From Terriglobia bacterium (GTDB taxonomy: Bacteria; Acidobacteriota; Terriglobia; JAIQFV01): a stretch of 64,000 nt of DNA. The notes under the pieces were generated by a model. It made no database searches, was not told the DNA's origin, and was given only the letters and a program-made list of their open reading frames with translations. Shown one piece after another: positions 1-64,000 of this stretch (positions are counted from its first letter, which is position 1; the number at the start of each line of letters is the position of its first letter). The stretch lies in NCBI GenBank assembly GCA_028716525.1, contig JAQUPQ010000016.1:1-64000 (forward strand), given 5' to 3'. The position numbers were made by a program, and so were the translations under genes.

Positions 1-709
1 CCTACTATCATCCCCGCGAAGTGTTTACAACCAACGCTGTGGGAACTTTGAACATTCTGACGGCAGCCCGGGAGGAAAAACATCCAAAGTGGTCATTACT
101 TCCACCAGCGAAGTTTACGGGACCGCGTTGTATGTTCCCATTGATGAAAAACATCCTCTGCAGGGACAATCGCCCTATGCGGCCAGCAAAATTGCGTCCG
201 ATAAATTGGCGGAGAGTTTTTACCGATCCTTTGATTTGCCGGTAGCGATTGCCCGGCCGTTCAACTGCTACGGGCCGCGACAATCCATGCGCGCCGTCAT
301 TCCCACCATCATCGTTCAGGCCTTGCGAGGTCAAGATGTGAAGCTGGGCGCCCTGAAACCCACGCGGGATTTCACGTTCGTGCGGGACACTGTGGAAGGC
401 TTTCTCGCCGTGGCGGCGTCTGCGAAGTCACTCGGCGAGGTATTTAATCTGGGTTCTCAATTTGAGATTTCGATTGGAGACTTGGCCAACGAGATTCTCA
501 AAATCACCGGCAGCCGAGCTCGTGTGCACGTGGATTCCGGACGTCTGCGCCCCGACAAGAGCGAGGTGGAACGGTTGTTTTCAGCCAGCGGGAAAGCCGC
601 CGACGTGCTGGGTTGGCGGGCCCGGACTCCTTTGACTGAAGGGCTAAACGCCACCATCGCATGGGTGAAGTCGTCCTTGGATCAATTTCCGGAAGGTTAT
701 CAGATCTGA
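1..709 (+). CDS. LegB-like NAD-dependent sugar 4,6-dehydratase/epimerase (5' partial, apparent frameshift)
   Basis: Extended short-chain dehydrogenase acting on a nucleotide sugar, here probably for surface glycan synthesis. The start lies outside the window. Visible are the TSTSEVYG strand, the catalytic YAASK (Tyr-x3-Lys) motif, RPFNCYGPRQ, and a C-terminal TRDFTFVRDTVEGF block. From family knowledge this combination is closest to LegB-type UDP-GlcNAc 4,6-dehydratases. The coding frame changes: VFTTNAVGTLNILTAAREEK is read in frame 3, then SKVVITSTSEVYG in frame 2. Adding one A to the A5 run at 76-80 restores a continuous AREEKTSKVVITSTSEVYG. The stop overlaps the next ATG by one base, so the two genes are translationally linked. 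Substrate identity is inference. Confidence 0.8.
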   Translation, partial: LLSSPRSVYNQRCGNFEHSDGSPGGKTSKVVITSTSEVYGTALYVPIDEKHPLQGQSPYAASKIASDKLAESFYRSFDLPVAIARPFNCYGPRQSMRAVIPTIIVQALRGQDVKLGALKPTRDFTFVRDTVEGFLAVAASAKSLGEVFNLGSQFEISIGDLANEILKITGSRARVHVDSGRLRPDKSEVERLFSASGKAADVLGWRARTPLTEGLNATIAWVKSSLDQFPEGYQI

Positions 710-1410
710 TGAAGATAATTATTCTCGCGGGTGGTTTAGGTTCACGGCTGCGGCCCCTCACGTTTGCGATTCCCAAGCCGCTGGTTCCCGTGGGTGAGAA
801 GCCCATTCTCGAACATCTTCTAAAATGCCTGCAGGCCCAGGGTTTCGATGAGTTTTATCTCGCCGTCGGCTATAAGGCGGAATTGATCGAAACTTATTTT
901 CAGGACGGCTCGGCCTGGGGTGTCCATTTGCATTATTGCCGCGAATCGGAGCGCCTCGGAACAGCCGGCCCGATTCGAATGCTCAGCCATCAGTTCGGAT
1001 TCAAGGAACGCCTCTTGGTCATGAACGCCGACATCTTCACGCAATTGCAGTTCAAGAATCTGATCGCGTTCCATGAAGTCCACCAGAGCATTTTTACATT
1101 TGGGATTCGGTACCACCAGTACACTTTGCCTTTTGGGGAGCTTCACCTTGACGGCCCAACCGTCCGAGGCATTCAGGAAAAACCCACGCATCAGTATGCC
1201 GTTAGCGCAGGCATCTATGTGATTGAACCTCAGGCCTTGGATAGTTTGCCGCCGAGCGGCCCGTGCGATATGCCCGTCTTTGTCCAGAATCTCATCGATC
1301 GCAACATGAAGGTCTGCGGCTATGAAATCAAGGAAAAATGGAACGCCATTGAAACATTGGCCGATCTGGAGAATGAACTTAAGGATCAGGAACGGACCGG
1401 CTCCTCTTGA
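709..1410 (+). CDS. Sugar-1-phosphate nucleotidyltransferase
   Basis: Transfers an NMP to a sugar 1-phosphate to make an activated sugar for the glycan locus. The 233-residue protein is a single nucleotidyltransferase domain. It has the N-terminal signature LAGGLGSRLRPLT (6-18), the IPKPLVPVGEKP loop (21-32), GTAGPI (84-89) and the metal-binding NAD triad (106-108). There is no C-terminal acyltransferase (left-handed helix) or CBS domain, so it is a minimal RfbA/RmlA/HddC/PtmE-like enzyme. The ATG at 709 sits in TGATG with the upstream stop. An in-frame upstream ATG at 661 would only add shadow sequence from the preceding gene. Whether it uses GTP, CTP or TTP cannot be decided from sequence alone. 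Confidence 0.85.
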   Translation: MKIIILAGGLGSRLRPLTFAIPKPLVPVGEKPILEHLLKCLQAQGFDEFYLAVGYKAELIETYFQDGSAWGVHLHYCRESERLGTAGPIRMLSHQFGFKERLLVMNADIFTQLQFKNLIAFHEVHQSIFTFGIRYHQYTLPFGELHLDGPTVRGIQEKPTHQYAVSAGIYVIEPQALDSLPPSGPCDMPVFVQNLIDRNMKVCGYEIKEKWNAIETLADLENELKDQERTGSS

Positions 1411-1543
1411 GGTGGCGTGAAAATTCATCTCGGTCAAGGAAGAGGGGGGCCGGGCGTGTCAATTTTTTGTGACAGCGGGACGATACGTTTAGAGCTTTCT
1501 CCAGGGGAAGGCTCCGCGGGAATTCCGGCGCATTAGGAGCTTT

Positions 1544-3718
1544 TTGCCGTTCGTATGTCTCGCAGGTGCTGGCTTCAACGGGGACTTGTGGATGGAAATG
1601 GTAGAGCAGCGAAAACGGATCGCTCAATGGGACAACGAGAAGATTGTCGGCATTTGGCGGAGGTATCATCTCTCGTTTTGGGTTCCGTTGCTGGCGTATG
1701 TCCTTTTCCTGATTTGGATCAATCCCGCGTTCGAATATGTGGTCGGTGACGATTGGATTTATTCAAAATCCAGTTACGATTTGGCGATTCACCATGTTCT
1801 CAAAATACACGACCCCTCGGTAGCTTCCTTGCTGTGGCAAGCGGTTTGGGGTTACTTATTCACGCTGCCGTTTGGGTTTTCGTTTACGGCCCTGCATTAT
1901 TCCACTATTGCCATCTTCGTCATTTCGCTGATCTTCTGGTATCGCACCCTGCGACTGTATCCGTTGCGCGAGATCTATGTTTTCGCCGGAACCTTCATGT
2001 TGATCACTATTCCGCAAATTCCGGTGCTCTCCGTTTCGTTCAATACGGATGTCCACGCCTTGGCCTACCTTTTAATCGCGTTGTTCTTCTATTTGCGTTA
2101 TCTACGGGACCGCCGTTGGCCGGACTTGGCGGCCGGGGCCATTGCTTCTTCGCTGGGGATTTTGGTCCGGCAAACCATCATCCTTATGCCGGCAACGCTG
2201 TGGTTGACTTTGTTGCTGACGCATCGTTTTAGGACGATCGATCACGATCTGGAGGGGGCGGACGGAAGCGACGTGCGCGGGCGCGCCGAACCAGCCCTTC
2301 GGCACAGCTGGCTCCGCATGCTATTCCACCTGCTGCCCCTGGCGGTGCTTCTGGCATTCTACGCTTGGATCAAGTGGGTTCACGGACTTCCGTTTGTTTG
2401 GCGGTATCAGCATCTGGAGATCTTCAACTTCAACCGCATTTTCAGCGAGATTCCGGCCGATCCGATCTACACGTTGCATTATGCGGTCATCTTTATCTTG
2501 CCCGCAGTAGTGACCCTGCTCATTAGCCCCGATTTTTATCGCAAGTTTTTTGCGCTGATGAAAAGTAATGCCGGAAGGACCATGGCGGCAGTGGGTACGG
2601 TGTTTGTTGTCGGTTTGACGGTCTTTCTGGCTGTGGCGCGGAAGGAATGGATGCCTTACCTGCAGGGCGATTCTTACCTGATGGCGGATCAGCTTCCTCT
2701 GCCGTGGAAGATGGTCACCGTTTTGACGATGGTGGCTTCAATCGTGATCGCACTGTCTTTGCTTCCCGCTCTGACGCAAACGCTGCTTCAAGTTCAGCGA
2801 TGGATGCTGACTCACAGGCCGGGTCGTTTCCTGACCAAACGTCCGGTTCGCAGGTCTCTGGAGGCGATATTTGGGTTGTTGGCAATCTTGATCGCCGCAG
2901 GAGCCATGAAGTCGGTTTTGATTGGGATAGGAAATTCTATCGTCGGGCAACTCTATCAGCGCATCGGGGCCATCGGCGGCAGCCACGGATACCCGCTGCA
3001 ATTTTGGAAGGACCAAGTCGCCGGCCTGTACCAACAGTTCCAGTGGGTGGGTGCCGGAATCATCCTGGCGCTGGTGCCTTTGACCAGTTTTCTGGCCGGA
3101 AATATGAAAATCGCCGCTCATCTCCAACGGCTCTCGGACGTCAAGTTGGATGAGATTCATCCGCCCTTTACCGTCAGGAGATTGGATGATATTCCCAAAA
3201 CCATCAGCCGGAACCGGCTGAACAACCTCTATCTGACCATCTACATGGTGTTGACGGTTGTGTATATGATCATCACCGGCCTGCGGTTTGATCGATATCT
3301 GATCGTTTTTTATCCGGCAGTGGCGCTTCTGTTTTTCTCCCAGGCTTCAAAGATTGTGATTCCCCGGGGATTTCTGGCGGGGGCACTCGCCGCCTTCATG
3401 GTGTTTTCTTCCCTGAATGCCCGGGCCGTTCTGGCGCCGCAGAAAGTCAGTTGGGACATTTTTCAGGAGATGAGGAGCCAGGATATTTCGATGGAGCAAA
3501 TCGATGCCGGCTTGTATGTTTCTAATTGGTTCAATTACAAGCCGGAGCGTTACCGCCGTATCAGCCTGATGAAATACTGGTGGATCGATCATTCGGAATA
3601 CGCCATCACCAGTGAAATGCGGCCGGGATACCACCTCCTGCGGACCTACCCATACCATAGCCCGTTTGCAGGAGAGAAATATATGTATGTTTTACAGCGA
3701 GATCCTACGGACCGATAA
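1544..3718 (+). CDS. Multi-pass membrane protein, GT-C-like glycosyltransferase
   Basis: About 724 residues with roughly a dozen hydrophobic segments, the first near FWVPLLAYVLFLIWI. Immediately after that helix comes an acidic loop, EYVVGDDWIYSKS. An Asp-rich first external loop is typical of GT-C enzymes (ArnT/PMT/GT39 group) that use lipid-linked sugars. The segment near the C terminus, TGLRFDRYLIVFYPAVALLF, also resembles that group. A TTG at 1544 has AGGAG four bases upstream; an ATG at 1592 is the alternative and removes 16 non-conserved residues. The gene lies between sugar-nucleotide genes and a GT2 gene on the same strand. Specific donor and acceptor are not visible. Confidence 0.7.
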   Translation: MPFVCLAGAGFNGDLWMEMVEQRKRIAQWDNEKIVGIWRRYHLSFWVPLLAYVLFLIWINPAFEYVVGDDWIYSKSSYDLAIHHVLKIHDPSVASLLWQAVWGYLFTLPFGFSFTALHYSTIAIFVISLIFWYRTLRLYPLREIYVFAGTFMLITIPQIPVLSVSFNTDVHALAYLLIALFFYLRYLRDRRWPDLAAGAIASSLGILVRQTIILMPATLWLTLLLTHRFRTIDHDLEGADGSDVRGRAEPALRHSWLRMLFHLLPLAVLLAFYAWIKWVHGLPFVWRYQHLEIFNFNRIFSEIPADPIYTLHYAVIFILPAVVTLLISPDFYRKFFALMKSNAGRTMAAVGTVFVVGLTVFLAVARKEWMPYLQGDSYLMADQLPLPWKMVTVLTMVASIVIALSLLPALTQTLLQVQRWMLTHRPGRFLTKRPVRRSLEAIFGLLAILIAAGAMKSVLIGIGNSIVGQLYQRIGAIGGSHGYPLQFWKDQVAGLYQQFQWVGAGIILALVPLTSFLAGNMKIAAHLQRLSDVKLDEIHPPFTVRRLDDIPKTISRNRLNNLYLTIYMVLTVVYMIITGLRFDRYLIVFYPAVALLFFSQASKIVIPRGFLAGALAAFMVFSSLNARAVLAPQKVSWDIFQEMRSQDISMEQIDAGLYVSNWFNYKPERYRRISLMKYWWIDHSEYAITSEMRPGYHLLRTYPYHSPFAGEKYMYVLQRDPTDR

Positions 3719-3754
3719 ATGGGGTCGTGAGGATTGAAGTCTATTGAGGGGAGC

Positions 3755-4507
3755 ATGTGGAAGGGAAATAAAGTTTCGGTGGTATTTCCGACCCACTCCG
3801 AGCGGGATTGCATCCGGTCTGTCATCCTGGAATTTCACGAAACCGGCTTCGTCGATGAAATTGTTGTTGTGAATAATAACGCCGAGCCGGGAACGAGTGA
3901 AGAGATTGCAGGGACACCGGCACGTGAGGTGTTTGAAACGGAGCCGGGATATGGACACGCCATTCAACGCGGTCTACGGGAGGCGACCGGGGACTTGTTG
4001 ATTGTCTCGGAACCCGATTCTACATTCTCCGGACACGACGTGGTTAAGCTGCTGGCTTACAGTGACGATTTTGACGTCGTGTTCGGAACGCGCACCAGCC
4101 CGCTTTTGATTTGGGAAGGCGCCAACATGGGATTTCTTCTTCGGGTGGGGAACATCTTGGTGGCCAAGGTGCTGGAATTTCTGTTTAATACGTCCCAGTT
4201 GACCGACATGGGATGCACCATGCGCTTACTCCGACGCAACGCTTATGAGCGCATGAAGGCCGGCTTTAGTGTCGGCGGATCTCATTTCAGCCCCGAGGTT
4301 ATATGCCTGGCGGCTATTCATCGTTTGAAATCGATTGAAATCCCGGTGAATTACCGGCCCCGCATCGGAGAATCTTCCATCACCGGCTCGAAATTCAAAG
4401 CCATTCGTCTGGGTGTCATCATGCTCGGTCTGGTGGTCAAATATCGATTCAAAAGCTGGTTTTCGTCGAAATCTGAAAAGAGATCCGATGTCGCAGGCGC
4501 ACGCTGA
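3755..4507 (+). CDS. Family 2 glycosyltransferase (dolichyl/polyprenyl-phosphate sugar transferase-like)
   Basis: A 250-residue GT-A fold enzyme predicted to load a sugar on a lipid carrier or extend a glycan at the cytoplasmic membrane face. Features are the N-terminal VVFPTHSERD strand (9-18), the EPDST nucleotide/metal motif (86-90) standing where a DxD is usual, LTDMGCTMRLLRR, and a C-terminal YRPRIGESSITG block as in DPM1-like enzymes. The ATG at 3755 is preferred because GAGGGG lies just upstream; an in-frame TTG at 3734 would add seven residues. It overlaps the following methyltransferase by 20 bases, which implies one transcript. Confidence 0.83.
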   Translation: MWKGNKVSVVFPTHSERDCIRSVILEFHETGFVDEIVVVNNNAEPGTSEEIAGTPAREVFETEPGYGHAIQRGLREATGDLLIVSEPDSTFSGHDVVKLLAYSDDFDVVFGTRTSPLLIWEGANMGFLLRVGNILVAKVLEFLFNTSQLTDMGCTMRLLRRNAYERMKAGFSVGGSHFSPEVICLAAIHRLKSIEIPVNYRPRIGESSITGSKFKAIRLGVIMLGLVVKYRFKSWFSSKSEKRSDVAGAR

Positions 4508-5489
4508 ATCTTTGGAAAGGACTGTCGAAGCTTCTCATCGCTGCCCTCTGTGCGGCGCCGAGAGGGCGCGCGTCCTTTTTCACGCACCCGATGCCGATGC
4601 CCGTACCGGGCTTCGCTTCCCCATTTTGAGCTGCCCCTCCTGTGAGGTCGGTTTCACCGATGTGCCCTCCGAGCCTGGAATACAGGACCTCCTCTATCCT
4701 GAGACTTATTACGGAGAAATGAATCTTGTGAATCGGACGGCGGTGTCGCTGTTCCAGCGGCTTCGTCGAATGCGGGTCCAGCGATTGGAGGTTTCCGGCA
4801 AACGTCTTCTTGACGTGGGGGCGGGTGACGGACGCTTTGTGCTGGAAATGGCATCCCGCGGGTGGGACGCCTACGGCTGCGAACCGGCTGTGGTGGGTCA
4901 AGCTCAGGCCAAGAAGAGCGGTATTGGGGATCGAATAATTTACGGAACAGTGGAAACCTTACCCGACACGGCACCGCCCTATGATGTCATCACGATGTGG
5001 CATGCATTGGAACATGTGGAGAATCCGGTGGATCTGCTCCAAACTCTCCAAAAACACCTGACTCCCCGGGGACGAATATTGATCTCTGTCCCTAATCACG
5101 CCGGGTGGGTGGTCCAATGGTTTGGTGCGAAGTCCTTTCACCTGGATGTTCCCCGTCATCGATTTCATTTCTCGCCGAAGAGTCTTTCGGCGTTGCTGAC
5201 CCGTTGCGGATATCAAGTTAATCGAATTTCCCATTTTTCTCTGGAGTACTCTCCTTTCGGGTGGTGGCAGACGCTTCTTAATGCCTGCGGATTGGAACAT
5301 AACGGGTTGTACCGTTGGCTGAAGCGCGGGGGGAAGTTAACACGAAGGACTGGCGCGGCCAGGGCGGGAGCGGCCGTTGCAACCCTGCTTCTCTCAGTAA
5401 TTTTTGTTCCTCTGAGTTTTGTCTTGTCTACGGTGGAAGCATTCGTTCGAAGAGGAATGATTATCACTGTGTCGGCCGAGAAAAGTTGA
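4488..5489 (+). CDS. Zinc-ribbon class I SAM-dependent methyltransferase
   Basis: A 333-residue methyltransferase likely modifying a sugar or lipid-linked intermediate of the glycan. An N-terminal zinc ribbon is formed by CPLC (19-22) and CPSC (49-52). The SAM-binding motif I is LLDVGAGDGRF (107-117), and MWHALEHVENP is motif IV-like. This ribbon-plus-Methyltransf_11/23 layout is common among polysaccharide-locus C-methyltransferases. Hydrophobic sequence near the C terminus (VATLLLSVIFVPLSFVL) suggests membrane contact. The ATG at 4488 lies inside the previous gene's last codons. An in-frame ATG at 4413 adds only out-of-frame residues of that gene. Confidence 0.82.
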   Translation: MSQAHAESLERTVEASHRCPLCGAERARVLFHAPDADARTGLRFPILSCPSCEVGFTDVPSEPGIQDLLYPETYYGEMNLVNRTAVSLFQRLRRMRVQRLEVSGKRLLDVGAGDGRFVLEMASRGWDAYGCEPAVVGQAQAKKSGIGDRIIYGTVETLPDTAPPYDVITMWHALEHVENPVDLLQTLQKHLTPRGRILISVPNHAGWVVQWFGAKSFHLDVPRHRFHFSPKSLSALLTRCGYQVNRISHFSLEYSPFGWWQTLLNACGLEHNGLYRWLKRGGKLTRRTGAARAGAAVATLLLSVIFVPLSFVLSTVEAFVRRGMIITVSAEKS

Positions 5490-5560
5490 AGAGCCGGCAG
5501 GAGAGTCTGACCGGGAGTGGCCCTGAAGCGGGGGGAATACTGAAAGGGTTGCATAGCTTC

Positions 5561-7654
5561 ATGCGTTTTTGGACGGAATTAGATGAAGATTGGAATTCAG
5601 TTCGCGACTACACGGTTGCTGAGGAGAACCGACTCGCGGAACGCGGGATACTCCTGTTGGGGATTCTTGTCGGCCTGGCATTGAGTTGCGCTGCGATCCA
5701 TTGGGGCCCGGCCTCAGAATCGGGACTGAGAGAAGCCCGCGAAGTGGGGCTCATCAGCCGCACCGTCCTCTTCTGCTATGACAAGACTCAGGAATTCAAG
5801 TTTTACCTCTTGACGATTTTCTTAACGGGGGGCACGGCACTTTGGATGTGGTTGTTTTGGGGCTGGAGGGGAAGCCGGCGGGCGACTGAGGTCCAGAGAG
5901 AGAACCCCCCCACCGCCGATCTTTCCAGCCAGATTACTGCGGCTTCATTTCTAAGACGGCCGGTGCCGGCCGCTCTGCTGCTGGCGTTTCTGCTGGTCCT
6001 TTACTATTCTCCGCGTTTCTTCCTCCGAACGGCCTATTTTTTTCATTTTTTCTTTGAAGAAGGACACTATTACGGCGCTTTGCAGGAGATGCTGAGGGGG
6101 CATCTGTTGTATCGCGACGTGTTTTTTATTTATGGTCCCTTGTCGGTCTACCCGGCGTACTGGTTGATGAGGTTGTTTGGCCCTCACGTCGAGTGGCTCA
6201 GAGTCCAAACCTTTTCCTTCGATGTCATAGCCATCGTCCTGGTGTATTACTTCCTGCGGCGCTTTACCCGGCGCCCGCTGACGCCTTTCGTGGGAACACT
6301 GCTGTTCATCGTTCTGTATTTCCCGGATTGGGCCGCACCCAGCGGAGGGGTGTTCCGGTACTTTTCAGGGATCATTCCCTTGATGATTCTGTCCCGGTAT
6401 TTCAGAACCCGACAAATCAAGTGGCTTGTGATTATCGGACTTTCCATTGGGGGTGTGCTTTTCTACAGCCAGGAAGTGGGGTTGTGCGCCTTTATCGCGA
6501 CCCTGATGGCAATGGTCGGGGAAGGCTTTGAAGCCGGGTTTTCCCGATGGAAAAAGACGCTTGGCCGGGCCTTCATTATTGCGTTGTCGACGCTCGTAAC
6601 CTTCGGCCTGGGATTTGTGTTTTTTGCATTCCGGGGTGGAGGCGCAGCGTTTTGGGAAGTGGTATGGAAATATCCTCATGAGGTTGGACTGGGCTATTTC
6701 GGTTTACCCTATCCGAACTTGCTGCAGAGCACGTTCAACCTTCTGCACCACCCGGATCATCAAACCTTGAGGATCTGGCTATGGGTGATGGAGGGTTATC
6801 TTCCCATCTTGCTGTATTTGGTGCTGGCGGTGGTGTACCTGGTTCGATTTCTTAAGCGGCAGTTGGGCAGTGATGGGGTGGTTTGGGCGGGTGTTGTCAT
6901 CTATGGCATGGCGCTTTTCAGAACAGCGCTGGCTCGATCGAATTATTTGAAATTGAATTGGTGTCTGGTTCCCGCGCTCTTGGTGTTATTGAAAGGAATG
7001 GATGAGCTGTGGTGTTCTCTGGGGCAGGACCGGCGATCCACAACGAGGCTCTCCCGGTTGATGAGATACGGCAACGCCGCACTGATTGTGGTATTGACGT
7101 CGATTCTCTGCGGATATTATGGAACGGTGGGACGGGATGCGTTGACAATCTTCACTGTCGAGAACACCTACAAGATGGACCGACTTCTGGGTCGTCACGT
7201 ACCGGCGTTTGATCCCTTCCAATATCGAAGGTTGACCGAACCCCGGACGGCGGGAGTTGCCGTTCCCCAGGACTGGTTTAGCGGGATTGAGCAAACCGCC
7301 AGGTTTTTTCGGGAAGAAACGGATTCGAATGAAAAAGTGCTGGCGTTTCCGTCGGCTCCCACCTTCAATTTTTTGTTGGACCGATCCGCGCCCACCCGCT
7401 TTCGGACACCTTATCTGGCTGTCACTCGGGCGGCGCGGCGCGAGATGGTTCGCGAATTGGACGCGTCCGGAACACGATTTATCATTTATGAAAGGCTGAG
7501 TTGGCGTATCGACAACCTGACCGACATCGTGCATTTTCCCGAGCTGGCTTATTACATCGATACGCATTATCGTTTATATCGGGATTTCGGAAGCGTTAAG
7601 ATTCTGATTCGTCTCCCGGCGCCGCAGGAAAAGACGGCGTTGGTTGATTTTTGA
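5561..7654 (+). CDS. Multi-pass membrane protein, GT-C/PMT-like
   Basis: About 697 residues with many transmembrane helices and a large C-terminal soluble domain after the last helix (VVLTSILCGYYGTV). The first large external loop carries FEEGHYYGALQEML followed by LLYRDVFFIYGPL. This matches the layout of PMT/ArnT-like GT-C proteins, with Glu where Asp is usual. It is probably a lipid-linked sugar glycosyltransferase or a glycan assembly protein. The ATG at 5561 is chosen because upstream in-frame sequence is a shadow of the methyltransferase gene; a TTG twelve bases earlier is an alternative start. The exact function is not recognisable. Confidence 0.65.
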   Translation: MRFWTELDEDWNSVRDYTVAEENRLAERGILLLGILVGLALSCAAIHWGPASESGLREAREVGLISRTVLFCYDKTQEFKFYLLTIFLTGGTALWMWLFWGWRGSRRATEVQRENPPTADLSSQITAASFLRRPVPAALLLAFLLVLYYSPRFFLRTAYFFHFFFEEGHYYGALQEMLRGHLLYRDVFFIYGPLSVYPAYWLMRLFGPHVEWLRVQTFSFDVIAIVLVYYFLRRFTRRPLTPFVGTLLFIVLYFPDWAAPSGGVFRYFSGIIPLMILSRYFRTRQIKWLVIIGLSIGGVLFYSQEVGLCAFIATLMAMVGEGFEAGFSRWKKTLGRAFIIALSTLVTFGLGFVFFAFRGGGAAFWEVVWKYPHEVGLGYFGLPYPNLLQSTFNLLHHPDHQTLRIWLWVMEGYLPILLYLVLAVVYLVRFLKRQLGSDGVVWAGVVIYGMALFRTALARSNYLKLNWCLVPALLVLLKGMDELWCSLGQDRRSTTRLSRLMRYGNAALIVVLTSILCGYYGTVGRDALTIFTVENTYKMDRLLGRHVPAFDPFQYRRLTEPRTAGVAVPQDWFSGIEQTARFFREETDSNEKVLAFPSAPTFNFLLDRSAPTRFRTPYLAVTRAARREMVRELDASGTRFIIYERLSWRIDNLTDIVHFPELAYYIDTHYRLYRDFGSVKILIRLPAPQEKTALVDF

Positions 7655-7722
7655 AGGGCTCTTTTGTTAGATTGCCTGCGGTCTACGCGGTGATGACCGA
7701 CCGGGATGTGTGAAACAACCCC

Positions 7723-8883
7723 ATGGAAGAAACGGATCTGTATTATCAGCAGCAGTTTTTGAAAAAGATATTTTTTGCCGGCTTGGCCCTGCGGGTTCTG
7801 GTGGCCGTGCTGATCAGTGTCTTCGGGTTGAAAGATTTCTTCGGGGGCGATGCCACCACTTATGACTTCTTCGGTTGGCAGATGGCGCAATACTGGCACG
7901 GTATCCTTCCCATCATCGAATTTCCAAAGCAGCAGGTGGGTTATTTTTATTTTGTGGGCTACACGTATTACTTGTTCGGCCACTATCCCAGCGTCTTGGT
8001 GGCCTTCAATTGTGTGGTCGGGGCGCTTCACGCGGTCTATATTTACAAGATTTCAATCTTGATCTTTGACATGCCCGTAGCCGAGCGGGCCGCCAAGCTG
8101 ACCGCCTTTTTCCCTTCACTGATTCTCTGGTCCGCGCAGATGTTGAAGGATCCGCTCATCATTCTGATGATCTGCATGAGCATTTATGCGGTCCTCAAGC
8201 TTCATGAAAAGTTCAGCGTCAGCTATCTGGTTTTGTTTTTGCTGGTGGTGATTCCACTCCATTCTTTCCGCAATTACGTGTTTTATATTCTGGCAGCCTC
8301 CACACTGGTTTCCTTTGCCGTCAGCAGCAAGCGCGGATTCGCTTTCGGCCTCATCACGCAACTCGTGGTGGTGGCCGTATTCGGAAGCGCCATTTTGTTT
8401 TCGGGAATTCTGGATCGGGAAGTCGATGATTTAACGGTCGATAATGTTCTCAAGAACATCAATATTTATCGCGTCGGTCTGGCCCGTGCGGCCACAACCG
8501 GTTTTGCCAAGGAGGTCGACGTCTCGACGCCCAAAGGAGCCTTGACGGTTCTTCCCCTGGGATTTACGTATCTGATGTTGGCGCCCTTCCCCTGGCAGAT
8601 CACCAATGTTCGACAGGCCATTACACTCCCGGAAATGTTGTTGTGGTGGTCCATGCTTCCGTTTTTGGTGCGCGGGCTGTATCAAGTCATCAAGAATCGA
8701 ATTCGTGGAGCTACCGTCTTGCTCCTTTTTGCGGGCAATTTGTTGCTGATCTATTCCATCTTTCAAGGCAATGTGGGAACGGCCTATCGCCAACGGGCCC
8801 AAATCATGATTTTCCTTTTCATTCTTATTGCCTACGGATATCAAGTCTGGATCGACAAGCGACAGGAAAGGGTGGAGCTGTGA
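7723..8883 (+). CDS. Multi-pass membrane protein, GT-C/polymerase-like
   Basis: A 386-residue integral membrane protein with about ten hydrophobic helices. An early loop GGDATTYDFFGWQMAQ follows the first helix, reminiscent of acidic loops in GT-C enzymes and EpsG-like polysaccharide proteins. It lies 68 bases after another GT-C-like gene and ahead of a carbamoyltransferase, on the same strand, so a role in glycan polymerisation or sugar transfer is reasonable. No motif assigns it to Wzy, Wzx or a specific GT family. The ATG is followed by a short cytosolic N terminus (MEETDLYYQQQF), and no other start is more attractive. Confidence 0.6.
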   Translation: MEETDLYYQQQFLKKIFFAGLALRVLVAVLISVFGLKDFFGGDATTYDFFGWQMAQYWHGILPIIEFPKQQVGYFYFVGYTYYLFGHYPSVLVAFNCVVGALHAVYIYKISILIFDMPVAERAAKLTAFFPSLILWSAQMLKDPLIILMICMSIYAVLKLHEKFSVSYLVLFLLVVIPLHSFRNYVFYILAASTLVSFAVSSKRGFAFGLITQLVVVAVFGSAILFSGILDREVDDLTVDNVLKNINIYRVGLARAATTGFAKEVDVSTPKGALTVLPLGFTYLMLAPFPWQITNVRQAITLPEMLLWWSMLPFLVRGLYQVIKNRIRGATVLLLFAGNLLLIYSIFQGNVGTAYRQRAQIMIFLFILIAYGYQVWIDKRQERVEL

Positions 8884-9059
8884 CCTTCAGGAGCGAAGTC
8901 CTTCTGAAACGACCGCGCTGCCCTTTGGCCGCTCCGGCGGGAATTTCCGATTTGTTCACACTCTTGTGACGATTCTTCGGAAGAATGGCAAGTACTGGGG
9001 TTCTCGAACCTCAGGCTTGAGCTTCGGGTCTGATTAATACAGGGCATTCACGTCTTTCT

Positions 9060-10766
9060 ATGTATATTCTCGGTTTAACCACCATGGGTGAATCTGCCGC
9101 CGCGCTGTTGCGTGACGGTCAACTCGTCGCAGCGGCGGAAGAAGAGCGATTTTCCCGCAAGAAACATCATATTGGATTCCCATTCAATGCGGTCCGTTAT
9201 TGCCTCGACGAAGCCGGGATTGGGCTCAAAGATGTCGCCTATGTGGGACATTATTGGAAACCCTGGGTGCTGGGTCACCGCATCATTCAAACATTGGCCA
9301 CGCTTCCCACCGCGTATTCTCACTTCAGAGCCCGTGTGGCTCGCGGACGCGACCAGCTCACGGGGGCCTACCGTGTGATGTTCAAATTACGCTCCACCTT
9401 GGAGCGCAATTTCGGACCGGGCCCTTACCAGCTGGTTTATGTGGATCACCACATGTCCCATGCCGCCAGCGCCTTTCTGGTGTCGCCCTTCGACTCCGCC
9501 GCCGTCTTCACAGTGGACGGCGTGGGAGAAGATACCACGACTCTTTTTGCGCATGGGCAGGGCACACGTATCCGCGAGATCAGTCGCGTCCGATTGCCGC
9601 ATTCCCTGGGTCAGTTTTATTCCGCGGTGACGAACTTTCTCGGGTTCGACATGTTCCAAGGGGACGAGTACAAAGTGATGGGAATGGCGGCTTGGGGTGA
9701 ACCGGAATTTGCCGATGCCCTTCACCAGAAGGTGCTGAAGTCCAACGGGCACGGCGATTTTCGCCTCGACATTTCCTACGTCGACCATCAACTGGCCCGC
9801 AAGAATCTTTTTAGCGAGAAAATGAAACAGTTGCTGGGAGAACCTCGGCTTCCCAAGGAAGAGATCCTTCAACGGCATTTTAATGTAGCCGCCAGCGCTC
9901 AGCGGGTGCTTGAAGACATTGCCATGGACCTGGTTGAATATCTGCGCCGGCAGACGCACGAAGAGAATCTGGTGATGGCCGGCGGAGTGGCCCTGAATTC
10001 GGTGATGAACGGACGCATAGTGCGGGATTCGGGCTTTAAGAATATTTACATTCAACCCGCGGCGATGGACGCCGGGGGATCGCTGGGCTCGGCCTTGTAT
10101 GTGTGGCACACCGTCCTGGGACACGGACGAGAGTTTGTGATGCGTCATGCCTATACCGGTCCCGGGTTCACACAGGAACAATGCCTTCAGGCAATTCAAG
10201 ATCGACCCTTAGGTTATGTGGAAGCGTCGGAAGAGGATGTCATTCAACGTACGGCGCGCTCTGTCGCCGACGGAAAACTGGTGGCCTGGTTTCAAGGACG
10301 GATGGAATGGGGCCCTCGAGCCCTCGGGTCCAGAAGTTTTCTGGCCGATCCCCGCCGCCCCGAAATCAAAGAAACGATCAATCGAAAAATTAAATTGCGA
10401 GAACCCTTCCGGCCTTTCGCGCCCTCCATCTTGGAGGAGTACTGCGAAGAGGTGTTTGGCGCTCGATTCGACGCTCCCTTTATGATTACCGTGTTTCCTG
10501 TCCGTGAAGAAATGAAAAAGAAAATTCCGGCGGTGATTCACGTCGATGGAACGGCCCGCCCTCAATTGGTTTCGAAAAAAGAAAGTCCCCGCTACTGGAA
10601 GGTGATTGACGAATTCAGGAAGATCTCCGGGGTTCCCGTCGTCCTCAATACTTCCTTCAATATCCAAGAGCCCATCGTGTGCACGCCTCAAGATGCGGTC
10701 AACTGTTTTCTCCGCTCGGACGCCGACCTTCTGGTCATGGACCGTCTGCTGATCACAAAGAAGTAA
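9060..10766 (+). CDS. NodU/CmcH-family carbamoyltransferase
   Basis: Transfers a carbamoyl group from carbamoyl phosphate, via carbamoyl-AMP, to a hydroxyl; in a glycan locus the target would be a sugar. At 568 residues the length is normal for the family. Both halves are present: the N-terminal Kae1-like part has MYILGLTTMGESAAALLRDG, AAAEEERFSRKKH and the metal-binding HHMSHAASAF (about 130-139). The YrdC-like C-terminal part has WGPRALGSRS (about 417-426). It is the last gene of the polysaccharide run, 176 bases after the previous gene, and faces a convergent gene downstream. The acceptor is unknown. Confidence 0.9.
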   Translation: MYILGLTTMGESAAALLRDGQLVAAAEEERFSRKKHHIGFPFNAVRYCLDEAGIGLKDVAYVGHYWKPWVLGHRIIQTLATLPTAYSHFRARVARGRDQLTGAYRVMFKLRSTLERNFGPGPYQLVYVDHHMSHAASAFLVSPFDSAAVFTVDGVGEDTTTLFAHGQGTRIREISRVRLPHSLGQFYSAVTNFLGFDMFQGDEYKVMGMAAWGEPEFADALHQKVLKSNGHGDFRLDISYVDHQLARKNLFSEKMKQLLGEPRLPKEEILQRHFNVAASAQRVLEDIAMDLVEYLRRQTHEENLVMAGGVALNSVMNGRIVRDSGFKNIYIQPAAMDAGGSLGSALYVWHTVLGHGREFVMRHAYTGPGFTQEQCLQAIQDRPLGYVEASEEDVIQRTARSVADGKLVAWFQGRMEWGPRALGSRSFLADPRRPEIKETINRKIKLREPFRPFAPSILEEYCEEVFGARFDAPFMITVFPVREEMKKKIPAVIHVDGTARPQLVSKKESPRYWKVIDEFRKISGVPVVLNTSFNIQEPIVCTPQDAVNCFLRSDADLLVMDRLLITKK

Positions 10767-10975
10767 TTTTAAATTTTAGCCCGAACAGGGGGAGAGATGC
10801 GCCTGGATTCGATTTCCGGCGTTGACTCATGCTTGAGTTTACGCGAAAACTGGAGGGCTTTTTTAACCGCCAGGTAAGCTCCGGGGGCAGAGAGGGAATT
10901 CTCGGTTCGTGGCGTTGTGGGTGCCGTCCTGCCGCTCATTGCCGTTGAATTCAAAATAAATCACCGCCCGAGTTG

Positions 10976-11971
10976 TCAGCGAATGGAAAAGGGCGAAAAC
11001 GTAAAACACAGAATAAAGATCACGAGTGAAGTAAACGCCAGCAATCTTCTTCCCGGCCCGAGCTGGGTTTCCTCATCCAACAAACGAGGATGACGCGTCC
11101 CCAGAAACAGCATAATGACCGCCCACATCAACCATCCGGGCCAGTACAGCAATCCGATGGGCACCAATCCGACAGTAAAAAGGCGAGACAGGGTTTTGTG
11201 ATGTTTCCCCAGGACGGAGTAGAGAATGTGACCACCGTCGAGCTGTCCAATCGGAAGCAGATTTAAGGCCGTGGCGAAAATTCCCACCCAGGCGGCAAAG
11301 GCCACGGGATGGAGATAAATATCAAATCCCTCAGGAACCTTGAGTCGCAAGAGCCTTTCTGTAAATTTGAAGATGAGCGGATCGCCGAAAACCAAACTGC
11401 TGCCGGATCCCGAGGTCGAGGGAACGACCCGGGAATACATCAACGACAGGACCAGCGCCGGAATTGCGAAAATAAATCCGACAATGGGTCCGGCCGCGCC
11501 GATGTCGAACAAGGCCTTGCGGTTTGTGATCGGCGATTTGATGCGGATAAAAGCGCCCAATGTGCCGATCAGGGTGGGCGCAGGAATAAAATAGGGCAGG
11601 GTGGCTTCAATACGGTAGTACTTGCATGCCACATAATGTCCCATCTCGTGAGACAGCAGAATTCCCATCAAGGTGAAGGAAAAAGGAAGTCCGGCCAGGA
11701 GGATCGTAGGATGAAAGCAGATGGTCAAAAAGAAGTTGAGGTTGAGATCAATGGCGTTCTCCGTCGTGTACGCATGCGCCAGTTGGGTTCCCACAACCAG
11801 GGTGGTGAATAGTGTGGCGACGAATAAGATCCCGTGCAGCCAGTATTTGGGCTGATGACGAATGGGGACCGCTTCTTCGTCCAGCGAAAGCGTGACGTAG
11901 GGTTCTGGGGGGTGTGAATCAAATTGAGAAGACATTGGATAATGGTCGATCAGTCTTTGAAGAGTCCTCAT
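10976..11971 (-). CDS. Site-2-protease-like M50 membrane metallopeptidase
   Basis: A 331-residue integral membrane zinc protease, possibly for regulated intramembrane proteolysis. It has the HEMGH zinc motif in a helix (about 108-112) and the second metal motif NLLPIGQLDGGH further on, with five or more hydrophobic helices around them. There is no PDZ domain, so it belongs to the short M50 group common in Acidobacteriota and cyanobacteria rather than RseP. The ATG at 11971 has GGAG six bases upstream; ATGs at 11992 and 11935 are alternatives. It lies downstream of HU but beyond a terminator, so it is probably transcribed separately. The substrate is unknown. Confidence 0.85.
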   Translation of the reverse strand: MRTLQRLIDHYPMSSQFDSHPPEPYVTLSLDEEAVPIRHQPKYWLHGILFVATLFTTLVVGTQLAHAYTTENAIDLNLNFFLTICFHPTILLAGLPFSFTLMGILLSHEMGHYVACKYYRIEATLPYFIPAPTLIGTLGAFIRIKSPITNRKALFDIGAAGPIVGFIFAIPALVLSLMYSRVVPSTSGSGSSLVFGDPLIFKFTERLLRLKVPEGFDIYLHPVAFAAWVGIFATALNLLPIGQLDGGHILYSVLGKHHKTLSRLFTVGLVPIGLLYWPGWLMWAVIMLFLGTRHPRLLDEETQLGPGRRLLAFTSLVIFILCFTFSPFSIR

Positions 11972-11983
11972 AGGGACTCCAGG

Positions 11984-12019
11984 CAAAAACAAAAGAGCGA
12001 GACAAGATGTTTGTCTCGC
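11984..12019 (-). terminator. Rho-independent terminator after the HU gene
   Basis: A perfect 9-bp stem (GCGAGACAA / TTGTCTCGC) with a 5-base loop occupies 11997-12019. Reading the minus strand it is followed by a T-rich tract (TCTTTTGTTTTT, 11994-11984). It lies about 60 bases past the HU stop codon and just before the M50 gene. Confidence 0.85.
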
Positions 12020-12080
12020 CCCCTAGAGAATCCCTGACTGCTGATGCTGCTGGAAATCGCGCCCCGGTCACGAATCAGCG

Positions 12081-12347
12081 CTAGTCCAAATGCAATTCCT
12101 TTCCAGGCTTAAAACGCACGGCTTTTCCGGGCTTAATGGCCACTTCCGTCCCGGTCCGCGGATTGCGCCCAATGCCCGTCTTTCGAGGTTTTACATTAAA
12201 AACTCCAAACCCTCGCAGTTCGATACGTTCGCCGCGTTTGAGCGCGCCTTTCATCGCATCAAATACGCCTTCCACCGCCATTTCCGCTTTAGTTTTTGAG
12301 ATACCCGTCTTGTTCACCACTTCATTGACGATGTCCAGTTTGATCAA
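12081..12347 (-). CDS. HU-family DNA-binding protein
   Basis: An 88-residue nucleoid protein that bends DNA as a dimer. The whole HU/IHF fold is visible: helices NEVVNKTGISKTKAEMAVEG, then the beta-arm RGFGVFNVKPRKTGIGRNPR with the DNA-intercalating proline in GRNPRTG, and the C-terminal KPGKAVRFKPGKEL. The start codon is TTG, fixed by a strong AAGGAGG five bases upstream (about 12353-12359 on the minus strand) and by the family's usual MxKxD N terminus. It is monocistronic with its own terminator. Confidence 0.95.
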   Translation of the reverse strand: MIKLDIVNEVVNKTGISKTKAEMAVEGVFDAMKGALKRGERIELRGFGVFNVKPRKTGIGRNPRTGTEVAIKPGKAVRFKPGKELHLD

Positions 12348-12663
12348 GGCGTCCTCCTTGGCGTTCTTCTGACAGATTGATGATTACTCAGCTGATGGGG
12401 CCGCTGTTATTTCCTAAGGAAGCCTATGCTAATGAAGGCACTCCAAATGTGTCAAGATGAATCTAACCAGCCTCAAAAGAAGCAGATAAATTCCCTTGCG
12501 AATTATGAGATTTCATTTGAATTGGCGCCTGCCGAAGCCACACTTCACCCTGAGGAGAAAACACGCTGCTCGTACCTGTCTCCGGATGCCCGAAGCCGAC
12601 GCCCCAAGGGCGCTGGCTCGCATGATAATCAGAATGACACCCTGGTCCTGAACGCCTAAGGCC
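12348..12663. other. Intergenic region, HU leader side
   Basis: 316 bases. The HU Shine-Dalgarno is at the low-coordinate edge. A 77-codon plus-strand reading frame (12426-12659) shows no family resemblance or ribosome site and is not called. I see no clear promoter or repeat. Confidence 0.5.
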
Positions 12664-13452
12664 TTAAAAATTAACCCCCCCGGACCAATGCCAATGGTGG
12701 CAGAGAGTGCAGGAAGTTTGTCCTCCGGTGATATGGACGTTGGCGGTTGAACCGCCGGGTCCATGGCAGCTCAGGCATGAGGCCACGCTCGCGGAGTTCG
12801 TGTGAGTCACCTTGAACTGGCCCGCCAGGTTGGCGTTAAGCATTTCGACGGTATACTTAGCTACCGAGGCTGTGAGTTGTGCGCAACGCTCTGCTCTCTG
12901 CGGGTCCGTGGTTTTGTATTGTGTGTGCTTGCACCAGAGGGTCACTGATTCGTGACACAACTGGGACTTTGCGATCGTCGGGTCGATGTAATACTTGGGA
13001 TTCTTGGGTGTGTAGGTCGGGAGCGGCGTGGTTCCATACCACCCAAAAACCTCATTGATTATGGGGTTGGCTTTGGACGAGGCCAAGACCAAGTAGAGCG
13101 CTGAAGCAATCCCGTTGAGCGCGCCGCACAGCGTGCCCCATCCCGCTACTCCAGCCGAGCCGTACTTGGCCATGGCCGTCGGGATGAAAGTGAACGGAGC
13201 ACCGACTTGATCCTGCAGCTGGCCGATGATTGAATCATAGGCTCCGTACATGCACCCGCCGGCATAGTAGGCGGCATAAGCGCGTTCCGCGACGACCACC
13301 GGGTCCAGCGCGACATAGGTCCAGGGAAGCGGGGGCAGTGAGGGATCAGTGGCCGCGTGCGTCAACAACGCAGTGGCTCCAGATCCGACAACTGTTCCGA
13401 GTGCAACTCCGCCTACCTGCTTAACGAAATCTCTGCGGTCAGATTGTTTCAT
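12664..13452 (-). CDS. Tat-exported dihaem cytochrome, split-Soret/C_GCAxxG_C_C-like
   Basis: A 262-residue exported electron-transfer protein. It begins with a twin-arginine signal (SDRRDFVKQVGG followed by a hydrophobic stretch to THAA). The middle resembles C_GCAxxG_C_C proteins: YAGGCMYGAYDSIIGQL, GWGTLCGALNGIASAL and CHESVTLWC. Two c-type haem sites, CLSCH (226-230) and CTLCH (248-252), lie close to the C terminus, with extra His in HHWHW as possible axial ligands. This order (Tat, Cys-rich fold, two terminal CxxCH) recalls split-Soret cytochrome c of sulfate reducers. AAGGAG nine bases upstream supports the ATG at 13452. It stands alone and its redox partner is not evident. Confidence 0.75.
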   Translation of the reverse strand: MKQSDRRDFVKQVGGVALGTVVGSGATALLTHAATDPSLPPLPWTYVALDPVVVAERAYAAYYAGGCMYGAYDSIIGQLQDQVGAPFTFIPTAMAKYGSAGVAGWGTLCGALNGIASALYLVLASSKANPIINEVFGWYGTTPLPTYTPKNPKYYIDPTIAKSQLCHESVTLWCKHTQYKTTDPQRAERCAQLTASVAKYTVEMLNANLAGQFKVTHTNSASVASCLSCHGPGGSTANVHITGGQTSCTLCHHWHWSGGVNF

Positions 13453-13560
13453 ATCTATTGGCTCCTTGGGCGAAAGGTCCCTATTGCGATTAAAATTATG
13501 AATGATTGATTACCCATTAAGTCTGGATTGAAGCAGCGAACTTTCATTAACGTCACTGTG

Positions 13561-13821
13561 CTATATTTCCACTGCGAGTGAGAAAATTCGCTGATTCGAA
13601 AATAGTGGTGCAATTGGCATTCCAATTCTGTATGTCCGGAAGTTTGCCGAACCTTTTAAGGCGGTGATCTTTATCCTTTCACCGACACGCGGGACTGATT
13701 CTGGAATGTTTTGTCGAAACAGTTCTGTTGCATTTTTTGTTGCACCAATACGGACTCTGACGTGTGTGATAGTTCTGAAATGCAAACCAAAATCGTCTAG
13801 AAAAAGCATTGGAGTTGCCAT
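13561..13821 (-). CDS. Possible small hypothetical protein
   Basis: An 86-codon reading frame in AT-richer DNA between the cytochrome and dcd. Its sequence contains NIPESVPRVGERIKITALKG, which looks more protein-like than most chance frames. There is no Shine-Dalgarno and no recognised domain, and the start codon overlaps an inverted repeat. It could equally be a remnant or chance frame. Confidence 0.25.
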   Translation of the reverse strand: MATPMLFLDDFGLHFRTITHVRVRIGATKNATELFRQNIPESVPRVGERIKITALKGSANFRTYRIGMPIAPLFSNQRIFSLAVEI

Positions 13822-13837
13822 CGAATTTCATTCGATG
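13819..13837. repeat. Perfect inverted repeat upstream of dcd
   Basis: CATCGAAT, three-base spacer, ATTCGATG: an 8-bp perfect inverted repeat about 50 bases before the dcd start. It has no T tract on the plus side, so it is more likely an operator-like or structured leader site than a terminator. Function is inferred only from position. Confidence 0.4.
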
Positions 13838-13886
13838 ATATCTTCTCGAGGATTTTGACAAATCAATTTTGCAGAGGAGCCTTCCT

Positions 13887-14441
13887 TTGAGCATCAAGCC
13901 TGATCGTTGGATCCGTCGAATGGCGGTGGAGCACAAGATGATTGAGCCTTTTGCCGACCGGCAGGTGCGCGACGGCAAAATCTCCTATGGGATTTCTTCC
14001 TACGGCTACGATCTGCGCGTTTCGGACGAGTTCAAGATCTTTACGAACATCAACTCTACGGTTGTGGATCCGAAGAATTTCGACCCCCGTTCGTTTGTTG
14101 AATTTCGAGGCGAGGTCTGTATCATCCCGCCCAATTCCTTTGCCTTGGCCAAGTCGGTGGAATACTTTCGAATTCCTCGCAATGTCTTAACCGTCTGCGT
14201 CGGAAAGTCCACCTATGCCCGCTGCGGCATCATTGTGAACGTCACGCCGTTCGAACCTGAATGGGAAGGCTATGTGACGCTGGAGATTTCAAACACCACG
14301 CCGCTTCCGGCCAAGGTGTATGCCAACGAAGGGCTGTGCCAGATTCTTTTCTTTGAATCCGACGAGCCGTGCGAGATTTCCTACAGAGACAAGCAGGGCA
14401 AATACCAGAAGCAGACCGGGATCGTCTTGCCGCGGATTTGA
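13887..14441 (+). CDS. dcd: dCTP deaminase
   Basis: Deaminates dCTP to dUTP for thymidylate synthesis. The protein is 184 residues, close to the usual length. It has the N-terminal [30 protein letters not shown] (36-52), a [10 protein letters not shown] block, and [17 protein letters not shown], which holds the family's catalytic Glu. The C-terminal [17 protein letters not shown] is also standard. The start is TTG at 13887 because GAGGAG lies seven bases upstream and the family N terminus begins there; a TTG at 13869 is upstream of that site. A heptamer repeat element follows the stop by 11 bases. Confidence 0.93.
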
Positions 14442-14451
14442 AATCTTAAAA

Positions 14452-14652
14452 GCAGGTGTCGGGTGTCAGGTGTCAGGTGTCGGGTGCCAGGAAGTGAGGG
14501 AATGGCTGAAAACAAATTTAAGGTAAGGAAACAACATCAACGGCCTGTTCAAGCAAATCAATCAGAATTCATCAATGAGACGGAAATAAATCGATCTTCT
14601 TCCTCTCCCTGACCCCCGAAACCCGACACCCGACCCCTGCTCCCCGCTCCTC
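14452..14652. repeat. Inverted pair of heptanucleotide tandem repeats
   Basis: The left arm (14453-14491) is five tandem copies of the 7-mer RGGTGYC. The right arm (about 14606-14640) is the complementary orientation, with copies such as ACCCGAC. About 115 bases of non-repetitive sequence separate them. The element fills most of the dcd to carbonic-anhydrase gap. Related arrays occur at 17592 and 31095, each directly 3' of a gene. Confidence 0.75.
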
Positions 14653-14730
14653 GTCTTGCCAATCGAAACTCCTTGTGCTAGCGTTGCGGATTCTTTAGCA
14701 TGAGGCGTCGCTCTAAGTGTGAGGGATCGA

Positions 14731-15264
14731 ATGATTTTGGAATATCAGGGAGTCCAGCCGAAGATCGCCGCAGGAGTTTACATTGCTCCCAGCGCCGACA
14801 TCATTGGCGATGTCGAGATCGGCGAAGATTCTTCCGTTTGGTTCCAGTGTGTGCTTCGGGGTGACGTTCATTACATTCGGATTGGTGCGCGATCCAACAT
14901 TCAAGACGGCTCGGTCCTCCATGTCCATCGGGGGCAATTCCCACTGGTCATCGGTAACGATGTCACGGTCGGTCACACCGTCACTTTGCATGGATGCACC
15001 ATCGAATCGAAGTGTTTGATAGGGATGGGATGCACGATCTTGAACAATGTGAAGGTGGGATCGGGTTCCATCATTGCGGCGGGCGCGCTGGTGACGGAGG
15101 GGACGGTGGTTCCGCCCCGGAGTTTATTCATGGGTGTCCCCGCAAAGTTTGTGCGCCATCTCAATGAGTCGGATGAACAGGAAATTCTGCGCTACGCCCG
15201 GAACTATGTGGAGTATCGGGCCGAGTACCTGAAAGCTCAGGGAGCCCAGGCGATTTCGTCATGA
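14731..15264 (+). CDS. Gamma-carbonic-anhydrase-like hexapeptide protein
   Basis: A 177-residue left-handed beta-helix protein of the gamma-CA/YrdA/PaaY group, trimeric, possibly hydrating CO2. Hexapeptide repeats run from about residue 20 to 125 (IGDVEIGEDSSVWFQCVLRG onward). The three candidate zinc His are H64 (QDGSVLH), H82 and H87 (GHTVTLH). The proton-shuttle acidic loop of archaeal Cam is absent, as in most bacterial members, so activity is uncertain. The ATG at 14731 has GAGGG five bases upstream; a GTG at 14719 is the alternative. The stop overlaps the hisS ATG (ATGA), so the two are cotranscribed. Confidence 0.88.
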   Translation: MILEYQGVQPKIAAGVYIAPSADIIGDVEIGEDSSVWFQCVLRGDVHYIRIGARSNIQDGSVLHVHRGQFPLVIGNDVTVGHTVTLHGCTIESKCLIGMGCTILNNVKVGSGSIIAAGALVTEGTVVPPRSLFMGVPAKFVRHLNESDEQEILRYARNYVEYRAEYLKAQGAQAISS

Positions 15265-16535
15265 TCAAAGCGATTCGAGGCACGCGCGATATTTTGCCGC
15301 CGGAGTCCGGGGCGTTTCAGTACGTCGAGACCCTGGCGCGCGAGGTCTTTCGCGTCTTTAATTTCGACGAAATCCGAACACCCATTTTCGAATCGGCGGA
15401 ACTGTTTGCCCGCAGCGTGGGAACCGAGACCGATATCGTTTCGAAGGAAATGTACACCTTTGCCGATCGCGATGAAACAACTTTGGCCTTGCGGCCTGAA
15501 GCGACGGCCTCGGTGGTGCGCGCTTTTATCGAACTTCAAATGTCGCAGGAGCCCGGCCTGAAGCGGTTCTACTACATCGGCCCCATGTTCCGGCGCGAAA
15601 GGCCGCAGAAGGGAAGGTATCGGCAGTTTTACCAGATCGGGGCGGAGGTGTTAGGCGGCGATCATCCCGCCATTGACGCCGAGGTTATCGAAATGGTGGT
15701 GGAATATTTGAATCGATTGGGCATTCGACCGTTTTCCTTATTGCTCAATTCGATCGGAGATTCCAAATGCCGGCCGAACTTTGTGAAGGCGCTCAAAGCG
15801 GCGGCCGGAGAAGTCAGGGACAAATTGTGCGAGAACTGCCAACGGCGTCTCGAAACCAACCCGCTGCGGGTGCTGGATTGCAAAGTGGAGTCCTGTCAGC
15901 CCTACATCAATCGATTTCCATCGATCCTCGAGTACCTTTGCGCCGACTGCCAAGCTCATTTTTCTGAATTGCGAGGCTTGTTGGATGCGCGGGGAATCGC
16001 CTATCAGATCACGCCAAGAATGGTGCGGGGCCTGGATTACTACACGCGTACCACTTTTGAAATCACCAGCGATCTTCTGGGCGCGCAGAATTCGCTGCTG
16101 GGCGGAGGGCGCTATGACGGTTTGTCCGAATCCATTGGCGGGCCCCCGGTGAAGGGAATTGGATTTGCCATCGGTTTGGACCGATTCGTCATGGTGCTCA
16201 CACAAATTCGTCCGGAGTTGGGAATGGATCGCCCCCAGGTGTATGTGGCCTGGTTGGGGACGAAGACTCTCTCCAAGGCTTACGAATTAACCCGGATGTT
16301 GCGCCGCGCCGGCGTGCGGTGCGCCATCGAGTTCGACGAAATGAAGTTGAAGAAGGCCCTTTCTAATGCTGATCGGTTGAAGGCGGCATTCGTGCTGATT
16401 GTGGGCGAAGACGAAATCGCCAAGAATAAGTTTGGATTAAAAGATATGAAAGGTGGCTCCCAAGTGTTCCTGGAAGAACGCGAACTGGTGACCCGTATCC
16501 AGGGCGCCCGGGAGGGATCGGCGGTTCCGGCCTAA
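15261..16535 (+). CDS. hisS: Histidyl-tRNA synthetase
   Basis: Class II synthetase charging tRNA-His; 424 residues, the usual bacterial length. It starts MIKAIRGTRDILPPES, typical for HisRS. Motif 2 is MFRRERPQKGRYRQFYQIG (about 110-128), the His-specific motif GLDYYTRTTFEI is at about 257, and motif 3 is GIGFAIGLDRF. The C-terminal anticodon-binding domain begins near VYVAWLGTK. It is coupled to the upstream hexapeptide gene through ATGA and followed 21 bases later by trpD. Confidence 0.97.
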   Translation: MIKAIRGTRDILPPESGAFQYVETLAREVFRVFNFDEIRTPIFESAELFARSVGTETDIVSKEMYTFADRDETTLALRPEATASVVRAFIELQMSQEPGLKRFYYIGPMFRRERPQKGRYRQFYQIGAEVLGGDHPAIDAEVIEMVVEYLNRLGIRPFSLLLNSIGDSKCRPNFVKALKAAAGEVRDKLCENCQRRLETNPLRVLDCKVESCQPYINRFPSILEYLCADCQAHFSELRGLLDARGIAYQITPRMVRGLDYYTRTTFEITSDLLGAQNSLLGGGRYDGLSESIGGPPVKGIGFAIGLDRFVMVLTQIRPELGMDRPQVYVAWLGTKTLSKAYELTRMLRRAGVRCAIEFDEMKLKKALSNADRLKAAFVLIVGEDEIAKNKFGLKDMKGGSQVFLEERELVTRIQGAREGSAVPA

Positions 16536-16556
16536 GCCGACCCCATCGAGATTGAA

Positions 16557-17579
16557 GTGGAAATTTCCAAGAAAGTTCTCGCACATCAATCCCTCAATTT
16601 TGAAGAAGCGCGTCAGCTCCTGACCGAAATTCGGGAGGACTGTTACTCCGACGAGCAGCTTAAAACTCTTCTCACGGCGTTGCATACGAAGGGCGAGACG
16701 GTCGATGAAATTGCAGGATTTGCCAGTGTGATGCGGGAACACGCTCTTCCGATCACCCCCCGCGCACGCGTGGTGGTGGATACTGCGGGCACGGGTGGAG
16801 ATGGGCACAATACATTCAATATTTCAACCGCTGCAGCGTTTGTGATCGCCGGTGCGGGTATTGCCATTGCCAAGCACGGGAATCGCGGGGCCACCAGTCA
16901 AACCGGGAGCGCCGATGTGATGGCGGCCCTGGGGGTGGAATTGGATTTGCCGGCGTCTGCGGTGGAAGAATGCCTGAATGAGATCGGCATCGCATTTTGT
17001 TTTGCTCAAAGATTTCATCGGGCAACAGAGCGGGTGGCCAAAGTTCGTCGGGAACTCGGATTTCGCACGATTTTTAACCTGTTGGGGCCTTTGACAAACC
17101 CCGCCAGGGTCAAGCGCCAGATCATCGGTGTTTGTGACCCCGAGACGGCCCGAAAGCTATCGGCGGCCTGCGATCGTTTGGGAAGTGAACATGTGTGGGT
17201 GGTGTGTGGAGAAGACGGTCTGGATGAGCTTTCGATTAGTTCAATCACATTTGTGAGCGAGATGAAACAAGGGAAATCCATGGAATTTGAGATTATTCCG
17301 GAGGATCTCGGTTTTGCTCGCGGGCAGATGGAGGATTTGGGCGGAGGGGATGCCCCGACCAACGCGACTCATCTCCGGAACGTTCTTTCAGGCGAGGATC
17401 AATCCGCCCGGCGTGACGCCGTGCTCCTCAACGCCGCGGCAGGGATTTTTGTAGCCGGTGCGGAATCACTGGAGCAAGCCTTGCGCTCTGCCCAAGACTC
17501 CATCGACGACGGTGCCGCCCTGCAAAAGCTTCACCAACTGGTGTCCACAACCCAACGCTTGAAACAACCCAAAGTCTGA
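16557..17579 (+). CDS. trpD: Anthranilate phosphoribosyltransferase
   Basis: Joins anthranilate and PRPP in tryptophan synthesis; 340 residues, normal length. The PRPP/anthranilate motif GTGGDGHNTFNISTAAA is near residue 79, followed by KHGNRGATSQTGSADVMAALG, then RFHRATERVAKVRRELGFRT and FNLLGPLTNPA. The start is GTG at 16557. No other trp gene is adjacent, so trpD is detached from any trp operon and sits in what looks like a housekeeping operon with hisS. A heptamer repeat starts 13 bases after the stop. Confidence 0.96.
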   Translation: MEISKKVLAHQSLNFEEARQLLTEIREDCYSDEQLKTLLTALHTKGETVDEIAGFASVMREHALPITPRARVVVDTAGTGGDGHNTFNISTAAAFVIAGAGIAIAKHGNRGATSQTGSADVMAALGVELDLPASAVEECLNEIGIAFCFAQRFHRATERVAKVRRELGFRTIFNLLGPLTNPARVKRQIIGVCDPETARKLSAACDRLGSEHVWVVCGEDGLDELSISSITFVSEMKQGKSMEFEIIPEDLGFARGQMEDLGGGDAPTNATHLRNVLSGEDQSARRDAVLLNAAAGIFVAGAESLEQALRSAQDSIDDGAALQKLHQLVSTTQRLKQPKV

Positions 17580-17591
17580 CTGCTCCGAAAA

Positions 17592-17621
17592 AAGGTGTCG
17601 GGTGTCGGGTGCCGGGTGTTC
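17592..17621. repeat. Heptanucleotide tandem repeat after trpD
   Basis: About 3.5 copies of the RGGTGYC 7-mer start 13 bases past the trpD stop. There is no obvious complementary arm here, unlike the elements after dcd and after the anti-sigma gene. Confidence 0.65.
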
Positions 17622-17701
17622 CCGGCCCGTTCCCGGAGAGAAGCGCCGGGGCGGGCAGCTGCCGGGGAGAGTCTTTTGCTCAGAAAACATCCGGAAGGTT
17701 C

Positions 17702-17742
17702 TCTGCGCAGTCTCGGCGATCTCGGCGTCTCCGCGGTGAACG
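17702..17742. repeat. Degenerate 9-bp tandem repeat (TCTCGGCGA type)
   Basis: Four degenerate units, TCTGCGCAG, TCTCGGCGA, TCTCGGCG and TCTCCGCGG, followed by TGAACG. The sequence resembles the widespread 'tctgcggcgtctctgcggtgaa' intergenic repeats seen in many genomes. It lies in the 363-base gap between trpD and the convergent Spy-like gene, where I see no gene. Confidence 0.55.
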
Positions 17743-17942
17743 GTCGTCCAAAGACCGAATCATTTGTCTTCATGCTCCTGGGTGCCCTGATCCATCGGGG
17801 CATGAGCAACTACACCCAAAATACGAAAAGACGCGACGAGTTGAAGGTTGGTGTGCTGCGCAGACTTTTGATGTCGAAGCGCAAGGTGCTGCGGAGGTGT
17901 GATAAGTCAGCCGCTGAAGTGTACGACCTAAAAGACCGGCGA

Positions 17943-18581
17943 CTACTTGCGGTTAGGGGCACGTTTTGCGGTGGGAGGAGGGCCCGAGGGACGCGGCGCG
18001 TTTTGCTGGAACTGGCCCCGACCCTGCATGCGTTGCATCTGTCGTCCCTGACGGACCTCTTGAATCATCCGGTTGATGTGCTGATCGGTTTTCTGTTGGT
18101 ACTGCCGGAACCGCGCCTGTTGGCGGACGTCCAATTTTGAATCAATCCCCTTGGTCGCTTCCTCAAGCACCTGTTCGTTTTGTTTCTTGACTTGGTCCAG
18201 CTCTTTCATCTTGGCTTGGACCTGCTCATCAGGAGCGCCGGAATCCAACAATTGATTCAATTCCACTTCGGTTTGATGTTTGCGACGGGCGCCCTCCTGC
18301 CGAACCTGCAGGAAATTTTTGACGGCCGGAATGACGGCGGCAAATTGTTCGTTGCTGAGCTTGAGATCCTCCTGCAGGCGGCTGATGTAGAGTGCTTCGA
18401 TCAGCTCCTGCATTTCCTTTTGCTGAGGGTGTCGAGGATTCATGCCTTGAGGATTCACAGGACCGGAATTCTGCAAGGCCGGAGGTTGGGCCGAGATCGT
18501 CCCGGCGTTTCCGATCAGAAACAGAAACGAGGAGAATGCCATCCCGGCGATACGGTAGAGTCGAGAAAATCTCATAATCAC
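17943..18581 (-). CDS. Spy/CpxP/CnrX-like periplasmic protein
   Basis: A 212-residue predicted secreted helical protein. The N-terminal hydrophobic signal ends around GTISAQP. The body is all-helical and charged, with LKLSNEQFAAVIPAVKNF (an LTxxQ-like motif) and long helices rich in Glu, Gln and Lys. The C-terminal tail is Arg/Gln/Pro-rich (RGQFQQNAPRPSGPP). The Spy/CpxP family includes chaperones and metal sensors, and CnrX of the same fold controls an ECF sigma factor. Here the start overlaps the stop of the anti-sigma gene by four bases, so it is cotranscribed with the sigma/anti-sigma pair and may be their periplasmic sensor. That role is inference. Confidence 0.7.
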   Translation of the reverse strand: MIMRFSRLYRIAGMAFSSFLFLIGNAGTISAQPPALQNSGPVNPQGMNPRHPQQKEMQELIEALYISRLQEDLKLSNEQFAAVIPAVKNFLQVRQEGARRKHQTEVELNQLLDSGAPDEQVQAKMKELDQVKKQNEQVLEEATKGIDSKLDVRQQARFRQYQQKTDQHINRMIQEVRQGRQMQRMQGRGQFQQNAPRPSGPPPTAKRAPNRK

Positions 18582-19201
18582 CCCTTCAAATCCGCTTGCA
18601 GCAATTTTTTGAGCTGCTGCATTTCCTGCGGGCTGAGGTCATCCATGGAGCGGAACGGGTCGGTCGCGAAGGCCGTCGTTAACGTCTCGTCCACTGAACT
18701 GGTGTTCTCTGATTCGGCGCTCACCCTCACAAAGTCTGTGGGTTGAAGATTGGCGTCGGTGGCCAAGGCGTCGGCCACCGCCATGGAGTCATTCAGCGCA
18801 TCGGACGGGTTCGAAGCCACGGTGGACTGATTTCCGTGCCATAAGGGAAACGATTGTAGCTTGTCATAGTGGAAGAGCAAAGCCAGGGCGCAGACCACCA
18901 CTGCTGTGGCGGTCACGCCCATGATCACGTAATGTTCCAATAGCATGTGTTGTAAGAACCCCCAGACCGAGCGGCGTTGCGGGAGCAATTGGATCTTGCG
19001 ATTCAGGTCTGTAGCAAACTGCGCCGCCATCGAGAGCGGCATATCGGGTGTTTCTTCGAGGCTCAGCCGTTGATGGATTGCCCGCAATTCAGAAAGTTCC
19101 GCGTTGCACGCGGTGCAGTGTTGGATATGCTCCCGGGCCTCCAGTTCGGCTGCGCCGGACTCAATCCAACTGAGAAATTGTTCAGGGTCCAGATGTTTCA
19201 T
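18578..19201 (-). CDS. Zinc-finger anti-sigma factor, one transmembrane helix
   Basis: A 207-residue membrane-bound anti-sigma factor expected to hold the ECF factor encoded four bases upstream. The N-terminal cytosolic part has the ZAS-type motif H25-x3-C29-x2-C32 (HIQHCTAC). A single helix spans about 91-111 (YVIMGVTATAVVVCALALLF), and the rest would be periplasmic and shows no named domain. The last periplasmic residues include a Glu/Ser-rich linker and LSPQEMQQLKKLLQADL. The order sigma, anti-sigma, Spy-like sensor on one strand supports an envelope-signalling unit. Confidence 0.85.
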   Translation of the reverse strand: MKHLDPEQFLSWIESGAAELEAREHIQHCTACNAELSELRAIHQRLSLEETPDMPLSMAAQFATDLNRKIQLLPQRRSVWGFLQHMLLEHYVIMGVTATAVVVCALALLFHYDKLQSFPLWHGNQSTVASNPSDALNDSMAVADALATDANLQPTDFVRVSAESENTSSVDETLTTAFATDPFRSMDDLSPQEMQQLKKLLQADLKG

Positions 19202-19205
19202 AACG

Positions 19206-19751
19206 TTAAGTCTTCACTTTCTTGGGTTCCACCTTCATCAATTTCCGGAGGTTGGCCAGGCCGAAAAAAACGTTGGTCTTGGCGGTCGAAACCGTGCATT
19301 TCAAAACTCGGGCAATTTCCTCATAGCTCAGTTCTTCGTAAACGCGAAGCTTAATGGCGGCCTGTTGTCGAGGCGGGAGCTGTTCCAGTGCGGCTCGCAT
19401 CACTCCGAGTTCTTCATTCAACTCCGTCTCATGATGAATCTGTACTGACCGATCCTCCGCGTTTTCGGCCTCCACCTCTTCGCCATGGGTTTTCTGCCGC
19501 TGCGCGAAGTTGATGCAGTTGTTGATGGCTACGCGGTAGAGCCAGGTCTTAAAACTGGAGCGACGATTGAAGGTATGCAACCCTTGATAGGCCTTTAAAA
19601 AGGCGTCCTGAGCCAAGTCATAGGCGTCCTCGGCCTGATGAGCATAACGGTAACATAACCGATAAATCGCCTGCTGATAGGTTCGAACCAGCTCCTCGAA
19701 GGCACTCGGGTCACCCTTAAGGCATCGCTCCACGCGCTCGAGGTCGGTCAT
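19206..19751 (-). CDS. ECF RNA polymerase sigma factor
   Basis: About 181 residues with sigma regions 2 and 4 only. Region 2 runs from GDPSAFEELVRTYQQAIYRLCYR through DLAQDAFLKAYQGLHTF and SSFKTWLYRVAINNCINF. Region 4 is LEQLPPRQQAAIKLRVYEEL and SYEEIARVLKCTVSTAKTNV. The start at 19751 (MTDLERVERCLKGD) matches the usual ECF N terminus; an ATG at 19853 would add 34 unusual residues. It is followed by its anti-sigma gene. ECF factors of this type usually activate their own operon, but I could not identify a -35/-10 pair. Confidence 0.9.
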   Translation of the reverse strand: MTDLERVERCLKGDPSAFEELVRTYQQAIYRLCYRYAHQAEDAYDLAQDAFLKAYQGLHTFNRRSSFKTWLYRVAINNCINFAQRQKTHGEEVEAENAEDRSVQIHHETELNEELGVMRAALEQLPPRQQAAIKLRVYEELSYEEIARVLKCTVSTAKTNVFFGLANLRKLMKVEPKKVKT

Positions 19752-19942
19752 GGTTTGCGTGTTTGAGGTAGACTCCAAAGAGCCGGCTCGCACTAGACTG
19801 TTCACGGTCACTGGCACGCCAATCGTCGCCCATTGTAGCTTAAGGGGTTTCATTTTTCATTCCAAAAAGCCAAAGGTAACGATTTGAAACCATACGCGTC
19901 ATTGGACGCAAACCTGACTTCACCGTGTTGCCCCCGACGGAG

Positions 19943-20536
19943 TTACTGGCCGTCATCACCCGGTTTCGGGGGAGCCGCCGGTGCTGGGGACGCCTGCGGC
20001 CCGCGCGGGCCGCGCGGTCCCTGTCCCGGTTGCCCCATTCGGGGCATCATGCCCATGCGCTGCTGCATCCTCTCCTGCATAAACCGGTGGGCTTGCGCCT
20101 GACGCCACATCTTCAGTTTGCTCAATTGGTCGGCCGTCAGCGTCTCCTTTACGGCCAATTGCGTGGCGATGCGATTCTTCAACAAGCTGGCCTGCAGAGC
20201 TGAAATTTCGGTAATCTTCTGATTGACTTGGGCGTGATCCACTTTGTCTCCGCTCATCAGACTGGCCAGTTCAAGGCGCTTGATTTTGAGATCGGCGTGC
20301 TCCTTGATTCCGGCTTTGGCAGCTTCCAAAAATGCCGCCTTCAATTTGGCTACTTGCTCGTCGGTGATATTCAGACGGGTTCGCAGATTTTGATCATTGA
20401 GCGCTCGGCCCAGGTTGAATTCCCGGTTGGCCCGATGACGCGGCCGATTTCCGGCCGGACCGGGCTGCGCCATCAGAGGTGCGGCCAAGGCCAATATCAG
20501 AATCATTAGGGCTGCTGTTGTGAATATTCTTTTCAT
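19943..20536 (-). CDS. Second Spy/CpxP-like periplasmic protein
   Basis: A 197-residue predicted secreted protein with a clean signal peptide (ILALAAPLMAQP). It has two LTxxQ-type motifs, NITDEQVAKLKAAF and LTADQLSKLKMW, which define the Spy/CpxP/CnrX group. The tail is Met-, Gly- and Pro-rich (RMGMMPRMGQPGQG), possibly metal-binding or disordered. It lies upstream of the sigma factor on the same strand, so the sigma/anti-sigma pair is bracketed by two Spy-like genes. It could be a target of the sigma factor or part of its sensing system. Confidence 0.75.
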   Translation of the reverse strand: MKRIFTTAALMILILALAAPLMAQPGPAGNRPRHRANREFNLGRALNDQNLRTRLNITDEQVAKLKAAFLEAAKAGIKEHADLKIKRLELASLMSGDKVDHAQVNQKITEISALQASLLKNRIATQLAVKETLTADQLSKLKMWRQAQAHRFMQERMQQRMGMMPRMGQPGQGPRGPRGPQASPAPAAPPKPGDDGQ

Positions 20537-20757
20537 AAAACCTCCATCGTATTTGTGTTCACGACTCCATAGACACAGCCCTTAATTGAAAGTTTAAACA
20601 GGGAGTTAGGAATTCTCTGGAGAAAAGTTGCCGTCCCTGGTGGGGTGGGATAGAATCGCGTGCTTGCGACGAGGATCGCTCGAGGCGCGCAGCTCTCGTT
20701 CGGGCTGTCGAGTGTCTGGCCACACGCTGCCGGGAAGGCGTTCTCTGGAAGGCGCAC

Positions 20758-22512
20758 GTGAAGAAAAGAATGAGTGAAAACCTAAAACCGCTATGGCCTT
20801 ACGTTAAGCGGTATCGGCGCCGGATTGCCTTGGGCTTCGTGTGTGTGATCGTCACAAATGCCGTAGGCATGGCTTTCCCATGGGTTTTGAAAGTCGCCAT
20901 CGACGACTTGGTGCGCGCCCTGACGACGGAAAAACTGCTGAAATATCCCTTGATGCTAATCGGTATCACATTGGTTCAGGCTGTATTTCGATTCTCCATG
21001 CGCTGGGTTCTTATTGGGATTTCCCGAGACATTGAATACGACCTTCGCAACGATTTGTTCTCGCACCTGCTGAAGTTATCGACGCGGTTCTACCATCACA
21101 ATCGCACCGGGGATCTGATGTCGAAAGCCACGAACGACGTGGCAGCAGTCCGTATGCTCGTGGGCCCGGGGATTATGTACACCGCCAACACCGTGGTGGC
21201 AACGGTTCTGGCGTTGGCCATCATGTTGCACCTCGACTCGCGGCTGACCCTTCTGGCGCTCCTCCCGTTGCCGCTGGTTTCTGTCGCCATGCGTTATCTC
21301 GGGTCCCTTATTCATGATCGGTTTGAAAAGATTCAAGCCATGTTCTCCGACATCAGCGCCCGCGTTCAGGAAAATTTGTCGGGCATTCGAGTGGTGAAAT
21401 CGTTCTGTCAGGAGGATGCTGAAATTGAGACCTTCAAGCGGATGAACCGGGAATATGTGGAGAAGAATTTGGGTTTGATCCGGATTTGGGGAACATTTTA
21501 TCCCTCGCTTGAATTTTTGATCGGGTTGGCCTTCGTGGTGGTTCTGTGGCTGGGTGGTCTCCAGGTCATCTCCGGCCGAATCTCCTTGGGATCGTTCGTG
21601 GCGTTCAATACTTATTTGGGGATGTTGGTGTGGCCCATGATTGCGTTTGGATGGGTCGTCAATCTGGTGGAACGAGGAGCCGCCTCCATGGGCCGGATCA
21701 ATGTCATCTTCGTAACCCCGGCCGATATTGTCGACAACGATGTGACGCTTTCGGATGCGCCGCCCATCCGGGGCGATATCGAATTTCGTAACCTCACATT
21801 TGCATACGACGGACACCCTATTCTCCGGAATATCAATTTGCGCATCTCACGCGGACAGCGCGTGGCCATTGTCGGCCATACCGGCTCTGGCAAATCCACG
21901 CTAGTGCAATTGATTCCGCGGCTCTACGACGCCCCTCCGGGAACATTGTTTGTTGATGGTCGGGATATTCGGGAATATCCCCTGGAAGCCCTGCGATCCG
22001 CGATCGGTTATGTCCCGCAGGAAACATTTTTGTTTAGCGAGACCGTGGCTGAAAATATTTCTTTTGGGGTGACCCACACCACCGCGGAGGAAATCCAAAG
22101 AGTAGCGGAAGTTTCTCACCTGCATGCAGATGTTCGGGAATTTCCCAAGCAGTTTGAAACCCTGGTGGGGGAACGCGGGATTACGCTCTCGGGCGGCCAG
22201 AAGCAGCGAACCGCCATCTCTCGGGCCGTCCTTCGGGATCCAAAGATTTTGATTTTGGATGATGCCTTGTCAAGCGTGGACACCGACACTGAAGAGCGCA
22301 TTCTGCGCGAGCTGGATGTGGTCATGCGAAATCGCACCTCCATTCTCATTTCTCACCGGGTTTCCACCGTCAAGAATGCCGATCAGATTGTGGTCCTCCA
22401 CCAGGGTCAGATTGCGGAGCAAGGCACCCACCAGGAGTTGCTGGCCCACGAGGGCTACTATGCCGACCTTTATCGAAAGCAGCTGCTGGAAGAGGAGTTG
22501 GAACAGATTTGA
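20758..22512 (+). CDS. ABC exporter half-transporter, degenerate catalytic site subunit
   Basis: 584 residues: six transmembrane helices then a nucleotide-binding domain. Walker A GHTGSGKST is near 373, signature LSGGQKQR near 477, and Walker B ILILDDALSSVD near 498. The residue after the Walker B Asp is Asp instead of catalytic Glu, which is characteristic of the non-hydrolysing site in heterodimeric exporters such as TM287/288 and BmrCD. The partner gene starts 33 bases downstream. The start is GTG at 20758; an ATG four codons later is possible. It probably exports a drug, lipid or peptide; the substrate is unknown. Confidence 0.9.
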   Translation: MKKRMSENLKPLWPYVKRYRRRIALGFVCVIVTNAVGMAFPWVLKVAIDDLVRALTTEKLLKYPLMLIGITLVQAVFRFSMRWVLIGISRDIEYDLRNDLFSHLLKLSTRFYHHNRTGDLMSKATNDVAAVRMLVGPGIMYTANTVVATVLALAIMLHLDSRLTLLALLPLPLVSVAMRYLGSLIHDRFEKIQAMFSDISARVQENLSGIRVVKSFCQEDAEIETFKRMNREYVEKNLGLIRIWGTFYPSLEFLIGLAFVVVLWLGGLQVISGRISLGSFVAFNTYLGMLVWPMIAFGWVVNLVERGAASMGRINVIFVTPADIVDNDVTLSDAPPIRGDIEFRNLTFAYDGHPILRNINLRISRGQRVAIVGHTGSGKSTLVQLIPRLYDAPPGTLFVDGRDIREYPLEALRSAIGYVPQETFLFSETVAENISFGVTHTTAEEIQRVAEVSHLHADVREFPKQFETLVGERGITLSGGQKQRTAISRAVLRDPKILILDDALSSVDTDTEERILRELDVVMRNRTSILISHRVSTVKNADQIVVLHQGQIAEQGTHQELLAHEGYYADLYRKQLLEEELEQI

Positions 22513-22545
22513 AGTCTTCGAAGAGGCCGGAACAGATTTGAGTTT

Positions 22546-24393
22546 ATGGCAAGTTTTCATGAAGAAGAAGCATTAGGAAAGGCCTACGACCACCGCTTGA
22601 TGGTGCGGTTGCTGGCCTATGTGCGCCCCTACTGGCTCCTGGTGGGGGCGGCCTTGCTTTGTATTCTGATATCCGCGGGTCTGGCGGCCATTCAACCCTT
22701 CCTGACCAAAGTGGCCATCGACCGGTATATTCTCCAGCACAATCCCGGCGGGCTGCGCTGGATCGGATTGCTGTTCCTGGCGGTGCTGACCGTGGGCTTC
22801 GTGCTGCAGTTTGCGCAAACGGTCATGACCCAATGGATGGGCCAGCGCATCATGTATGACATTCGGGTGGAGATCTTTTCTCATCTGCAGAGGCTGCAGC
22901 TCAAGTTTTTCGACAAAAACCCTGTGGGTCGATTGATGACCCGGGTGACGACCGACGTCGATGCCCTGAACGAGCTGTTTGCCTCGGGGTTGGTGACGGT
23001 GTTCGGCGATCTGCTGACGTTGCTGGCGATCATGGTGGTCATTCTGGAACTCAACTGGCGGTTGGCGCTTCTCACCTTCACGGTCGTTCCTTTGATTATC
23101 ATGACCACCACGGTGTTCCGGCGCAAAGCGCGTCAATCGTACCGCGATGTGAGGGCAGCGGTGGCGCGCATCAGCGCTTTTTTGCAGGAACACGTTTCCG
23201 GAATGAGCGTCATTCAGCTCTTTAACCGGGAGCACAGAAGCTTCCAGCAATTCGATGAAATCAACGAACGCCATCGCAAAGCCAATTATGACTCCATCCT
23301 GGCTTATGCGGTCTTCTACCCGGTGGTGGAAATCTTGGGATCCACCGCGGTGGCGTTGATCATTTGGTACGGCGGGCACGAAGTTCTGAAGAATATCCTG
23401 ACGATGGGAACGCTGGTGGCCTTCATTCAATATTCGCAGCGATTCTTCCGGCCCATCCAGGATCTCAGCGAGAAATACAACATCCTGCAGGCGGCCATGG
23501 CGAGTTCCGAGCGAATCTTCAAATTGTTGGACACTCCCGTCACCATCGCCTCGCCGAAGGAGCCGGGTATTGCCGGTGAAATTCGCGGGGAGATCGAATT
23601 TCAGCACGCCTGGTTTTCTTACTCCGATTCGGCCACGCCCACCGACGAGGAGTGGGTCTTGAAAGATATCTCTTTCAAAGTGAAGCCCGGGGAGTCGGTG
23701 GCCATCGTGGGTCACACCGGGGCGGGTAAGACCACCCTCATGAGTTTGCTGCAGCGATTCTATGATCTCAACCGGGGCGCTATTTTGCTCGATGGCCTGG
23801 ACATTCGAAATCTGGACTTGGGGGATTTGCGATGTCAATACGGCGTAGTCTTGCAGGATGTCTTCATTTTTTCGGGAACCGTGGAAAGCAATATTCGGCT
23901 GGGCACGGAGTGGATCGACGAGGAGCAGATTCAGAACGCCGCCGTCGATGTAAACTTATATGATTTCATTCGGGAATTGCCCAACGGCTTCAAAGAAGAG
24001 GTGCGCGAACGCGGGCATACATTGTCGGTGGGGCAAAAACAACTGATGGCTTTTGCCCGAGCCCTGGCACACGATCCCAAGATTCTCATATTGGACGAAG
24101 CCACCTCCAGCGTCGATACCGAAACGGAGTTGAAGATTCGGGAAGCTTTGGCCCGACTGATGCGCGGCCGGACGTCTATTATCATTGCGCATCGCCTTTC
24201 GACCATTCAAAATTGCGATCGCATTATCGTGATGCACAAGGGCCAGGTGCGTGAGATCGGCAATCACCAGGAACTGCTGGCGCGACGAGGCATCTATTAC
24301 CGGCTCTATCAACTCCAATACCGGGACCAGGAAGATCGGGTTCCACCAGCAACGGCATTGCCCAATCCAGCCTACGAAGGGAACATTCCATGA
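22546..24393 (+). CDS. ABC exporter half-transporter, canonical catalytic subunit
   Basis: 615 residues, six-helix domain plus ATPase. Walker A GHTGAGKTT is near 388, Walker B ILILDEATSSVD near 514 with the canonical Glu, and the signature is LSVGQKQ instead of LSGGQ. In a heterodimer this altered signature would face the Walker A/B of the partner, which itself carries Asp for Glu, so one of the two ATP sites is degenerate on both sides. The stop overlaps the OPT gene start by four bases (ATGA). Confidence 0.9.
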   Translation: MASFHEEEALGKAYDHRLMVRLLAYVRPYWLLVGAALLCILISAGLAAIQPFLTKVAIDRYILQHNPGGLRWIGLLFLAVLTVGFVLQFAQTVMTQWMGQRIMYDIRVEIFSHLQRLQLKFFDKNPVGRLMTRVTTDVDALNELFASGLVTVFGDLLTLLAIMVVILELNWRLALLTFTVVPLIIMTTTVFRRKARQSYRDVRAAVARISAFLQEHVSGMSVIQLFNREHRSFQQFDEINERHRKANYDSILAYAVFYPVVEILGSTAVALIIWYGGHEVLKNILTMGTLVAFIQYSQRFFRPIQDLSEKYNILQAAMASSERIFKLLDTPVTIASPKEPGIAGEIRGEIEFQHAWFSYSDSATPTDEEWVLKDISFKVKPGESVAIVGHTGAGKTTLMSLLQRFYDLNRGAILLDGLDIRNLDLGDLRCQYGVVLQDVFIFSGTVESNIRLGTEWIDEEQIQNAAVDVNLYDFIRELPNGFKEEVRERGHTLSVGQKQLMAFARALAHDPKILILDEATSSVDTETELKIREALARLMRGRTSIIIAHRLSTIQNCDRIIVMHKGQVREIGNHQELLARRGIYYRLYQLQYRDQEDRVPPATALPNPAYEGNIP

Positions 24394-26477
24394 GTTCAAT
24401 TTCCGGGGCAGGGAATATCGGCGACAAGAGCTTCAAACCTTACGTCTCGGCGGATGAATCGATGGCGGAACTCTCCATCCGCGCGGTGGTGCTCGGCATT
24501 CTGATGGCGGTGTTTCTCGGCGCCGCCAATGCCTATCTCGGCATGAAAGCCGGGCAGACGATTTCTGCGATCTTTCCGGCCGCGGTGATCGCCGCGGCGG
24601 CTTTTCGTTTGCCGTTTTTTCGTGGAACCATCCTGGAACAAAATATCGCGCGTACGGCCGCCGCCATGGGAGAAGCCCTGATTGCCGGCGCCATCTTCAC
24701 CATTCCGGCTTTTCTCATTGTTCAAGTGAACGGACAACGCTTGTGGACCAAGTTTCGATATTGGGATTCCACGCTGATCATGCTGGTCGGCGGGCTGTTG
24801 GGAGTCTTGTTCATCATTCTGCTTCGGCGGACGTTGGTGGAAGATGTGACGTTGCCTTTTCCCGAAAGCGCCGCCTGTGTGGAGATTGTAAAAGCCGGTC
24901 AGAAAGCTGAAAGTGGCGCCGGGTACGTCTTCTCGGCGCTGGGTATCGGCGCTTTGATTGAATTGTTGAAGAATTCCGCCGGCTTTACGGTTATTCGCGA
25001 TGTTACTTCGGGCTTCATTCGTCTGCCACAATCCATTGTTCATCATTTCAATGTCAATAAAGTTTCCATCGGCGATGTCACTCATCAAGGCGCCATGCCG
25101 TGGTCATCGCCTGTGGCTTCGCCCGCTTTGATGGGTGTGGGTTACATCATCGGCCCCAAATGGGCGGCGGTGAACTTCTCCGGAGGCGTCATTGCCTGGC
25201 TGGTGTTGATTCCTTTAATTCTTTTTGTGGATCCGGATTTGCCGAAACGATTGTCGCTCAACGGGAAGCCGGTGGGCTTGGGCGATATGGCCAACTCCGT
25301 GTGGTACAACATCGTTCGCCCCATTGCGGTGGGCGCCATGCTGGTGGGATCCATCAACACGCTGTGGGGAATGCGCAAGTCCCTGGTGCGAGGTCTGGGC
25401 CATTCCTTTCGAAAACAGTCGGGATCGAAATCGCAGGCCGCCTCTACTTCTCGTCTCGAGAAAGATTTGAATTTTCGATGGGTGATTGCCGGCATCATCG
25501 CTCTTCTTATCCCCATGGTGGCCATTTACTACCGCTACATGCACACGCTCGGTGGCGCGGTTCTCTCTGCCATCGTCCTGGTTGTTACGGGATTTATTTT
25601 CACGGCGGTGGGTGGTTACTTGGTGGGGATTATCGGAGGCAGCAACCAGCCGGTCTCCGGATTAACACTATCGGCCTTGATTGTGGCGGCCCTTCTGATG
25701 TTGGCCATCGGCCAACGTGGCCCCGCCGGAGTGGCCGCGGTCTTGGGTGTGGCCGCCGTGGTGTGCTGTGCCGCCTCGGCGGGCGGCTCCTTGATTCAGG
25801 ATTTGCGTGTCGGTCATCTTCTGGGTGGAACGCCTTGGAAGATGCAGGTGGCGGAGATGCTGAGCGTTACGGTCATCAGTTTCGTGATGGTTTTTCCGAT
25901 GATCATTCTTCATGAAGGAAACATCGCCAAGGGCGGTATCGGGATCGGCGATCAGCAGCTTCCGGCGCCCCAGGCGGGGTTAATGGCCCAACTGGCAAAA
26001 GGCATTGTTGGCGGCGACATGCCCTGGGGCTTGTTGGTTATGGGGATGGCGTTTGCGGTGATGTTGATTTTAATTGAAGCGCCTTCTCCAATGTTGATAG
26101 CTGTCGGAATGTACCTTCCCTTTGAGACCACCTTTGCGATTTTTGTGGGCGGTATGATTCGATGGATGGCGCAGCGCCTGGCGGTGCGTCGCCGCATGCC
26201 CGATGATCAACAGGCGGCGCTGACGAACACCGGGACACTGCTGGCTTCCGGATTTATTGCCGGCGAGGCGCTGATGGGGGTGGGTCTGTCTGCACTCGTT
26301 CTCTTTGGATATCCCTCTGTCACGAAGATCATTACCGGCCGCGAATCGCTGGCCATCCTGGACAATTATGGGGGCTGGCTGTCGCTATTGGTGTTCGCCT
26401 GCGTAGTTTATGTGTTGGTCAGAATTCCTATCCGAAGTGCCGAAAGGGGCGAAGGCGTGAGTGTTCGGCTGGAATAG
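24390..26477 (+). CDS. OPT-family oligopeptide/metal-chelate transporter
   Basis: A 695-residue membrane protein with about fourteen to sixteen helices. It opens with the family's first helix pattern: LSIRAVVLGILMAVFLGAANAYLGMKAGQTISAIFPAAV. Further family blocks are LPFPESAACVEIVKAG, the GxGYIIGPKWAAVNFSGG region, and YLVGIIGGSNQPVSGLTLSA. Prokaryotic OPT proteins move oligopeptides or siderophore-like chelates by proton coupling. The overlap with the ABC gene implies a common transcript, but a functional link with the exporter is not established. Confidence 0.88.
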   Translation: MSSISGAGNIGDKSFKPYVSADESMAELSIRAVVLGILMAVFLGAANAYLGMKAGQTISAIFPAAVIAAAAFRLPFFRGTILEQNIARTAAAMGEALIAGAIFTIPAFLIVQVNGQRLWTKFRYWDSTLIMLVGGLLGVLFIILLRRTLVEDVTLPFPESAACVEIVKAGQKAESGAGYVFSALGIGALIELLKNSAGFTVIRDVTSGFIRLPQSIVHHFNVNKVSIGDVTHQGAMPWSSPVASPALMGVGYIIGPKWAAVNFSGGVIAWLVLIPLILFVDPDLPKRLSLNGKPVGLGDMANSVWYNIVRPIAVGAMLVGSINTLWGMRKSLVRGLGHSFRKQSGSKSQAASTSRLEKDLNFRWVIAGIIALLIPMVAIYYRYMHTLGGAVLSAIVLVVTGFIFTAVGGYLVGIIGGSNQPVSGLTLSALIVAALLMLAIGQRGPAGVAAVLGVAAVVCCAASAGGSLIQDLRVGHLLGGTPWKMQVAEMLSVTVISFVMVFPMIILHEGNIAKGGIGIGDQQLPAPQAGLMAQLAKGIVGGDMPWGLLVMGMAFAVMLILIEAPSPMLIAVGMYLPFETTFAIFVGGMIRWMAQRLAVRRRMPDDQQAALTNTGTLLASGFIAGEALMGVGLSALVLFGYPSVTKIITGRESLAILDNYGGWLSLLVFACVVYVLVRIPIRSAERGEGVSVRLE

Positions 26478-26689
26478 GATTCATTTCTCCCAAAGAGCTC
26501 GAGCTGGTAGTTTGGGGCTCAGCCGCGGCTGTGCCTTCCGCACGTTGCTGGAAGATCACTATGATCTCGAGCATCGACCGCCCGCAAGTGTTTCAACTAT
26601 GCCAAACAGCTTCGCGACGACGAGTGGCACCATTGAGGACGGCGTTAGCGCATTAAAAGGAAGAGTGGCTGCTCGAGGCGCCTTAATTC

Positions 26690-26718
26690 TTGACGTTTTT
26701 GCGGTGCTGGTACAGAAT
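26690..26718 (+). promoter_or_regulatory. Predicted sigma-70 promoter of the toxin-antitoxin operon
   Basis: TTGACG at 26690-26695, a 17-base spacer, then CAGAAT at 26713-26718 (four of six matches to TATAAT). The start of transcription would fall near 26725, inside the palindrome and about 20 bases before the antitoxin ATG. Confidence 0.5.
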
Positions 26719-26722
26719 GTGG

Positions 26723-26744
26723 TTGAACTAATTAATTAGTTCAA
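26723..26744. promoter_or_regulatory. Perfect 22-bp palindromic operator of the toxin-antitoxin operon
   Basis: The half-site TTGAACTAATT is followed directly by its exact reverse complement. The last base is the A of the antitoxin ATG, and the predicted transcription start is within it. Phd/YefM antitoxins autoregulate by binding palindromes at this place, so this is a likely operator. Confidence 0.75.
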
Positions 26745-27082
26745 TGGATGAGTTTACTATTAAGAACACTAGCCCTATGACGAATATCATTTCGGCACTC
26801 ACCGCACGGACCCAGCTCGGGCAGATCATTAAGCGGGCCAGCCAGCAAGACGAACGCTTTGTCGTGGGCCACCGCGGGGAACCCAAAGTCATTATCATGG
26901 GCATCCGGGACTACATTAAAGCCTTGGCCCCAGCGCCCCAATGGCTGAAGGCCATCCGCGCTGAAGCCAAGCGCCGAGGCCTCAATCAGCTGACCCCCCG
27001 CGAGATCAACCGGGAGATCAAAGCCGTTCGGAAGCAAGGGCGCGCCCGGGCGAAGCAAACCAGTAAAGCCGCCGTCAAATGA
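26744..27082 (+). CDS. Phd/YefM-type antitoxin
   Basis: A 112-residue antitoxin that should bind and neutralise the PIN toxin and repress the operon. The N-terminal DNA-binding fold is visible in ISALTARTQLGQIIKRASQQ, then DERFVVGHRGEPKVIIMGI, as in Phd proteins. The C terminus is long and very basic (INREIKAVRKQGRARAKQTS), unlike the short toxin-binding tail of classical Phd. The ATG at 26744 touches the operator; the ATG at 26777 (MTNIISAL) is an alternative that better fits the family N terminus. The stop overlaps the toxin ATG by four bases. Confidence 0.85.
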   Translation: MDEFTIKNTSPMTNIISALTARTQLGQIIKRASQQDERFVVGHRGEPKVIIMGIRDYIKALAPAPQWLKAIRAEAKRRGLNQLTPREINREIKAVRKQGRARAKQTSKAAVK

Positions 27083-27507
27083 TCACGGTCGTGCTGGATA
27101 CCAACATTGTGGTCTCGGCCTTCCTCAACGAGGACGGTCTGGAAGCGGCGGTGTTGGATCTGGCGTTAAATAGGCGGCTGTCTCTGATTCTTTCTGAACC
27201 GATTTTGGACGAATACACCCGGGTTCTGCACCGTCGGAAGCTGGGTCTTGATCCCAAAAAGATAAATCACGCCCTCACCCAGATCCGCCATATCGCAAGA
27301 ATGGTTAAGCCGACAAAAGCAGTTTCTGCCTCGAAAGATGATCCAGACAACCGGTTCCTGGAGTGTGCTGAGGCTAGTTCAGCTGACTTTCTGGTTACTG
27401 GCAACACCCGCCATTTCCCCAAGGAATGGAAAACGACTTCGGTGGTGACTGCCCGGCAGTTGATTGAGGGCATCGTGCTTAATTTGAGGCGGGAGAAGGA
27501 TATGTGA
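27079..27507 (+). CDS. PIN-domain toxin (putative endoribonuclease)
   Basis: A 142-residue PIN domain, the ribonuclease partner of the upstream antitoxin. The N-terminal VVLDTNIVVSAFL gives the first metal ligand D7. Candidates for the others are E40 or E45 (SEPILDEYTRVL), D90 (DPDNRFLECAE) and D103 (ADFLVTGNTRHFP). These last two blocks mark the 'putative toxin-antitoxin system toxin component, PIN family' group. Coupled translation with the antitoxin (ATGA) is standard for such modules. Its own stop overlaps the start of an integrase remnant. Confidence 0.9.
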   Translation: MITVVLDTNIVVSAFLNEDGLEAAVLDLALNRRLSLILSEPILDEYTRVLHRRKLGLDPKKINHALTQIRHIARMVKPTKAVSASKDDPDNRFLECAEASSADFLVTGNTRHFPKEWKTTSVVTARQLIEGIVLNLRREKDM

Positions 27508-27623
27508 TGAATGACGCGATCCGGATGCCGACGACGATTGTACGCCAAGGCGAGAAGGCCGCCGGGCGCTTTATTGAGTTTATCACGGCCAATATCTGCA
27601 AACGAAACGCTCGCAAACATTGA
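27507..27623 (+). pseudogene. Truncated N terminus of a tyrosine recombinase (integrase remnant)
   Basis: A 38-codon frame, too short for a functional enzyme, reads PTTIVRQGEKAAGRFIEF then ITANICKRNARKH and stop. In intact site-specific integrases the same pattern (GERAxxRFLEFFTANIRNxNTRRAY) opens the core-binding SAM-like domain. Nothing downstream in any frame continues the family; the next recognisable gene is the pseudouridine synthase. It starts in TGATG with the PIN toxin stop. It is probably the scar of a mobile element that carried or neighboured the toxin-antitoxin module. Confidence 0.6.
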
Positions 27624-27700
27624 ATAGGAAGCAGACCGCCGACGCAGATACGAGCCATCGGGATCTCACACGGACTCTCAGAGCCTCTCTACCTCAACTC

Positions 27701-28477
27701 ATGAAATCGCGCCCCAAAATCACGCGACCGGTTCGAAAATCGAATTCGGCCACTGATTCACCTAAACAGACGATGACATTGGATCGTGCTCTTTCTCGAT
27801 CCGGACTAGCCTCGCGAACCACGGCGGCGGAGTGGATCCGGTCCGGCGAGGTTCGAGTGAATCGCCGCATCGAGCGCGATCCGGAGAAGTGGGTCCATAC
27901 GGACCAAGACGAAATTGAAGTTAGGGGACAAAGGATTGAGCCCCGGAAACCTGTTTACATCATGTTGAACAAGCCGACCGGCGTCATCACCTCTTTTGGT
28001 GATCCGGAGAAGCGTAAAACGGTCTATGCCTATCTAACAAAATTAGAGTCTTGGGTATTTCCGGTGGGAAGACTTGATAAAGATACTTCCGGCCTGCTTC
28101 TTTTAACCAACGAAACCGAATTCGGCCATCGCTTAACCGATCCCAATTCGAAGATCAAAAAGAAGTATTTGGCGAAGGTGAACGCCCTTTTGAATGAGGA
28201 TGAGCTCAGCCGCTTGCGCCGGGGCGTTGAATTGGAACCTGGCCTGACGACTCGGCCCTGCGTGGTGAACCGGGTGCGCCAAACGGAAAAGTATTCCTGG
28301 ATTGAAATCATTCTGACGGAGGGAAAGAACCGACAAATTCGGCGCATGGTGGAATCGCTGGGCAAGAAAGTGCTGAAGCTCGTACGGGTTGAGATCGGCG
28401 CCTTGAGGTTGGGGGATCTGCCGGTCGGACAGTGGCGACGCCTGACTCGGGAGGAGGTTAAGGGGTTGACGAATTAA
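27701..28477 (+). CDS. RluB/RsuA-family pseudouridine synthase
   Basis: About 258 residues. An N-terminal S4 RNA-binding domain (MTLDRALSRSGLASRTTAAE, EWIRSGEVRVNRR) is followed by the RsuA-type catalytic domain. The domain contains GRLDKDTSGLLLLTN with the catalytic Asp near residue 124, KKKYLAKV, and the C-terminal EGKNRQIRRMVESLGKKVLKLVR. It isomerises a specific uridine in rRNA; which one is not decidable here. The ATG at 27701 is preferred. An ATG at 27773 starts exactly at the S4 domain, and a TTG at 27620 overlaps the integrase remnant. Confidence 0.9.
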   Translation: MKSRPKITRPVRKSNSATDSPKQTMTLDRALSRSGLASRTTAAEWIRSGEVRVNRRIERDPEKWVHTDQDEIEVRGQRIEPRKPVYIMLNKPTGVITSFGDPEKRKTVYAYLTKLESWVFPVGRLDKDTSGLLLLTNETEFGHRLTDPNSKIKKKYLAKVNALLNEDELSRLRRGVELEPGLTTRPCVVNRVRQTEKYSWIEIILTEGKNRQIRRMVESLGKKVLKLVRVEIGALRLGDLPVGQWRRLTREEVKGLTN

Positions 28478-29191
28478 TGTGTCTGTGGACACTTCAACGA
28501 CCTCACCCACGAGTGTCATTGCACGGGTTTACTCATTCACCGGTATGTTTCCCGCATTTCGGGCCCTCTATCGATCCCATCAACATCCTCTCGCCTCACA
28601 TCAGCGAGGCAATTCAGTATCGGAATTTGGTTCGGAATTATTGGGCGTGAGGTCTTACAGCCTGATATTCAAATGAAGAATGCAGAGACACGACGCCACT
28701 CGTTGGCCCACAGGAGTAATCCCATAAATGTGCGTGCGGCTGCACACCCCGATCTATCGGGGTATACGGCCCTCTGTGAGAGACAGTTCCTTAACCGCGT
28801 TGTAGCCGTTTGATCCATGCTGCGCATCGGGATTGCACTTTGTACCAACTTTCAATGGAAATTTATTTCTTCCATTCCTCAGGTTAAACTTTACATCTCA
28901 CAAATGCCGGTTGTATCTTTTTGCTTGTCTGACATTTGATGACTGCACAGAAGGATTGGGGTTCAGCGAGCGCGACAGCTGTTGAGCTGATTGAGCGACG
29001 CGATGCACCAAGTCCAATGAGGAACTGATTCTTTATGGCTGCCGATCATCCACAGGCCCAGAGGTGGTTGACGAGTTGCGCTCGAAGCCCCAAGTCTGAC
29101 CTGGTCAGGGGGTCATGGGCAGGGTGGTACGGTACGGGCGTAGGGTGCATCGTCAAAGCCAAGCTCCGAATCATCGCAGGAGAGGTCTGAC
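28478..29191. other. Gene-poor spacer at the left edge of the sigma/receptor island
   Basis: 714 bases without a convincing gene. It holds the 27-bp palindromic repeat at 28742, a small TGACC-T-GGTCA palindrome at 29097-29107, and the GGAGAGG ribosome site of the sigma gene at its right end. A 65-codon frame at 28479-28676 is not supported. Confidence 0.5.
28742..28768. repeat. 27-bp palindromic direct repeat, left copy
   Basis: The core CCCCGAT-CT-ATCGGGG (28747-28762) lies within a 27-base unit that recurs at 36785-36811 with 24 of 27 bases identical. The two copies differ only in the two central bases and one flanking base, and they flank the ECF/anti-sigma/receptor/Asp-box gene block. 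Confidence 0.8.
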
Positions 29192-29881
29192 ATGATTTCT
29201 TGGAGCCGAAAACAGGGTTCTGAGTCGCTTCGATCTCTGCGCGACGAGTCATTGTGCCGGGAAGTCACAGCCGGGAGCCACGAAGCTTTCTTGGAATTGT
29301 TTGATCGTTACTGGCACCAGGTTTTTCGTTTGGCTTACGTCGTCATCCGAGACGAATCGGAAGCGGAAGACCTGGCCCAAGATCTGTTTCTCGACGTTCA
29401 CCGTAGCATGTTGCGCTTCGATTCCCAACGCGGATCGTTTCGTACACTTCTTTTCAGGTACGCTTACACTCGTGCCATTGACCATCGCCGTCGCCTTGAA
29501 ACTCGCCGCTTCTACTCTCAGGTGCCGTTGGAAGACGTTCTTGGCTCATCGCTGGCGGGCAGTACGCCACTGGGCTATGGTCTATCGATAGAAGAGGGGA
29601 CTCGTTTGATTGAGCAAGCCATGAAGCACTTGGATGAGAAGCAGCGCATGACTGTCAAGGCCTATTTCTTTCAGGGGCTTTCCCTCGAGGAGATTGCCAC
29701 AAATATGGGCGATTCCTTCGGCAATGTCCGGCATTACCTGTACCGAGGCCTGCACAAGATGCGCAGGTTCTTGACGGCCAGAAGCGCTGCGTGGTTGCCG
29801 GGAGAATCGAATCGAGCTCTTAATGAAAGGTTACAGGACAAGATGACAGCAGGTTTCACTTCGGAGGTACCCGATGTCTGA
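29192..29881 (+). CDS. ECF-type RNA polymerase sigma factor
   Basis: 229 residues with sigma region 2 (HEAFLELFDRYWHQVFRLAY, SEAEDLAQDLFLDVHRSM, GSFRTLLFRYAYTRAIDHRR) and region 4 (LDEKQRMTVKAYFFQGLSLE, then EIATNMGDSFGNVRHYLYRG). GGAGAGG lies just before the ATG. It overlaps the anti-sigma gene by eight bases and is followed by a TonB-dependent receptor, so it probably controls envelope or nutrient-uptake genes in this island. A C-terminal tail of about 35 residues after region 4 is longer than usual. Confidence 0.9.
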   Translation: MISWSRKQGSESLRSLRDESLCREVTAGSHEAFLELFDRYWHQVFRLAYVVIRDESEAEDLAQDLFLDVHRSMLRFDSQRGSFRTLLFRYAYTRAIDHRRRLETRRFYSQVPLEDVLGSSLAGSTPLGYGLSIEEGTRLIEQAMKHLDEKQRMTVKAYFFQGLSLEEIATNMGDSFGNVRHYLYRGLHKMRRFLTARSAAWLPGESNRALNERLQDKMTAGFTSEVPDV

Positions 29882-31091
29882 ACACGAACGATATGAAGAA
29901 CTCGCATCATTGGCGGCAATCGGAGAACTTTTGCCCGGCGAGTACGAGGAATTTGCCCGCCACAAGCAATCTTGCAGCAGGTGTCGGGAAACAGTTGCCG
30001 AGATCGGCTCTGTCGCCACCTCCACATTTCTTGCTGGGGGAGGGAAGGACGAAAATCCCATCGCTGCGGATGATCGATATCGCCGAGCGCGAGAAGCGGT
30101 CGCCCGACGTCTTCCTTTGGTGATTCCGGCCCCGGCGATGCGCCACCGCTGGCGCCTCGTCGCAGGCGGCATTGCCGCGGCACTGGTGGTGGGTATCGGC
30201 GTCGGGGCAAGCATCGTACCGAAACAGACTCAGAAAGTTCTTCCGATGCAGACGAACTCTTTATCCGGCAATCTTAAAGTCAAAGCAGCGCCCGTCAAGG
30301 GCCAGTCAACTTCCGCACAAAGCGACAGGGTGGATTGGGAAGCTGTGGTTACTGAATTGGAGAAGCAGGTCGACGAGGTCCGAGGTGAAAATCGAACGCT
30401 GCGGGAGAAGCTTTCGGCCTCCGATCAAATGGCTCAGGGCATGAAGACTCGATTAGACACTGTGGTTTTGCAATCCAACGCTCAAGCTCAGCAACTCGAG
30501 CAAACCCATAATGACTTGAGCACGATGCAAAGTAAGCTCACCCAGGCGCAGACCTTGATGGCATCTCACGGCGCGACGGTGAACTCACTCCAATCACAGT
30601 TGTCCGAAAAGGACGCGCGATTGAACGATGCCACCGCCAGCCTGGAGCGTGAACGGGAGATGTTGACGCAAGGACGCGACGTGCGCGACATCATGGGCGC
30701 TCGCGATTTGCACATCGTGGACGTTTTTGACACCGATGGGAGAGGCCGCGTACGAAAGCCTTTCGGCCGCGCCTTCTACACGCAAGGGAAGTCGCTCATC
30801 TTCTATGCGTTTGATCTGCCGACGAAGAACTTGCTCGACGGCAAGTTCGTTTATGCCGCTTGGGGAAGCAATAGCAATAAGCTGAAAGATCAAGCGCCTC
30901 ATCATCTTGGAGTTTTTTATTACGACGATCAAACGCAGCACCGCTGGGCGATGAAATTCAACGATCCCAAGGTGCTCGACGAGATCGACACCGTGTTTGT
31001 GACCCTTGAGCGCGTCGGCGAGGCTTTCACCCTCCCCAAGGGCAAGCCGGTCCTCGAGGCTTATTTCGGAACGCCGCCGAATCATCCGTGA
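29874..31091 (+). CDS. Zinc-finger anti-sigma factor with coiled coil and RskA-like outer domain
   Basis: 405 residues. The cytosolic ZAS motif is H30-x3-C34-x2-C37 (HKQSCSRC), one helix spans about 94-115 (RLVAGGIAAALVVGIGVGAS), and a long heptad-rich coiled coil runs about 155-270 (ELEKQVDEVRGENRTLREKL onward). A C-terminal domain (DLHIVDVFDTDGRGRVRKPF, RAFYTQGKSLIFYAF) resembles anti-sigma-K outer domains. The start has GGAGG seven bases upstream and overlaps the sigma gene. The coiled coil between membrane and sensor domain is unusual and could span periplasm or cell wall. It is expected to sequester the upstream sigma factor. Confidence 0.85.
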   Translation: MSEHERYEELASLAAIGELLPGEYEEFARHKQSCSRCRETVAEIGSVATSTFLAGGGKDENPIAADDRYRRAREAVARRLPLVIPAPAMRHRWRLVAGGIAAALVVGIGVGASIVPKQTQKVLPMQTNSLSGNLKVKAAPVKGQSTSAQSDRVDWEAVVTELEKQVDEVRGENRTLREKLSASDQMAQGMKTRLDTVVLQSNAQAQQLEQTHNDLSTMQSKLTQAQTLMASHGATVNSLQSQLSEKDARLNDATASLEREREMLTQGRDVRDIMGARDLHIVDVFDTDGRGRVRKPFGRAFYTQGKSLIFYAFDLPTKNLLDGKFVYAAWGSNSNKLKDQAPHHLGVFYYDDQTQHRWAMKFNDPKVLDEIDTVFVTLERVGEAFTLPKGKPVLEAYFGTPPNHP

Positions 31092-31094
31092 AGA

Positions 31095-31221
31095 GCAGGT
31101 GCCGGGTGTCGGGTGCCAGGAAATGCAAAAGCGTTCAGCGATCCTGTTTTTCCCTGGCACCTGAAACCTGACACTTGGTACCTGCTTTTCTCCTGACACC
31201 TGACACCCAACACCTGGAACC
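31095..31221. repeat. Inverted heptanucleotide tandem-repeat element
   Basis: The left arm 31096-31120 has three RGGTGYC units starting five bases after the anti-sigma stop. The right arm (about 31154-31220) has eight or more units of the complementary CCTGACA type. The element can fold into a long imperfect hairpin between the anti-sigma and receptor genes. Confidence 0.75.
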
Positions 31222-31307
31222 TTCTCCCTTCCCTCTGGTACAAATCTCCCTCCCAATCCGCATATTGACTGAATGTAGTAATGTACTCACCCGTTGGAGG
31301 AGAAATC

Positions 31308-34300
31308 ATGCTCACCAGCATGCGGTTGCGATTTCGGTGTTTGGTCCTGCTCGTCGTGGTTGCCGTCAGCACGGTGGTCTTGTTCAGCACTATCGTGTTA
31401 GCACAGGCAGAAACAGCCACGTTGAGTGGTGTCGTCACCGACCCTCAAGGAGCCGTTGTGCCCGGCGTAGAGGTTGTTGCGACGCGCATTGAAACCGGCA
31501 CCACCTTGACAACCGAATCCAATGGAGCGGGCATTTACTTCTTTACCGGCTTAATGCCCGGCCATTACCACTTGGTCGTGCGCAAGCAAGGGTTCAAAGA
31601 AATCGCGATCAAGGAGGTTGAGCTTCACGTCCAAGACAAGCTGGAGCGCAACTTTTCCCTCGACATCGGCTCTCTCTCTGAGACGGTCAACGTCGAAGGT
31701 GGGACGTCGCTGATAAATACTCAGGACGCAACAGTGAGCACCGTGGTGGACCGGCAATTCGTCGGGAACATGCCGCTCAATGGACGTAGCTTTCAGTCGC
31801 TACTAACCCTGACGCCAGGCATCGTGTCCGTTGTTTCTGGGGGCTCAGGAAACGTAGCCGGGTTCAGCCAGTTCAGCGTCAACGGCCAACGGGCAGTCTC
31901 CAACGCATTTATCGTAGATGGGGTCAGCGCCAATGTCGGGGCAAACCCCGGATCCATCAATGCCGCTTTTACGGCTGGCGACGCGCCCGGGCTCACCGCC
32001 TTCGGCACTACGCAGAGCATGGTTTCGGTCGACGACCTCGAGGAATTCAAAGTCCAGACCTCCAGCTACGCGGCCGAGTATGGCCGGCAGCCGGGCGGCC
32101 AGATCTCTATCGTCACCCGTTCTGGGACTAATCAATTTCACGGCTCGGCATTCGATTACCTGCGAAACGATGTATTGGATGCCAACGATTGGTTCGCCGA
32201 TCAAGCCGGGCAACCCAAACCGCCGGAGCGCCAAAATGACTTTGGCGGGACGTTAGGTGGGCCCATCATCATTCCCAAACTCTACAACGGCAAGGACAGA
32301 ACCTTCTTCTTCTTTTCATATGAAGGCCTACGTTTGCGCCTGCCGCAATTCAATCTGACCGATGTCCCAACCCTGGCGCTCAGGCAGACTGCACCGGCGG
32401 GACTGAGGCCCATCTTGAATGCGTTTCCACTACCCAACGGGAGGGACCTAGGCAATGGGTTCGCGGAATTCACCGCCGCGTACTCGGACCCGTCGAGCCT
32501 GAATGCAACCAGTATCCGGGTTGATCACACGATCAACAACAAATGGACGTTATTTGGAAGGTATAACCACGCTCTTTCATCGAACAGCACAAGAAGACAA
32601 GGCATTAATCTCAGCACCGTGGACAATCCTAGTACAGATACTCAGACTATTACCGTGGGTGCAACGGCGGCCCTCACTCCCAGCATCACCAACCAGTTAA
32701 GGGCTAATTACAGTTACTTCGGTGCGAACAGCCATCTATACGCGGACAACTTTGGCGGAGCGACTCCTCTTCCGTTGAGCTACTTTGTCCCGAGCCAGTA
32801 CGGCACGACCGCAAATCAAGGCGCTGTTCTTTTCCTCTTCTCCGGATTAACGGTCTCCAACGGGCCAAATGTTGACCTCGTTGATTATGGCTACACCCGT
32901 CAACGGCAGCTCAACATCGTGGACAATTTCTCCGACAGCAGAGGTTCCCATCAACTCAAGTTCGGTGTGGATTACCGCCGGCTCACCCCGGCCCTCGCAT
33001 TCAACAATTATGTCTTTAGTGCAACCTATACCTCTCTTCAAAACCTGCTTAACAACGTTAACACTGCGAGGGTTAACGCTGGGAGCCCATCGCGCCCGGT
33101 ATACTTGAATTTCTCAGCTTACGGGCAGGACACCTGGAAGCTCTCTCGCCGCCTTACCTTCACTCTCGGACTGCGCTGGGAGTTAAATCCTCCACCACGA
33201 AATGCCACCGGCGTAGACCCTCTGGCTGTCACCAGCATTGCGAATCTTGCCACCATGCAAGTGGCGCCACAAGGCAGCAGCCGTTACAAGACGACTTATA
33301 ACAACTTTGCGCCCCGCATCGGGGTGGCCTATCAGCTGTCGCAAACGCCAGGTCGCGAGACCGTAGTGCGTGGCGGCTTCGGCGTCTTTTATGACACCGG
33401 TAATGACCAGAACTCGTATCCATTCCAAGGTTTCCCGTTCAACGGTACGCGTTTATTAACGAACATTTCTTTTCCTCTCTCGCCAGCTCAGGTTGCCCCA
33501 GTCCCGGTTCCTGTAAGCGTGATCCCTCCCTACGGCATAATGGTCGTGACCGATCCATCCCTAAAGCTGCCCTATACGTTGCAGTGGAGCTTTGCGGTAG
33601 AACAATCGCTCGGCAAGAACCAAGCGCTTACCGTTTCCTATGTCGGGGCTGCCGGTAGGAGGCTGTTACAGACAACTCAATACATGCTCGCCAAGATCAA
33701 TCCGGCCTTCACCACCGTGAATTTGCAGACCAACAACGCTACTTCCGACTATGATGCCCTGCAGAGCCAGTTCGAACGGCGCCTGTCGCGTGGCTTGCAG
33801 GCCCTGGTCTCCTACACCTGGTCGCACGCCCTTGATGACGACTCAGCCCCCAGTACCGTTTTCAGGCTCGCAAAGCGCGGCAACGCGGATTTTGACATTC
33901 GTCACAACTTCGCGGCCGCAGTGAGCTATGACATTCCTGTACCTGGCAAGAACTCGACAGTGGAAACCATCTTGGGTCACTGGTCCCTCGATACCACGCT
34001 CCATGTGCATTCGGCGCTGCCGTTGGATCTGATTGCGACAACCCTGATAGACCCAGCGACAGGTAACACGGTCAATGTGCGGCCCAACGTAAACCCGGGC
34101 GTCCCAAATTACATTGACGACCCGAGTGTACCAAGTGGCAGGCGAATCAATAGTGCGGCATTCTCCATTCCTCCCACCGGGCAGAGCGGGACGTTGGGAC
34201 GCAACGTCCTCCGCGGACTGCCGGCCTCGCAGGTGGATCTCGCCTTGTGGCGGCAGATTCACTTGGTGGAGAGGCTCAGCCTGCAACTCCGGGCGGAGGC

Positions 34301-34469
34301 ATTCAACGTCTTCAACCACCCCAACTTTGGAAATATCCAGACCTCCTTAACGGCCGTCAACTTCGGCCAGGCGACGGGCATGCTGAACCGCCAGCTCCAG
34401 GGACTCAGCACGCTCTACCAGATCGGTGGCCCGCGTTCGTTGCAGTTGTCCCTCAAACTAGTCTTTTGA
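31308..34469 (+). CDS. TonB-dependent receptor with carboxypeptidase-regulatory-like domain (Oar-like)
   Basis: About 1053 residues, an outer-membrane beta-barrel importer or adhesion protein. A signal peptide ends near TIVLAQA. Next is a carboxypeptidase-regulatory-like beta-sandwich (about 35-115: TLSGVVTDPQGAVVPGVEVV), then a plug domain (MPLNGRSFQSLLTLTPG, FSVNGQRAVSNAFIVDGVSA, QPGGQISIVTRSGTNQFHGS). The long barrel ends SLQLSLKLVF with the terminal Phe needed for outer-membrane insertion. No N-terminal signalling domain of the FecA type is present, although a sigma/anti-sigma pair is adjacent. GGAGGAG five bases before 31308 fixes the start. Confidence 0.9.
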   Translation: MLTSMRLRFRCLVLLVVVAVSTVVLFSTIVLAQAETATLSGVVTDPQGAVVPGVEVVATRIETGTTLTTESNGAGIYFFTGLMPGHYHLVVRKQGFKEIAIKEVELHVQDKLERNFSLDIGSLSETVNVEGGTSLINTQDATVSTVVDRQFVGNMPLNGRSFQSLLTLTPGIVSVVSGGSGNVAGFSQFSVNGQRAVSNAFIVDGVSANVGANPGSINAAFTAGDAPGLTAFGTTQSMVSVDDLEEFKVQTSSYAAEYGRQPGGQISIVTRSGTNQFHGSAFDYLRNDVLDANDWFADQAGQPKPPERQNDFGGTLGGPIIIPKLYNGKDRTFFFFSYEGLRLRLPQFNLTDVPTLALRQTAPAGLRPILNAFPLPNGRDLGNGFAEFTAAYSDPSSLNATSIRVDHTINNKWTLFGRYNHALSSNSTRRQGINLSTVDNPSTDTQTITVGATAALTPSITNQLRANYSYFGANSHLYADNFGGATPLPLSYFVPSQYGTTANQGAVLFLFSGLTVSNGPNVDLVDYGYTRQRQLNIVDNFSDSRGSHQLKFGVDYRRLTPALAFNNYVFSATYTSLQNLLNNVNTARVNAGSPSRPVYLNFSAYGQDTWKLSRRLTFTLGLRWELNPPPRNATGVDPLAVTSIANLATMQVAPQGSSRYKTTYNNFAPRIGVAYQLSQTPGRETVVRGGFGVFYDTGNDQNSYPFQGFPFNGTRLLTNISFPLSPAQVAPVPVPVSVIPPYGIMVVTDPSLKLPYTLQWSFAVEQSLGKNQALTVSYVGAAGRRLLQTTQYMLAKINPAFTTVNLQTNNATSDYDALQSQFERRLSRGLQALVSYTWSHALDDDSAPSTVFRLAKRGNADFDIRHNFAAAVSYDIPVPGKNSTVETILGHWSLDTTLHVHSALPLDLIATTLIDPATGNTVNVRPNVNPGVPNYIDDPSVPSGRRINSAAFSIPPTGQSGTLGRNVLRGLPASQVDLALWRQIHLVERLSLQLRAEAFNVFNHPNFGNIQTSLTAVNFGQATGMLNRQLQGLSTLYQIGGPRSLQLSLKLVF

Positions 34470-34602
34470 AGGACGGCGGCCTGCAGACCTAAGTTATGCC
34501 GGGTCCGAAACGCGTTTGCCCTCGTTGTGTTATTCGCGACCCCGCCATAAGAAGATGGAGTGCAATGAACGCCCTCAAGAAAGAGAGGAGAGAGATTCCA
34601 GA

Positions 34603-36510
34603 ATGCAACATATCGCAAAGGTAAAAATGCTTTGTTTGATTTTCGTTTTATCAACTGTGAGCGCCTTCGCTCAAAAACTATCGCCTCGAATTATCGTTGG
34701 ACCCAATATTCTTGTGAGCCAACATGAAGACTACCGGCACCACGAATCCATGTTGGCGGCAAATCCCACCAACCCTAAAAACCTGGTCGCAACATCCATC
34801 AGCGGGTCGCGTCCCGACACTGGTGCTGCGACAAAGACGTATGCAAGCACAGATGGCGGATATACCTGGACTGCGACTGCCTTTCCGGAGCAGTGGGATG
34901 CGAATATTCCATTTGGAGCGGGTGATCCGCAGGTGGCTTTTGGAGCCACAGGGACGGCGTACTTCATCACCCTTCCGGGAGTGCCCGACAAACCGGGCAA
35001 CCGTGTGGATGCTCTTTTTGTTTACCGATCGGAAGACGGCGGCAAACATTGGGCGCCACCGGTTCGCCTTCCCGCGTGCGATCATCCTCAGATTGTGGTC
35101 GACAAGACTGGCGGCAAGTTCAACGGCAATGTTTATATTGGTGTGCTGACGCATAGCAACAAGAAACACGCGATCGGGATTTTCAAGTCTGAAGACGACG
35201 GGCGTTCCTTTGAGGGCCCCATCATCGCAGTTGAAGCCAAGGATGGAGCCCAGGTCACGACGCCCGTTGTGTTAAGTGATGGCACACTGTTTGTTCCTTA
35301 CACCGAGTTCGAAATAAAGAAAGAGGGACCTCCGAAATACGGCGACAACCGCCCCATCGAGTTTGTCACGTCTTCCGACGGAGGGCGGTCCTTTTCAAAC
35401 TCCCAACCGATAGCCGTACAGCATACAATTGTCGGAAATTATGAATATGAAAAATCACGTAATCAACCGAACGCATTTCCGAAACTTGGGCTTTCTTTCG
35501 ATTGGGCGAACCCTCCGATGTTTGCGGGCGACAGCCATGGGACTGAGTTCCGTGACAGGATATACGCGGTGTGGAATGATTGTTGTCTTGTGAATTCCCG
35601 TGTGCTGTTCACGTATTCTTCCGATCGAGGAAAATCCTGGACAAAGCCCCGCCCGCTGAGCCCGGATATTCCGGCCAACGCTTATCAATACCAACCTGCC
35701 CTGGCTGTTAACAACCGCGGGGTTTTGGGCATTCAGTGGTTCGACACTCGAAACTCGCCTAAGCAGGACAGCTACGATCTGTACTTCACTGCATCGGTCG
35801 ATGGCGGACAATCCTTCCTGCCCGTGAAACGCGTCACCTCAGAATCCTCCTTTCCTGCCACGAAAGGGAACCTGGCTCCAACCATCAGCTTTAGCTTAAA
35901 TGACGGACAATCTGCAAGCCTGCATCTTGCCAACGGGTACGTGCAGCATCCTAACGGTGGCGACTACATGCTTTTCGAAGCGGACTCAACGGGGGTCTTC
36001 CATCCGTTTTGGGTGGATAGCCGTACAGGGACACAACAACTGTGGACCGCGCATGTTCGTGTGGAAGACAGTCAACTCAAACCCAAACTGGAAGCGCAGT
36101 CGACAGTTATGACGGACGTTACAAAGGACATCCTTCTTGTTGGTGGTCCGATTGAATTTGACGCCGCCAGCAATCAAGCGGTGATCGATATTCGACTGAA
36201 GAACATATCAGCTCACCCCATTAGCGGTCGTCTCTCGGTAACCGTAAAAACTTTTGGATTGCCTCCCGGATGGTCTGCCCAACGCAGACCTGCAGCCAAT
36301 TTACGTTCACCTGACATTCTGAACGCCACGAATAATAAAACCGGCGCTGGCGCTGTATTTGATTATTCGAGGACTCTAGGCGATTTTGAGTCTTTAGGCC
36401 CTGGTGAGATTACGGAAGCGATACCGTGGCGACTGCAGCTGCAGGGCTTGGCCCAAACACTTATTCTGAAAGTCCAGGTAACGTCTTCGGGTGCGCTGGG
36501 CGGAAAGTAA
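34603..36510 (+). CDS. Secreted Asp-box (BNR) beta-propeller, sialidase-like
   Basis: About 635 residues with a signal peptide (CLIFVLSTVSAFAQ). Six Asp-box motifs mark a sialidase-type propeller: STDGGYTW (82-89), SEDGGKHW (143-150), SEDDGRSF (196-203), SSDGGRSF (257-264), SSDRGKSW (about 339) and SVDGGQSF (about 397). The C-terminal 130 residues look like an immunoglobulin-like beta domain (VVIDIRLKNISAHPISGRLS). The Asp box does not prove sialidase activity, since the catalytic Arg triad and nucleophilic Tyr cannot be assigned by eye. It follows the receptor on the same strand, suggesting a glycan release/uptake pair. A GAGAGGAGAGAG tract precedes the ATG. Confidence 0.8.
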   Translation: MQHIAKVKMLCLIFVLSTVSAFAQKLSPRIIVGPNILVSQHEDYRHHESMLAANPTNPKNLVATSISGSRPDTGAATKTYASTDGGYTWTATAFPEQWDANIPFGAGDPQVAFGATGTAYFITLPGVPDKPGNRVDALFVYRSEDGGKHWAPPVRLPACDHPQIVVDKTGGKFNGNVYIGVLTHSNKKHAIGIFKSEDDGRSFEGPIIAVEAKDGAQVTTPVVLSDGTLFVPYTEFEIKKEGPPKYGDNRPIEFVTSSDGGRSFSNSQPIAVQHTIVGNYEYEKSRNQPNAFPKLGLSFDWANPPMFAGDSHGTEFRDRIYAVWNDCCLVNSRVLFTYSSDRGKSWTKPRPLSPDIPANAYQYQPALAVNNRGVLGIQWFDTRNSPKQDSYDLYFTASVDGGQSFLPVKRVTSESSFPATKGNLAPTISFSLNDGQSASLHLANGYVQHPNGGDYMLFEADSTGVFHPFWVDSRTGTQQLWTAHVRVEDSQLKPKLEAQSTVMTDVTKDILLVGGPIEFDAASNQAVIDIRLKNISAHPISGRLSVTVKTFGLPPGWSAQRRPAANLRSPDILNATNNKTGAGAVFDYSRTLGDFESLGPGEITEAIPWRLQLQGLAQTLILKVQVTSSGALGGK

Positions 36511-36784
36511 AACAACGCAGGTGACCAGGCAGAGTGGCTTGCATTTGGATCCAGATTCAACTTCGACCATTGAGTTGCGCGAAAAAAACTGGAGTGTGTC
36601 GAACGTCTTCAATATTAAGAGCAAACCTGGTTCAGACATGCGCTCATGGCATTCCTGCGGGTATTCATTCCAACTGTGCAGAAATCCTACCTCGGTTGTT
36701 GAGGAGTGATGAACTGACAAAAGTGATGGTCACCTACCAAGAATATAACTGATCCACTTACTACGAGAAGAACAGAAATCAGGG

Positions 36785-36811
36785 GCACACCCCGATAGAT
36801 CGGGGTATGCG
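36785..36811. repeat. 27-bp palindromic direct repeat, right copy
   Basis: The core CCCCGAT-AG-ATCGGGG (36790-36805) lies in the same flanking sequence as the left copy at 28742. The two central bases are the reverse complement of those in the left copy, so the core reads as the other strand while its flanks remain in direct orientation. Confidence 0.8.
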
Positions 36812-37060
36812 CTACCCAGTGGACGCATCACCGAAGCAGATATAAGGCCACCTTGGGGGGCCAGAGACAAGGGATGGGCCAGGCGATATTTTTGGATCTT
36901 CGCCAACCCGCTCGAATAGAGAGTGTCAAGTCTTCGCTATTAGCAAGTGGGTCTGTGTCTCTCGCCGATGCGCTGCCTGTGGGCTACAACCTCAAACTCT
37001 CGAGTTGATAGAAGTATAGCTTTTATCACTCCCCTTATTTTCTTTCTCCCATCAGGGGTG

Positions 37061-37106
37061 AAATCCCACCAGCGGTAGCTGGTGGATGATTCAGATCCAG
37101 CCTACA
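37061..37106. repeat. Hairpin repeat, copy 1
   Basis: AAATCCCACC begins the unit; CCACCAGC (37066-37073), loop GGTA, GCTGGTGG (37078-37085) form an 8-bp perfect stem, followed by a conserved ATTCAGATCCAGCCT-like tail. Confidence 0.7.
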
Positions 37107-37129
37107 TCCAGGCCACGCTCACCAGATAC

Positions 37130-37176
37130 AAATCCCACCGCCGGGAGGTGGTGGATCCTTCAATTCCAGCCTGCCT
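37130..37176. repeat. Hairpin repeat, copy 2
   Basis: The same unit 69 bases on. CCACCGCC (37135-37142), loop GGGA, GGTGGTGG (37147-37154). Relative to copy 1, the seventh stem pair is swapped (G-C to C-G) and the sixth becomes G-T, so pairing is kept while sequence changes. The tail TTCCAGCCT is conserved. Confidence 0.7.
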
Positions 37177-37356
37177 CGATGATGTGCGATGACACCTCGA
37201 CAATGACCACCCTCATTTTCCACCAGCAAAATGTGTGAGCGCAGGGGCGCGAGAAAGAAAGAATTGGGTTGACGGGACGGAAATCTGGTGAGAATTTAAC
37301 GCGCACACGCTGAGGCTGTATCTGAATCATCCACTGACTGCCGTCAGCGGGATTTA

Positions 37357-37757
37357 ATGTGGACGAACAAACAGAGACGCGAGCGTCGGTTTATGCCGGG
37401 TTCATCGATCCAGGTTGCCAGTTGCGGGAGGACGAGATAGGTCATGGAAATGATTTTGAGGGCCAAAAAAACCGATTAAGCGTCGAAAACACCCAGTCTT
37501 GGGAACTGTCATTTTATCCTGAAGTAACTCAGCTTGGTCCAACCCGATCCCAACAATCCCTCGGCGAACTGCCCCGCCCTGATAATGCACAGGCTACAAA
37601 ACCTTTTCAATGGACAGCCCTGACTGATCTCGGGGGGTCGCGTCTCCGCAATCTCGAATCCTCCACTGCTGTGTGTCCAATGACAGGCTCTTCGCCCCCC
37701 TTTCCTCATAGTCGATCTCAACTTACGTTGGAAGAAATTCAAGGATTGGCAGGTTGA
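37357..37757 (+). pseudogene. Possible decayed PilZ-like gene
   Basis: An ATG at 37357 opens a 27-codon frame, NKQRRERRFMPGSSIQVASC and so on. It resembles the ERRRxxRxxxxxPVxV start of PilZ domains and stops at about 37440. The other frame (GTG 37359 to 37757) then reads GHGNDFEGQKNRLSVENTQS, which resembles the next PilZ strands. This would fit a frameshifted remnant, but the resemblance is weak and could be chance. Confidence 0.2.
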
Positions 37758-37764
37758 TTCACGT

Positions 37765-38742
37765 TCACGCCTTGGGAGCGTAATATCCGCGCTTACAGCG
37801 AACAAAAATCTTCTTGGGACCGCTTTTCGGTGTCACTTTCACTTGCAGGGCGCGCCAGGAACCGTCGTGGGCTGTGTTTGTCGGATAGTATCCCAAAAGG
37901 TACTGGCTGCGGATGTCGTGCGCGATCTCTTTGGTCACGCCGTTGATTTGATCGAGAGATTCAGGAAAATACTCTTTTCCCCCCGTGGCCTCCGACAGTT
38001 CCTTTAAAATCTCCGCCTCTCGAGGCAGGGCATGTTTGAAGAACCGCGACTTGGGCGGCTCGTCCAGCAACCCGATACTGTAAATCTGCGCCCCTGATTC
38101 CACGGCAAAATCGAAAGCCTGCTTGAAGGTGTAATGCTTTCCGGGACCCGGGTTGTCTTTTCCGTCGGTCACCAGAAGGATGACTTTTTTGTCATACTTT
38201 CCCAATTTGATATGCTGCAGCCCCAGGTAGATGGCGTCGTACAGCACCGTACTGCTTCGAAACTGGACGTTTTCCAAAGCATCCTTTAATTCTTCGACGT
38301 CGTTGGTAAAATCCTTGTCCAATTCCAGGTAGGCCTCGTCGGCAAAATCAATAAGGAAGACTTCGTCGTTGGGATTGCTGGTCTGCATGAAATCGACCGC
38401 GGCGGCGTTGACCTTTTGGCGCTTCATATACATGCTGCCGCTGGCGTCGAGCAGCAAACCCGCCGTCACGGGGACATCCTCGTGCCGGAACACCTGGAGA
38501 GGCTGTTCGATGCGGTCCTCATAGACGTGAAAATCGTCCTTTCCCAGATTTTCCACAATTTGATCTTTCTCGTCGGTGACCGAGACATCCACGAGAACCA
38601 GATTGACGTTGACTTTGATGCGGGGTTCTTCAGGGGGCGCTTTCTGCTGTGAGGCGGCTCGAACCGAAAGCAGGAGGGTTGCTGCAAGTCCGCACACAGC
38701 CAATACGGCCGTCGGAACAATAAGGCGACGCGAAGGTTGCAT
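37765..38742 (-). CDS. Secreted VWFA-domain protein (VWFA-related Acidobacterial type), copy 1
   Basis: 325 residues with an N-terminal signal peptide (ATLLLSVRAASQQ). A short beta region (IKVNVNLVLVDVSVTDEKDQ) precedes GKDDFHVYEDRIEQPLQVF, then a von Willebrand A domain with MIDAS DASGS (99-103), and LVTDGKDNPG later. The C terminus ends in IRSQYLLGYYPTN, W/RALQVKV and RCKRGYYAP, the signature ending of the acidobacterial VWFA family. The domain probably mediates metal-dependent protein contacts in the envelope; the actual role is unknown. A paralogue lies immediately upstream on the same strand. Confidence 0.9.
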   Translation of the reverse strand: MQPSRRLIVPTAVLAVCGLAATLLLSVRAASQQKAPPEEPRIKVNVNLVLVDVSVTDEKDQIVENLGKDDFHVYEDRIEQPLQVFRHEDVPVTAGLLLDASGSMYMKRQKVNAAAVDFMQTSNPNDEVFLIDFADEAYLELDKDFTNDVEELKDALENVQFRSSTVLYDAIYLGLQHIKLGKYDKKVILLVTDGKDNPGPGKHYTFKQAFDFAVESGAQIYSIGLLDEPPKSRFFKHALPREAEILKELSEATGGKEYFPESLDQINGVTKEIAHDIRSQYLLGYYPTNTAHDGSWRALQVKVTPKSGPKKIFVRCKRGYYAPKA

Positions 38743-38818
38743 TAATTTATTTCTCCACTTTCAAAACGTCTGGTTTGAACGATGGGTGCCGGTTTCACGT
38801 GATGGTCCGCATCGTGCC

Positions 38819-39760
38819 TCAGTTGCTCGGGGCGTAGTATCCGGATTTGGAATTCACGAGAAGGGGAGGAAGCCCCCGCGGAGGGTTCAATTTCACCTTG
38901 ATTTTTCGCCAACGGCCGTCGTGTTGCTCGTTGCTGGAGACGTAGCCCAACACATATTCACTACGCAATTCGATGGCGATTTTTGTGACAATGTCTTCCA
39001 GATCGTTAAGACTGTTGAGCGTGTAGGCCCGCCCGCCGGTCATTTCCGCCAGATCGCCGAGCAGCGAAGGCCCGCGCTTTTCTTCCGGGGCGTCGGCATA
39101 GGGATTGTAAATTCCAATGGCAAATATCTGGGCGTCCGATTCCTTGATAAACTCGCGCACATCGCGCTCGCTGTAGCGGCTGTGATTGTCGCCGCCGTCG
39201 GAAATGATGAGCAAGGCTTTTCGGGGATAGTGTCCCTGCTCGACCTTCTCGATTCCATAATAAATGGCATCCAACAGCGCCGTCTGCCCTTGGGCATGGT
39301 CAAAGATGACGCGTTGCGAAATGTCGTCCACCTTGGATGTGAAATCCTGTTCTAATCGCACCCGATCGTTGAATCCCACCATGAAAAACTCATCCTGGGG
39401 ATTGGCCAGTTTCATGAATTGAATGCAGGCTTCGCGGGATTTTTCGATCTTGCTGGTCATGCTTCCGCTGGTGTCGAAAATCACCCCGATCGAAATCGGC
39501 ATGTCTTGACTGCTGAAGTGCACGATAGCTTGGGCGATCTTGTCTTCGTAGACCGAAAAATTCTCTTTCTCAAGCCCGGTCACAAATCGATTCATGGAAT
39601 CGTAGACCGTGGCGTTCACCAGGACCATCGATACATCGACGGCCATGGGTTTTTGTAAGGTCAAAGCTTCTGATTTGGGGTCGACCTTCTTATCGTCGGC
39701 GAACTGCGGAAAGGCACAAATCAGCAGCAACAGAAAAATCCTACACGCCAAGCCGCGCAT
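38819..39760 (-). CDS. Secreted VWFA-domain protein (VWFA-related Acidobacterial type), copy 2
   Basis: 313 residues, signal peptide IFLLLLICAFPQFADD. It has the same layout as its neighbour: SMVLVNATVYDSMNRFVTGL, EKENFSVYEDKIAQAIVHF, MIDAS DTSGS (96-100), LLIISDGGDNHSRYS, and the C-terminal LRSEYVLGYVSSNEQHDGRW, SKSGYYAPS. A GGGGAGA ribosome site lies just before the ATG at 39760; a longer frame to 40516 runs antisense through kdsB and is rejected. The pair looks like a tandem duplication. Divergent transcription from kdsB leaves a 204-base shared promoter region. Confidence 0.9.
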   Translation of the reverse strand: MRGLACRIFLLLLICAFPQFADDKKVDPKSEALTLQKPMAVDVSMVLVNATVYDSMNRFVTGLEKENFSVYEDKIAQAIVHFSSQDMPISIGVIFDTSGSMTSKIEKSREACIQFMKLANPQDEFFMVGFNDRVRLEQDFTSKVDDISQRVIFDHAQGQTALLDAIYYGIEKVEQGHYPRKALLIISDGGDNHSRYSERDVREFIKESDAQIFAIGIYNPYADAPEEKRGPSLLGDLAEMTGGRAYTLNSLNDLEDIVTKIAIELRSEYVLGYVSSNEQHDGRWRKIKVKLNPPRGLPPLLVNSKSGYYAPSN

Positions 39761-39964
39761 GATTCTATCTCCCCGGAAAATAAGTCCATGCGTTCCGTTT
39801 GCTGCTACCCAAGTTATTATGATATACCTTTTTCTAGCACACTCACAACTTGAGGTGCAATGTTTGTTTTGTAAAAGTTTCATTACAAATGCCCGCGCCT
39901 TCCCGAGTGATCCGGAGACGCCGAAAGCACTGTCCGGCGACTTCTTTGAGATTCTGATTTCACG

Positions 39965-40735
39965 ATGAGTCGTAACGTTATTGTTGTGATTCCCGCGCGA
40001 TTTAGCTCCACACGATTCCCCGGAAAACCCCTCGTCAATATCTGCGGTCACACCATGATTGAATGGGTTTATCGTCGTGCTTGCAGGGCGCGAAGCGTGG
40101 GAAGAGTGTGTGTGGCTACTGACGACACGCGTATTCGCGATGCCGTTTCGGCCTTTGGCGGACGCGTGGTGATGACCTCGCGGCGCCACACGACGGGCAC
40201 AGACCGGCTTGCGGAGGTCGCCCGCCGGATCCGCGAAACTGTGATCGTCAATGTGCAAGGCGACGAACCCCTCATCGACCCCCGGGCCATCGATGCCACC
40301 GTGCGCGCTTTTGTGGAATCCCGGGCCCGCTGCCCGGTCGCCACGCTCAAATCGCGGATTTGCGATGCCCGGGAAGCTCGCGATCCCCATGTAGTCAAAG
40401 TTGTTACTGACGATCGCGATGAGGCTATTTACTTTTCGAGAGCCCCTATTCCCCATGTGCCCGCAGCCCGGCTGAAAGAGACGACCGGACATCGGGCGAA
40501 AGGCCTCTTTAAACATCTGGGCCTGTATGTGTATTCGCGATCATTCCTCCTGAAATGGGCGCGGTTGAAGACTTCTTATTTGGAGCCTTTGGAAAAGCTG
40601 GAGCAGTTGCGAATTCTGGAGAACGGATATAAAATCAAGGTCCTTGAAACTCCCTACTCATCTCCAAGTGTAGATACGCCGCGAGACGTGCGGATAGTGG
40701 AAGAAGAAATTCGAAAAAGACGAATTCAATTCTAG
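39965..40735 (+). CDS. kdsB: 3-deoxy-manno-octulosonate cytidylyltransferase
   Basis: Activates Kdo with CTP to give CMP-Kdo for lipopolysaccharide core synthesis. It has 256 residues, standard length. The signature PARxxSTRxPGKPL is at 10-23 (PARFSSTRFPGKPL). Further motifs are VCVATDDTRI, VNVQGDEPLIDP with the metal-binding Asp, YFSRAPIPH, and the C-terminal VDTPRDVRIVEE. It heads a Kdo cluster whose second gene, CTP synthase, makes its substrate. Confidence 0.96.
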   Translation: MSRNVIVVIPARFSSTRFPGKPLVNICGHTMIEWVYRRACRARSVGRVCVATDDTRIRDAVSAFGGRVVMTSRRHTTGTDRLAEVARRIRETVIVNVQGDEPLIDPRAIDATVRAFVESRARCPVATLKSRICDAREARDPHVVKVVTDDRDEAIYFSRAPIPHVPAARLKETTGHRAKGLFKHLGLYVYSRSFLLKWARLKTSYLEPLEKLEQLRILENGYKIKVLETPYSSPSVDTPRDVRIVEEEIRKRRIQF

Positions 40736-40772
40736 GCGATGGTATTGTTGTTTGCGCCGAACCGGGCGGTGA

Positions 40773-42449
<1,677 letters not shown>

Positions 42450-42618
42450 TCAGGGAATTGAGACGGGAAAGCCGAACGCCGCGAGAGTTCGCCCGCGCCA
42501 TATCCTGCTGAAAACCACAACGCCGCCCTGCAGATCGGGTGTCCTTCATTTGTCGATCCTTGTGTAATATGTTTTAATGTGGGGCGCACAGAAACGCCAT
42601 CACACCTACGGGAACGGC

Positions 42619-43443
42619 ATGGAAATCAATTTCAAAATCGGAAACTTCAAAGTCGGGCAGGGAACTGAAATTTTTCTGATTGCCGGACCGTGTGTTATTG
42701 AAAGTGAAAAACATGCGTTGAAGATGGCCGAGTCCATCGCGAAAATTTGTGAACGGCTGAAGGTCCCGTACGTCTTCAAGGCATCCTATGACAAGGCCAA
42801 TCGCACCTCGGTGCGGTCTTTTCGGGGTCCGGGGCTGAAAAAGGGCTTGGCTGTTCTCAGAAAGATCAAACGAACCTTGGGTCTTCCGCTCTTGACGGAT
42901 GTCCACGAACTGTCACACGTGGGTCCGGCTGCCGAAATATGCGATGTCCTGCAGATCCCGGCTTTTCTATGCCGCCAAACGGATTTGCTTTTGGAGGCAG
43001 GGAAATCCCGGCGTGTGGTCAACATCAAGAAGGGCCAGTTTGTGTCCCCTTGGGAGATTCGGAACGCGGTCGAAAAAGTCCGCTCCACCGGCAACGAGAA
43101 AATCATGGTGACGGAGCGCGGCGCCATGTTCGGATACAACAATCTGGTGGTCGACATGCGTTCCTTTCCCATTATGCGTGAGATGGGTTATCCGGTGGTG
43201 TTCGATGTCACCCACAGCGTTCAAATTCCTGCAGGGGCGGGACACCAATCGGGCGGCCAGGCACAGTTTATTCCTCATCTGGCGCGTGCCGGGGTGGCGG
43301 CAGGCGTTGACGGCGTGTTTATGGAAGTGCACGACCGTCCCGAAAAAGCCTTGAGTGATGGCGCCAATGCCCTGCATCTGCGTTTGTTGCCCCGTTTGCT
43401 GGGAAAGCTGCTCGAAATTAACCGGGTGGTTAAGACGGCATAA
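42619..43443 (+). CDS. kdsA: 3-deoxy-8-phosphooctulonate synthase
   Basis: Condenses arabinose 5-phosphate with PEP to Kdo-8-phosphate. About 274 residues. Motifs include FLIAGPCVIESEKHALKMAE, FKASYDKANRTSVRSFRGPG, LLTDVHELSHVGPAAEICDV, and VFDVTHSVQIPAGAGHQSGG near the C terminus. The Asn in KANR and a non-Cys residue in the GPC-adjacent metal site were not examined closely enough to say if the enzyme is metal-dependent. The ATG at 42619 matches the family start; a frame from 42577 adds 14 non-conserved residues. Confidence 0.95.
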   Translation: MEINFKIGNFKVGQGTEIFLIAGPCVIESEKHALKMAESIAKICERLKVPYVFKASYDKANRTSVRSFRGPGLKKGLAVLRKIKRTLGLPLLTDVHELSHVGPAAEICDVLQIPAFLCRQTDLLLEAGKSRRVVNIKKGQFVSPWEIRNAVEKVRSTGNEKIMVTERGAMFGYNNLVVDMRSFPIMREMGYPVVFDVTHSVQIPAGAGHQSGGQAQFIPHLARAGVAAGVDGVFMEVHDRPEKALSDGANALHLRLLPRLLGKLLEINRVVKTA

Positions 43444-43446
43444 ACC

Positions 43447-44403
43447 ATGAGTCTTGAATCAGCAAAAAAATTTCTTTCCATTGAAGCGGAAGCCATCTCC
43501 GAGCTGATCCCACGTCTCGACGCCAGCTTTGTCCATGCCGTCGATCTCATTGCCGGATGCAAGGGGCACCTTGTCGTGACCGGCATCGGAAAGAGCGGCC
43601 TGATTGCCCAAAAAATATCGGCGACCTTGGCCTCTACGGGCACGCCATCCATTTTTCTTCATCCCGCCGAGGCGGTTCACGGCGATCTGGGCCGGTTGGT
43701 TTCGGGCGACGTCGTTATCGCTCTTTCCTACAGTGGTGAAACGGCTGAAATTTTGTTGCTGCTGGAAACCATCAAACGGCTGGGAGTTCCATTGATTGCC
43801 ATGTCAGGGGACAGACAATCAACTTTAGCGGAGGCCAGCGACGTCGCTTTGGACGTATCCATCAAGAAGGAAGCTTGTCCGCTGGGTTTGGCCCCAACGG
43901 CTTCGACCACCGCCATGTTGGCGCTCGGAGATGCCCTGGCGCTCGCCGTTCTGGAACGCCGCGGATTTACGGAAGACGATTTCGCCGCACTGCATCCGGC
44001 CGGTGGCTTGGGGCGTAAGCTTATGCGGGTCGAAAACGTGATGCATGTCGGGGAAGCCATTCCGAAAGTTTCATCGTCGACGCGGATGAGCGACGTGATT
44101 TATCAGATTTCGAAGAAAGGCTTGGGGATGACAGCGGTGGTGGATGAGCGCGGAACGTTGATCGGCATCATCACCGACGGAGACCTGCGGCGTTTGCTGG
44201 AGCACGGAGACTCCATCCTTTCCAAAACTGCCCGCGAGGCCATGCACGGCGAGCCGCTCACCATTCACCGTCGCGAGTTTGCCACCCGGGCTCTCAACAT
44301 CATGGAACAGAAGAAAATTACATCGCTGATCGTGGTGGACGCAGCGAAGTCCGTCGAAGGTGTCGTTCACATCCATGACTTGTGGCGGACTCAAATGTTT
44401 TGA
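43447..44403 (+). CDS. kdsD: Arabinose-5-phosphate isomerase (KpsF/GutQ family)
   Basis: Isomerises ribulose 5-phosphate to arabinose 5-phosphate for KdsA. 318 residues: an N-terminal SIS domain (VVTGIGKSGLIAQKISATLA, VIALSYSGETAEIL, LGLAPTASTTAMLALGDALA) followed by two CBS domains (MRVENVMHVGEAIPKV, GMTAVVDERGTLIGIITDGD, SLIVVDAAKSVEGVVHIHDL). The start lies three bases after the kdsA stop. Assignment to kdsD over gutQ rests on the Kdo gene context. Confidence 0.95.
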   Translation: MSLESAKKFLSIEAEAISELIPRLDASFVHAVDLIAGCKGHLVVTGIGKSGLIAQKISATLASTGTPSIFLHPAEAVHGDLGRLVSGDVVIALSYSGETAEILLLLETIKRLGVPLIAMSGDRQSTLAEASDVALDVSIKKEACPLGLAPTASTTAMLALGDALALAVLERRGFTEDDFAALHPAGGLGRKLMRVENVMHVGEAIPKVSSSTRMSDVIYQISKKGLGMTAVVDERGTLIGIITDGDLRRLLEHGDSILSKTAREAMHGEPLTIHRREFATRALNIMEQKKITSLIVVDAAKSVEGVVHIHDLWRTQMF

Positions 44404-44432
44404 GGTTGAGGGTTACGCCCTTAAATTCCAGC

Positions 44433-44972
44433 ATGAAAAAAACTTCCAAGTCCCTGCTTTCTCGAATCCAGAAAATAAAGCTGGTTTTATTTGATGTGGA
44501 TGGCGTCATGACCGACGGAACGATCCTGGTCCATCCGGATGGCAGCGAGTCGAAGAGCTTCGATGTTCGCGATGGAATTGCCGTGCGCCTGGGAACGCGC
44601 GCCGGGCTGAAATTCGGTTTTTTGTCGGGGCGCATGTCGCCGGCGGTAGCCGAGCGGGCCAAGGAGCTGGGCATGGAAGTGTGCGTCCAAGGGGCTACCG
44701 AGAAGAAACAGGAGTTTATGAAAGTGTTGGAAAGTTTACATCTGACTCCCGATGCGGTGGCTTATATGGGCGACGACATTGTGGATGTTCCCGTGTTGCG
44801 CATCGCAGGATTTGCCGCGACCGTGGCGGACGGATGCGAGGACGCCAAGCGCGCTGCTCACTATGTCTGCAAAGCTTCCGGTGGCCGGGGCGCCGCACGC
44901 GAACTGGTGGAGCTGATCTTGAAGTCCCAAAAACGGTGGAACGATGTCGCCGGCCATTATCTTTCCGGCTGA
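44433..44972 (+). CDS. kdsC: Kdo-8-phosphate phosphatase (HAD family)
   Basis: Removes phosphate from Kdo-8-P to give Kdo. A 179-residue cap-less C0 HAD phosphatase: motif I DVDGVMTDG with D21 and D23, motif II LSGR, motif III region EKKQEFMKVL, motif IV YMGDDIVDVPVL. The ATG at 44433 is 29 bases after the kdsD stop. An in-frame ATG at 44382 overlaps kdsD and adds 17 non-conserved residues. This completes the set kdsB, kdsA, kdsD, kdsC. Confidence 0.93.
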   Translation: MKKTSKSLLSRIQKIKLVLFDVDGVMTDGTILVHPDGSESKSFDVRDGIAVRLGTRAGLKFGFLSGRMSPAVAERAKELGMEVCVQGATEKKQEFMKVLESLHLTPDAVAYMGDDIVDVPVLRIAGFAATVADGCEDAKRAAHYVCKASGGRGAARELVELILKSQKRWNDVAGHYLSG

Positions 44973-45141
44973 TGGAATAGAAGCTCGTCTTCTTTCCCCC
45001 CTCCTGCATGAGACGAAATTTCTGAAAATGCGGCCGCGGATAAGTCCGGCAGGAAACGCCGGGTGACTCCATCCTGAATTTCTTCCGCCCAAAAAACTGT
45101 AAGCGCGCATTTCTGACTCCCAAGAGAAAGTTTTCACTTTT

Positions 45142-45160
45142 GGTTTGACAGCGTCAAACC
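45142..45160. promoter_or_regulatory. Inverted-repeat operator over the complex III promoter
   Basis: GGTTTGAC, spacer AGC, GTCAAACC: a perfect 8-bp inverted repeat with a 3-base centre that covers the -35 box. This geometry fits a dimeric repressor site. The regulator is not identifiable from the window. Confidence 0.65.
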
Positions 45161-45173
45161 TCGTGGCTATACT
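45145..45173 (+). promoter_or_regulatory. Predicted sigma-70 promoter of the act-cox operon
   Basis: TTGACA (45145-45150) matches the consensus exactly. A 17-base spacer follows, then TATACT (45168-45173, five of six matches). Transcription would start near 45180, leaving a leader of about 390 bases before the first gene. Confidence 0.7.
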
Positions 45174-45571
45174 GCTCGCGATCCTTTGAAATGAAACAGG
45201 CGGTGGGAGCCTCAGGCATCCCGCCAAACGCAACCGGCTCTAAGGCTTGAACTGATCGTGGTTAGTTCCTGTGGGTTTGTATTTGAGGTCTTCTTGGGGT
45301 AGACGTGGAAGGGCTCGTGGTGCGGGCGCAGTCTTATTATTTCATTTATAAACCGCAGAGCAGATTCCCCAAAAAATTTTCCCGGATGGCATATGGAGTT
45401 CGGTTGACAGCTTTCTCTCCAGAGGGCGCGTGTCGAATTGCGGGTAGGGGTGGGATGAACCGGCCCTATTTATGGAGATGCCGGAGTGCCGCATTCGGGC
45501 CTCGTGGTCGACGGTGTCAGACCGAGGTGCCGATTGGTGGCGCGGTGGAATCAATTCGCTGAGACGCTGGA

Positions 45572-46222
45572 ATGGCGCAGATTTTTCATCGCAGTACGAA
45601 CGTATTGTCGCGGCTGAGTATTTTCGGGTTCGTGTTTATACTCGCGGGCATCGTTTGGATTGCTTACATCGTCAATCGTTCTCCCTACATTACCGAAGTG
45701 GGTATGGCACAGGTTCAGCCCGTTCCTTTTAGCCACAAACATCATGTCAGCGGGTTGGGATTGGATTGCCGTTTTTGCCACACTTCGGTTGAAACCTCCG
45801 CGTTTGCCGGCATGCCCCCCACGGAAACCTGTATGACCTGCCATTCGCAGATCTGGTCGGATTCTCCGATGTTGGAGCCCGTGCGCGAGAGTTATCGCAG
45901 CAATCAATCCATTGAATGGAACCGGGTGTATCAGCTTCCGGGATACGTGTATTTTGATCACAGCATTCATATCAACAAAGGCATTGGTTGTTCGACGTGT
46001 CATGGGCGTGTGGATCAGATGCCCCTGATGTGGCGTGCTTCCCCCATGCAAATGGAATGGTGCCTGAACTGTCACCGCAACGTGGAGCAGTACGTTCGCC
46101 CGCGCGCAGCGGTGTATCAAATGGACTATCAACCCCCCAAGGATCAGGTGGCTTTGGGCGAAAAACTTGTGAAGGAATACAAGGTTCAAAAACTCACAGA
46201 CTGTTACACCTGTCATCGATGA
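45572..46222 (+). CDS. actA: Alternative complex III subunit ActA, pentahaem cytochrome c
   Basis: 216 residues with one N-terminal membrane helix (about 14-34) and five haem c sites: CRFCH (66-70), CMTCH (87-91), CSTCH (140-144), CLNCH (164-168) and CYTCH (211-215). Five haems and a single anchor are as in ActA of characterised complexes. It carries electrons from the quinol-oxidising core toward ActE or the oxidase on the periplasmic side. The stop overlaps the actB start by four bases (ATGA). Confidence 0.93.
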   Translation: MAQIFHRSTNVLSRLSIFGFVFILAGIVWIAYIVNRSPYITEVGMAQVQPVPFSHKHHVSGLGLDCRFCHTSVETSAFAGMPPTETCMTCHSQIWSDSPMLEPVRESYRSNQSIEWNRVYQLPGYVYFDHSIHINKGIGCSTCHGRVDQMPLMWRASPMQMEWCLNCHRNVEQYVRPRAAVYQMDYQPPKDQVALGEKLVKEYKVQKLTDCYTCHR

Positions 46223-49200
46223 GCGATTCGGATATCAAAAAGACGGACCTGGATTTTGCGGCGCTACGGGAAAGGTTGAGGGGCGAGCACGGAAGAGAAT
46301 TCTGGCGGAGTCTCGACGAGTTGGCCGATACGCCGGAATTTGAATCGTTCTTGCACAGTGAATTTCCGCGGCAAGCCGGCGTTCTGGGAGACGGCGTCAG
46401 TCGCCGCCAGGTTTTGAAATTGATGGGTGCGTCCTTGGCTCTGGCGGGTTTGACCGGATGCGCCTACATGCCCAAGGAAAAGATTCTGCCCTATGTGCGC
46501 CAGCCGGAAGAATTGGTGCCGGGGAAGCCTTTGTTTTATGCCACCACAATGCCGTTGGGCGGATACGGCAAAGGCGTGGTGGTTGAAAGTCACATGGGTC
46601 GTCCCACCAAGGTAGAAGGGAATACCCTGCATCCGGCCAGCTTGGGGGCCACCGATGTCTTTGCTCAGGCATCCGTCTTGACTTTGTACGATCCCGACCG
46701 GTCTCAAACACTCAATCACCTTGGCTTGATCGAAATTTGGGCCAATTTTTCCGCCGTCATTAATCAAATTAGAGCGGAGCAGCAGCTTAAAAAAGGTGCA
46801 GGACTGCGTATTCTTACGGGAACGATTACTTCCCCGACGCTGGCGTATCAGCTGCAGGCGTTGTTGACGCAATTTCCCATGGCCAAGTGGCACCAATATG
46901 AACCGATCCACCATGACCATACCAACATCGGTGCTCAGTTGGCTTTCGGAGAACATGTCGATACCCAATATCGGTTCGACCAAGCCGAGGTCATTCTGTC
47001 GCTGGATTCTGATTTTCTATACGCCGGTCCGGCAGCCGTTCGATATGCCCGCGATTTTGCCAACAAGCGCCGTATGGTGGGCGGTGCCACGGCAATGAAC
47101 CGGCTGTACGTTGTTGAAGGGACGCCGTCGATTACGGGATCCATGGCGGATCATCGGTTGCGCATTCGCTCAAGCGAGGTTCAGGGAGTAGCTCAAGCGA
47201 TTGCGGCGCGTCTGGGAGTGCCGGGTGTGGCGCCCTTAACAAGTCCCGTCATTTCCGCTCATTCGCAATGGATTGGCGCGGTCGTTCGCGATCTCGAACG
47301 GCATCGGGGGGCTTGCGTCGTCTCGGTGGGTGAGCAGCAGCCGCCCTCTGTTCATGCTTTGGGTCATGCCATCAACCTCGCTCTTGGAAATGCGGGCAAG
47401 ACGGTGACTTACACCGGGGCGGTGGAAGCCCATCCTGTCGAACAACTCGAATCCTTGCGGGACTTGGTGACCGACATGAAGAGCGGCCGCGTGGATGCCT
47501 TGGTGATCCTCGGAGGGAATCCCGCTTTTAATTCGCCCCCCGATATTTCTTTTATCGAGGGATTGTTGAAAGTTAAAGTTCGGGTCCATCTCGGACTGTA
47601 TGAAGACGAAACGTCGAATTTGTGCCATTGGCACATCCCGGAAACACATTATTTGGAATCTTGGGGTGATGTTCGATCCTACGATGGAACCATCTCCCTC
47701 ATTCAGCCGCTCATTGCTCCGCTCTTTAATGGCAAGTCCCCCCACGAAATACTCGCTCTGCTGCTCGGCCAGCCTTCGGCCTCGGCTTATCAAATTGTGC
47801 AAGAGTATTGGAAAAACCAAGGCTCCGCTGTTTGGAAATCGCGGACGACAAATTTCAAAGAATTTTGGGAAACCTCCCTCCATGATGGTGTGATAACCGG
47901 CACGGCATTGCCCTTAAAAACTCCTGCTTTGAAAAAGGACTTTTGGGAAAGCGTCAAGAAATCCCCCGGCGATTCTCCGGCTTCAGGATCTTCGGATATC
48001 GAGGTGGTGTTTCGCCCGGACCCCACCATCTGGGACGGCCGCTTTGCAAACAACGGATGGCTGCAGGAATTGCCGAAGCCATTAAGCAAACTGACTTGGG
48101 ACAACGTTGCTTGGATCAGCCCACGGACCGCGGAGCGCCTCTCCTTGCAGAACGGAAACATGGTGGAGCTGAAAGTCGAGGGGCATGCTGCGAAGACTCC
48201 CATCTGGATCATGCCGGGTCACGCCGACGATTCAATTACGGTGTTTTTTGGATACGGGCGTTGGTTGGCAGGCCGTGTGGGGTCAGGGACAGGTTTCAAT
48301 ATGTATGCTCTTCGAAATTCGAAGAGTTCCGGATTTGCCAACGGGGTCGCCTTATCGAAGACCGGCGAGTTGTTCGATCTGGCCTGCACTCAGAATCATC
48401 ACAGTATGGAGGGCCGCGATTTTGTGCGCACGGGAACTCTCGCTGAATTTCGAAAGAATCCACGATTTATCCACGATGAAATCCCCGAGAAGTCGCCCTT
48501 GCCTTCCCTCTACCCCTCGTTTCCGCAGAATGGCTATCAGTGGGGGATGGCCATCAATTTGAACAGCTGCATCGGTTGCAATGCCTGCGTGGTGGCGTGT
48601 CAGGCGGAAAACAACAGCCCGGTGGTCGGCAAGGAGCAGGTTCAGCGGGGAAGAGAAATGCATTGGATTCGCATTGACCGTTACTACGATGGAGACCTGG
48701 ACGCGCCGCAGACGTTTCACGAACCGGTGATGTGCATGCAATGCGAAAACGCGCCTTGCGAAGTGGTGTGCCCGGTGGGAGCCACGAACCACAGCTCCGA
48801 AGGGCTGAATCAGATGGTTTATAACCGCTGCGTCGGAACGCGGTACTGCTCCAACAACTGTCCTTACAAAGTGCGGCGCTTCAACTTTCTTCAGTATGAG
48901 GATTGGCAGATTTCCAGTCTCAAGTTGCAGCGCAATCCCAATGTCACGGTTCGCAGCCGCGGCGTGATGGAGAAATGCACCTACTGCGTGCAGCGAATTA
49001 ACGCCGCCAAGATTCAAGCGGAAGAAGAGAACCGGCCGGTCCGCGATGGAGAAATTCAGACGGCTTGCCAGGCGGCATGCCCGACTCAGGCCATTGTATT
49101 CGGCAATATCAACGATCCTGAAAGTGAGGTCTCGAAGCTGAAAGGAGAAATTTTGAATTACGGATTGTTGACGGAATTGACCACGCATCCGCGGACGACC

Positions 49201-49248
49201 TACATCGCACGGCTCCGCAATCCCAATCCGGAGATAGAGACGGAATAA
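46219..49248 (+). CDS. actB: Alternative complex III subunit ActB, molybdopterin-like/iron-sulfur fusion
   Basis: About 1009 residues, the B1-B2 fusion typical of complex III. A Tat-like motif SRRQVLKLMG (61-70) and hydrophobic stretch precede a large domain related to molybdopterin oxidoreductases; known ActB1 domains bind no molybdenum. The C-terminal third is a ferredoxin-type domain with CIGCNACVVAC (about 784), CMQCENAPCEVVC (about 839), CVGTRYCSNNC (about 870), CTYC (about 920) and CQAACP (about 950), enough for three [4Fe-4S] and one [3Fe-4S] or similar. The true start is the ATG at 46219 overlapping actA. Confidence 0.92.
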   Translation: MSDSDIKKTDLDFAALRERLRGEHGREFWRSLDELADTPEFESFLHSEFPRQAGVLGDGVSRRQVLKLMGASLALAGLTGCAYMPKEKILPYVRQPEELVPGKPLFYATTMPLGGYGKGVVVESHMGRPTKVEGNTLHPASLGATDVFAQASVLTLYDPDRSQTLNHLGLIEIWANFSAVINQIRAEQQLKKGAGLRILTGTITSPTLAYQLQALLTQFPMAKWHQYEPIHHDHTNIGAQLAFGEHVDTQYRFDQAEVILSLDSDFLYAGPAAVRYARDFANKRRMVGGATAMNRLYVVEGTPSITGSMADHRLRIRSSEVQGVAQAIAARLGVPGVAPLTSPVISAHSQWIGAVVRDLERHRGACVVSVGEQQPPSVHALGHAINLALGNAGKTVTYTGAVEAHPVEQLESLRDLVTDMKSGRVDALVILGGNPAFNSPPDISFIEGLLKVKVRVHLGLYEDETSNLCHWHIPETHYLESWGDVRSYDGTISLIQPLIAPLFNGKSPHEILALLLGQPSASAYQIVQEYWKNQGSAVWKSRTTNFKEFWETSLHDGVITGTALPLKTPALKKDFWESVKKSPGDSPASGSSDIEVVFRPDPTIWDGRFANNGWLQELPKPLSKLTWDNVAWISPRTAERLSLQNGNMVELKVEGHAAKTPIWIMPGHADDSITVFFGYGRWLAGRVGSGTGFNMYALRNSKSSGFANGVALSKTGELFDLACTQNHHSMEGRDFVRTGTLAEFRKNPRFIHDEIPEKSPLPSLYPSFPQNGYQWGMAINLNSCIGCNACVVACQAENNSPVVGKEQVQRGREMHWIRIDRYYDGDLDAPQTFHEPVMCMQCENAPCEVVCPVGATNHSSEGLNQMVYNRCVGTRYCSNNCPYKVRRFNFLQYEDWQISSLKLQRNPNVTVRSRGVMEKCTYCVQRINAAKIQAEEENRPVRDGEIQTACQAACPTQAIVFGNINDPESEVSKLKGEILNYGLLTELTTHPRTTYIARLRNPNPEIETE

Positions 49249-49252
49249 ACAA

Positions 49253-50659
49253 ATGTCATCGCCATCCTTCAACCAAAACCCGACCCCGGAGCCCGAAGCA
49301 CCGCTCATTGGCTTCGGCTACAACTATGCGACGGTCACCGACAAAATCAGCGCCATCGTGTTGTCCAAACGCACCCCGCGCACTTGGTTGGTTGGCTTCG
49401 CGATCGCCTTTGCGCTCCTGATGGTGCTGATGCTGGCCATCGGGAAGCTGTTGTTTGTCGGCGTAGGTGTGTGGGGCATTCAGATTCCCGTGGGGTGGGG
49501 CTGGGCCATCGTCAACTTCGTGTGGTGGGTGGGAATTGCTCATGCCGGGACGTTGATCTCCGCCATTTTGCTGCTGTTGCACCAGGAGTGGCGGACTTCG
49601 ATCAATCGCTTTGCCGAGGCCATGACCTTGTTTGCCGTGGCCTGCGCCGGAATGTTCCCGTTACTTCACCTGGGCCGGCCGTGGCTGTTTTATTGGTTGT
49701 TTCCGTATCCCAACACCATGAACGTGTGGCCGCAGTTTCGCAGCCCGTTGATATGGGACGTTTTTGCGGTCTCCACCTACGCGACGGTTTCTTTGATCTT
49801 TTGGTATGTAGGACTCATCCCGGATTTGGCCACGATCCGTGATCGCTCCAAGAAAACCCTCTCGCAAAAGATTTATGGAATTTTTGCCATGGGCTGGCGC
49901 GGCTCTGCCAAGCATTGGAAGCGATATGAAACGGCCTATCTCCTCCTGGCGGGGTTGGCGACCCCTCTGGTCGTCTCCGTCCACAGCGTGGTCAGCTTCG
50001 ATTTTGCAGTGGGAATTGTTCCCGGTTGGCATTCGGCGATTTTTCCGCCTTATTTTGTGGCCGGCGCCATCTTTTCGGGATTTGCAATGGTCTTGACCAT
50101 TTCCATTCCGGTTCGAAAGTTCTATGGCTTGGAAGATTTCATCACCGAGCGTCATTTGAACAACATGGCCAAGGTTCTTTTGGCGACCGGCCTGATTGTG
50201 GCCTACGGATATTTGATGGAAACCTTCATGGCGTTCTATGCCGGCGGACGATTCGACAAATACATGATCATGGACCGCATGACCGGTCACTACATGAATT
50301 TCTATTGGATCCTGCTGACGTGCAACGTGGTGGTGCCGCAATTTCTATGGATTCCGAAAATCCGCAACAACGTGTGGGTGTTGTGGGTCATCTCGATTCT
50401 GGTCAACGTGGGGATGTGGCTGGAGCGGTACGTGATTGTGGTGCAAAGCCTGGCGCGCGATTTCGTGCCTTCCTCGTGGAGAAACTACACCGGAACCCAT
50501 TGGGATGTAGCCACCTTTCTCGGATCGATCGGTTTGTTCTTGACGCTTCTCTTTCTCTTTTTGCGGTATGTCCCGATGATCTCCATCTTTGAACTGCGCG
50601 GCCTGGTGCCCAAGGGAGACGCTCCTGCCGCTTCGACTGGGGCGTCACAACGAGGATAG
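49253..50659 (+). CDS. actC: Alternative complex III subunit ActC (NrfD/PsrC-like)
   Basis: 468 residues, about ten transmembrane helices, the quinol-binding membrane core. The helices include FAIAFALLMVLMLAIGKLLF and INRFAEAMTLFAVACAGMFP, then LGRPWLFYWLFPYPNTMNVW, a well conserved NrfD-family block. HSVVSFDFAVGIVPGWHSAI is also characteristic of ActC. The start is four bases after actB. Confidence 0.92.
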   Translation: MSSPSFNQNPTPEPEAPLIGFGYNYATVTDKISAIVLSKRTPRTWLVGFAIAFALLMVLMLAIGKLLFVGVGVWGIQIPVGWGWAIVNFVWWVGIAHAGTLISAILLLLHQEWRTSINRFAEAMTLFAVACAGMFPLLHLGRPWLFYWLFPYPNTMNVWPQFRSPLIWDVFAVSTYATVSLIFWYVGLIPDLATIRDRSKKTLSQKIYGIFAMGWRGSAKHWKRYETAYLLLAGLATPLVVSVHSVVSFDFAVGIVPGWHSAIFPPYFVAGAIFSGFAMVLTISIPVRKFYGLEDFITERHLNNMAKVLLATGLIVAYGYLMETFMAFYAGGRFDKYMIMDRMTGHYMNFYWILLTCNVVVPQFLWIPKIRNNVWVLWVISILVNVGMWLERYVIVVQSLARDFVPSSWRNYTGTHWDVATFLGSIGLFLTLLFLFLRYVPMISIFELRGLVPKGDAPAASTGASQRG

Positions 50660-50664
50660 GCCCG

Positions 50665-51201
50665 ATGAAAAAACGTCTTCTTTACGGACTGATGGCGGAG
50701 TTTGATACGACCGATGATTTGCTGGCGGCCGCTCGCAAGACCGTCGCCGAAGGTTATCGTCGTGTGGATGCCTACACGCCCTTGCCTGTGGAGGGCTTGG
50801 CAGAGGCACTGGATTTTCGCGACCGGCGCCTTCCCCTCATTGTCTTGATCGGCGGGATCGTGGGGGCGCTGGGAGGATATTACCTGCAGTACTGGTGTTC
50901 GGCCGTTTCCTATCCTCTGAATGTGGGTGGACGGCCCTTGAACAGCTGGCCTTCATTTATCCCCATCACTTTCGAGATGACGGTGTTGGTGGCCGCGCTT
51001 TCAGCGGTCCTGGGAATGTTGGCATTGAATGGGCTCCCCATGCCGTATCACCCCGTTTTTAATGTGCCCCGGTTTGCGATGGCCAGCCGGAATCGCTTGT
51101 TTCTGTGTATCGAAGCACGGGATCCAAAATTTGAACTCGAAAAGACCCGGGAATTTTTGAAGAACTTGAAAGCTCGCGAGGTTTCGGAAGTTGGGCGATA
51201 A
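50665..51201 (+). CDS. actD: Alternative complex III subunit ActD (DUF3341)
   Basis: 178 residues with two central helices (LIVLIGGIVGALGGYYLQYW and FEMTVLVAALSAVLGMLAL) and soluble ends. MAEFDTTDDLLAAARKTVAE, GYRRVDAYTPLPVEGL, NVGGRPLNSWPSFIPITFE and GLPMPYHPVFNVPRFAMASR are the usual DUF3341 blocks. It is a cofactor-free structural subunit. The last bases overlap the start of actE. Confidence 0.92.
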   Translation: MKKRLLYGLMAEFDTTDDLLAAARKTVAEGYRRVDAYTPLPVEGLAEALDFRDRRLPLIVLIGGIVGALGGYYLQYWCSAVSYPLNVGGRPLNSWPSFIPITFEMTVLVAALSAVLGMLALNGLPMPYHPVFNVPRFAMASRNRLFLCIEARDPKFELEKTREFLKNLKAREVSEVGR

Positions 51202-51796
51202 AATCCCACATTTGCGCAAGGGCTCAGCCTGGAGCGCCGCGTTGATGGCCTTACCGCTCTTGATAGGGGTCGGCTGTCGCACGGACATGCATGTCCAACC
51301 GCGCTACCGACCCATGCAACCCAGCCATGTGTTCGACGACGGCAGATCCGCCCGGCCTTTGATTGAAGGAACCGTGGCTCGTGGCCATTTGCGCGTTGAT
51401 GAGCTCTTATACACGGGAAAGGTGAACGGCAAAGATTCGGAAGTGTTTCCGTTTCCCATCACACAGGAAATTCTCGAGCGCGGACAGCAGCGATTCAATA
51501 TTTACTGTGTCCCGTGCCATGACCGAACGGGCTCCGGAAACGGCATCATCCCGCAGCGCGGTTTCCGGCATCCTCCTTCGTACCACATCGACCGTCTGCG
51601 CCAGGCGCCCGTGGGGCATTTCTTCGATGTCATGACCAATGGCTTCGGCGCCATGTACAGTTTTGCATCCCGTGTTTCACCCCGGGATCGCTGGGCCATT
51701 GCTGCCTACATTCGGGCTCTGCAATTGAGCCAACAGGCCGGGTTGAATGATGTACCCCCGGCGGAACAACATAAATTGTTAAGTGAGGGGAAATGA
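51191..51796 (+). CDS. actE: Alternative complex III subunit ActE, monohaem cytochrome c lipoprotein
   Basis: 201 residues. A lipobox-like LLIGVGC puts the acylated Cys at 29. MHVQPRYRPMQPSHVFDDGR is the conserved ActE segment, and the single haem site is CVPCH (106-110) with a Met-containing distal region (FDVMTNGFGAMYSF). It likely passes electrons to the oxidase. The start is TTG at 51191 inside actD; the stop overlaps actF by four bases. Confidence 0.9.
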   Translation: MGDKIPHLRKGSAWSAALMALPLLIGVGCRTDMHVQPRYRPMQPSHVFDDGRSARPLIEGTVARGHLRVDELLYTGKVNGKDSEVFPFPITQEILERGQQRFNIYCVPCHDRTGSGNGIIPQRGFRHPPSYHIDRLRQAPVGHFFDVMTNGFGAMYSFASRVSPRDRWAIAAYIRALQLSQQAGLNDVPPAEQHKLLSEGK

Positions 51797-52974
51797 CTCC
51801 GAGTGAATCCTTGCCTGTGGAATGGAGCCGCTTCCAGCGGGGCGCGTTGCTGGCGGCGATTGTCGCATTTGTGACCTGCGCCTTCGCGGGCGGGAGAAAC
51901 CCGGATCAGTTTTTCCGCTCGTATCTGTTTGCTTATCTCTTTTGGATCGGCATCGCCATCGGATCGGCTGAGGTCGTCATGCTGCAACACCTCGTGGGTG
52001 GGCAATGGGGCCTGGCGTTGCGTCGCCCTCTGGAGTCGGGAGCGCGAACATTGTGGTTGATGGCGATTCTGTTTGTCCCCCTGGTGTTTGGTGTGCGCCA
52101 TCTGTATTTGTGGGCGCAGCCTCAAGCTTTGGCGCAAAGTGAGGAACTGCGGCGACAAAGCTTTTACCTCAATATGCCTTTCTTCTTTGTTCGCGTCGCG
52201 TTCTACTTCGCTATCTGGCTGCTGTTTACTTATTTATTGACCAAATGGTCACAGGATCAGGACCGCCAAGCCGATCCGGCACTGGGAACAAAATTTCAGG
52301 TGCTGAGCGGTCCGGGCCTGGTGCTTTTTGGTTTGACCGTGACGTTCGCCTCCGTGGATTGGGTCATGTCGCTGGAGCCTCGTTGGACCTCGACCATCTA
52401 CGGCCTGATCTTCATTGTCGGCCAGGTTCTTTCAACCCTGGCCTTCATGATCATCGTGGTGATGTTGCTGTCGCGGCGGAAGCCGTTGTCGGATCTTCTT
52501 TCAGCCAAGGTGCGATTGGACTTGGGGAATTTAATGCTGACCTTTGTCATCTTGTGGGCCTACATGGCCGTCTCGCAGCTGATCATCATATGGTCGGGGA
52601 ATTTGCAGGACGAAATTCCCTGGTACTTGCGCCGAACCGCCGGGATGTGGGGAAACGTCGCCATTTTTCTCGCTTTGTTCCATTTCTTCATTCCGTTCTT
52701 ATTGTTGTTGTCACGCGATGTGAAGCGGCGCGGATGGTTGCTGGGTGCCGTCGCGGGTATGATTTTGTTTGTCAATCTGGTCGACACCTTTTGGCTGGTG
52801 GAGCCGGGGCTGCTTCGCAATGGTTTCCGAATTCATGCTCTCGATCTGGCGACGGTGATCGGCGTCGGTGGCCTTTGGGTGGCCTTCTTTATTCGTTGTC
52901 TCAAACAGTATCCACTCGTGCCGCCCAATGATCCTCGCTGGGCTGAGAGCTTGATCAGAGCAGGTCATGACTAA
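51793..52974 (+). CDS. actF: Alternative complex III subunit ActF
   Basis: 393 residues, about ten helices, the second NrfD-related membrane core subunit. Characteristic sequence: SYLFAYLFWIGIAIGSAEVV, MLQHLVGGQWGLALRRPLES, and LTVTFASVDWVMSLEPRWTS followed by TIYGLIFIVGQVLSTLAF. The stop overlaps the next gene by eight bases. Confidence 0.92.
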   Translation: MTPSESLPVEWSRFQRGALLAAIVAFVTCAFAGGRNPDQFFRSYLFAYLFWIGIAIGSAEVVMLQHLVGGQWGLALRRPLESGARTLWLMAILFVPLVFGVRHLYLWAQPQALAQSEELRRQSFYLNMPFFFVRVAFYFAIWLLFTYLLTKWSQDQDRQADPALGTKFQVLSGPGLVLFGLTVTFASVDWVMSLEPRWTSTIYGLIFIVGQVLSTLAFMIIVVMLLSRRKPLSDLLSAKVRLDLGNLMLTFVILWAYMAVSQLIIIWSGNLQDEIPWYLRRTAGMWGNVAIFLALFHFFIPFLLLLSRDVKRRGWLLGAVAGMILFVNLVDTFWLVEPGLLRNGFRIHALDLATVIGVGGLWVAFFIRCLKQYPLVPPNDPRWAESLIRAGHD

Positions 52975-53395
52975 CATGCAAGAACGCGCGGAAAAACAGG
53001 AACCCGGAAAATACGAACCCACGGATGCGAGTGAGGGAAGCGTGGTTCGATTCGGCATCGGATTGGCCGTCGTCATTGTCTTGTGCTTGTTCGCAATGCG
53101 ATGGGTAATGTTGTATCTGGGCGACCACAAGCCAGTCTACGGCCCGCCCGTGAGCGCCATGGCAAGCTATCGGGAAATTCCCGCCGCTCCACGGCTGGAG
53201 ATCACGGAGACTCGTGACTTTCAGGAATTTCGCGCCACTGAAGACGCCACATTGAACAGCTATGGATGGGTGGATCGGACCCATGGCGTCGTGAGAATCC
53301 CGATTGACCGCGCCATGTCGCTACTGGCGGCCAGGGGTTTGCCGGCGCGAACGACTGCGGCGCCATCGGGACGCTCCGAAACGAGGGGAAAATGA
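52967..53395 (+). CDS. Uncharacterised membrane-anchored protein of the complex III operon
   Basis: 142 residues, no named domain recognised. A charged N terminus is followed by one helix (about 26-46, VVRFGIGLAVVIVLCLFAMR) and an outer part with REIPAAPRLEITETRDFQEF and NSYGWVDRTHGVVRIPIDRA. The last block, a Tyr-Gly-Trp-Val-Asp run leading to IPIDRAMSLL, looks strongly constrained. I recall similar small proteins at the same place in other complex III operons. Overlap at both ends (eight bases with actF, four with SCO) ties it to the operon. It may be a small accessory subunit or assembly factor. Confidence 0.8.
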   Translation: MTNMQERAEKQEPGKYEPTDASEGSVVRFGIGLAVVIVLCLFAMRWVMLYLGDHKPVYGPPVSAMASYREIPAAPRLEITETRDFQEFRATEDATLNSYGWVDRTHGVVRIPIDRAMSLLAARGLPARTTAAPSGRSETRGK

Positions 53396-54264
53396 GAATT
53401 CAGTCCGTTGGAATAACAAATCATTCGGAAGTGGAGAACCGAAGCTGGAACTTCAGGTGGGCGCTTCTCAGCGCTGCTTTTGTGCTCATCGTGATTGGCA
53501 TTTTAAGCGTCCCCAAGATTTTCTTGGCTCAGACGAATCGATTGCCGGCTCAACTCCAGGGAATCGGAATCGATCAGAGATTGAATGAGGCCGTTCCACT
53601 GGATTTGAAATTTCGTGATGAAAGCGGCAAAGAGGTGCAATTGGGAGATTATTTTGGAAACAAGCCCGTCCTTCTCTCGTTGGTGTATTACGACTGTCCC
53701 ATGTTATGCACCGAAGTGCTGAATGGAATGTTGCACACCATGCGCAATCTCACGTTTACGATCGGCAAGGAGTTTGAAGTCGTCACCGTGAGCTTTGATC
53801 CGAAAGACACTCCGGCCATGGCCGAGGCGAGGAAGAAGATGTATGCCGGTTTGTACGGACGGCCAGGCGCGGAAGCGGGTTGGCATTTTCTGACGGGATC
53901 ACAAGATTCGATCAATCGATTGACTCAATCCGTGGGATTTCGATACGCCTACGACCCCCAAACCGGTCAATTCAACCACGCCACTGCCATTATGGTGCTG
54001 ACACCCCAGGGGAGAATCTCGAAGTATTTTTACGGCATCACCTATTTGCCGCGGGATGTGCGCCTCGGACTGGTGGATGCCTCGAATCACAGGATCGGCA
54101 CGCCTGTAGATGCCATCCTGTTGTTTTGCTGCCAATACGACCCCCTGACCGGTAAGTACGGGCTGGTCATTTCGCGAGTTATCGATTTGGCTTGCGGTGC
54201 CACCGTGCTGGGACTGGGCATGTTCATGATGATCATGTTCCGCAAGGAACGCCAGCCCCGTTGA
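53392..54264 (+). CDS. SCO1/SenC-family copper chaperone
   Basis: 290 residues. One N-terminal helix, a thioredoxin-like domain, and a second helix at the C terminus (GATVLGLGMFMMIMFRK). The copper ligands are C102 and C106 (DCPMLC) and H196 (FNHATAIMVLTPQG). It delivers copper to, or maintains the thiols of, the CuA centre in the CoxB encoded next. The C-terminal membrane helix is an extra feature compared with classical Sco1. GGGG-rich sequence precedes the start, which overlaps the upstream gene by four bases. Confidence 0.92.
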   Translation: MRIQSVGITNHSEVENRSWNFRWALLSAAFVLIVIGILSVPKIFLAQTNRLPAQLQGIGIDQRLNEAVPLDLKFRDESGKEVQLGDYFGNKPVLLSLVYYDCPMLCTEVLNGMLHTMRNLTFTIGKEFEVVTVSFDPKDTPAMAEARKKMYAGLYGRPGAEAGWHFLTGSQDSINRLTQSVGFRYAYDPQTGQFNHATAIMVLTPQGRISKYFYGITYLPRDVRLGLVDASNHRIGTPVDAILLFCCQYDPLTGKYGLVISRVIDLACGATVLGLGMFMMIMFRKERQPR

Positions 54265-54332
54265 GGGCGTGACATTGGAGTTGGGCACTTGAATCAGGAG
54301 ATAAGAACAGGAATTAGTTAAGAGCGAGCGTT

Positions 54333-55292
54333 TTGAATATGCAGCCGGGATTTTCACTTTCGCCAGAGCAAGCGTCGACCATAGCGCCCCATGTCGACCA
54401 TTTGTTCTATTTCCTCACCGGGGTGACGGGCTTTTTTGCCATCCTCGTTTTTATGCTGATTTTTGTGTTTGCAATCAAGTACCGCCGCCGCTCCGAGGAT
54501 GAAATACCTGTGAAGGTGCACGAACCGATGGCTTTGGAGACAGCGTGGATTGGCATCCCGTTCGGATTGATGCTGATTATGTTCGGGTGGGGAGCATGGA
54601 TCTACTATCAAGATTACAATCCGCCGGCGGGAGCCTTTGAGGTGTTTGTGGTGGGGAAGCAGTGGATGTGGAAGCTGCAACATCCCGAGGGAAAGCGCGA
54701 AATCAATGAGCTTCATGTGCCCATAGGCGTGCCCATCAAACTGGTCATGACTTCGCAGGATGTGATCCACGATTTCTTCATCCCGGCTTTTCGGGTAAAA
54801 CAGGACGTGTTGCCTGGGCGATATACGGAATTATGGTTCAAAGCCACGAAGCCCGGACGATATCACCTCTTCTGTGCTCAATATTGCGGAACGGATCATG
54901 CTCACATGGGCGGCTGGATTGTGGTTATGGAGCCCCGCGAGTATCAGCGATGGTTGAGCGGGGGAGAAGCAGGAGAAACGATGGAACAGGCCGGTCGGCG
55001 ATTGTTTCAGCAATACGCCTGCACCTCGTGCCACTTTGAAGACAACACCGGACGCTGCCCCTCCTTGCGAGGACTTTATCACAGCCAGGTGAAGCTGGTG
55101 GGCGGGCAAACCGTAACAGCCGACGAAAATTACATTCGGGAATCGATTCTTGATCCTAATGCCAAAATCGTGGCGGGATACTCGCCGGTCATGCCCACCT
55201 TCAAAGGACAGATCAGTGAAGAGGGAATCCTCCAAATTATTGCCTACATCAAATCGTTGAAATCTCCGGAAAGGATGAGTGCCGGGAAATGA
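54333..55292 (+). CDS. coxB: Cytochrome c oxidase subunit II with fused cytochrome c (caa3 type)
   Basis: 319 residues. Two N-terminal helices ([40 protein letters not shown]), then the cupredoxin domain with [20 protein letters not shown] and the CuA loop [15 protein letters not shown] fused cytochrome c domain has haem site CTSCH and a distal Met in PVMPTFKG. This fusion defines caa3 oxidases, which take electrons directly from complex III without a soluble cytochrome. The start is a TTG at 54333 or the ATG two codons later. Confidence 0.95.
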
Positions 55293-56923
55293 GCAGCTTA
55301 ACTGTCGATGAGGCGCCTCAAGCCGCATCACACGTGCATTATCTCAATGTGAAATTCGGTGTGAAATCGTGGCTGTTCACCACCGATCACAAACGCATTG
55401 CCTTGCTGTATCTGGCTTCCATCACGTTTTTCTTTTTTGTGGGCGGCGCCGCTGCGGTGCTGATGCGATTGCATCTGCTGACGCCCGGAGGTTTGTTGGT
55501 GGAGCCCGCCACCTACAACAAGCTTTTCACGGTGCACGGCATCTTGATGGTGTTTTTCTTTCTGATTCCGGCCATTCCCGCCGTCCTGGGAAATTTCCTG
55601 GTTCCTATGATGATTGGAGCCCGCGATCTGGCCTTTCCGAAGCTGAATCTCTTGAGTTGGTACGTGTACATCTTGGGCGGATTATTCACGCTGTATGCGG
55701 TCGTGGCGGGGGGGGTGGACACCGGTTGGACCTTCTATACGCCTTACAGCAGCACCTATTCGAATAGCCATGTGATTGCGGCAGCGCTGGGAATTTTCAT
55801 CACGGGATTTTCATCGATTCTCACGGGTTTGAATTTCATCGTTACCATTCACAAGATGCGCGCTCCGGGTTTGACCTGGTTTCGCCTGCCGCTTTTCATC
55901 TGGGCGATTTATGCCACCAGCATCATCTTCATTTTGGGAACACCGGTCCTGGCCATCACGATTGTGTTGGTGGCGCTGGAGCGGTTGTTTCATATCGGGG
56001 TTTTCGATCCCGCTTTGGGCGGTGATCCCATTTTGTTCCAACACATGTTCTGGTTTTATTCCCATCCGGCGGTCTACATCATGATTCTTCCGGGGATGGG
56101 TGTCGAAAGCGAGCTGATCACCTGTTTTTCGCGCAAGAAAATCTTCGGCTATAAATTCGTGGCCATGTCGAGCTTGGGCATCGCGCTGCTGGGGTTTCTC
56201 GTGTGGGGCCATCACATGTTCGTGTCGGGACAATCGATGTACGCCGGAATGGTGTTTTCCATTTTGAGTTACCTGGTGGCTGTTCCTTCGGCGGTCAAGG
56301 TGTTCAACTGGACGGCCACGCTGTACAAAGGTTCGATTTCCTATGATGCCCCGATGCTCTACGCCTTGGGATTCATTGGACTCTTTACGATGGGCGGCGT
56401 GACCGGCATGTTTCTGGCGTCGCTGGGCGTCAACGTGCATGTCCATGACACGTATTTTGTCATCGCGCATTTCCACTACATCATGGTGGGCGGCATGGTG
56501 ATGGCGTATTTGGGAGGAATCCATTTCTGGTGGCCAAAAATCAGCGGCCGGATGTATCCGCAAGGTTGGGCGCGTTTTGCCGCCCTGGTCATTTTTGTGG
56601 GATTCAATCTGACCTTCTTTCCGCAATACATCCTCGGATTTTTGGGAATGCCGCGGCGCTACGCCGTCTACCCGGCTGAGTTTCAGGTCTTGAACGTCAT
56701 GTCCAGCGCCGGCGCATCCATTTTGGGTGTAGGGTATCTGATTCCCTTGATTTATTTCATCTGGTCGATGCGTTATGGGCCGGTGGCCAGCGCCAATCCT
56801 TGGAACGCCAAAGGACTGGAATGGCAAACGCCCTCTCCGCCGCCGACTGAAAATTTTGAAGAGATTCCGGTGGTGACTGAGGAAGCCTACGACTATCCCG
56901 TGCGGGAGGCCCAGGTTGCCTGA
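55289..56923 (+). CDS. coxA: Cytochrome c oxidase subunit I, A2-type haem-copper oxidase
   Basis: 544 residues, twelve helices. Haem a ligand H83 ([11 protein letters not shown]) pairs with H396. CuB ligands are H259 plus H308 and H309 (WGHHMF), haem a3 ligand is H394 (VIAHFHYIM), and Y263 is the crosslink Tyr in HPAVY. The D-channel Glu of the usual GHPEVY motif is missing; the motif is YSHPAVY, the Tyr-Ser arrangement of A2-type oxidases such as that of Rhodothermus marinus. The start overlaps coxB (ATGA) and the stop overlaps coxC. Confidence 0.96.
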
Positions 56924-57560
56924 AGAACTTGCAGCAACGGCTCATCAATTTGAAGATCTCGCGCAGCAGCACGAGGCCGACGAACTGGGAATGTGGGTGT
57001 TTCTGGGCACCGAAGTCATGTTTTTCGGCGGCCTGTTTTTGGGTTACACCGTGTACCGGCATGTGTACTTCGGGGCCTTTGAAGCCGGAAGCCATCTGCT
57101 GGACCTGCTTCTGGGGGCTGTGAATACCTCCGTCTTGATTGCCAGCAGCTTCACCATGGCGTTGAGCGTTTACGCGGCCCAGAAAGGGCGGAAGAAGACC
57201 CTCATCACTTGCCTGATTCTGACGATGATTTTGGGGTCCGTATTTCTGGGCATCAAGGGGGTGGAGTACGGGCAGAAGTTTCATCACCACCTCGTTCCGG
57301 GTTATGACTTTAATCCTGAGGGGAATTTTCCGGCTCACATGAGCCTCTATTTTTCATTTTATTTCATCATGACCGGAATGCATGCGTTGCACATGATCGT
57401 TGGTGAAGGATTGTTGCTGGTGGTGCTGATCCTGGCGGCAAAAAATCGATTCACGGCGGCGCATCATGCTACGGTTGAGGTTGTGGGAATTTACTGGCAT
57501 TTCGTCGACATCATCTGGATATTCCTGTTTCCGCTGTTGTATCTGATTGGGGGCCGCTAA
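56916..57560 (+). CDS. coxC: Cytochrome c oxidase subunit III
   Basis: 214 residues with five predicted helices. Family blocks are [60 protein letters not shown], and [20 protein letters not shown], which is the classic subunit III ending. The start is a TTG inside the last codons of coxA, and the stop touches coxD. It stabilises the oxidase and the proton uptake path. Confidence 0.93.
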
Positions 57561-57889
57561 TGGCCGGTCACATCGTCAGTATCAAACTGTACGCCTTGAT
57601 CTTTATCACGCTCCTGGTGATGACCGGCGTCACGACGGCGGTCGGATATGTCGATTTGGGGCGGTGGAACATCATCATTGCGCTGGCCATCGCCATCTTC
57701 AAGGCCTCTCTTGTTATCCTCTTTTTCATGCACATGAAATACGCGGGCAAGCTTCCTCGTCTTGTGTTCGCGTCCACGCTCCTGTGGCTGGCTATCTTGA
57801 TTACTCTGACGATGAGCGATGTTCTGACCCGATCTTGGGATCATCCTCCCCAGGGTTGGCAATCGCTCAGTACCAGCGGGCAGCGGTAA
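57560..57889 (+). CDS. coxD: Cytochrome c oxidase subunit IV
   Basis: A 109-residue three-helix protein of the prokaryotic oxidase subunit IV group: IKLYALIFITLLVMTGVTTA, IIIALAIAIFKASLVILFFM followed by HMKYAGKLPRL, and a third helix LLWLAILITLTMSDVL. The FKASLVILFFMHMKY segment is diagnostic. It is the last gene of the run and overlaps coxC by one base. Confidence 0.9.
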   Translation: MAGHIVSIKLYALIFITLLVMTGVTTAVGYVDLGRWNIIIALAIAIFKASLVILFFMHMKYAGKLPRLVFASTLLWLAILITLTMSDVLTRSWDHPPQGWQSLSTSGQR

Positions 57890-57928
57890 TCTTTTTGGTT
57901 TGACTTGTCTTAAAGAAAGAAGGAAATC

Positions 57929-58438
57929 ATGAAACAAAGACTGGATTATGGATCCGTGTCCCCGGAAGCGCGGGATGCGATATACGGTATCGAAAAATAT
58001 GTCCGGCACTGCGGCTTGGAAACCTCGCTTCTGGAGTTGATCAGGCTTCGGGCATCACAAATCAACGGCTGTGCTTATTGTGTGGACATGCACAGCAAAG
58101 ATGCTCGGGCCGAAGGCGAAACCGAGCAGAGGCTTTATGCCGTCTCCGTCTGGCGCGAGGCTCCTTTTTTCACAGAACGGGAGCGGGCGGCTTTGGCTTG
58201 GACGGAGGCCGTGACCTTGGTGAGCCAGGACCAGGTGCCGGACGGCGTCTTTGAAGCGGCCCGAAAACAATTTTCGGAGAAAGAGCTCGTAGACCTGACC
58301 ATGGCGATCATTGCCATCAATAGCTGGAATCGCATGGCCATTAGCTTTCGCACGTTGGCAGGAACCTATCAGCCCGCCCCGCGCAAGAAATCAGAGCCAT
58401 CACCTTCGGGCAAGGCCAGCGTCCATGGCGCATCTTAG
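57929..58438 (+). CDS. Carboxymuconolactone decarboxylase/AhpD-family protein
   Basis: 169 residues. The AhpD-like core has LIRLRASQINGCAYCVDMHS with a CxxC (CAYC) redox or catalytic pair and His downstream, then ERERAALAWTEAVTLVS and VDLTMAIIAINSWNRMAISF. Such proteins are often alkylhydroperoxidases, and this one may protect against peroxide next to the respiratory genes. AAGGAA precedes the ATG. It lies 40 bases after coxD, so it may be cotranscribed. Confidence 0.88.
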   Translation: MKQRLDYGSVSPEARDAIYGIEKYVRHCGLETSLLELIRLRASQINGCAYCVDMHSKDARAEGETEQRLYAVSVWREAPFFTERERAALAWTEAVTLVSQDQVPDGVFEAARKQFSEKELVDLTMAIIAINSWNRMAISFRTLAGTYQPAPRKKSEPSPSGKASVHGAS

Positions 58439-58570
58439 GGAGGAAATGTGAGAAGACCCGCCTCGGAAACATGGGGGTCGACTACCGTTGAGAAGAGTTG
58501 GGAAATAGGAGCCGGCAGGTGAGTTACATGATGCGCAGCTTCAACCTCTGAAAACGGGCGCGCCGGGTTG

Positions 58571-59322
58571 TCAGGTCTTGGCGTGTTTCAAGCTCGCTCT
58601 TAAGAACTCCCGGTTCATACGCGCAATAAAATTCGTGCTGATTTGTTTCGGACACACCGCCTCGCACTCCCGATGCATGGTGCAGTTGCCGAATCCCTCC
58701 TCATCCATGGCTTCCACCATTCGCAGCACTCGAATCTCGCGTTCCGGTCCCCCTTGAGGCAACAATCCCAGGTGAGAGATTTTAGCGGACGTGAATAAGG
58801 CCGCCGAACCGTTGGGACAGGCCGCAACACATGCACCGCATCCGATGCAAGCGGCGGCATCCATGGCCAATTCGGAATCGACTTTCGGCACGGGAATGGC
58901 ATTGGCATCCGGGGCGTTGCCGGTGTTGACCGATACGTAACCGCCGGCTTGAATAATCCGGTCGAAGGAGCCGCGATCCACCACCAGGTCCTTAATGACC
59001 GGGAAAGCCTTGGAGCGCCACGGTTCGATGTGAAGGGTATCTCCGTCCTTGAAATGACGCATATGCAGCTGGCAGGTGGCTGTCGCCGGCCGGGGACCGT
59101 GGGCCACGCCGTTAATCATCATGCTGCAGGAGCCGCAAATGCCTTCGCGACAATCATGTTCAAACGCAATGGGGGCGCGGCCCTGTGCGATCAGGCCGAG
59201 ATTCACGACGTCCAGCATTTCCAGGAACGACATATCGGGAGTGATGGCCTGGGCTTCGTATTTTTCCATGCGGCCTTGAGCGTTCGCGTCTTCCTGCCGC
59301 CAAACAAAGAGAGTCAGATTCA

Positions 59323-59323
<1 letters not shown>
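58571..59323 (-). CDS. sdhB: Succinate dehydrogenase iron-sulfur subunit
   Basis: 250 residues. [2Fe-2S] ligands C58, C63, C66 and C84 (CREGICGSC); [4Fe-4S] set C159, C162, C165 (CIGCGAC); and further ligands C169, C214, C220, C224 for the [4Fe-4S]/[3Fe-4S] pair ([11 protein letters not shown]). The sequence and the 250-residue length match the iron-sulfur subunit that partners single-subunit cytochrome b558 anchors. Its ATG overlaps the sdhA stop by one base. Confidence 0.95.
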
Positions 59324-61236
<1,913 letters not shown>

Positions 61237-61245
61237 AATGAGACC

Positions 61246-61908
61246 TTATGAAATAAGACGCAACAAAACCGCCACCGGGATGGATATGAATCCCACCACC
61301 ACCACGATGGTGACGACGGTCGCCGCATGCCGAATGAATCCGTTGTATCGGGGATGATTCAATCCCACGGACTGGAACATGCTCCACACACCGTGATACA
61401 TGTGGAGCGAGAGAGCCAGCATGGCGGCAATGTAGGCCACCGAAACCCACCACACACGAAATCCGGTGACCACGTTGTGATAGACATCATGTTCGCTGAA
61501 TGCGCCGCCGGGATGGATTTGCCCTCCCGTCAGGTGAAACAAGTGAAAAGCGATGAAAATCAAAAGCAGGGGACCTGTCCAACGCATGGTGCGGGATGCC
61601 CAGGTGGAGTTGACGGGCGACCAGCGGACATATTCCGTGGGCCGGCTCTCGGCGCTAGTCCGCCACAGTTGGTAAGCGGCCACCACGTGGAGTACCACAG
61701 CGGCGATTAAAACCGATCGAGCCCCCCACAGAAACGCCTTGCTGACCTTGAGCAGATGCGCGTAATTGTTCAGGGGGCCGGGGCCGGCAAAGACCAACAG
61801 GTTCCCACAAACGTGCCCCATCACATAGCCGACTCCAATGAATCCCGTGACGGCCATGACAATCTTCTTGCCCACCGTGGATTTATAAAATGAAAATGGC
61901 GAGGACAA
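61246..61908 (-). CDS. sdhC: Succinate dehydrogenase cytochrome b558 subunit
   Basis: 220 residues, five helices, a single membrane anchor carrying two haems b in this enzyme class. Candidate haem His lie in YVMGHVCGN, LHVVAAYQLW, FHLFHLTGG and SLHMYHGVWSMFQ. The last block is a family signature. The start is TTG at 61908, with GGAG about eight bases upstream on the minus strand. First gene of sdhCAB. Confidence 0.92.
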   Translation of the reverse strand: MSSPFSFYKSTVGKKIVMAVTGFIGVGYVMGHVCGNLLVFAGPGPLNNYAHLLKVSKAFLWGARSVLIAAVVLHVVAAYQLWRTSAESRPTEYVRWSPVNSTWASRTMRWTGPLLLIFIAFHLFHLTGGQIHPGGAFSEHDVYHNVVTGFRVWWVSVAYIAAMLALSLHMYHGVWSMFQSVGLNHPRYNGFIRHAATVVTIVVVVGFISIPVAVLLRLIS

Positions 61909-62577
61909 TTAGAATTCTCCAGTTCATGGTAATCCCGAGGCGCGGTGCAAGGGACAGCTTCTTGTTGGCGTGAACAAGGAGAGCTTGGTTATCCCTGGAA
62001 TCCTTGCGGACAATCTTGACGTCGTGCCACAGAGGAATAACCGTCCCGCTCCTTCAACAGCCTGCGAACGGTCCAGCGGATAATAATTCCATCTCCCGCC
62101 GAAATTATAGCTCTTTTTTCTGGAAAATTGTGCGCCGACTCATGGTTCGGGCCCAATTTTATCGTTTGATCATGAGCGCTGTTCCTTCATGGCGTGAGAC
62201 TTCTTTCTTTCGACATGGGGATCTCCTTCGATGAAATAAAAAATGGAGCCACTACCTCCAATTCTGCCCTCTTGACTTTATTTCGCCGATAAATTATAAA
62301 GTCGATGTACCTACAATTTACGTCGAATCTTTCCTTGGGTGCGGGGAAGGGGTCGGCTTTTCCTTCAGAAATTTCGAACGAATCATGTCGTAAGGCAGCC
62401 TTCAGGCGGGGACCTTAGGATGTTCGTCCGGATACTCAACCAATCACACGAAATTTCCTTCATCCACTATTGTCGGGATTCTTTTTCCCATTTTGTTCGA
62501 GTTGTGGGAGTCCGGCCTGGTGATCCAGGTCTAAATCAAACTGCAGGGCTGTGAAAGCCAACGGTCAGGAGGGGACC
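61909..62577. other. Divergent regulatory region between sdhC and a receptor gene
   Basis: 669 bases, partly AT-rich (about 62090-62330). It holds the predicted promoter and inverted repeat at 62272-62303 and a ribosome site (AGGAGGGGACC) right before the receptor ATG. The sdh promoter must also lie here but I could not pick it with confidence. No gene is supported. Confidence 0.5.
62272..62303 (+). promoter_or_regulatory. Predicted promoter with flanking inverted repeat, upstream of receptor gene
   Basis: TTGACT (62272-62277), a 17-base spacer, then TATAAA (62295-62300). Arms GACTTTAT (62274-62281) and ATAAAGTC (62296-62303) form a perfect 8-bp inverted repeat that overlaps both promoter boxes. 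Leader length to the ATG is about 270 bases. Confidence 0.6.
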
Positions 62578-64000
62578 ATGCTCAAAAAGAGGTTTCGCTT
62601 AACGGTATGGGGTGTTGTTGAAGGAATGATGGCGTTGATGATCTTAATGGCGTGGATTTCGCTGTCGCCGGCGCAGTCCCAGATCACCACGGGTGTGGTG
62701 CAGGGGACGGTCATGGATCCTTCGGGAGCGGTGGTGCCCGGGACCAACGTGGAAGCCAAGAACCTTGATACAAACCTCACCAAAACGGTGACCACCGGAA
62801 ACGATGGCCGATTTGTCTTTCTGCTGCTGCCCTCCGGTCGGTACACAATAACGGCCACCAAGGCCGGGTTTGCAACGCTGATTCAAGAGAATGTGAATCT
62901 CACCGTCGGACAAACCATCACTCTGGATATGGCCATGAAGGTGTCGCAGCAGCAGGAGCGCGTCACGGTGACGGCCACTCCGACGATTGAAACCACGGAA
63001 ACCGTCTCGGCCACAACGTTGAATGAACTGTCGGTGGAGAAGACCCCGGTGCTGGGCAGAAAGTTTGAAGATCTTCTGACCTTGACGCCCGGAGTCAGCA
63101 TTGTGCAGGGCCCCGACGGAGATGAAATTAATTTCAACGGCCAGCGGGGAATTTTTAACAACATCAGCCTGGACGGCGGAGACTATAACAATGGATTCTT
63201 TGGTGAGCAGATGGGAGGACAGCGCGCCTCCATCGACATCACCCTGGATGCCGTCAAGGAGTTTCAGGTGGTGGCCGCCGGCGCGAATGCCGAATTTGGC
63301 CGCACGGCGGGGGGAGTAGTCAACGTCGTCACCAAGTCCGGCACGAACAATTTTCACGGAAGCTTGTTCCACTTCCAGCGCTTGGAAGCCTTGACGGCCG
63401 ACACCTCGGACGGCAAGGGATTAGATGGATTCAAGCGCGAGCAATTCGGCGGCACTGTGGGCGGCCCCATCATCAAGGACAAGATGTTTTTCTTCACGGC
63501 CTTCGAGCAGATTTTTGAAGACCTGAACCGGGCCAACTTGAGTCAGCAAATCGGCGCGACCCCCTGTGCGGTGGCCACCCCGCTGGTGGGAACCAACGAT
63601 GCCCAGATTAACGCCAACGCCGACTGCCAGCGCCTGGCGCTTGTCAATTTCTTCAAAACCAAATTCAATCAAATCGAAAATCTGCCCGTGGCTCACCCCA
63701 TCCGGAATTCTTCGTTGCTGGGCAGGTTCGATTACATCATCAATCCGGCCAATCAGTTGTCTGTCTCTTACAACTTCGACTATTCCAAGAACACGAACCA
63801 GACCTTTGACGTTCCCACCTACGGAAACTCGGCCAACGGCATTGAGGGACCGTCCAAGATTCAAACCATCAGCGGCAACTTGATCACCACGATTTCGCAG
63901 ACCATGTTGAACGAATTTCACGCCGGCTATTCGCGTGAAAATCGTCCGCGGGGCGCCGTCCTTCCCAATGGTGTTCCCGACACCGCCATGGGGTTTGCCA
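62578..64000 (+). CDS. TonB-dependent receptor with carboxypeptidase-regulatory-like domain (3' partial)
   Basis: 474 codons before the window ends. A signal peptide finishes near SLSPAQSQ. A carboxypeptidase-regulatory-like domain follows (VVQGTVMDPSGAVVPGTNVE through SGRYTITATKAGF). The plug then reads VEKTPVLGRKFEDLLTLTPG, NFNGQRGIFNNISLDGGDYN and RTAGGVVNVVTKSGTNNFHG, and the start of the barrel is visible. It has the same architecture as the receptor at 31308 but is clearly divergent, so the two are not recent duplicates. AGGAGGGG precedes the ATG. The substrate is unknown. Confidence 0.9.
   Translation, partial: MLKKRFRLTVWGVVEGMMALMILMAWISLSPAQSQITTGVVQGTVMDPSGAVVPGTNVEAKNLDTNLTKTVTTGNDGRFVFLLLPSGRYTITATKAGFATLIQENVNLTVGQTITLDMAMKVSQQQERVTVTATPTIETTETVSATTLNELSVEKTPVLGRKFEDLLTLTPGVSIVQGPDGDEINFNGQRGIFNNISLDGGDYNNGFFGEQMGGQRASIDITLDAVKEFQVVAAGANAEFGRTAGGVVNVVTKSGTNNFHGSLFHFQRLEALTADTSDGKGLDGFKREQFGGTVGGPIIKDKMFFFTAFEQIFEDLNRANLSQQIGATPCAVATPLVGTNDAQINANADCQRLALVNFFKTKFNQIENLPVAHPIRNSSLLGRFDYIINPANQLSVSYNFDYSKNTNQTFDVPTYGNSANGIEGPSKIQTISGNLITTISQTMLNEFHAGYSRENRPRGAVLPNGVPDTAMGFA

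Follow-up and report, generated by a model that had tools for sequence, protein, structure and literature searches.

The window, a stretch of 64,000 nucleotides from a soil bacterium of the class Terriglobia (Acidobacteriota), contains on its forward strand four open reading frames that follow one another in one direction. These encode an ECF sigma factor (29192..29881), an anti-sigma factor (29874..31091), an Oar-like TonB-dependent receptor (31281..34469) and a secreted protein in which a six-Asp-box beta-propeller is followed by a C-terminal beta-sandwich (34516..36510). An earlier sequence-only reading listed these genes in this order and took them for a self-contained module, with glycan-sensing uptake as a reasonable hypothesis; the order and the gene identities are borne out by Pfam matches and by the count of the Asp boxes. 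The sigma factor shows the domains Sigma70_r2 (8e-12) and Sigma70_r4_2 (8e-10), its gene is preceded by the Shine-Dalgarno sequence GGAGAGG, and its frame overlaps that of the anti-sigma factor by 8 bases. As judged from the sequence, translation of the receptor most likely starts at the ATG at 31308, with GGAGGAG five bases upstream and a signal peptide after it, and the propeller protein likely starts at the ATG at 34603 rather than at the TTG at 34516. All four frames are intact and have plausible ribosome-binding sites. The G+C content of the module (54.7%, against 54.2% for the window) gives no signal of foreign origin.

The anti-sigma factor carries the zinc motif HKQSCSRC (of the HxxxCxxC type), one transmembrane segment (approximately residues 95-113), a coiled coil and an outer beta domain of the RskA_C type, and ends with PNHP. 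In the single-chain AlphaFold model, residues 147-274 form a 128-residue coiled-coil helix with a pLDDT of about 91 in its core. The RskA_C domain (PF10099) is matched by 13 of the 16 members of the A1 family of anti-sigma factors (best match, 4e-9); the protein from the window falls below the threshold of this model, yet aligns over the same domain. Among the relatives, the spacer ahead of RskA_C comprises some 165 residues of nearly constant length, most of them coiled coil with heptad periodicity, and is long enough to span the periplasm. Hence, the coiled coil and the outer domain, to which the earlier reading had tentatively assigned the sensing role, are indeed conserved and constrained in length. 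Pfam gives this protein no FecR match, and a Foldseek search with its model returned just weak Ig-like matches, all above an E-value of 0.01.

The receptor consists of CarboxypepD_reg (2e-18), Plug (1e-4) and OMP_b-brl_4 (9e-161) domains. In agreement with the earlier reading, Pfam shows no STN/secretin-TonB domain, the signalling domain of FecA-type receptors, and CarboxypepD_reg stands in its place. Receptors of this type are not rare in themselves, with 50 CarboxypepD_reg matches in the host genome; a sequence search of the PDB with the receptor gave no match. The receptor gene is preceded by an ECF-type promoter-like element, GGTACA-N16-CGCA (31237..31262, plus strand), and a second, left-facing copy (28821..28846, minus strand) lies upstream of the sigma factor gene with no obvious target gene of its own. 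The general form, GGTACA-N16-CGYA, occurs in only 6 exact copies in the 4.2-Mb genome, two of them at the module, and the strict motif is found in 17 of 65 homologous gaps between anti-sigma and receptor genes, where 0.12 would be expected. The left-facing layout also recurs in many homologous loci, sometimes ahead of a divergent receptor gene. Classic ECF motifs of the GGAAC type show no enrichment in these gaps, and a dyad that is enriched there, TACCT-N16-CATC, is no promoter either, since it merely encodes YLxxxPNHP, the conserved end of the anti-sigma factor.

When considering what such a module might sense, its relatives in other genomes are informative. An ECF gene lies upstream of the anti-sigma gene in 61 of 74 evaluable related loci, and an Oar receptor lies downstream in 66 of 75, immediately so in 63. 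Thus, the arrangement of sigma factor, anti-sigma factor, receptor and secreted protein recurs far beyond chance and is by no means unique to the genome of the window, which upholds the notion of a self-contained module. The identity of the fourth protein, however, speaks against the glycan ligand. In 32 related loci this position (slot 4) is occupied, more commonly than by any other protein, by an AtxE2-like lasso-peptide isopeptidase, which is not present in slot 4 of the window; for this cluster of 32 proteins, the best NCBIfam model is the Atxe2 lasso isopeptidase (3e-50, below the curated cut-off), and the best solved structure is AtxE2 itself (5txc, 1e-26). A lasso cyclase (NF033535, 1.4e-78, below cut-off) is encoded convergently to the isopeptidase in 25 of 30 evaluable isopeptidase loci, and the B2 protein (NF033537) scores above cut-off. 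Most cyclase loci contain, between slot 4 and the cyclase, precursors of the YxxPxL type with Ile or Val near position -2; such precursors have been reported in Acidobacteriaceae (PMC10368454). One locus that combines the module with lasso genes, L106, belongs to a cultured organism, Silvibacterium bohemicum S15. Since slot 4 usually holds a lasso isopeptidase beside lasso biosynthesis genes, a peptide is the better guess for the ligand.

The receptor tree points in the same direction. The receptor from the window and all 27 cyclase-linked receptors fall into one clade of 45 members (SH-aLRT 100), which excludes 19 Oar paralogs from the window's own genome, and the window receptor retains the signature residues of this clade at all but about 6 of some 75 positions, so that by tree and signature it is a TonB-dependent receptor of the lasso-linked type. 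Among 19 genomes with the module, strong matches to B2 are present in 5 of the 7 that have a window-like receptor (at least 39% identity) and in none of the 12 others. Against this stands the tree of the anti-sigma factors, over which loci with lasso genes are dispersed (14 changes) and in which the window protein has a long branch. A limited literature search found no report of sigma factor, anti-sigma factor and Oar genes in acidobacterial lasso clusters, which is no proof of novelty; such clusters are listed in PMC9064862, a paper that mentions neither sigma nor TonB nor isopeptidase.

The genome of the window itself makes no lasso peptide. No lasso genes or precursors were found near the module: the scan of the window for precursors returned small frames only, none of which, by eye, combined a lasso-like leader with a core. 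The B2 protein is absent from the entire genome, and the asparagine synthase matches there reach at most 191 bits, as compared to at least 580 for full-length lasso cyclases. The peptide-making genes were either lost or never acquired by this copy of the module.

Slot 4 of the window is occupied by the propeller protein (BNR_2, 4.5e-11), whose Asp boxes follow the pattern S-x-D-x-G-x-x-W/F. Full-length homologs of this propeller are found in slot 4 of five other loci (L055, L050, L096, L085 and L079), and two of these, L079 and L085, are lasso clusters with a cyclase, B2 and a precursor; a nearby cyclase is missing from three of the five evaluable loci of this kind, the window included. An independent search for BNR proteins revealed two further arrangements, namely receptor, BNR protein and isopeptidase with a convergent cyclase (L171), and receptor, isopeptidase, FMN_bind and BNR protein (L170).

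In alpha-Proteobacteria, the clusters of the astexin, sphingopyxin and benenodin type combine a sigma/anti-sigma pair, a TonB-dependent receptor and an AtxE2-type isopeptidase with lasso genes, and the role of the isopeptidases and of the linked sigma and anti-sigma genes is still open (PMC9266682). The sigma/anti-sigma pair of the window likewise adjoins a receptor, and the slot-4 protein is AtxE2-like at the level of the family. The parts, however, are different: whereas the known lasso-linked pairs are of the FecI/FecR type, the anti-sigma factor of the window combines a zinc finger, a coiled coil and RskA_C, the receptor is of the Oar type without a signalling domain, a BNR propeller replaces the isopeptidase and there are no biosynthesis genes. 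We favour, by a modest degree, the view that the window carries an orphan module by which the cell surface signals the presence of, and takes up, a lasso-type ribosomal peptide, the Terriglobia counterpart of the sigma/anti-sigma/receptor/isopeptidase part of the astexin-like clusters in a host that produces no such peptide. Since the relatives adjoin lasso-making genes and this copy does not, it probably senses a peptide from other cells, not sugars. Recurrence of the same wiring with different parts argues that sensing and recovery of lasso peptides is a selected function, and the orphan copy makes the hypothesis of exchange or eavesdropping testable.

The mechanism can be envisaged as follows. 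In the absence of the ligand, the anti-sigma factor would hold the sigma factor through its zinc domain, while the rigid coiled coil would cross the periplasm and set RskA_C near the periplasmic face of the receptor (CarboxypepD_reg/plug). Binding of the ligand or TonB-driven movement of the plug might alter the putative contact between RskA_C and the receptor, whereupon the anti-sigma factor would be inactivated or degraded by proteolysis; the released sigma factor would then use GGTACA-N16-CGYA to transcribe the genes of the receptor and the propeller, and the propeller protein might bind, present or process the peptide in place of the isopeptidase. As in the FecI/FecR/FecA system, the ECF factor, the membrane anti-sigma factor and the TonB-dependent receptor are encoded together and the receptor gene is probably regulated, but FecR and STN domains are lacking and the long coiled coil is a possible bridge. 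With SigK/RskA the module shares the zinc anti-sigma motif and, in 13 of 16 members, the RskA_C-like outer domain; it differs in the long, mostly coiled-coil stretch between membrane and RskA_C and in the coupling to an outer-membrane receptor. A bolder suggestion, to which we give distinctly less credence, is that this is a new form of cell-surface signalling, in which the anti-sigma factor spans the periplasm by a coiled coil of nearly fixed length and RskA_C reads the receptor directly, so that a domain exchange of the FecA/FecR type is not needed, the window copy eavesdropping on the lasso peptides of its neighbours. In any case, the nearly fixed length offers a concrete, testable route by which an anti-sigma factor could read an outer-membrane receptor.

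Among the alternatives, the one that fares best, although unlikely, is general scavenging of peptides or proteins, in which peptides of any kind are sensed and imported, slot 4 is open to any suitable secreted peptidase or binding protein, and lasso linkage is one specialisation. Indeed, some slot-4 S9 peptidases are closer to Dpp5 than to AtxE2 (L021), and the cargo varies, other members carrying ASPIC/FG-GAP, phosphodiesterase, GDSL or SBBP propeller proteins unrelated to lasso peptides, so that the regulatory core can work with ligands of other kinds; yet every lasso-linked receptor belongs to the clade of the window receptor and the AtxE2-like family prevails in slot 4.

Somewhat less probable still is the glycan-sensing uptake of the earlier reading, whereby, as in SusCD/ECF loci, a secreted sialidase-like hydrolase would release a sugar that the receptor imports and the anti-sigma factor senses. 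The Bacteroidetes loci resemble the module in having CarboxypepD_reg and a TonB-dependent barrel beside ECF/anti-sigma genes and a secreted protein, and differ in that the anti-sigma factor of the window is not of the FecR type and the neighbours of its relatives are lasso, not glycan, genes; no gene for a SusD-like lipoprotein is found among those of the module. In a Foldseek search the propeller comes closest in fold to GH33 sialidases (2ber, 1.4e-12, with a model of low-to-moderate confidence, pLDDT 68) and other glycoside hydrolases, its Asp-box propeller is as in GH33, and one locus (L024) encodes an arabinofuranosidase/BNR protein two genes past a related receptor. Nevertheless, the RIP motif ([FYW]R[IVL]P) is absent from all six BNR relatives checked, and the family alignment, which includes two rows with no more than about 20% identity, retains one invariant Arg and no invariant Tyr or Glu, hence not the GH33 catalytic constellation of an Arg triad, Tyr and Glu; nor does the propeller match any sequence of known structure in the PDB. 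Thus, of the earlier interpretation, the conserved module, the receptor without a FecA-type domain and the constrained anti-sigma architecture stand, whereas the sugar ligand is not supported.

Finally, a decaying remnant of a lasso cluster that lost its biosynthesis and isopeptidase genes would account for the long branch of the window anti-sigma factor, the left-facing promoter copy without a gene and the related repeats within the anti-sigma/receptor gap, but is very improbable given the intact frames with their ribosome-binding sites, the exact promoter element ahead of the receptor gene and the retained signature residues of the receptor.

The four open reading frames that the sequence-only reading had described as a self-contained regulator-receptor-hydrolase module are present on the forward strand as proposed: an ECF sigma factor (29192-29881), an anti-sigma factor (29874-31091), an Oar-like receptor (31281-34469; likely start 31308, with GGAGGAG upstream) and a BNR propeller protein (34516-36510; likely start 34603). 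In Pfam searches, the first product matches ECF sigma factors, the receptor consists of a CarboxypepD_reg domain, a plug and an OMP_b-brl_4 barrel, and the last product is a BNR protein, whose six Asp boxes are real. The receptor was also correctly said to lack a FecA-type signalling domain: the Pfam search found no STN domain in it. Upstream of the module lies a small antitoxin/PIN toxin-like gene pair (26744-27507). Convergent to the BNR gene are two neighbouring, related reverse-strand ORFs (37765-40516) that by eye resemble VWA-domain proteins; in L022 and L023, their relatives (cluster c10) lie on the upstream side of the module (L-numbers designate loci from other genomes, fetched for relatives of the module proteins).

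Relatives of the anti-sigma factor are present in 26 of 101 related genomes, and 79 loci from named genomes, all of them Acidobacteriota and many Terriglobia or Acidobacteriaceae, were fetched and counted together with the window. An ECF gene lies directly upstream in 61 of 74 evaluable loci, and an Oar receptor follows on the same strand within 2.5 kb in 66 of 75 (immediately in 63). The search pattern covered the anti-sigma C-terminal domain only, so that the neighbouring genes were unselected. The order is therefore not unique to this genome, which would have refuted the sequence-only reading. The window module is a member of a Terriglobia sigma/anti-sigma/Oar family.

What follows the receptor in this family is usually a single co-directional gene (hereafter, slot 4), the product of which has a signal peptide. 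One family of approximately 710-860 residues, mostly with the nucleophile motif GFSxx, fills slot 4 in 32 loci. Among NCBIfam models it is best matched by that of the Atxe2 lasso peptide isopeptidase (for L070, 3e-50, which does not reach the curated cut-off), and among solved structures by AtxE2 itself (5txc, 1e-26). Convergent to this gene is a GATase_7/Asn_synthase protein, best matched, below cut-off, by the lasso peptide isopeptide bond-forming cyclase model, and found within the fetched stretch of 25 of the 30 evaluable isopeptidase loci; it is followed by lasso B2 (above the curated cut-off) and a PqqD-like B1. Most cyclase loci contain, between slot 4 and the cyclase, small ORFs (for example, MKYETPELTALTPAINAIQ) in which the YxxPxL motif of lasso leaders is accompanied by Ile/Val near position -2, a residue choice described for Acidobacteriaceae (PMC10368454). 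Thus, at the level of the family, these modules are very probably linked to lasso peptides.

The predicted Terriglobia precursors often carry a conserved acidic tail (AYEADE, YADWE, ELDD), as in the slot 4-cyclase interval of L043, L045, L066, L070, L076, L079, L085, L103, L119 and others, and at many loci two or three stand in tandem. Some clusters include a kinase-like gene (L106, L109, L111) or, after B2 and in addition to the slot-4 protein, a gene resembling prolyl oligopeptidases in sequence (L070:18448-19290, L079:11108-11869, L119:18524-19309). In L022 and L032, the sigma/anti-sigma core is the same, the receptor is of a different type, and slot 4 encodes a propeller (DUF7948/SBBP) some 1200-1400 residues long (family c5, shared with L036, L038, L039 and L040); lasso B2 is absent from the family of genomes with this kind of slot 4.

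By its sequence, the receptor of the window belongs to the lasso-linked type. A tree of 76 receptors places the 27 cyclase-linked ones, without exception, in a single clade of 45 with a long stem (SH-aLRT 100), which includes the window receptor and excludes 19 Oar paralogs from the same genome; the clade signature is retained in the window receptor except for some 6 of about 75 positions. Among 19 module genomes, which are related and hence not independent data points, B2 occurs in five of the seven with a receptor at least 39% identical to that of the window (over the main match) and, by strong hits, in none of the other 12, with L029 (G029-type, split match) counted among the latter. The anti-sigma tree is more mixed, with 14 changes of lasso label and the window on a long branch.

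The window module works like isopeptidase-type lasso clusters and like TonB-coupled surface signalling, but it is neither a FecI/FecR/FecA system nor itself a lasso cluster, because a search for the biosynthesis genes came up negative: B2 and a lasso-type cyclase are absent from the genome (4.2 Mb, 104 contigs; the genome-wide absence applies to an assembly that is 96.5% complete), and no precursor-like ORF adjoins the module. The local absence is real since the module is located well within a 77.7-kb contig. The window module is, then, an orphan copy, for which we lean modestly towards a lasso-type peptide as the ligand.

Full-length relatives of the window propeller fill slot 4 of L055 (35% identity, 5e-114), L050, L096, L085 and L079, of which the last two are lasso clusters and contain cyclase, B2 and precursor genes. 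A separate search started from the propeller yielded, in another genome, a receptor gene followed by BNR and isopeptidase genes and a convergent lasso cyclase (L171), as well as the order receptor, S9 isopeptidase-like, FMN_bind, BNR (L170). The modelled fold is sialidase-like (pLDDT 68), and glycan sensing had been proposed; a sialidase or glycan reading finds no support, as six propeller relatives have no RIP motif and the family alignment a single invariant Arg. The protein is probably a binding or processing propeller. Several relatives stand in tandem at L168:6236-14816, with an Oar receptor a few kb off.

The anti-sigma factor of the window carries the zinc motif HKQSCSRC, spans the membrane with a single helix and contains a long coiled coil; 13 of 16 relatives match RskA_C. 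AlphaFold predicts an unbroken helix (residues 147-274) followed by a beta-sandwich; the overall pTM is low (0.35), so that the relative placement of the parts carries no prediction. A helix of 128 residues extends over ~19 nm, close to the width of the periplasm. The coiled coil shows a hydrophobic period of 3.5 and a median of 0 prolines, and, for the middle half of 63 sequences, 163-169 residues separate the RskA_C motif from the membrane; the coefficient of variation of this distance is 0.04 vs 0.10 for the cytoplasmic linker, despite only ~30% identity to the window protein. The C-terminal PNHP is conserved through the final residue. The natural reading is that the coiled coil would bridge the periplasm to the receptor. 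According to PMC11637429, the TonB-dependent transducer of known systems touches the anti-sigma factor when the signal is absent.

The element GGTACA-N16-CGYA occurs exactly 6 times in the whole genome (5 times for the backwards control), and two of the copies belong to the module: one (31237-31262, +) precedes the likely receptor start by some 45 bases, and another (28821-28846, -) lies upstream of the ECF gene. It is present in its strict form in 17 of 65 homologous gaps, compared to 0.12 expected from other intergenic stretches and 0 in the reverse direction, and 24 of its 40 intergenic copies across all loci precede a receptor gene; these counts lean upward, being made on the loci in which the element was found, with other intergenic DNA and the whole genome as controls. 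Lasso-linked loci often have the variant TGATAMA-N15/17-CGNA. The element resembles known ECF promoters and may well be read by the ECF factor of the module. A TACCT...CATC enrichment proved to be an artefact of coding sequence. In the gap between the anti-sigma and receptor genes (31090-31224), just upstream of the promoter-like element, there are related repeats of the CACCTGAAACCTGACAC type, both direct and inverted.
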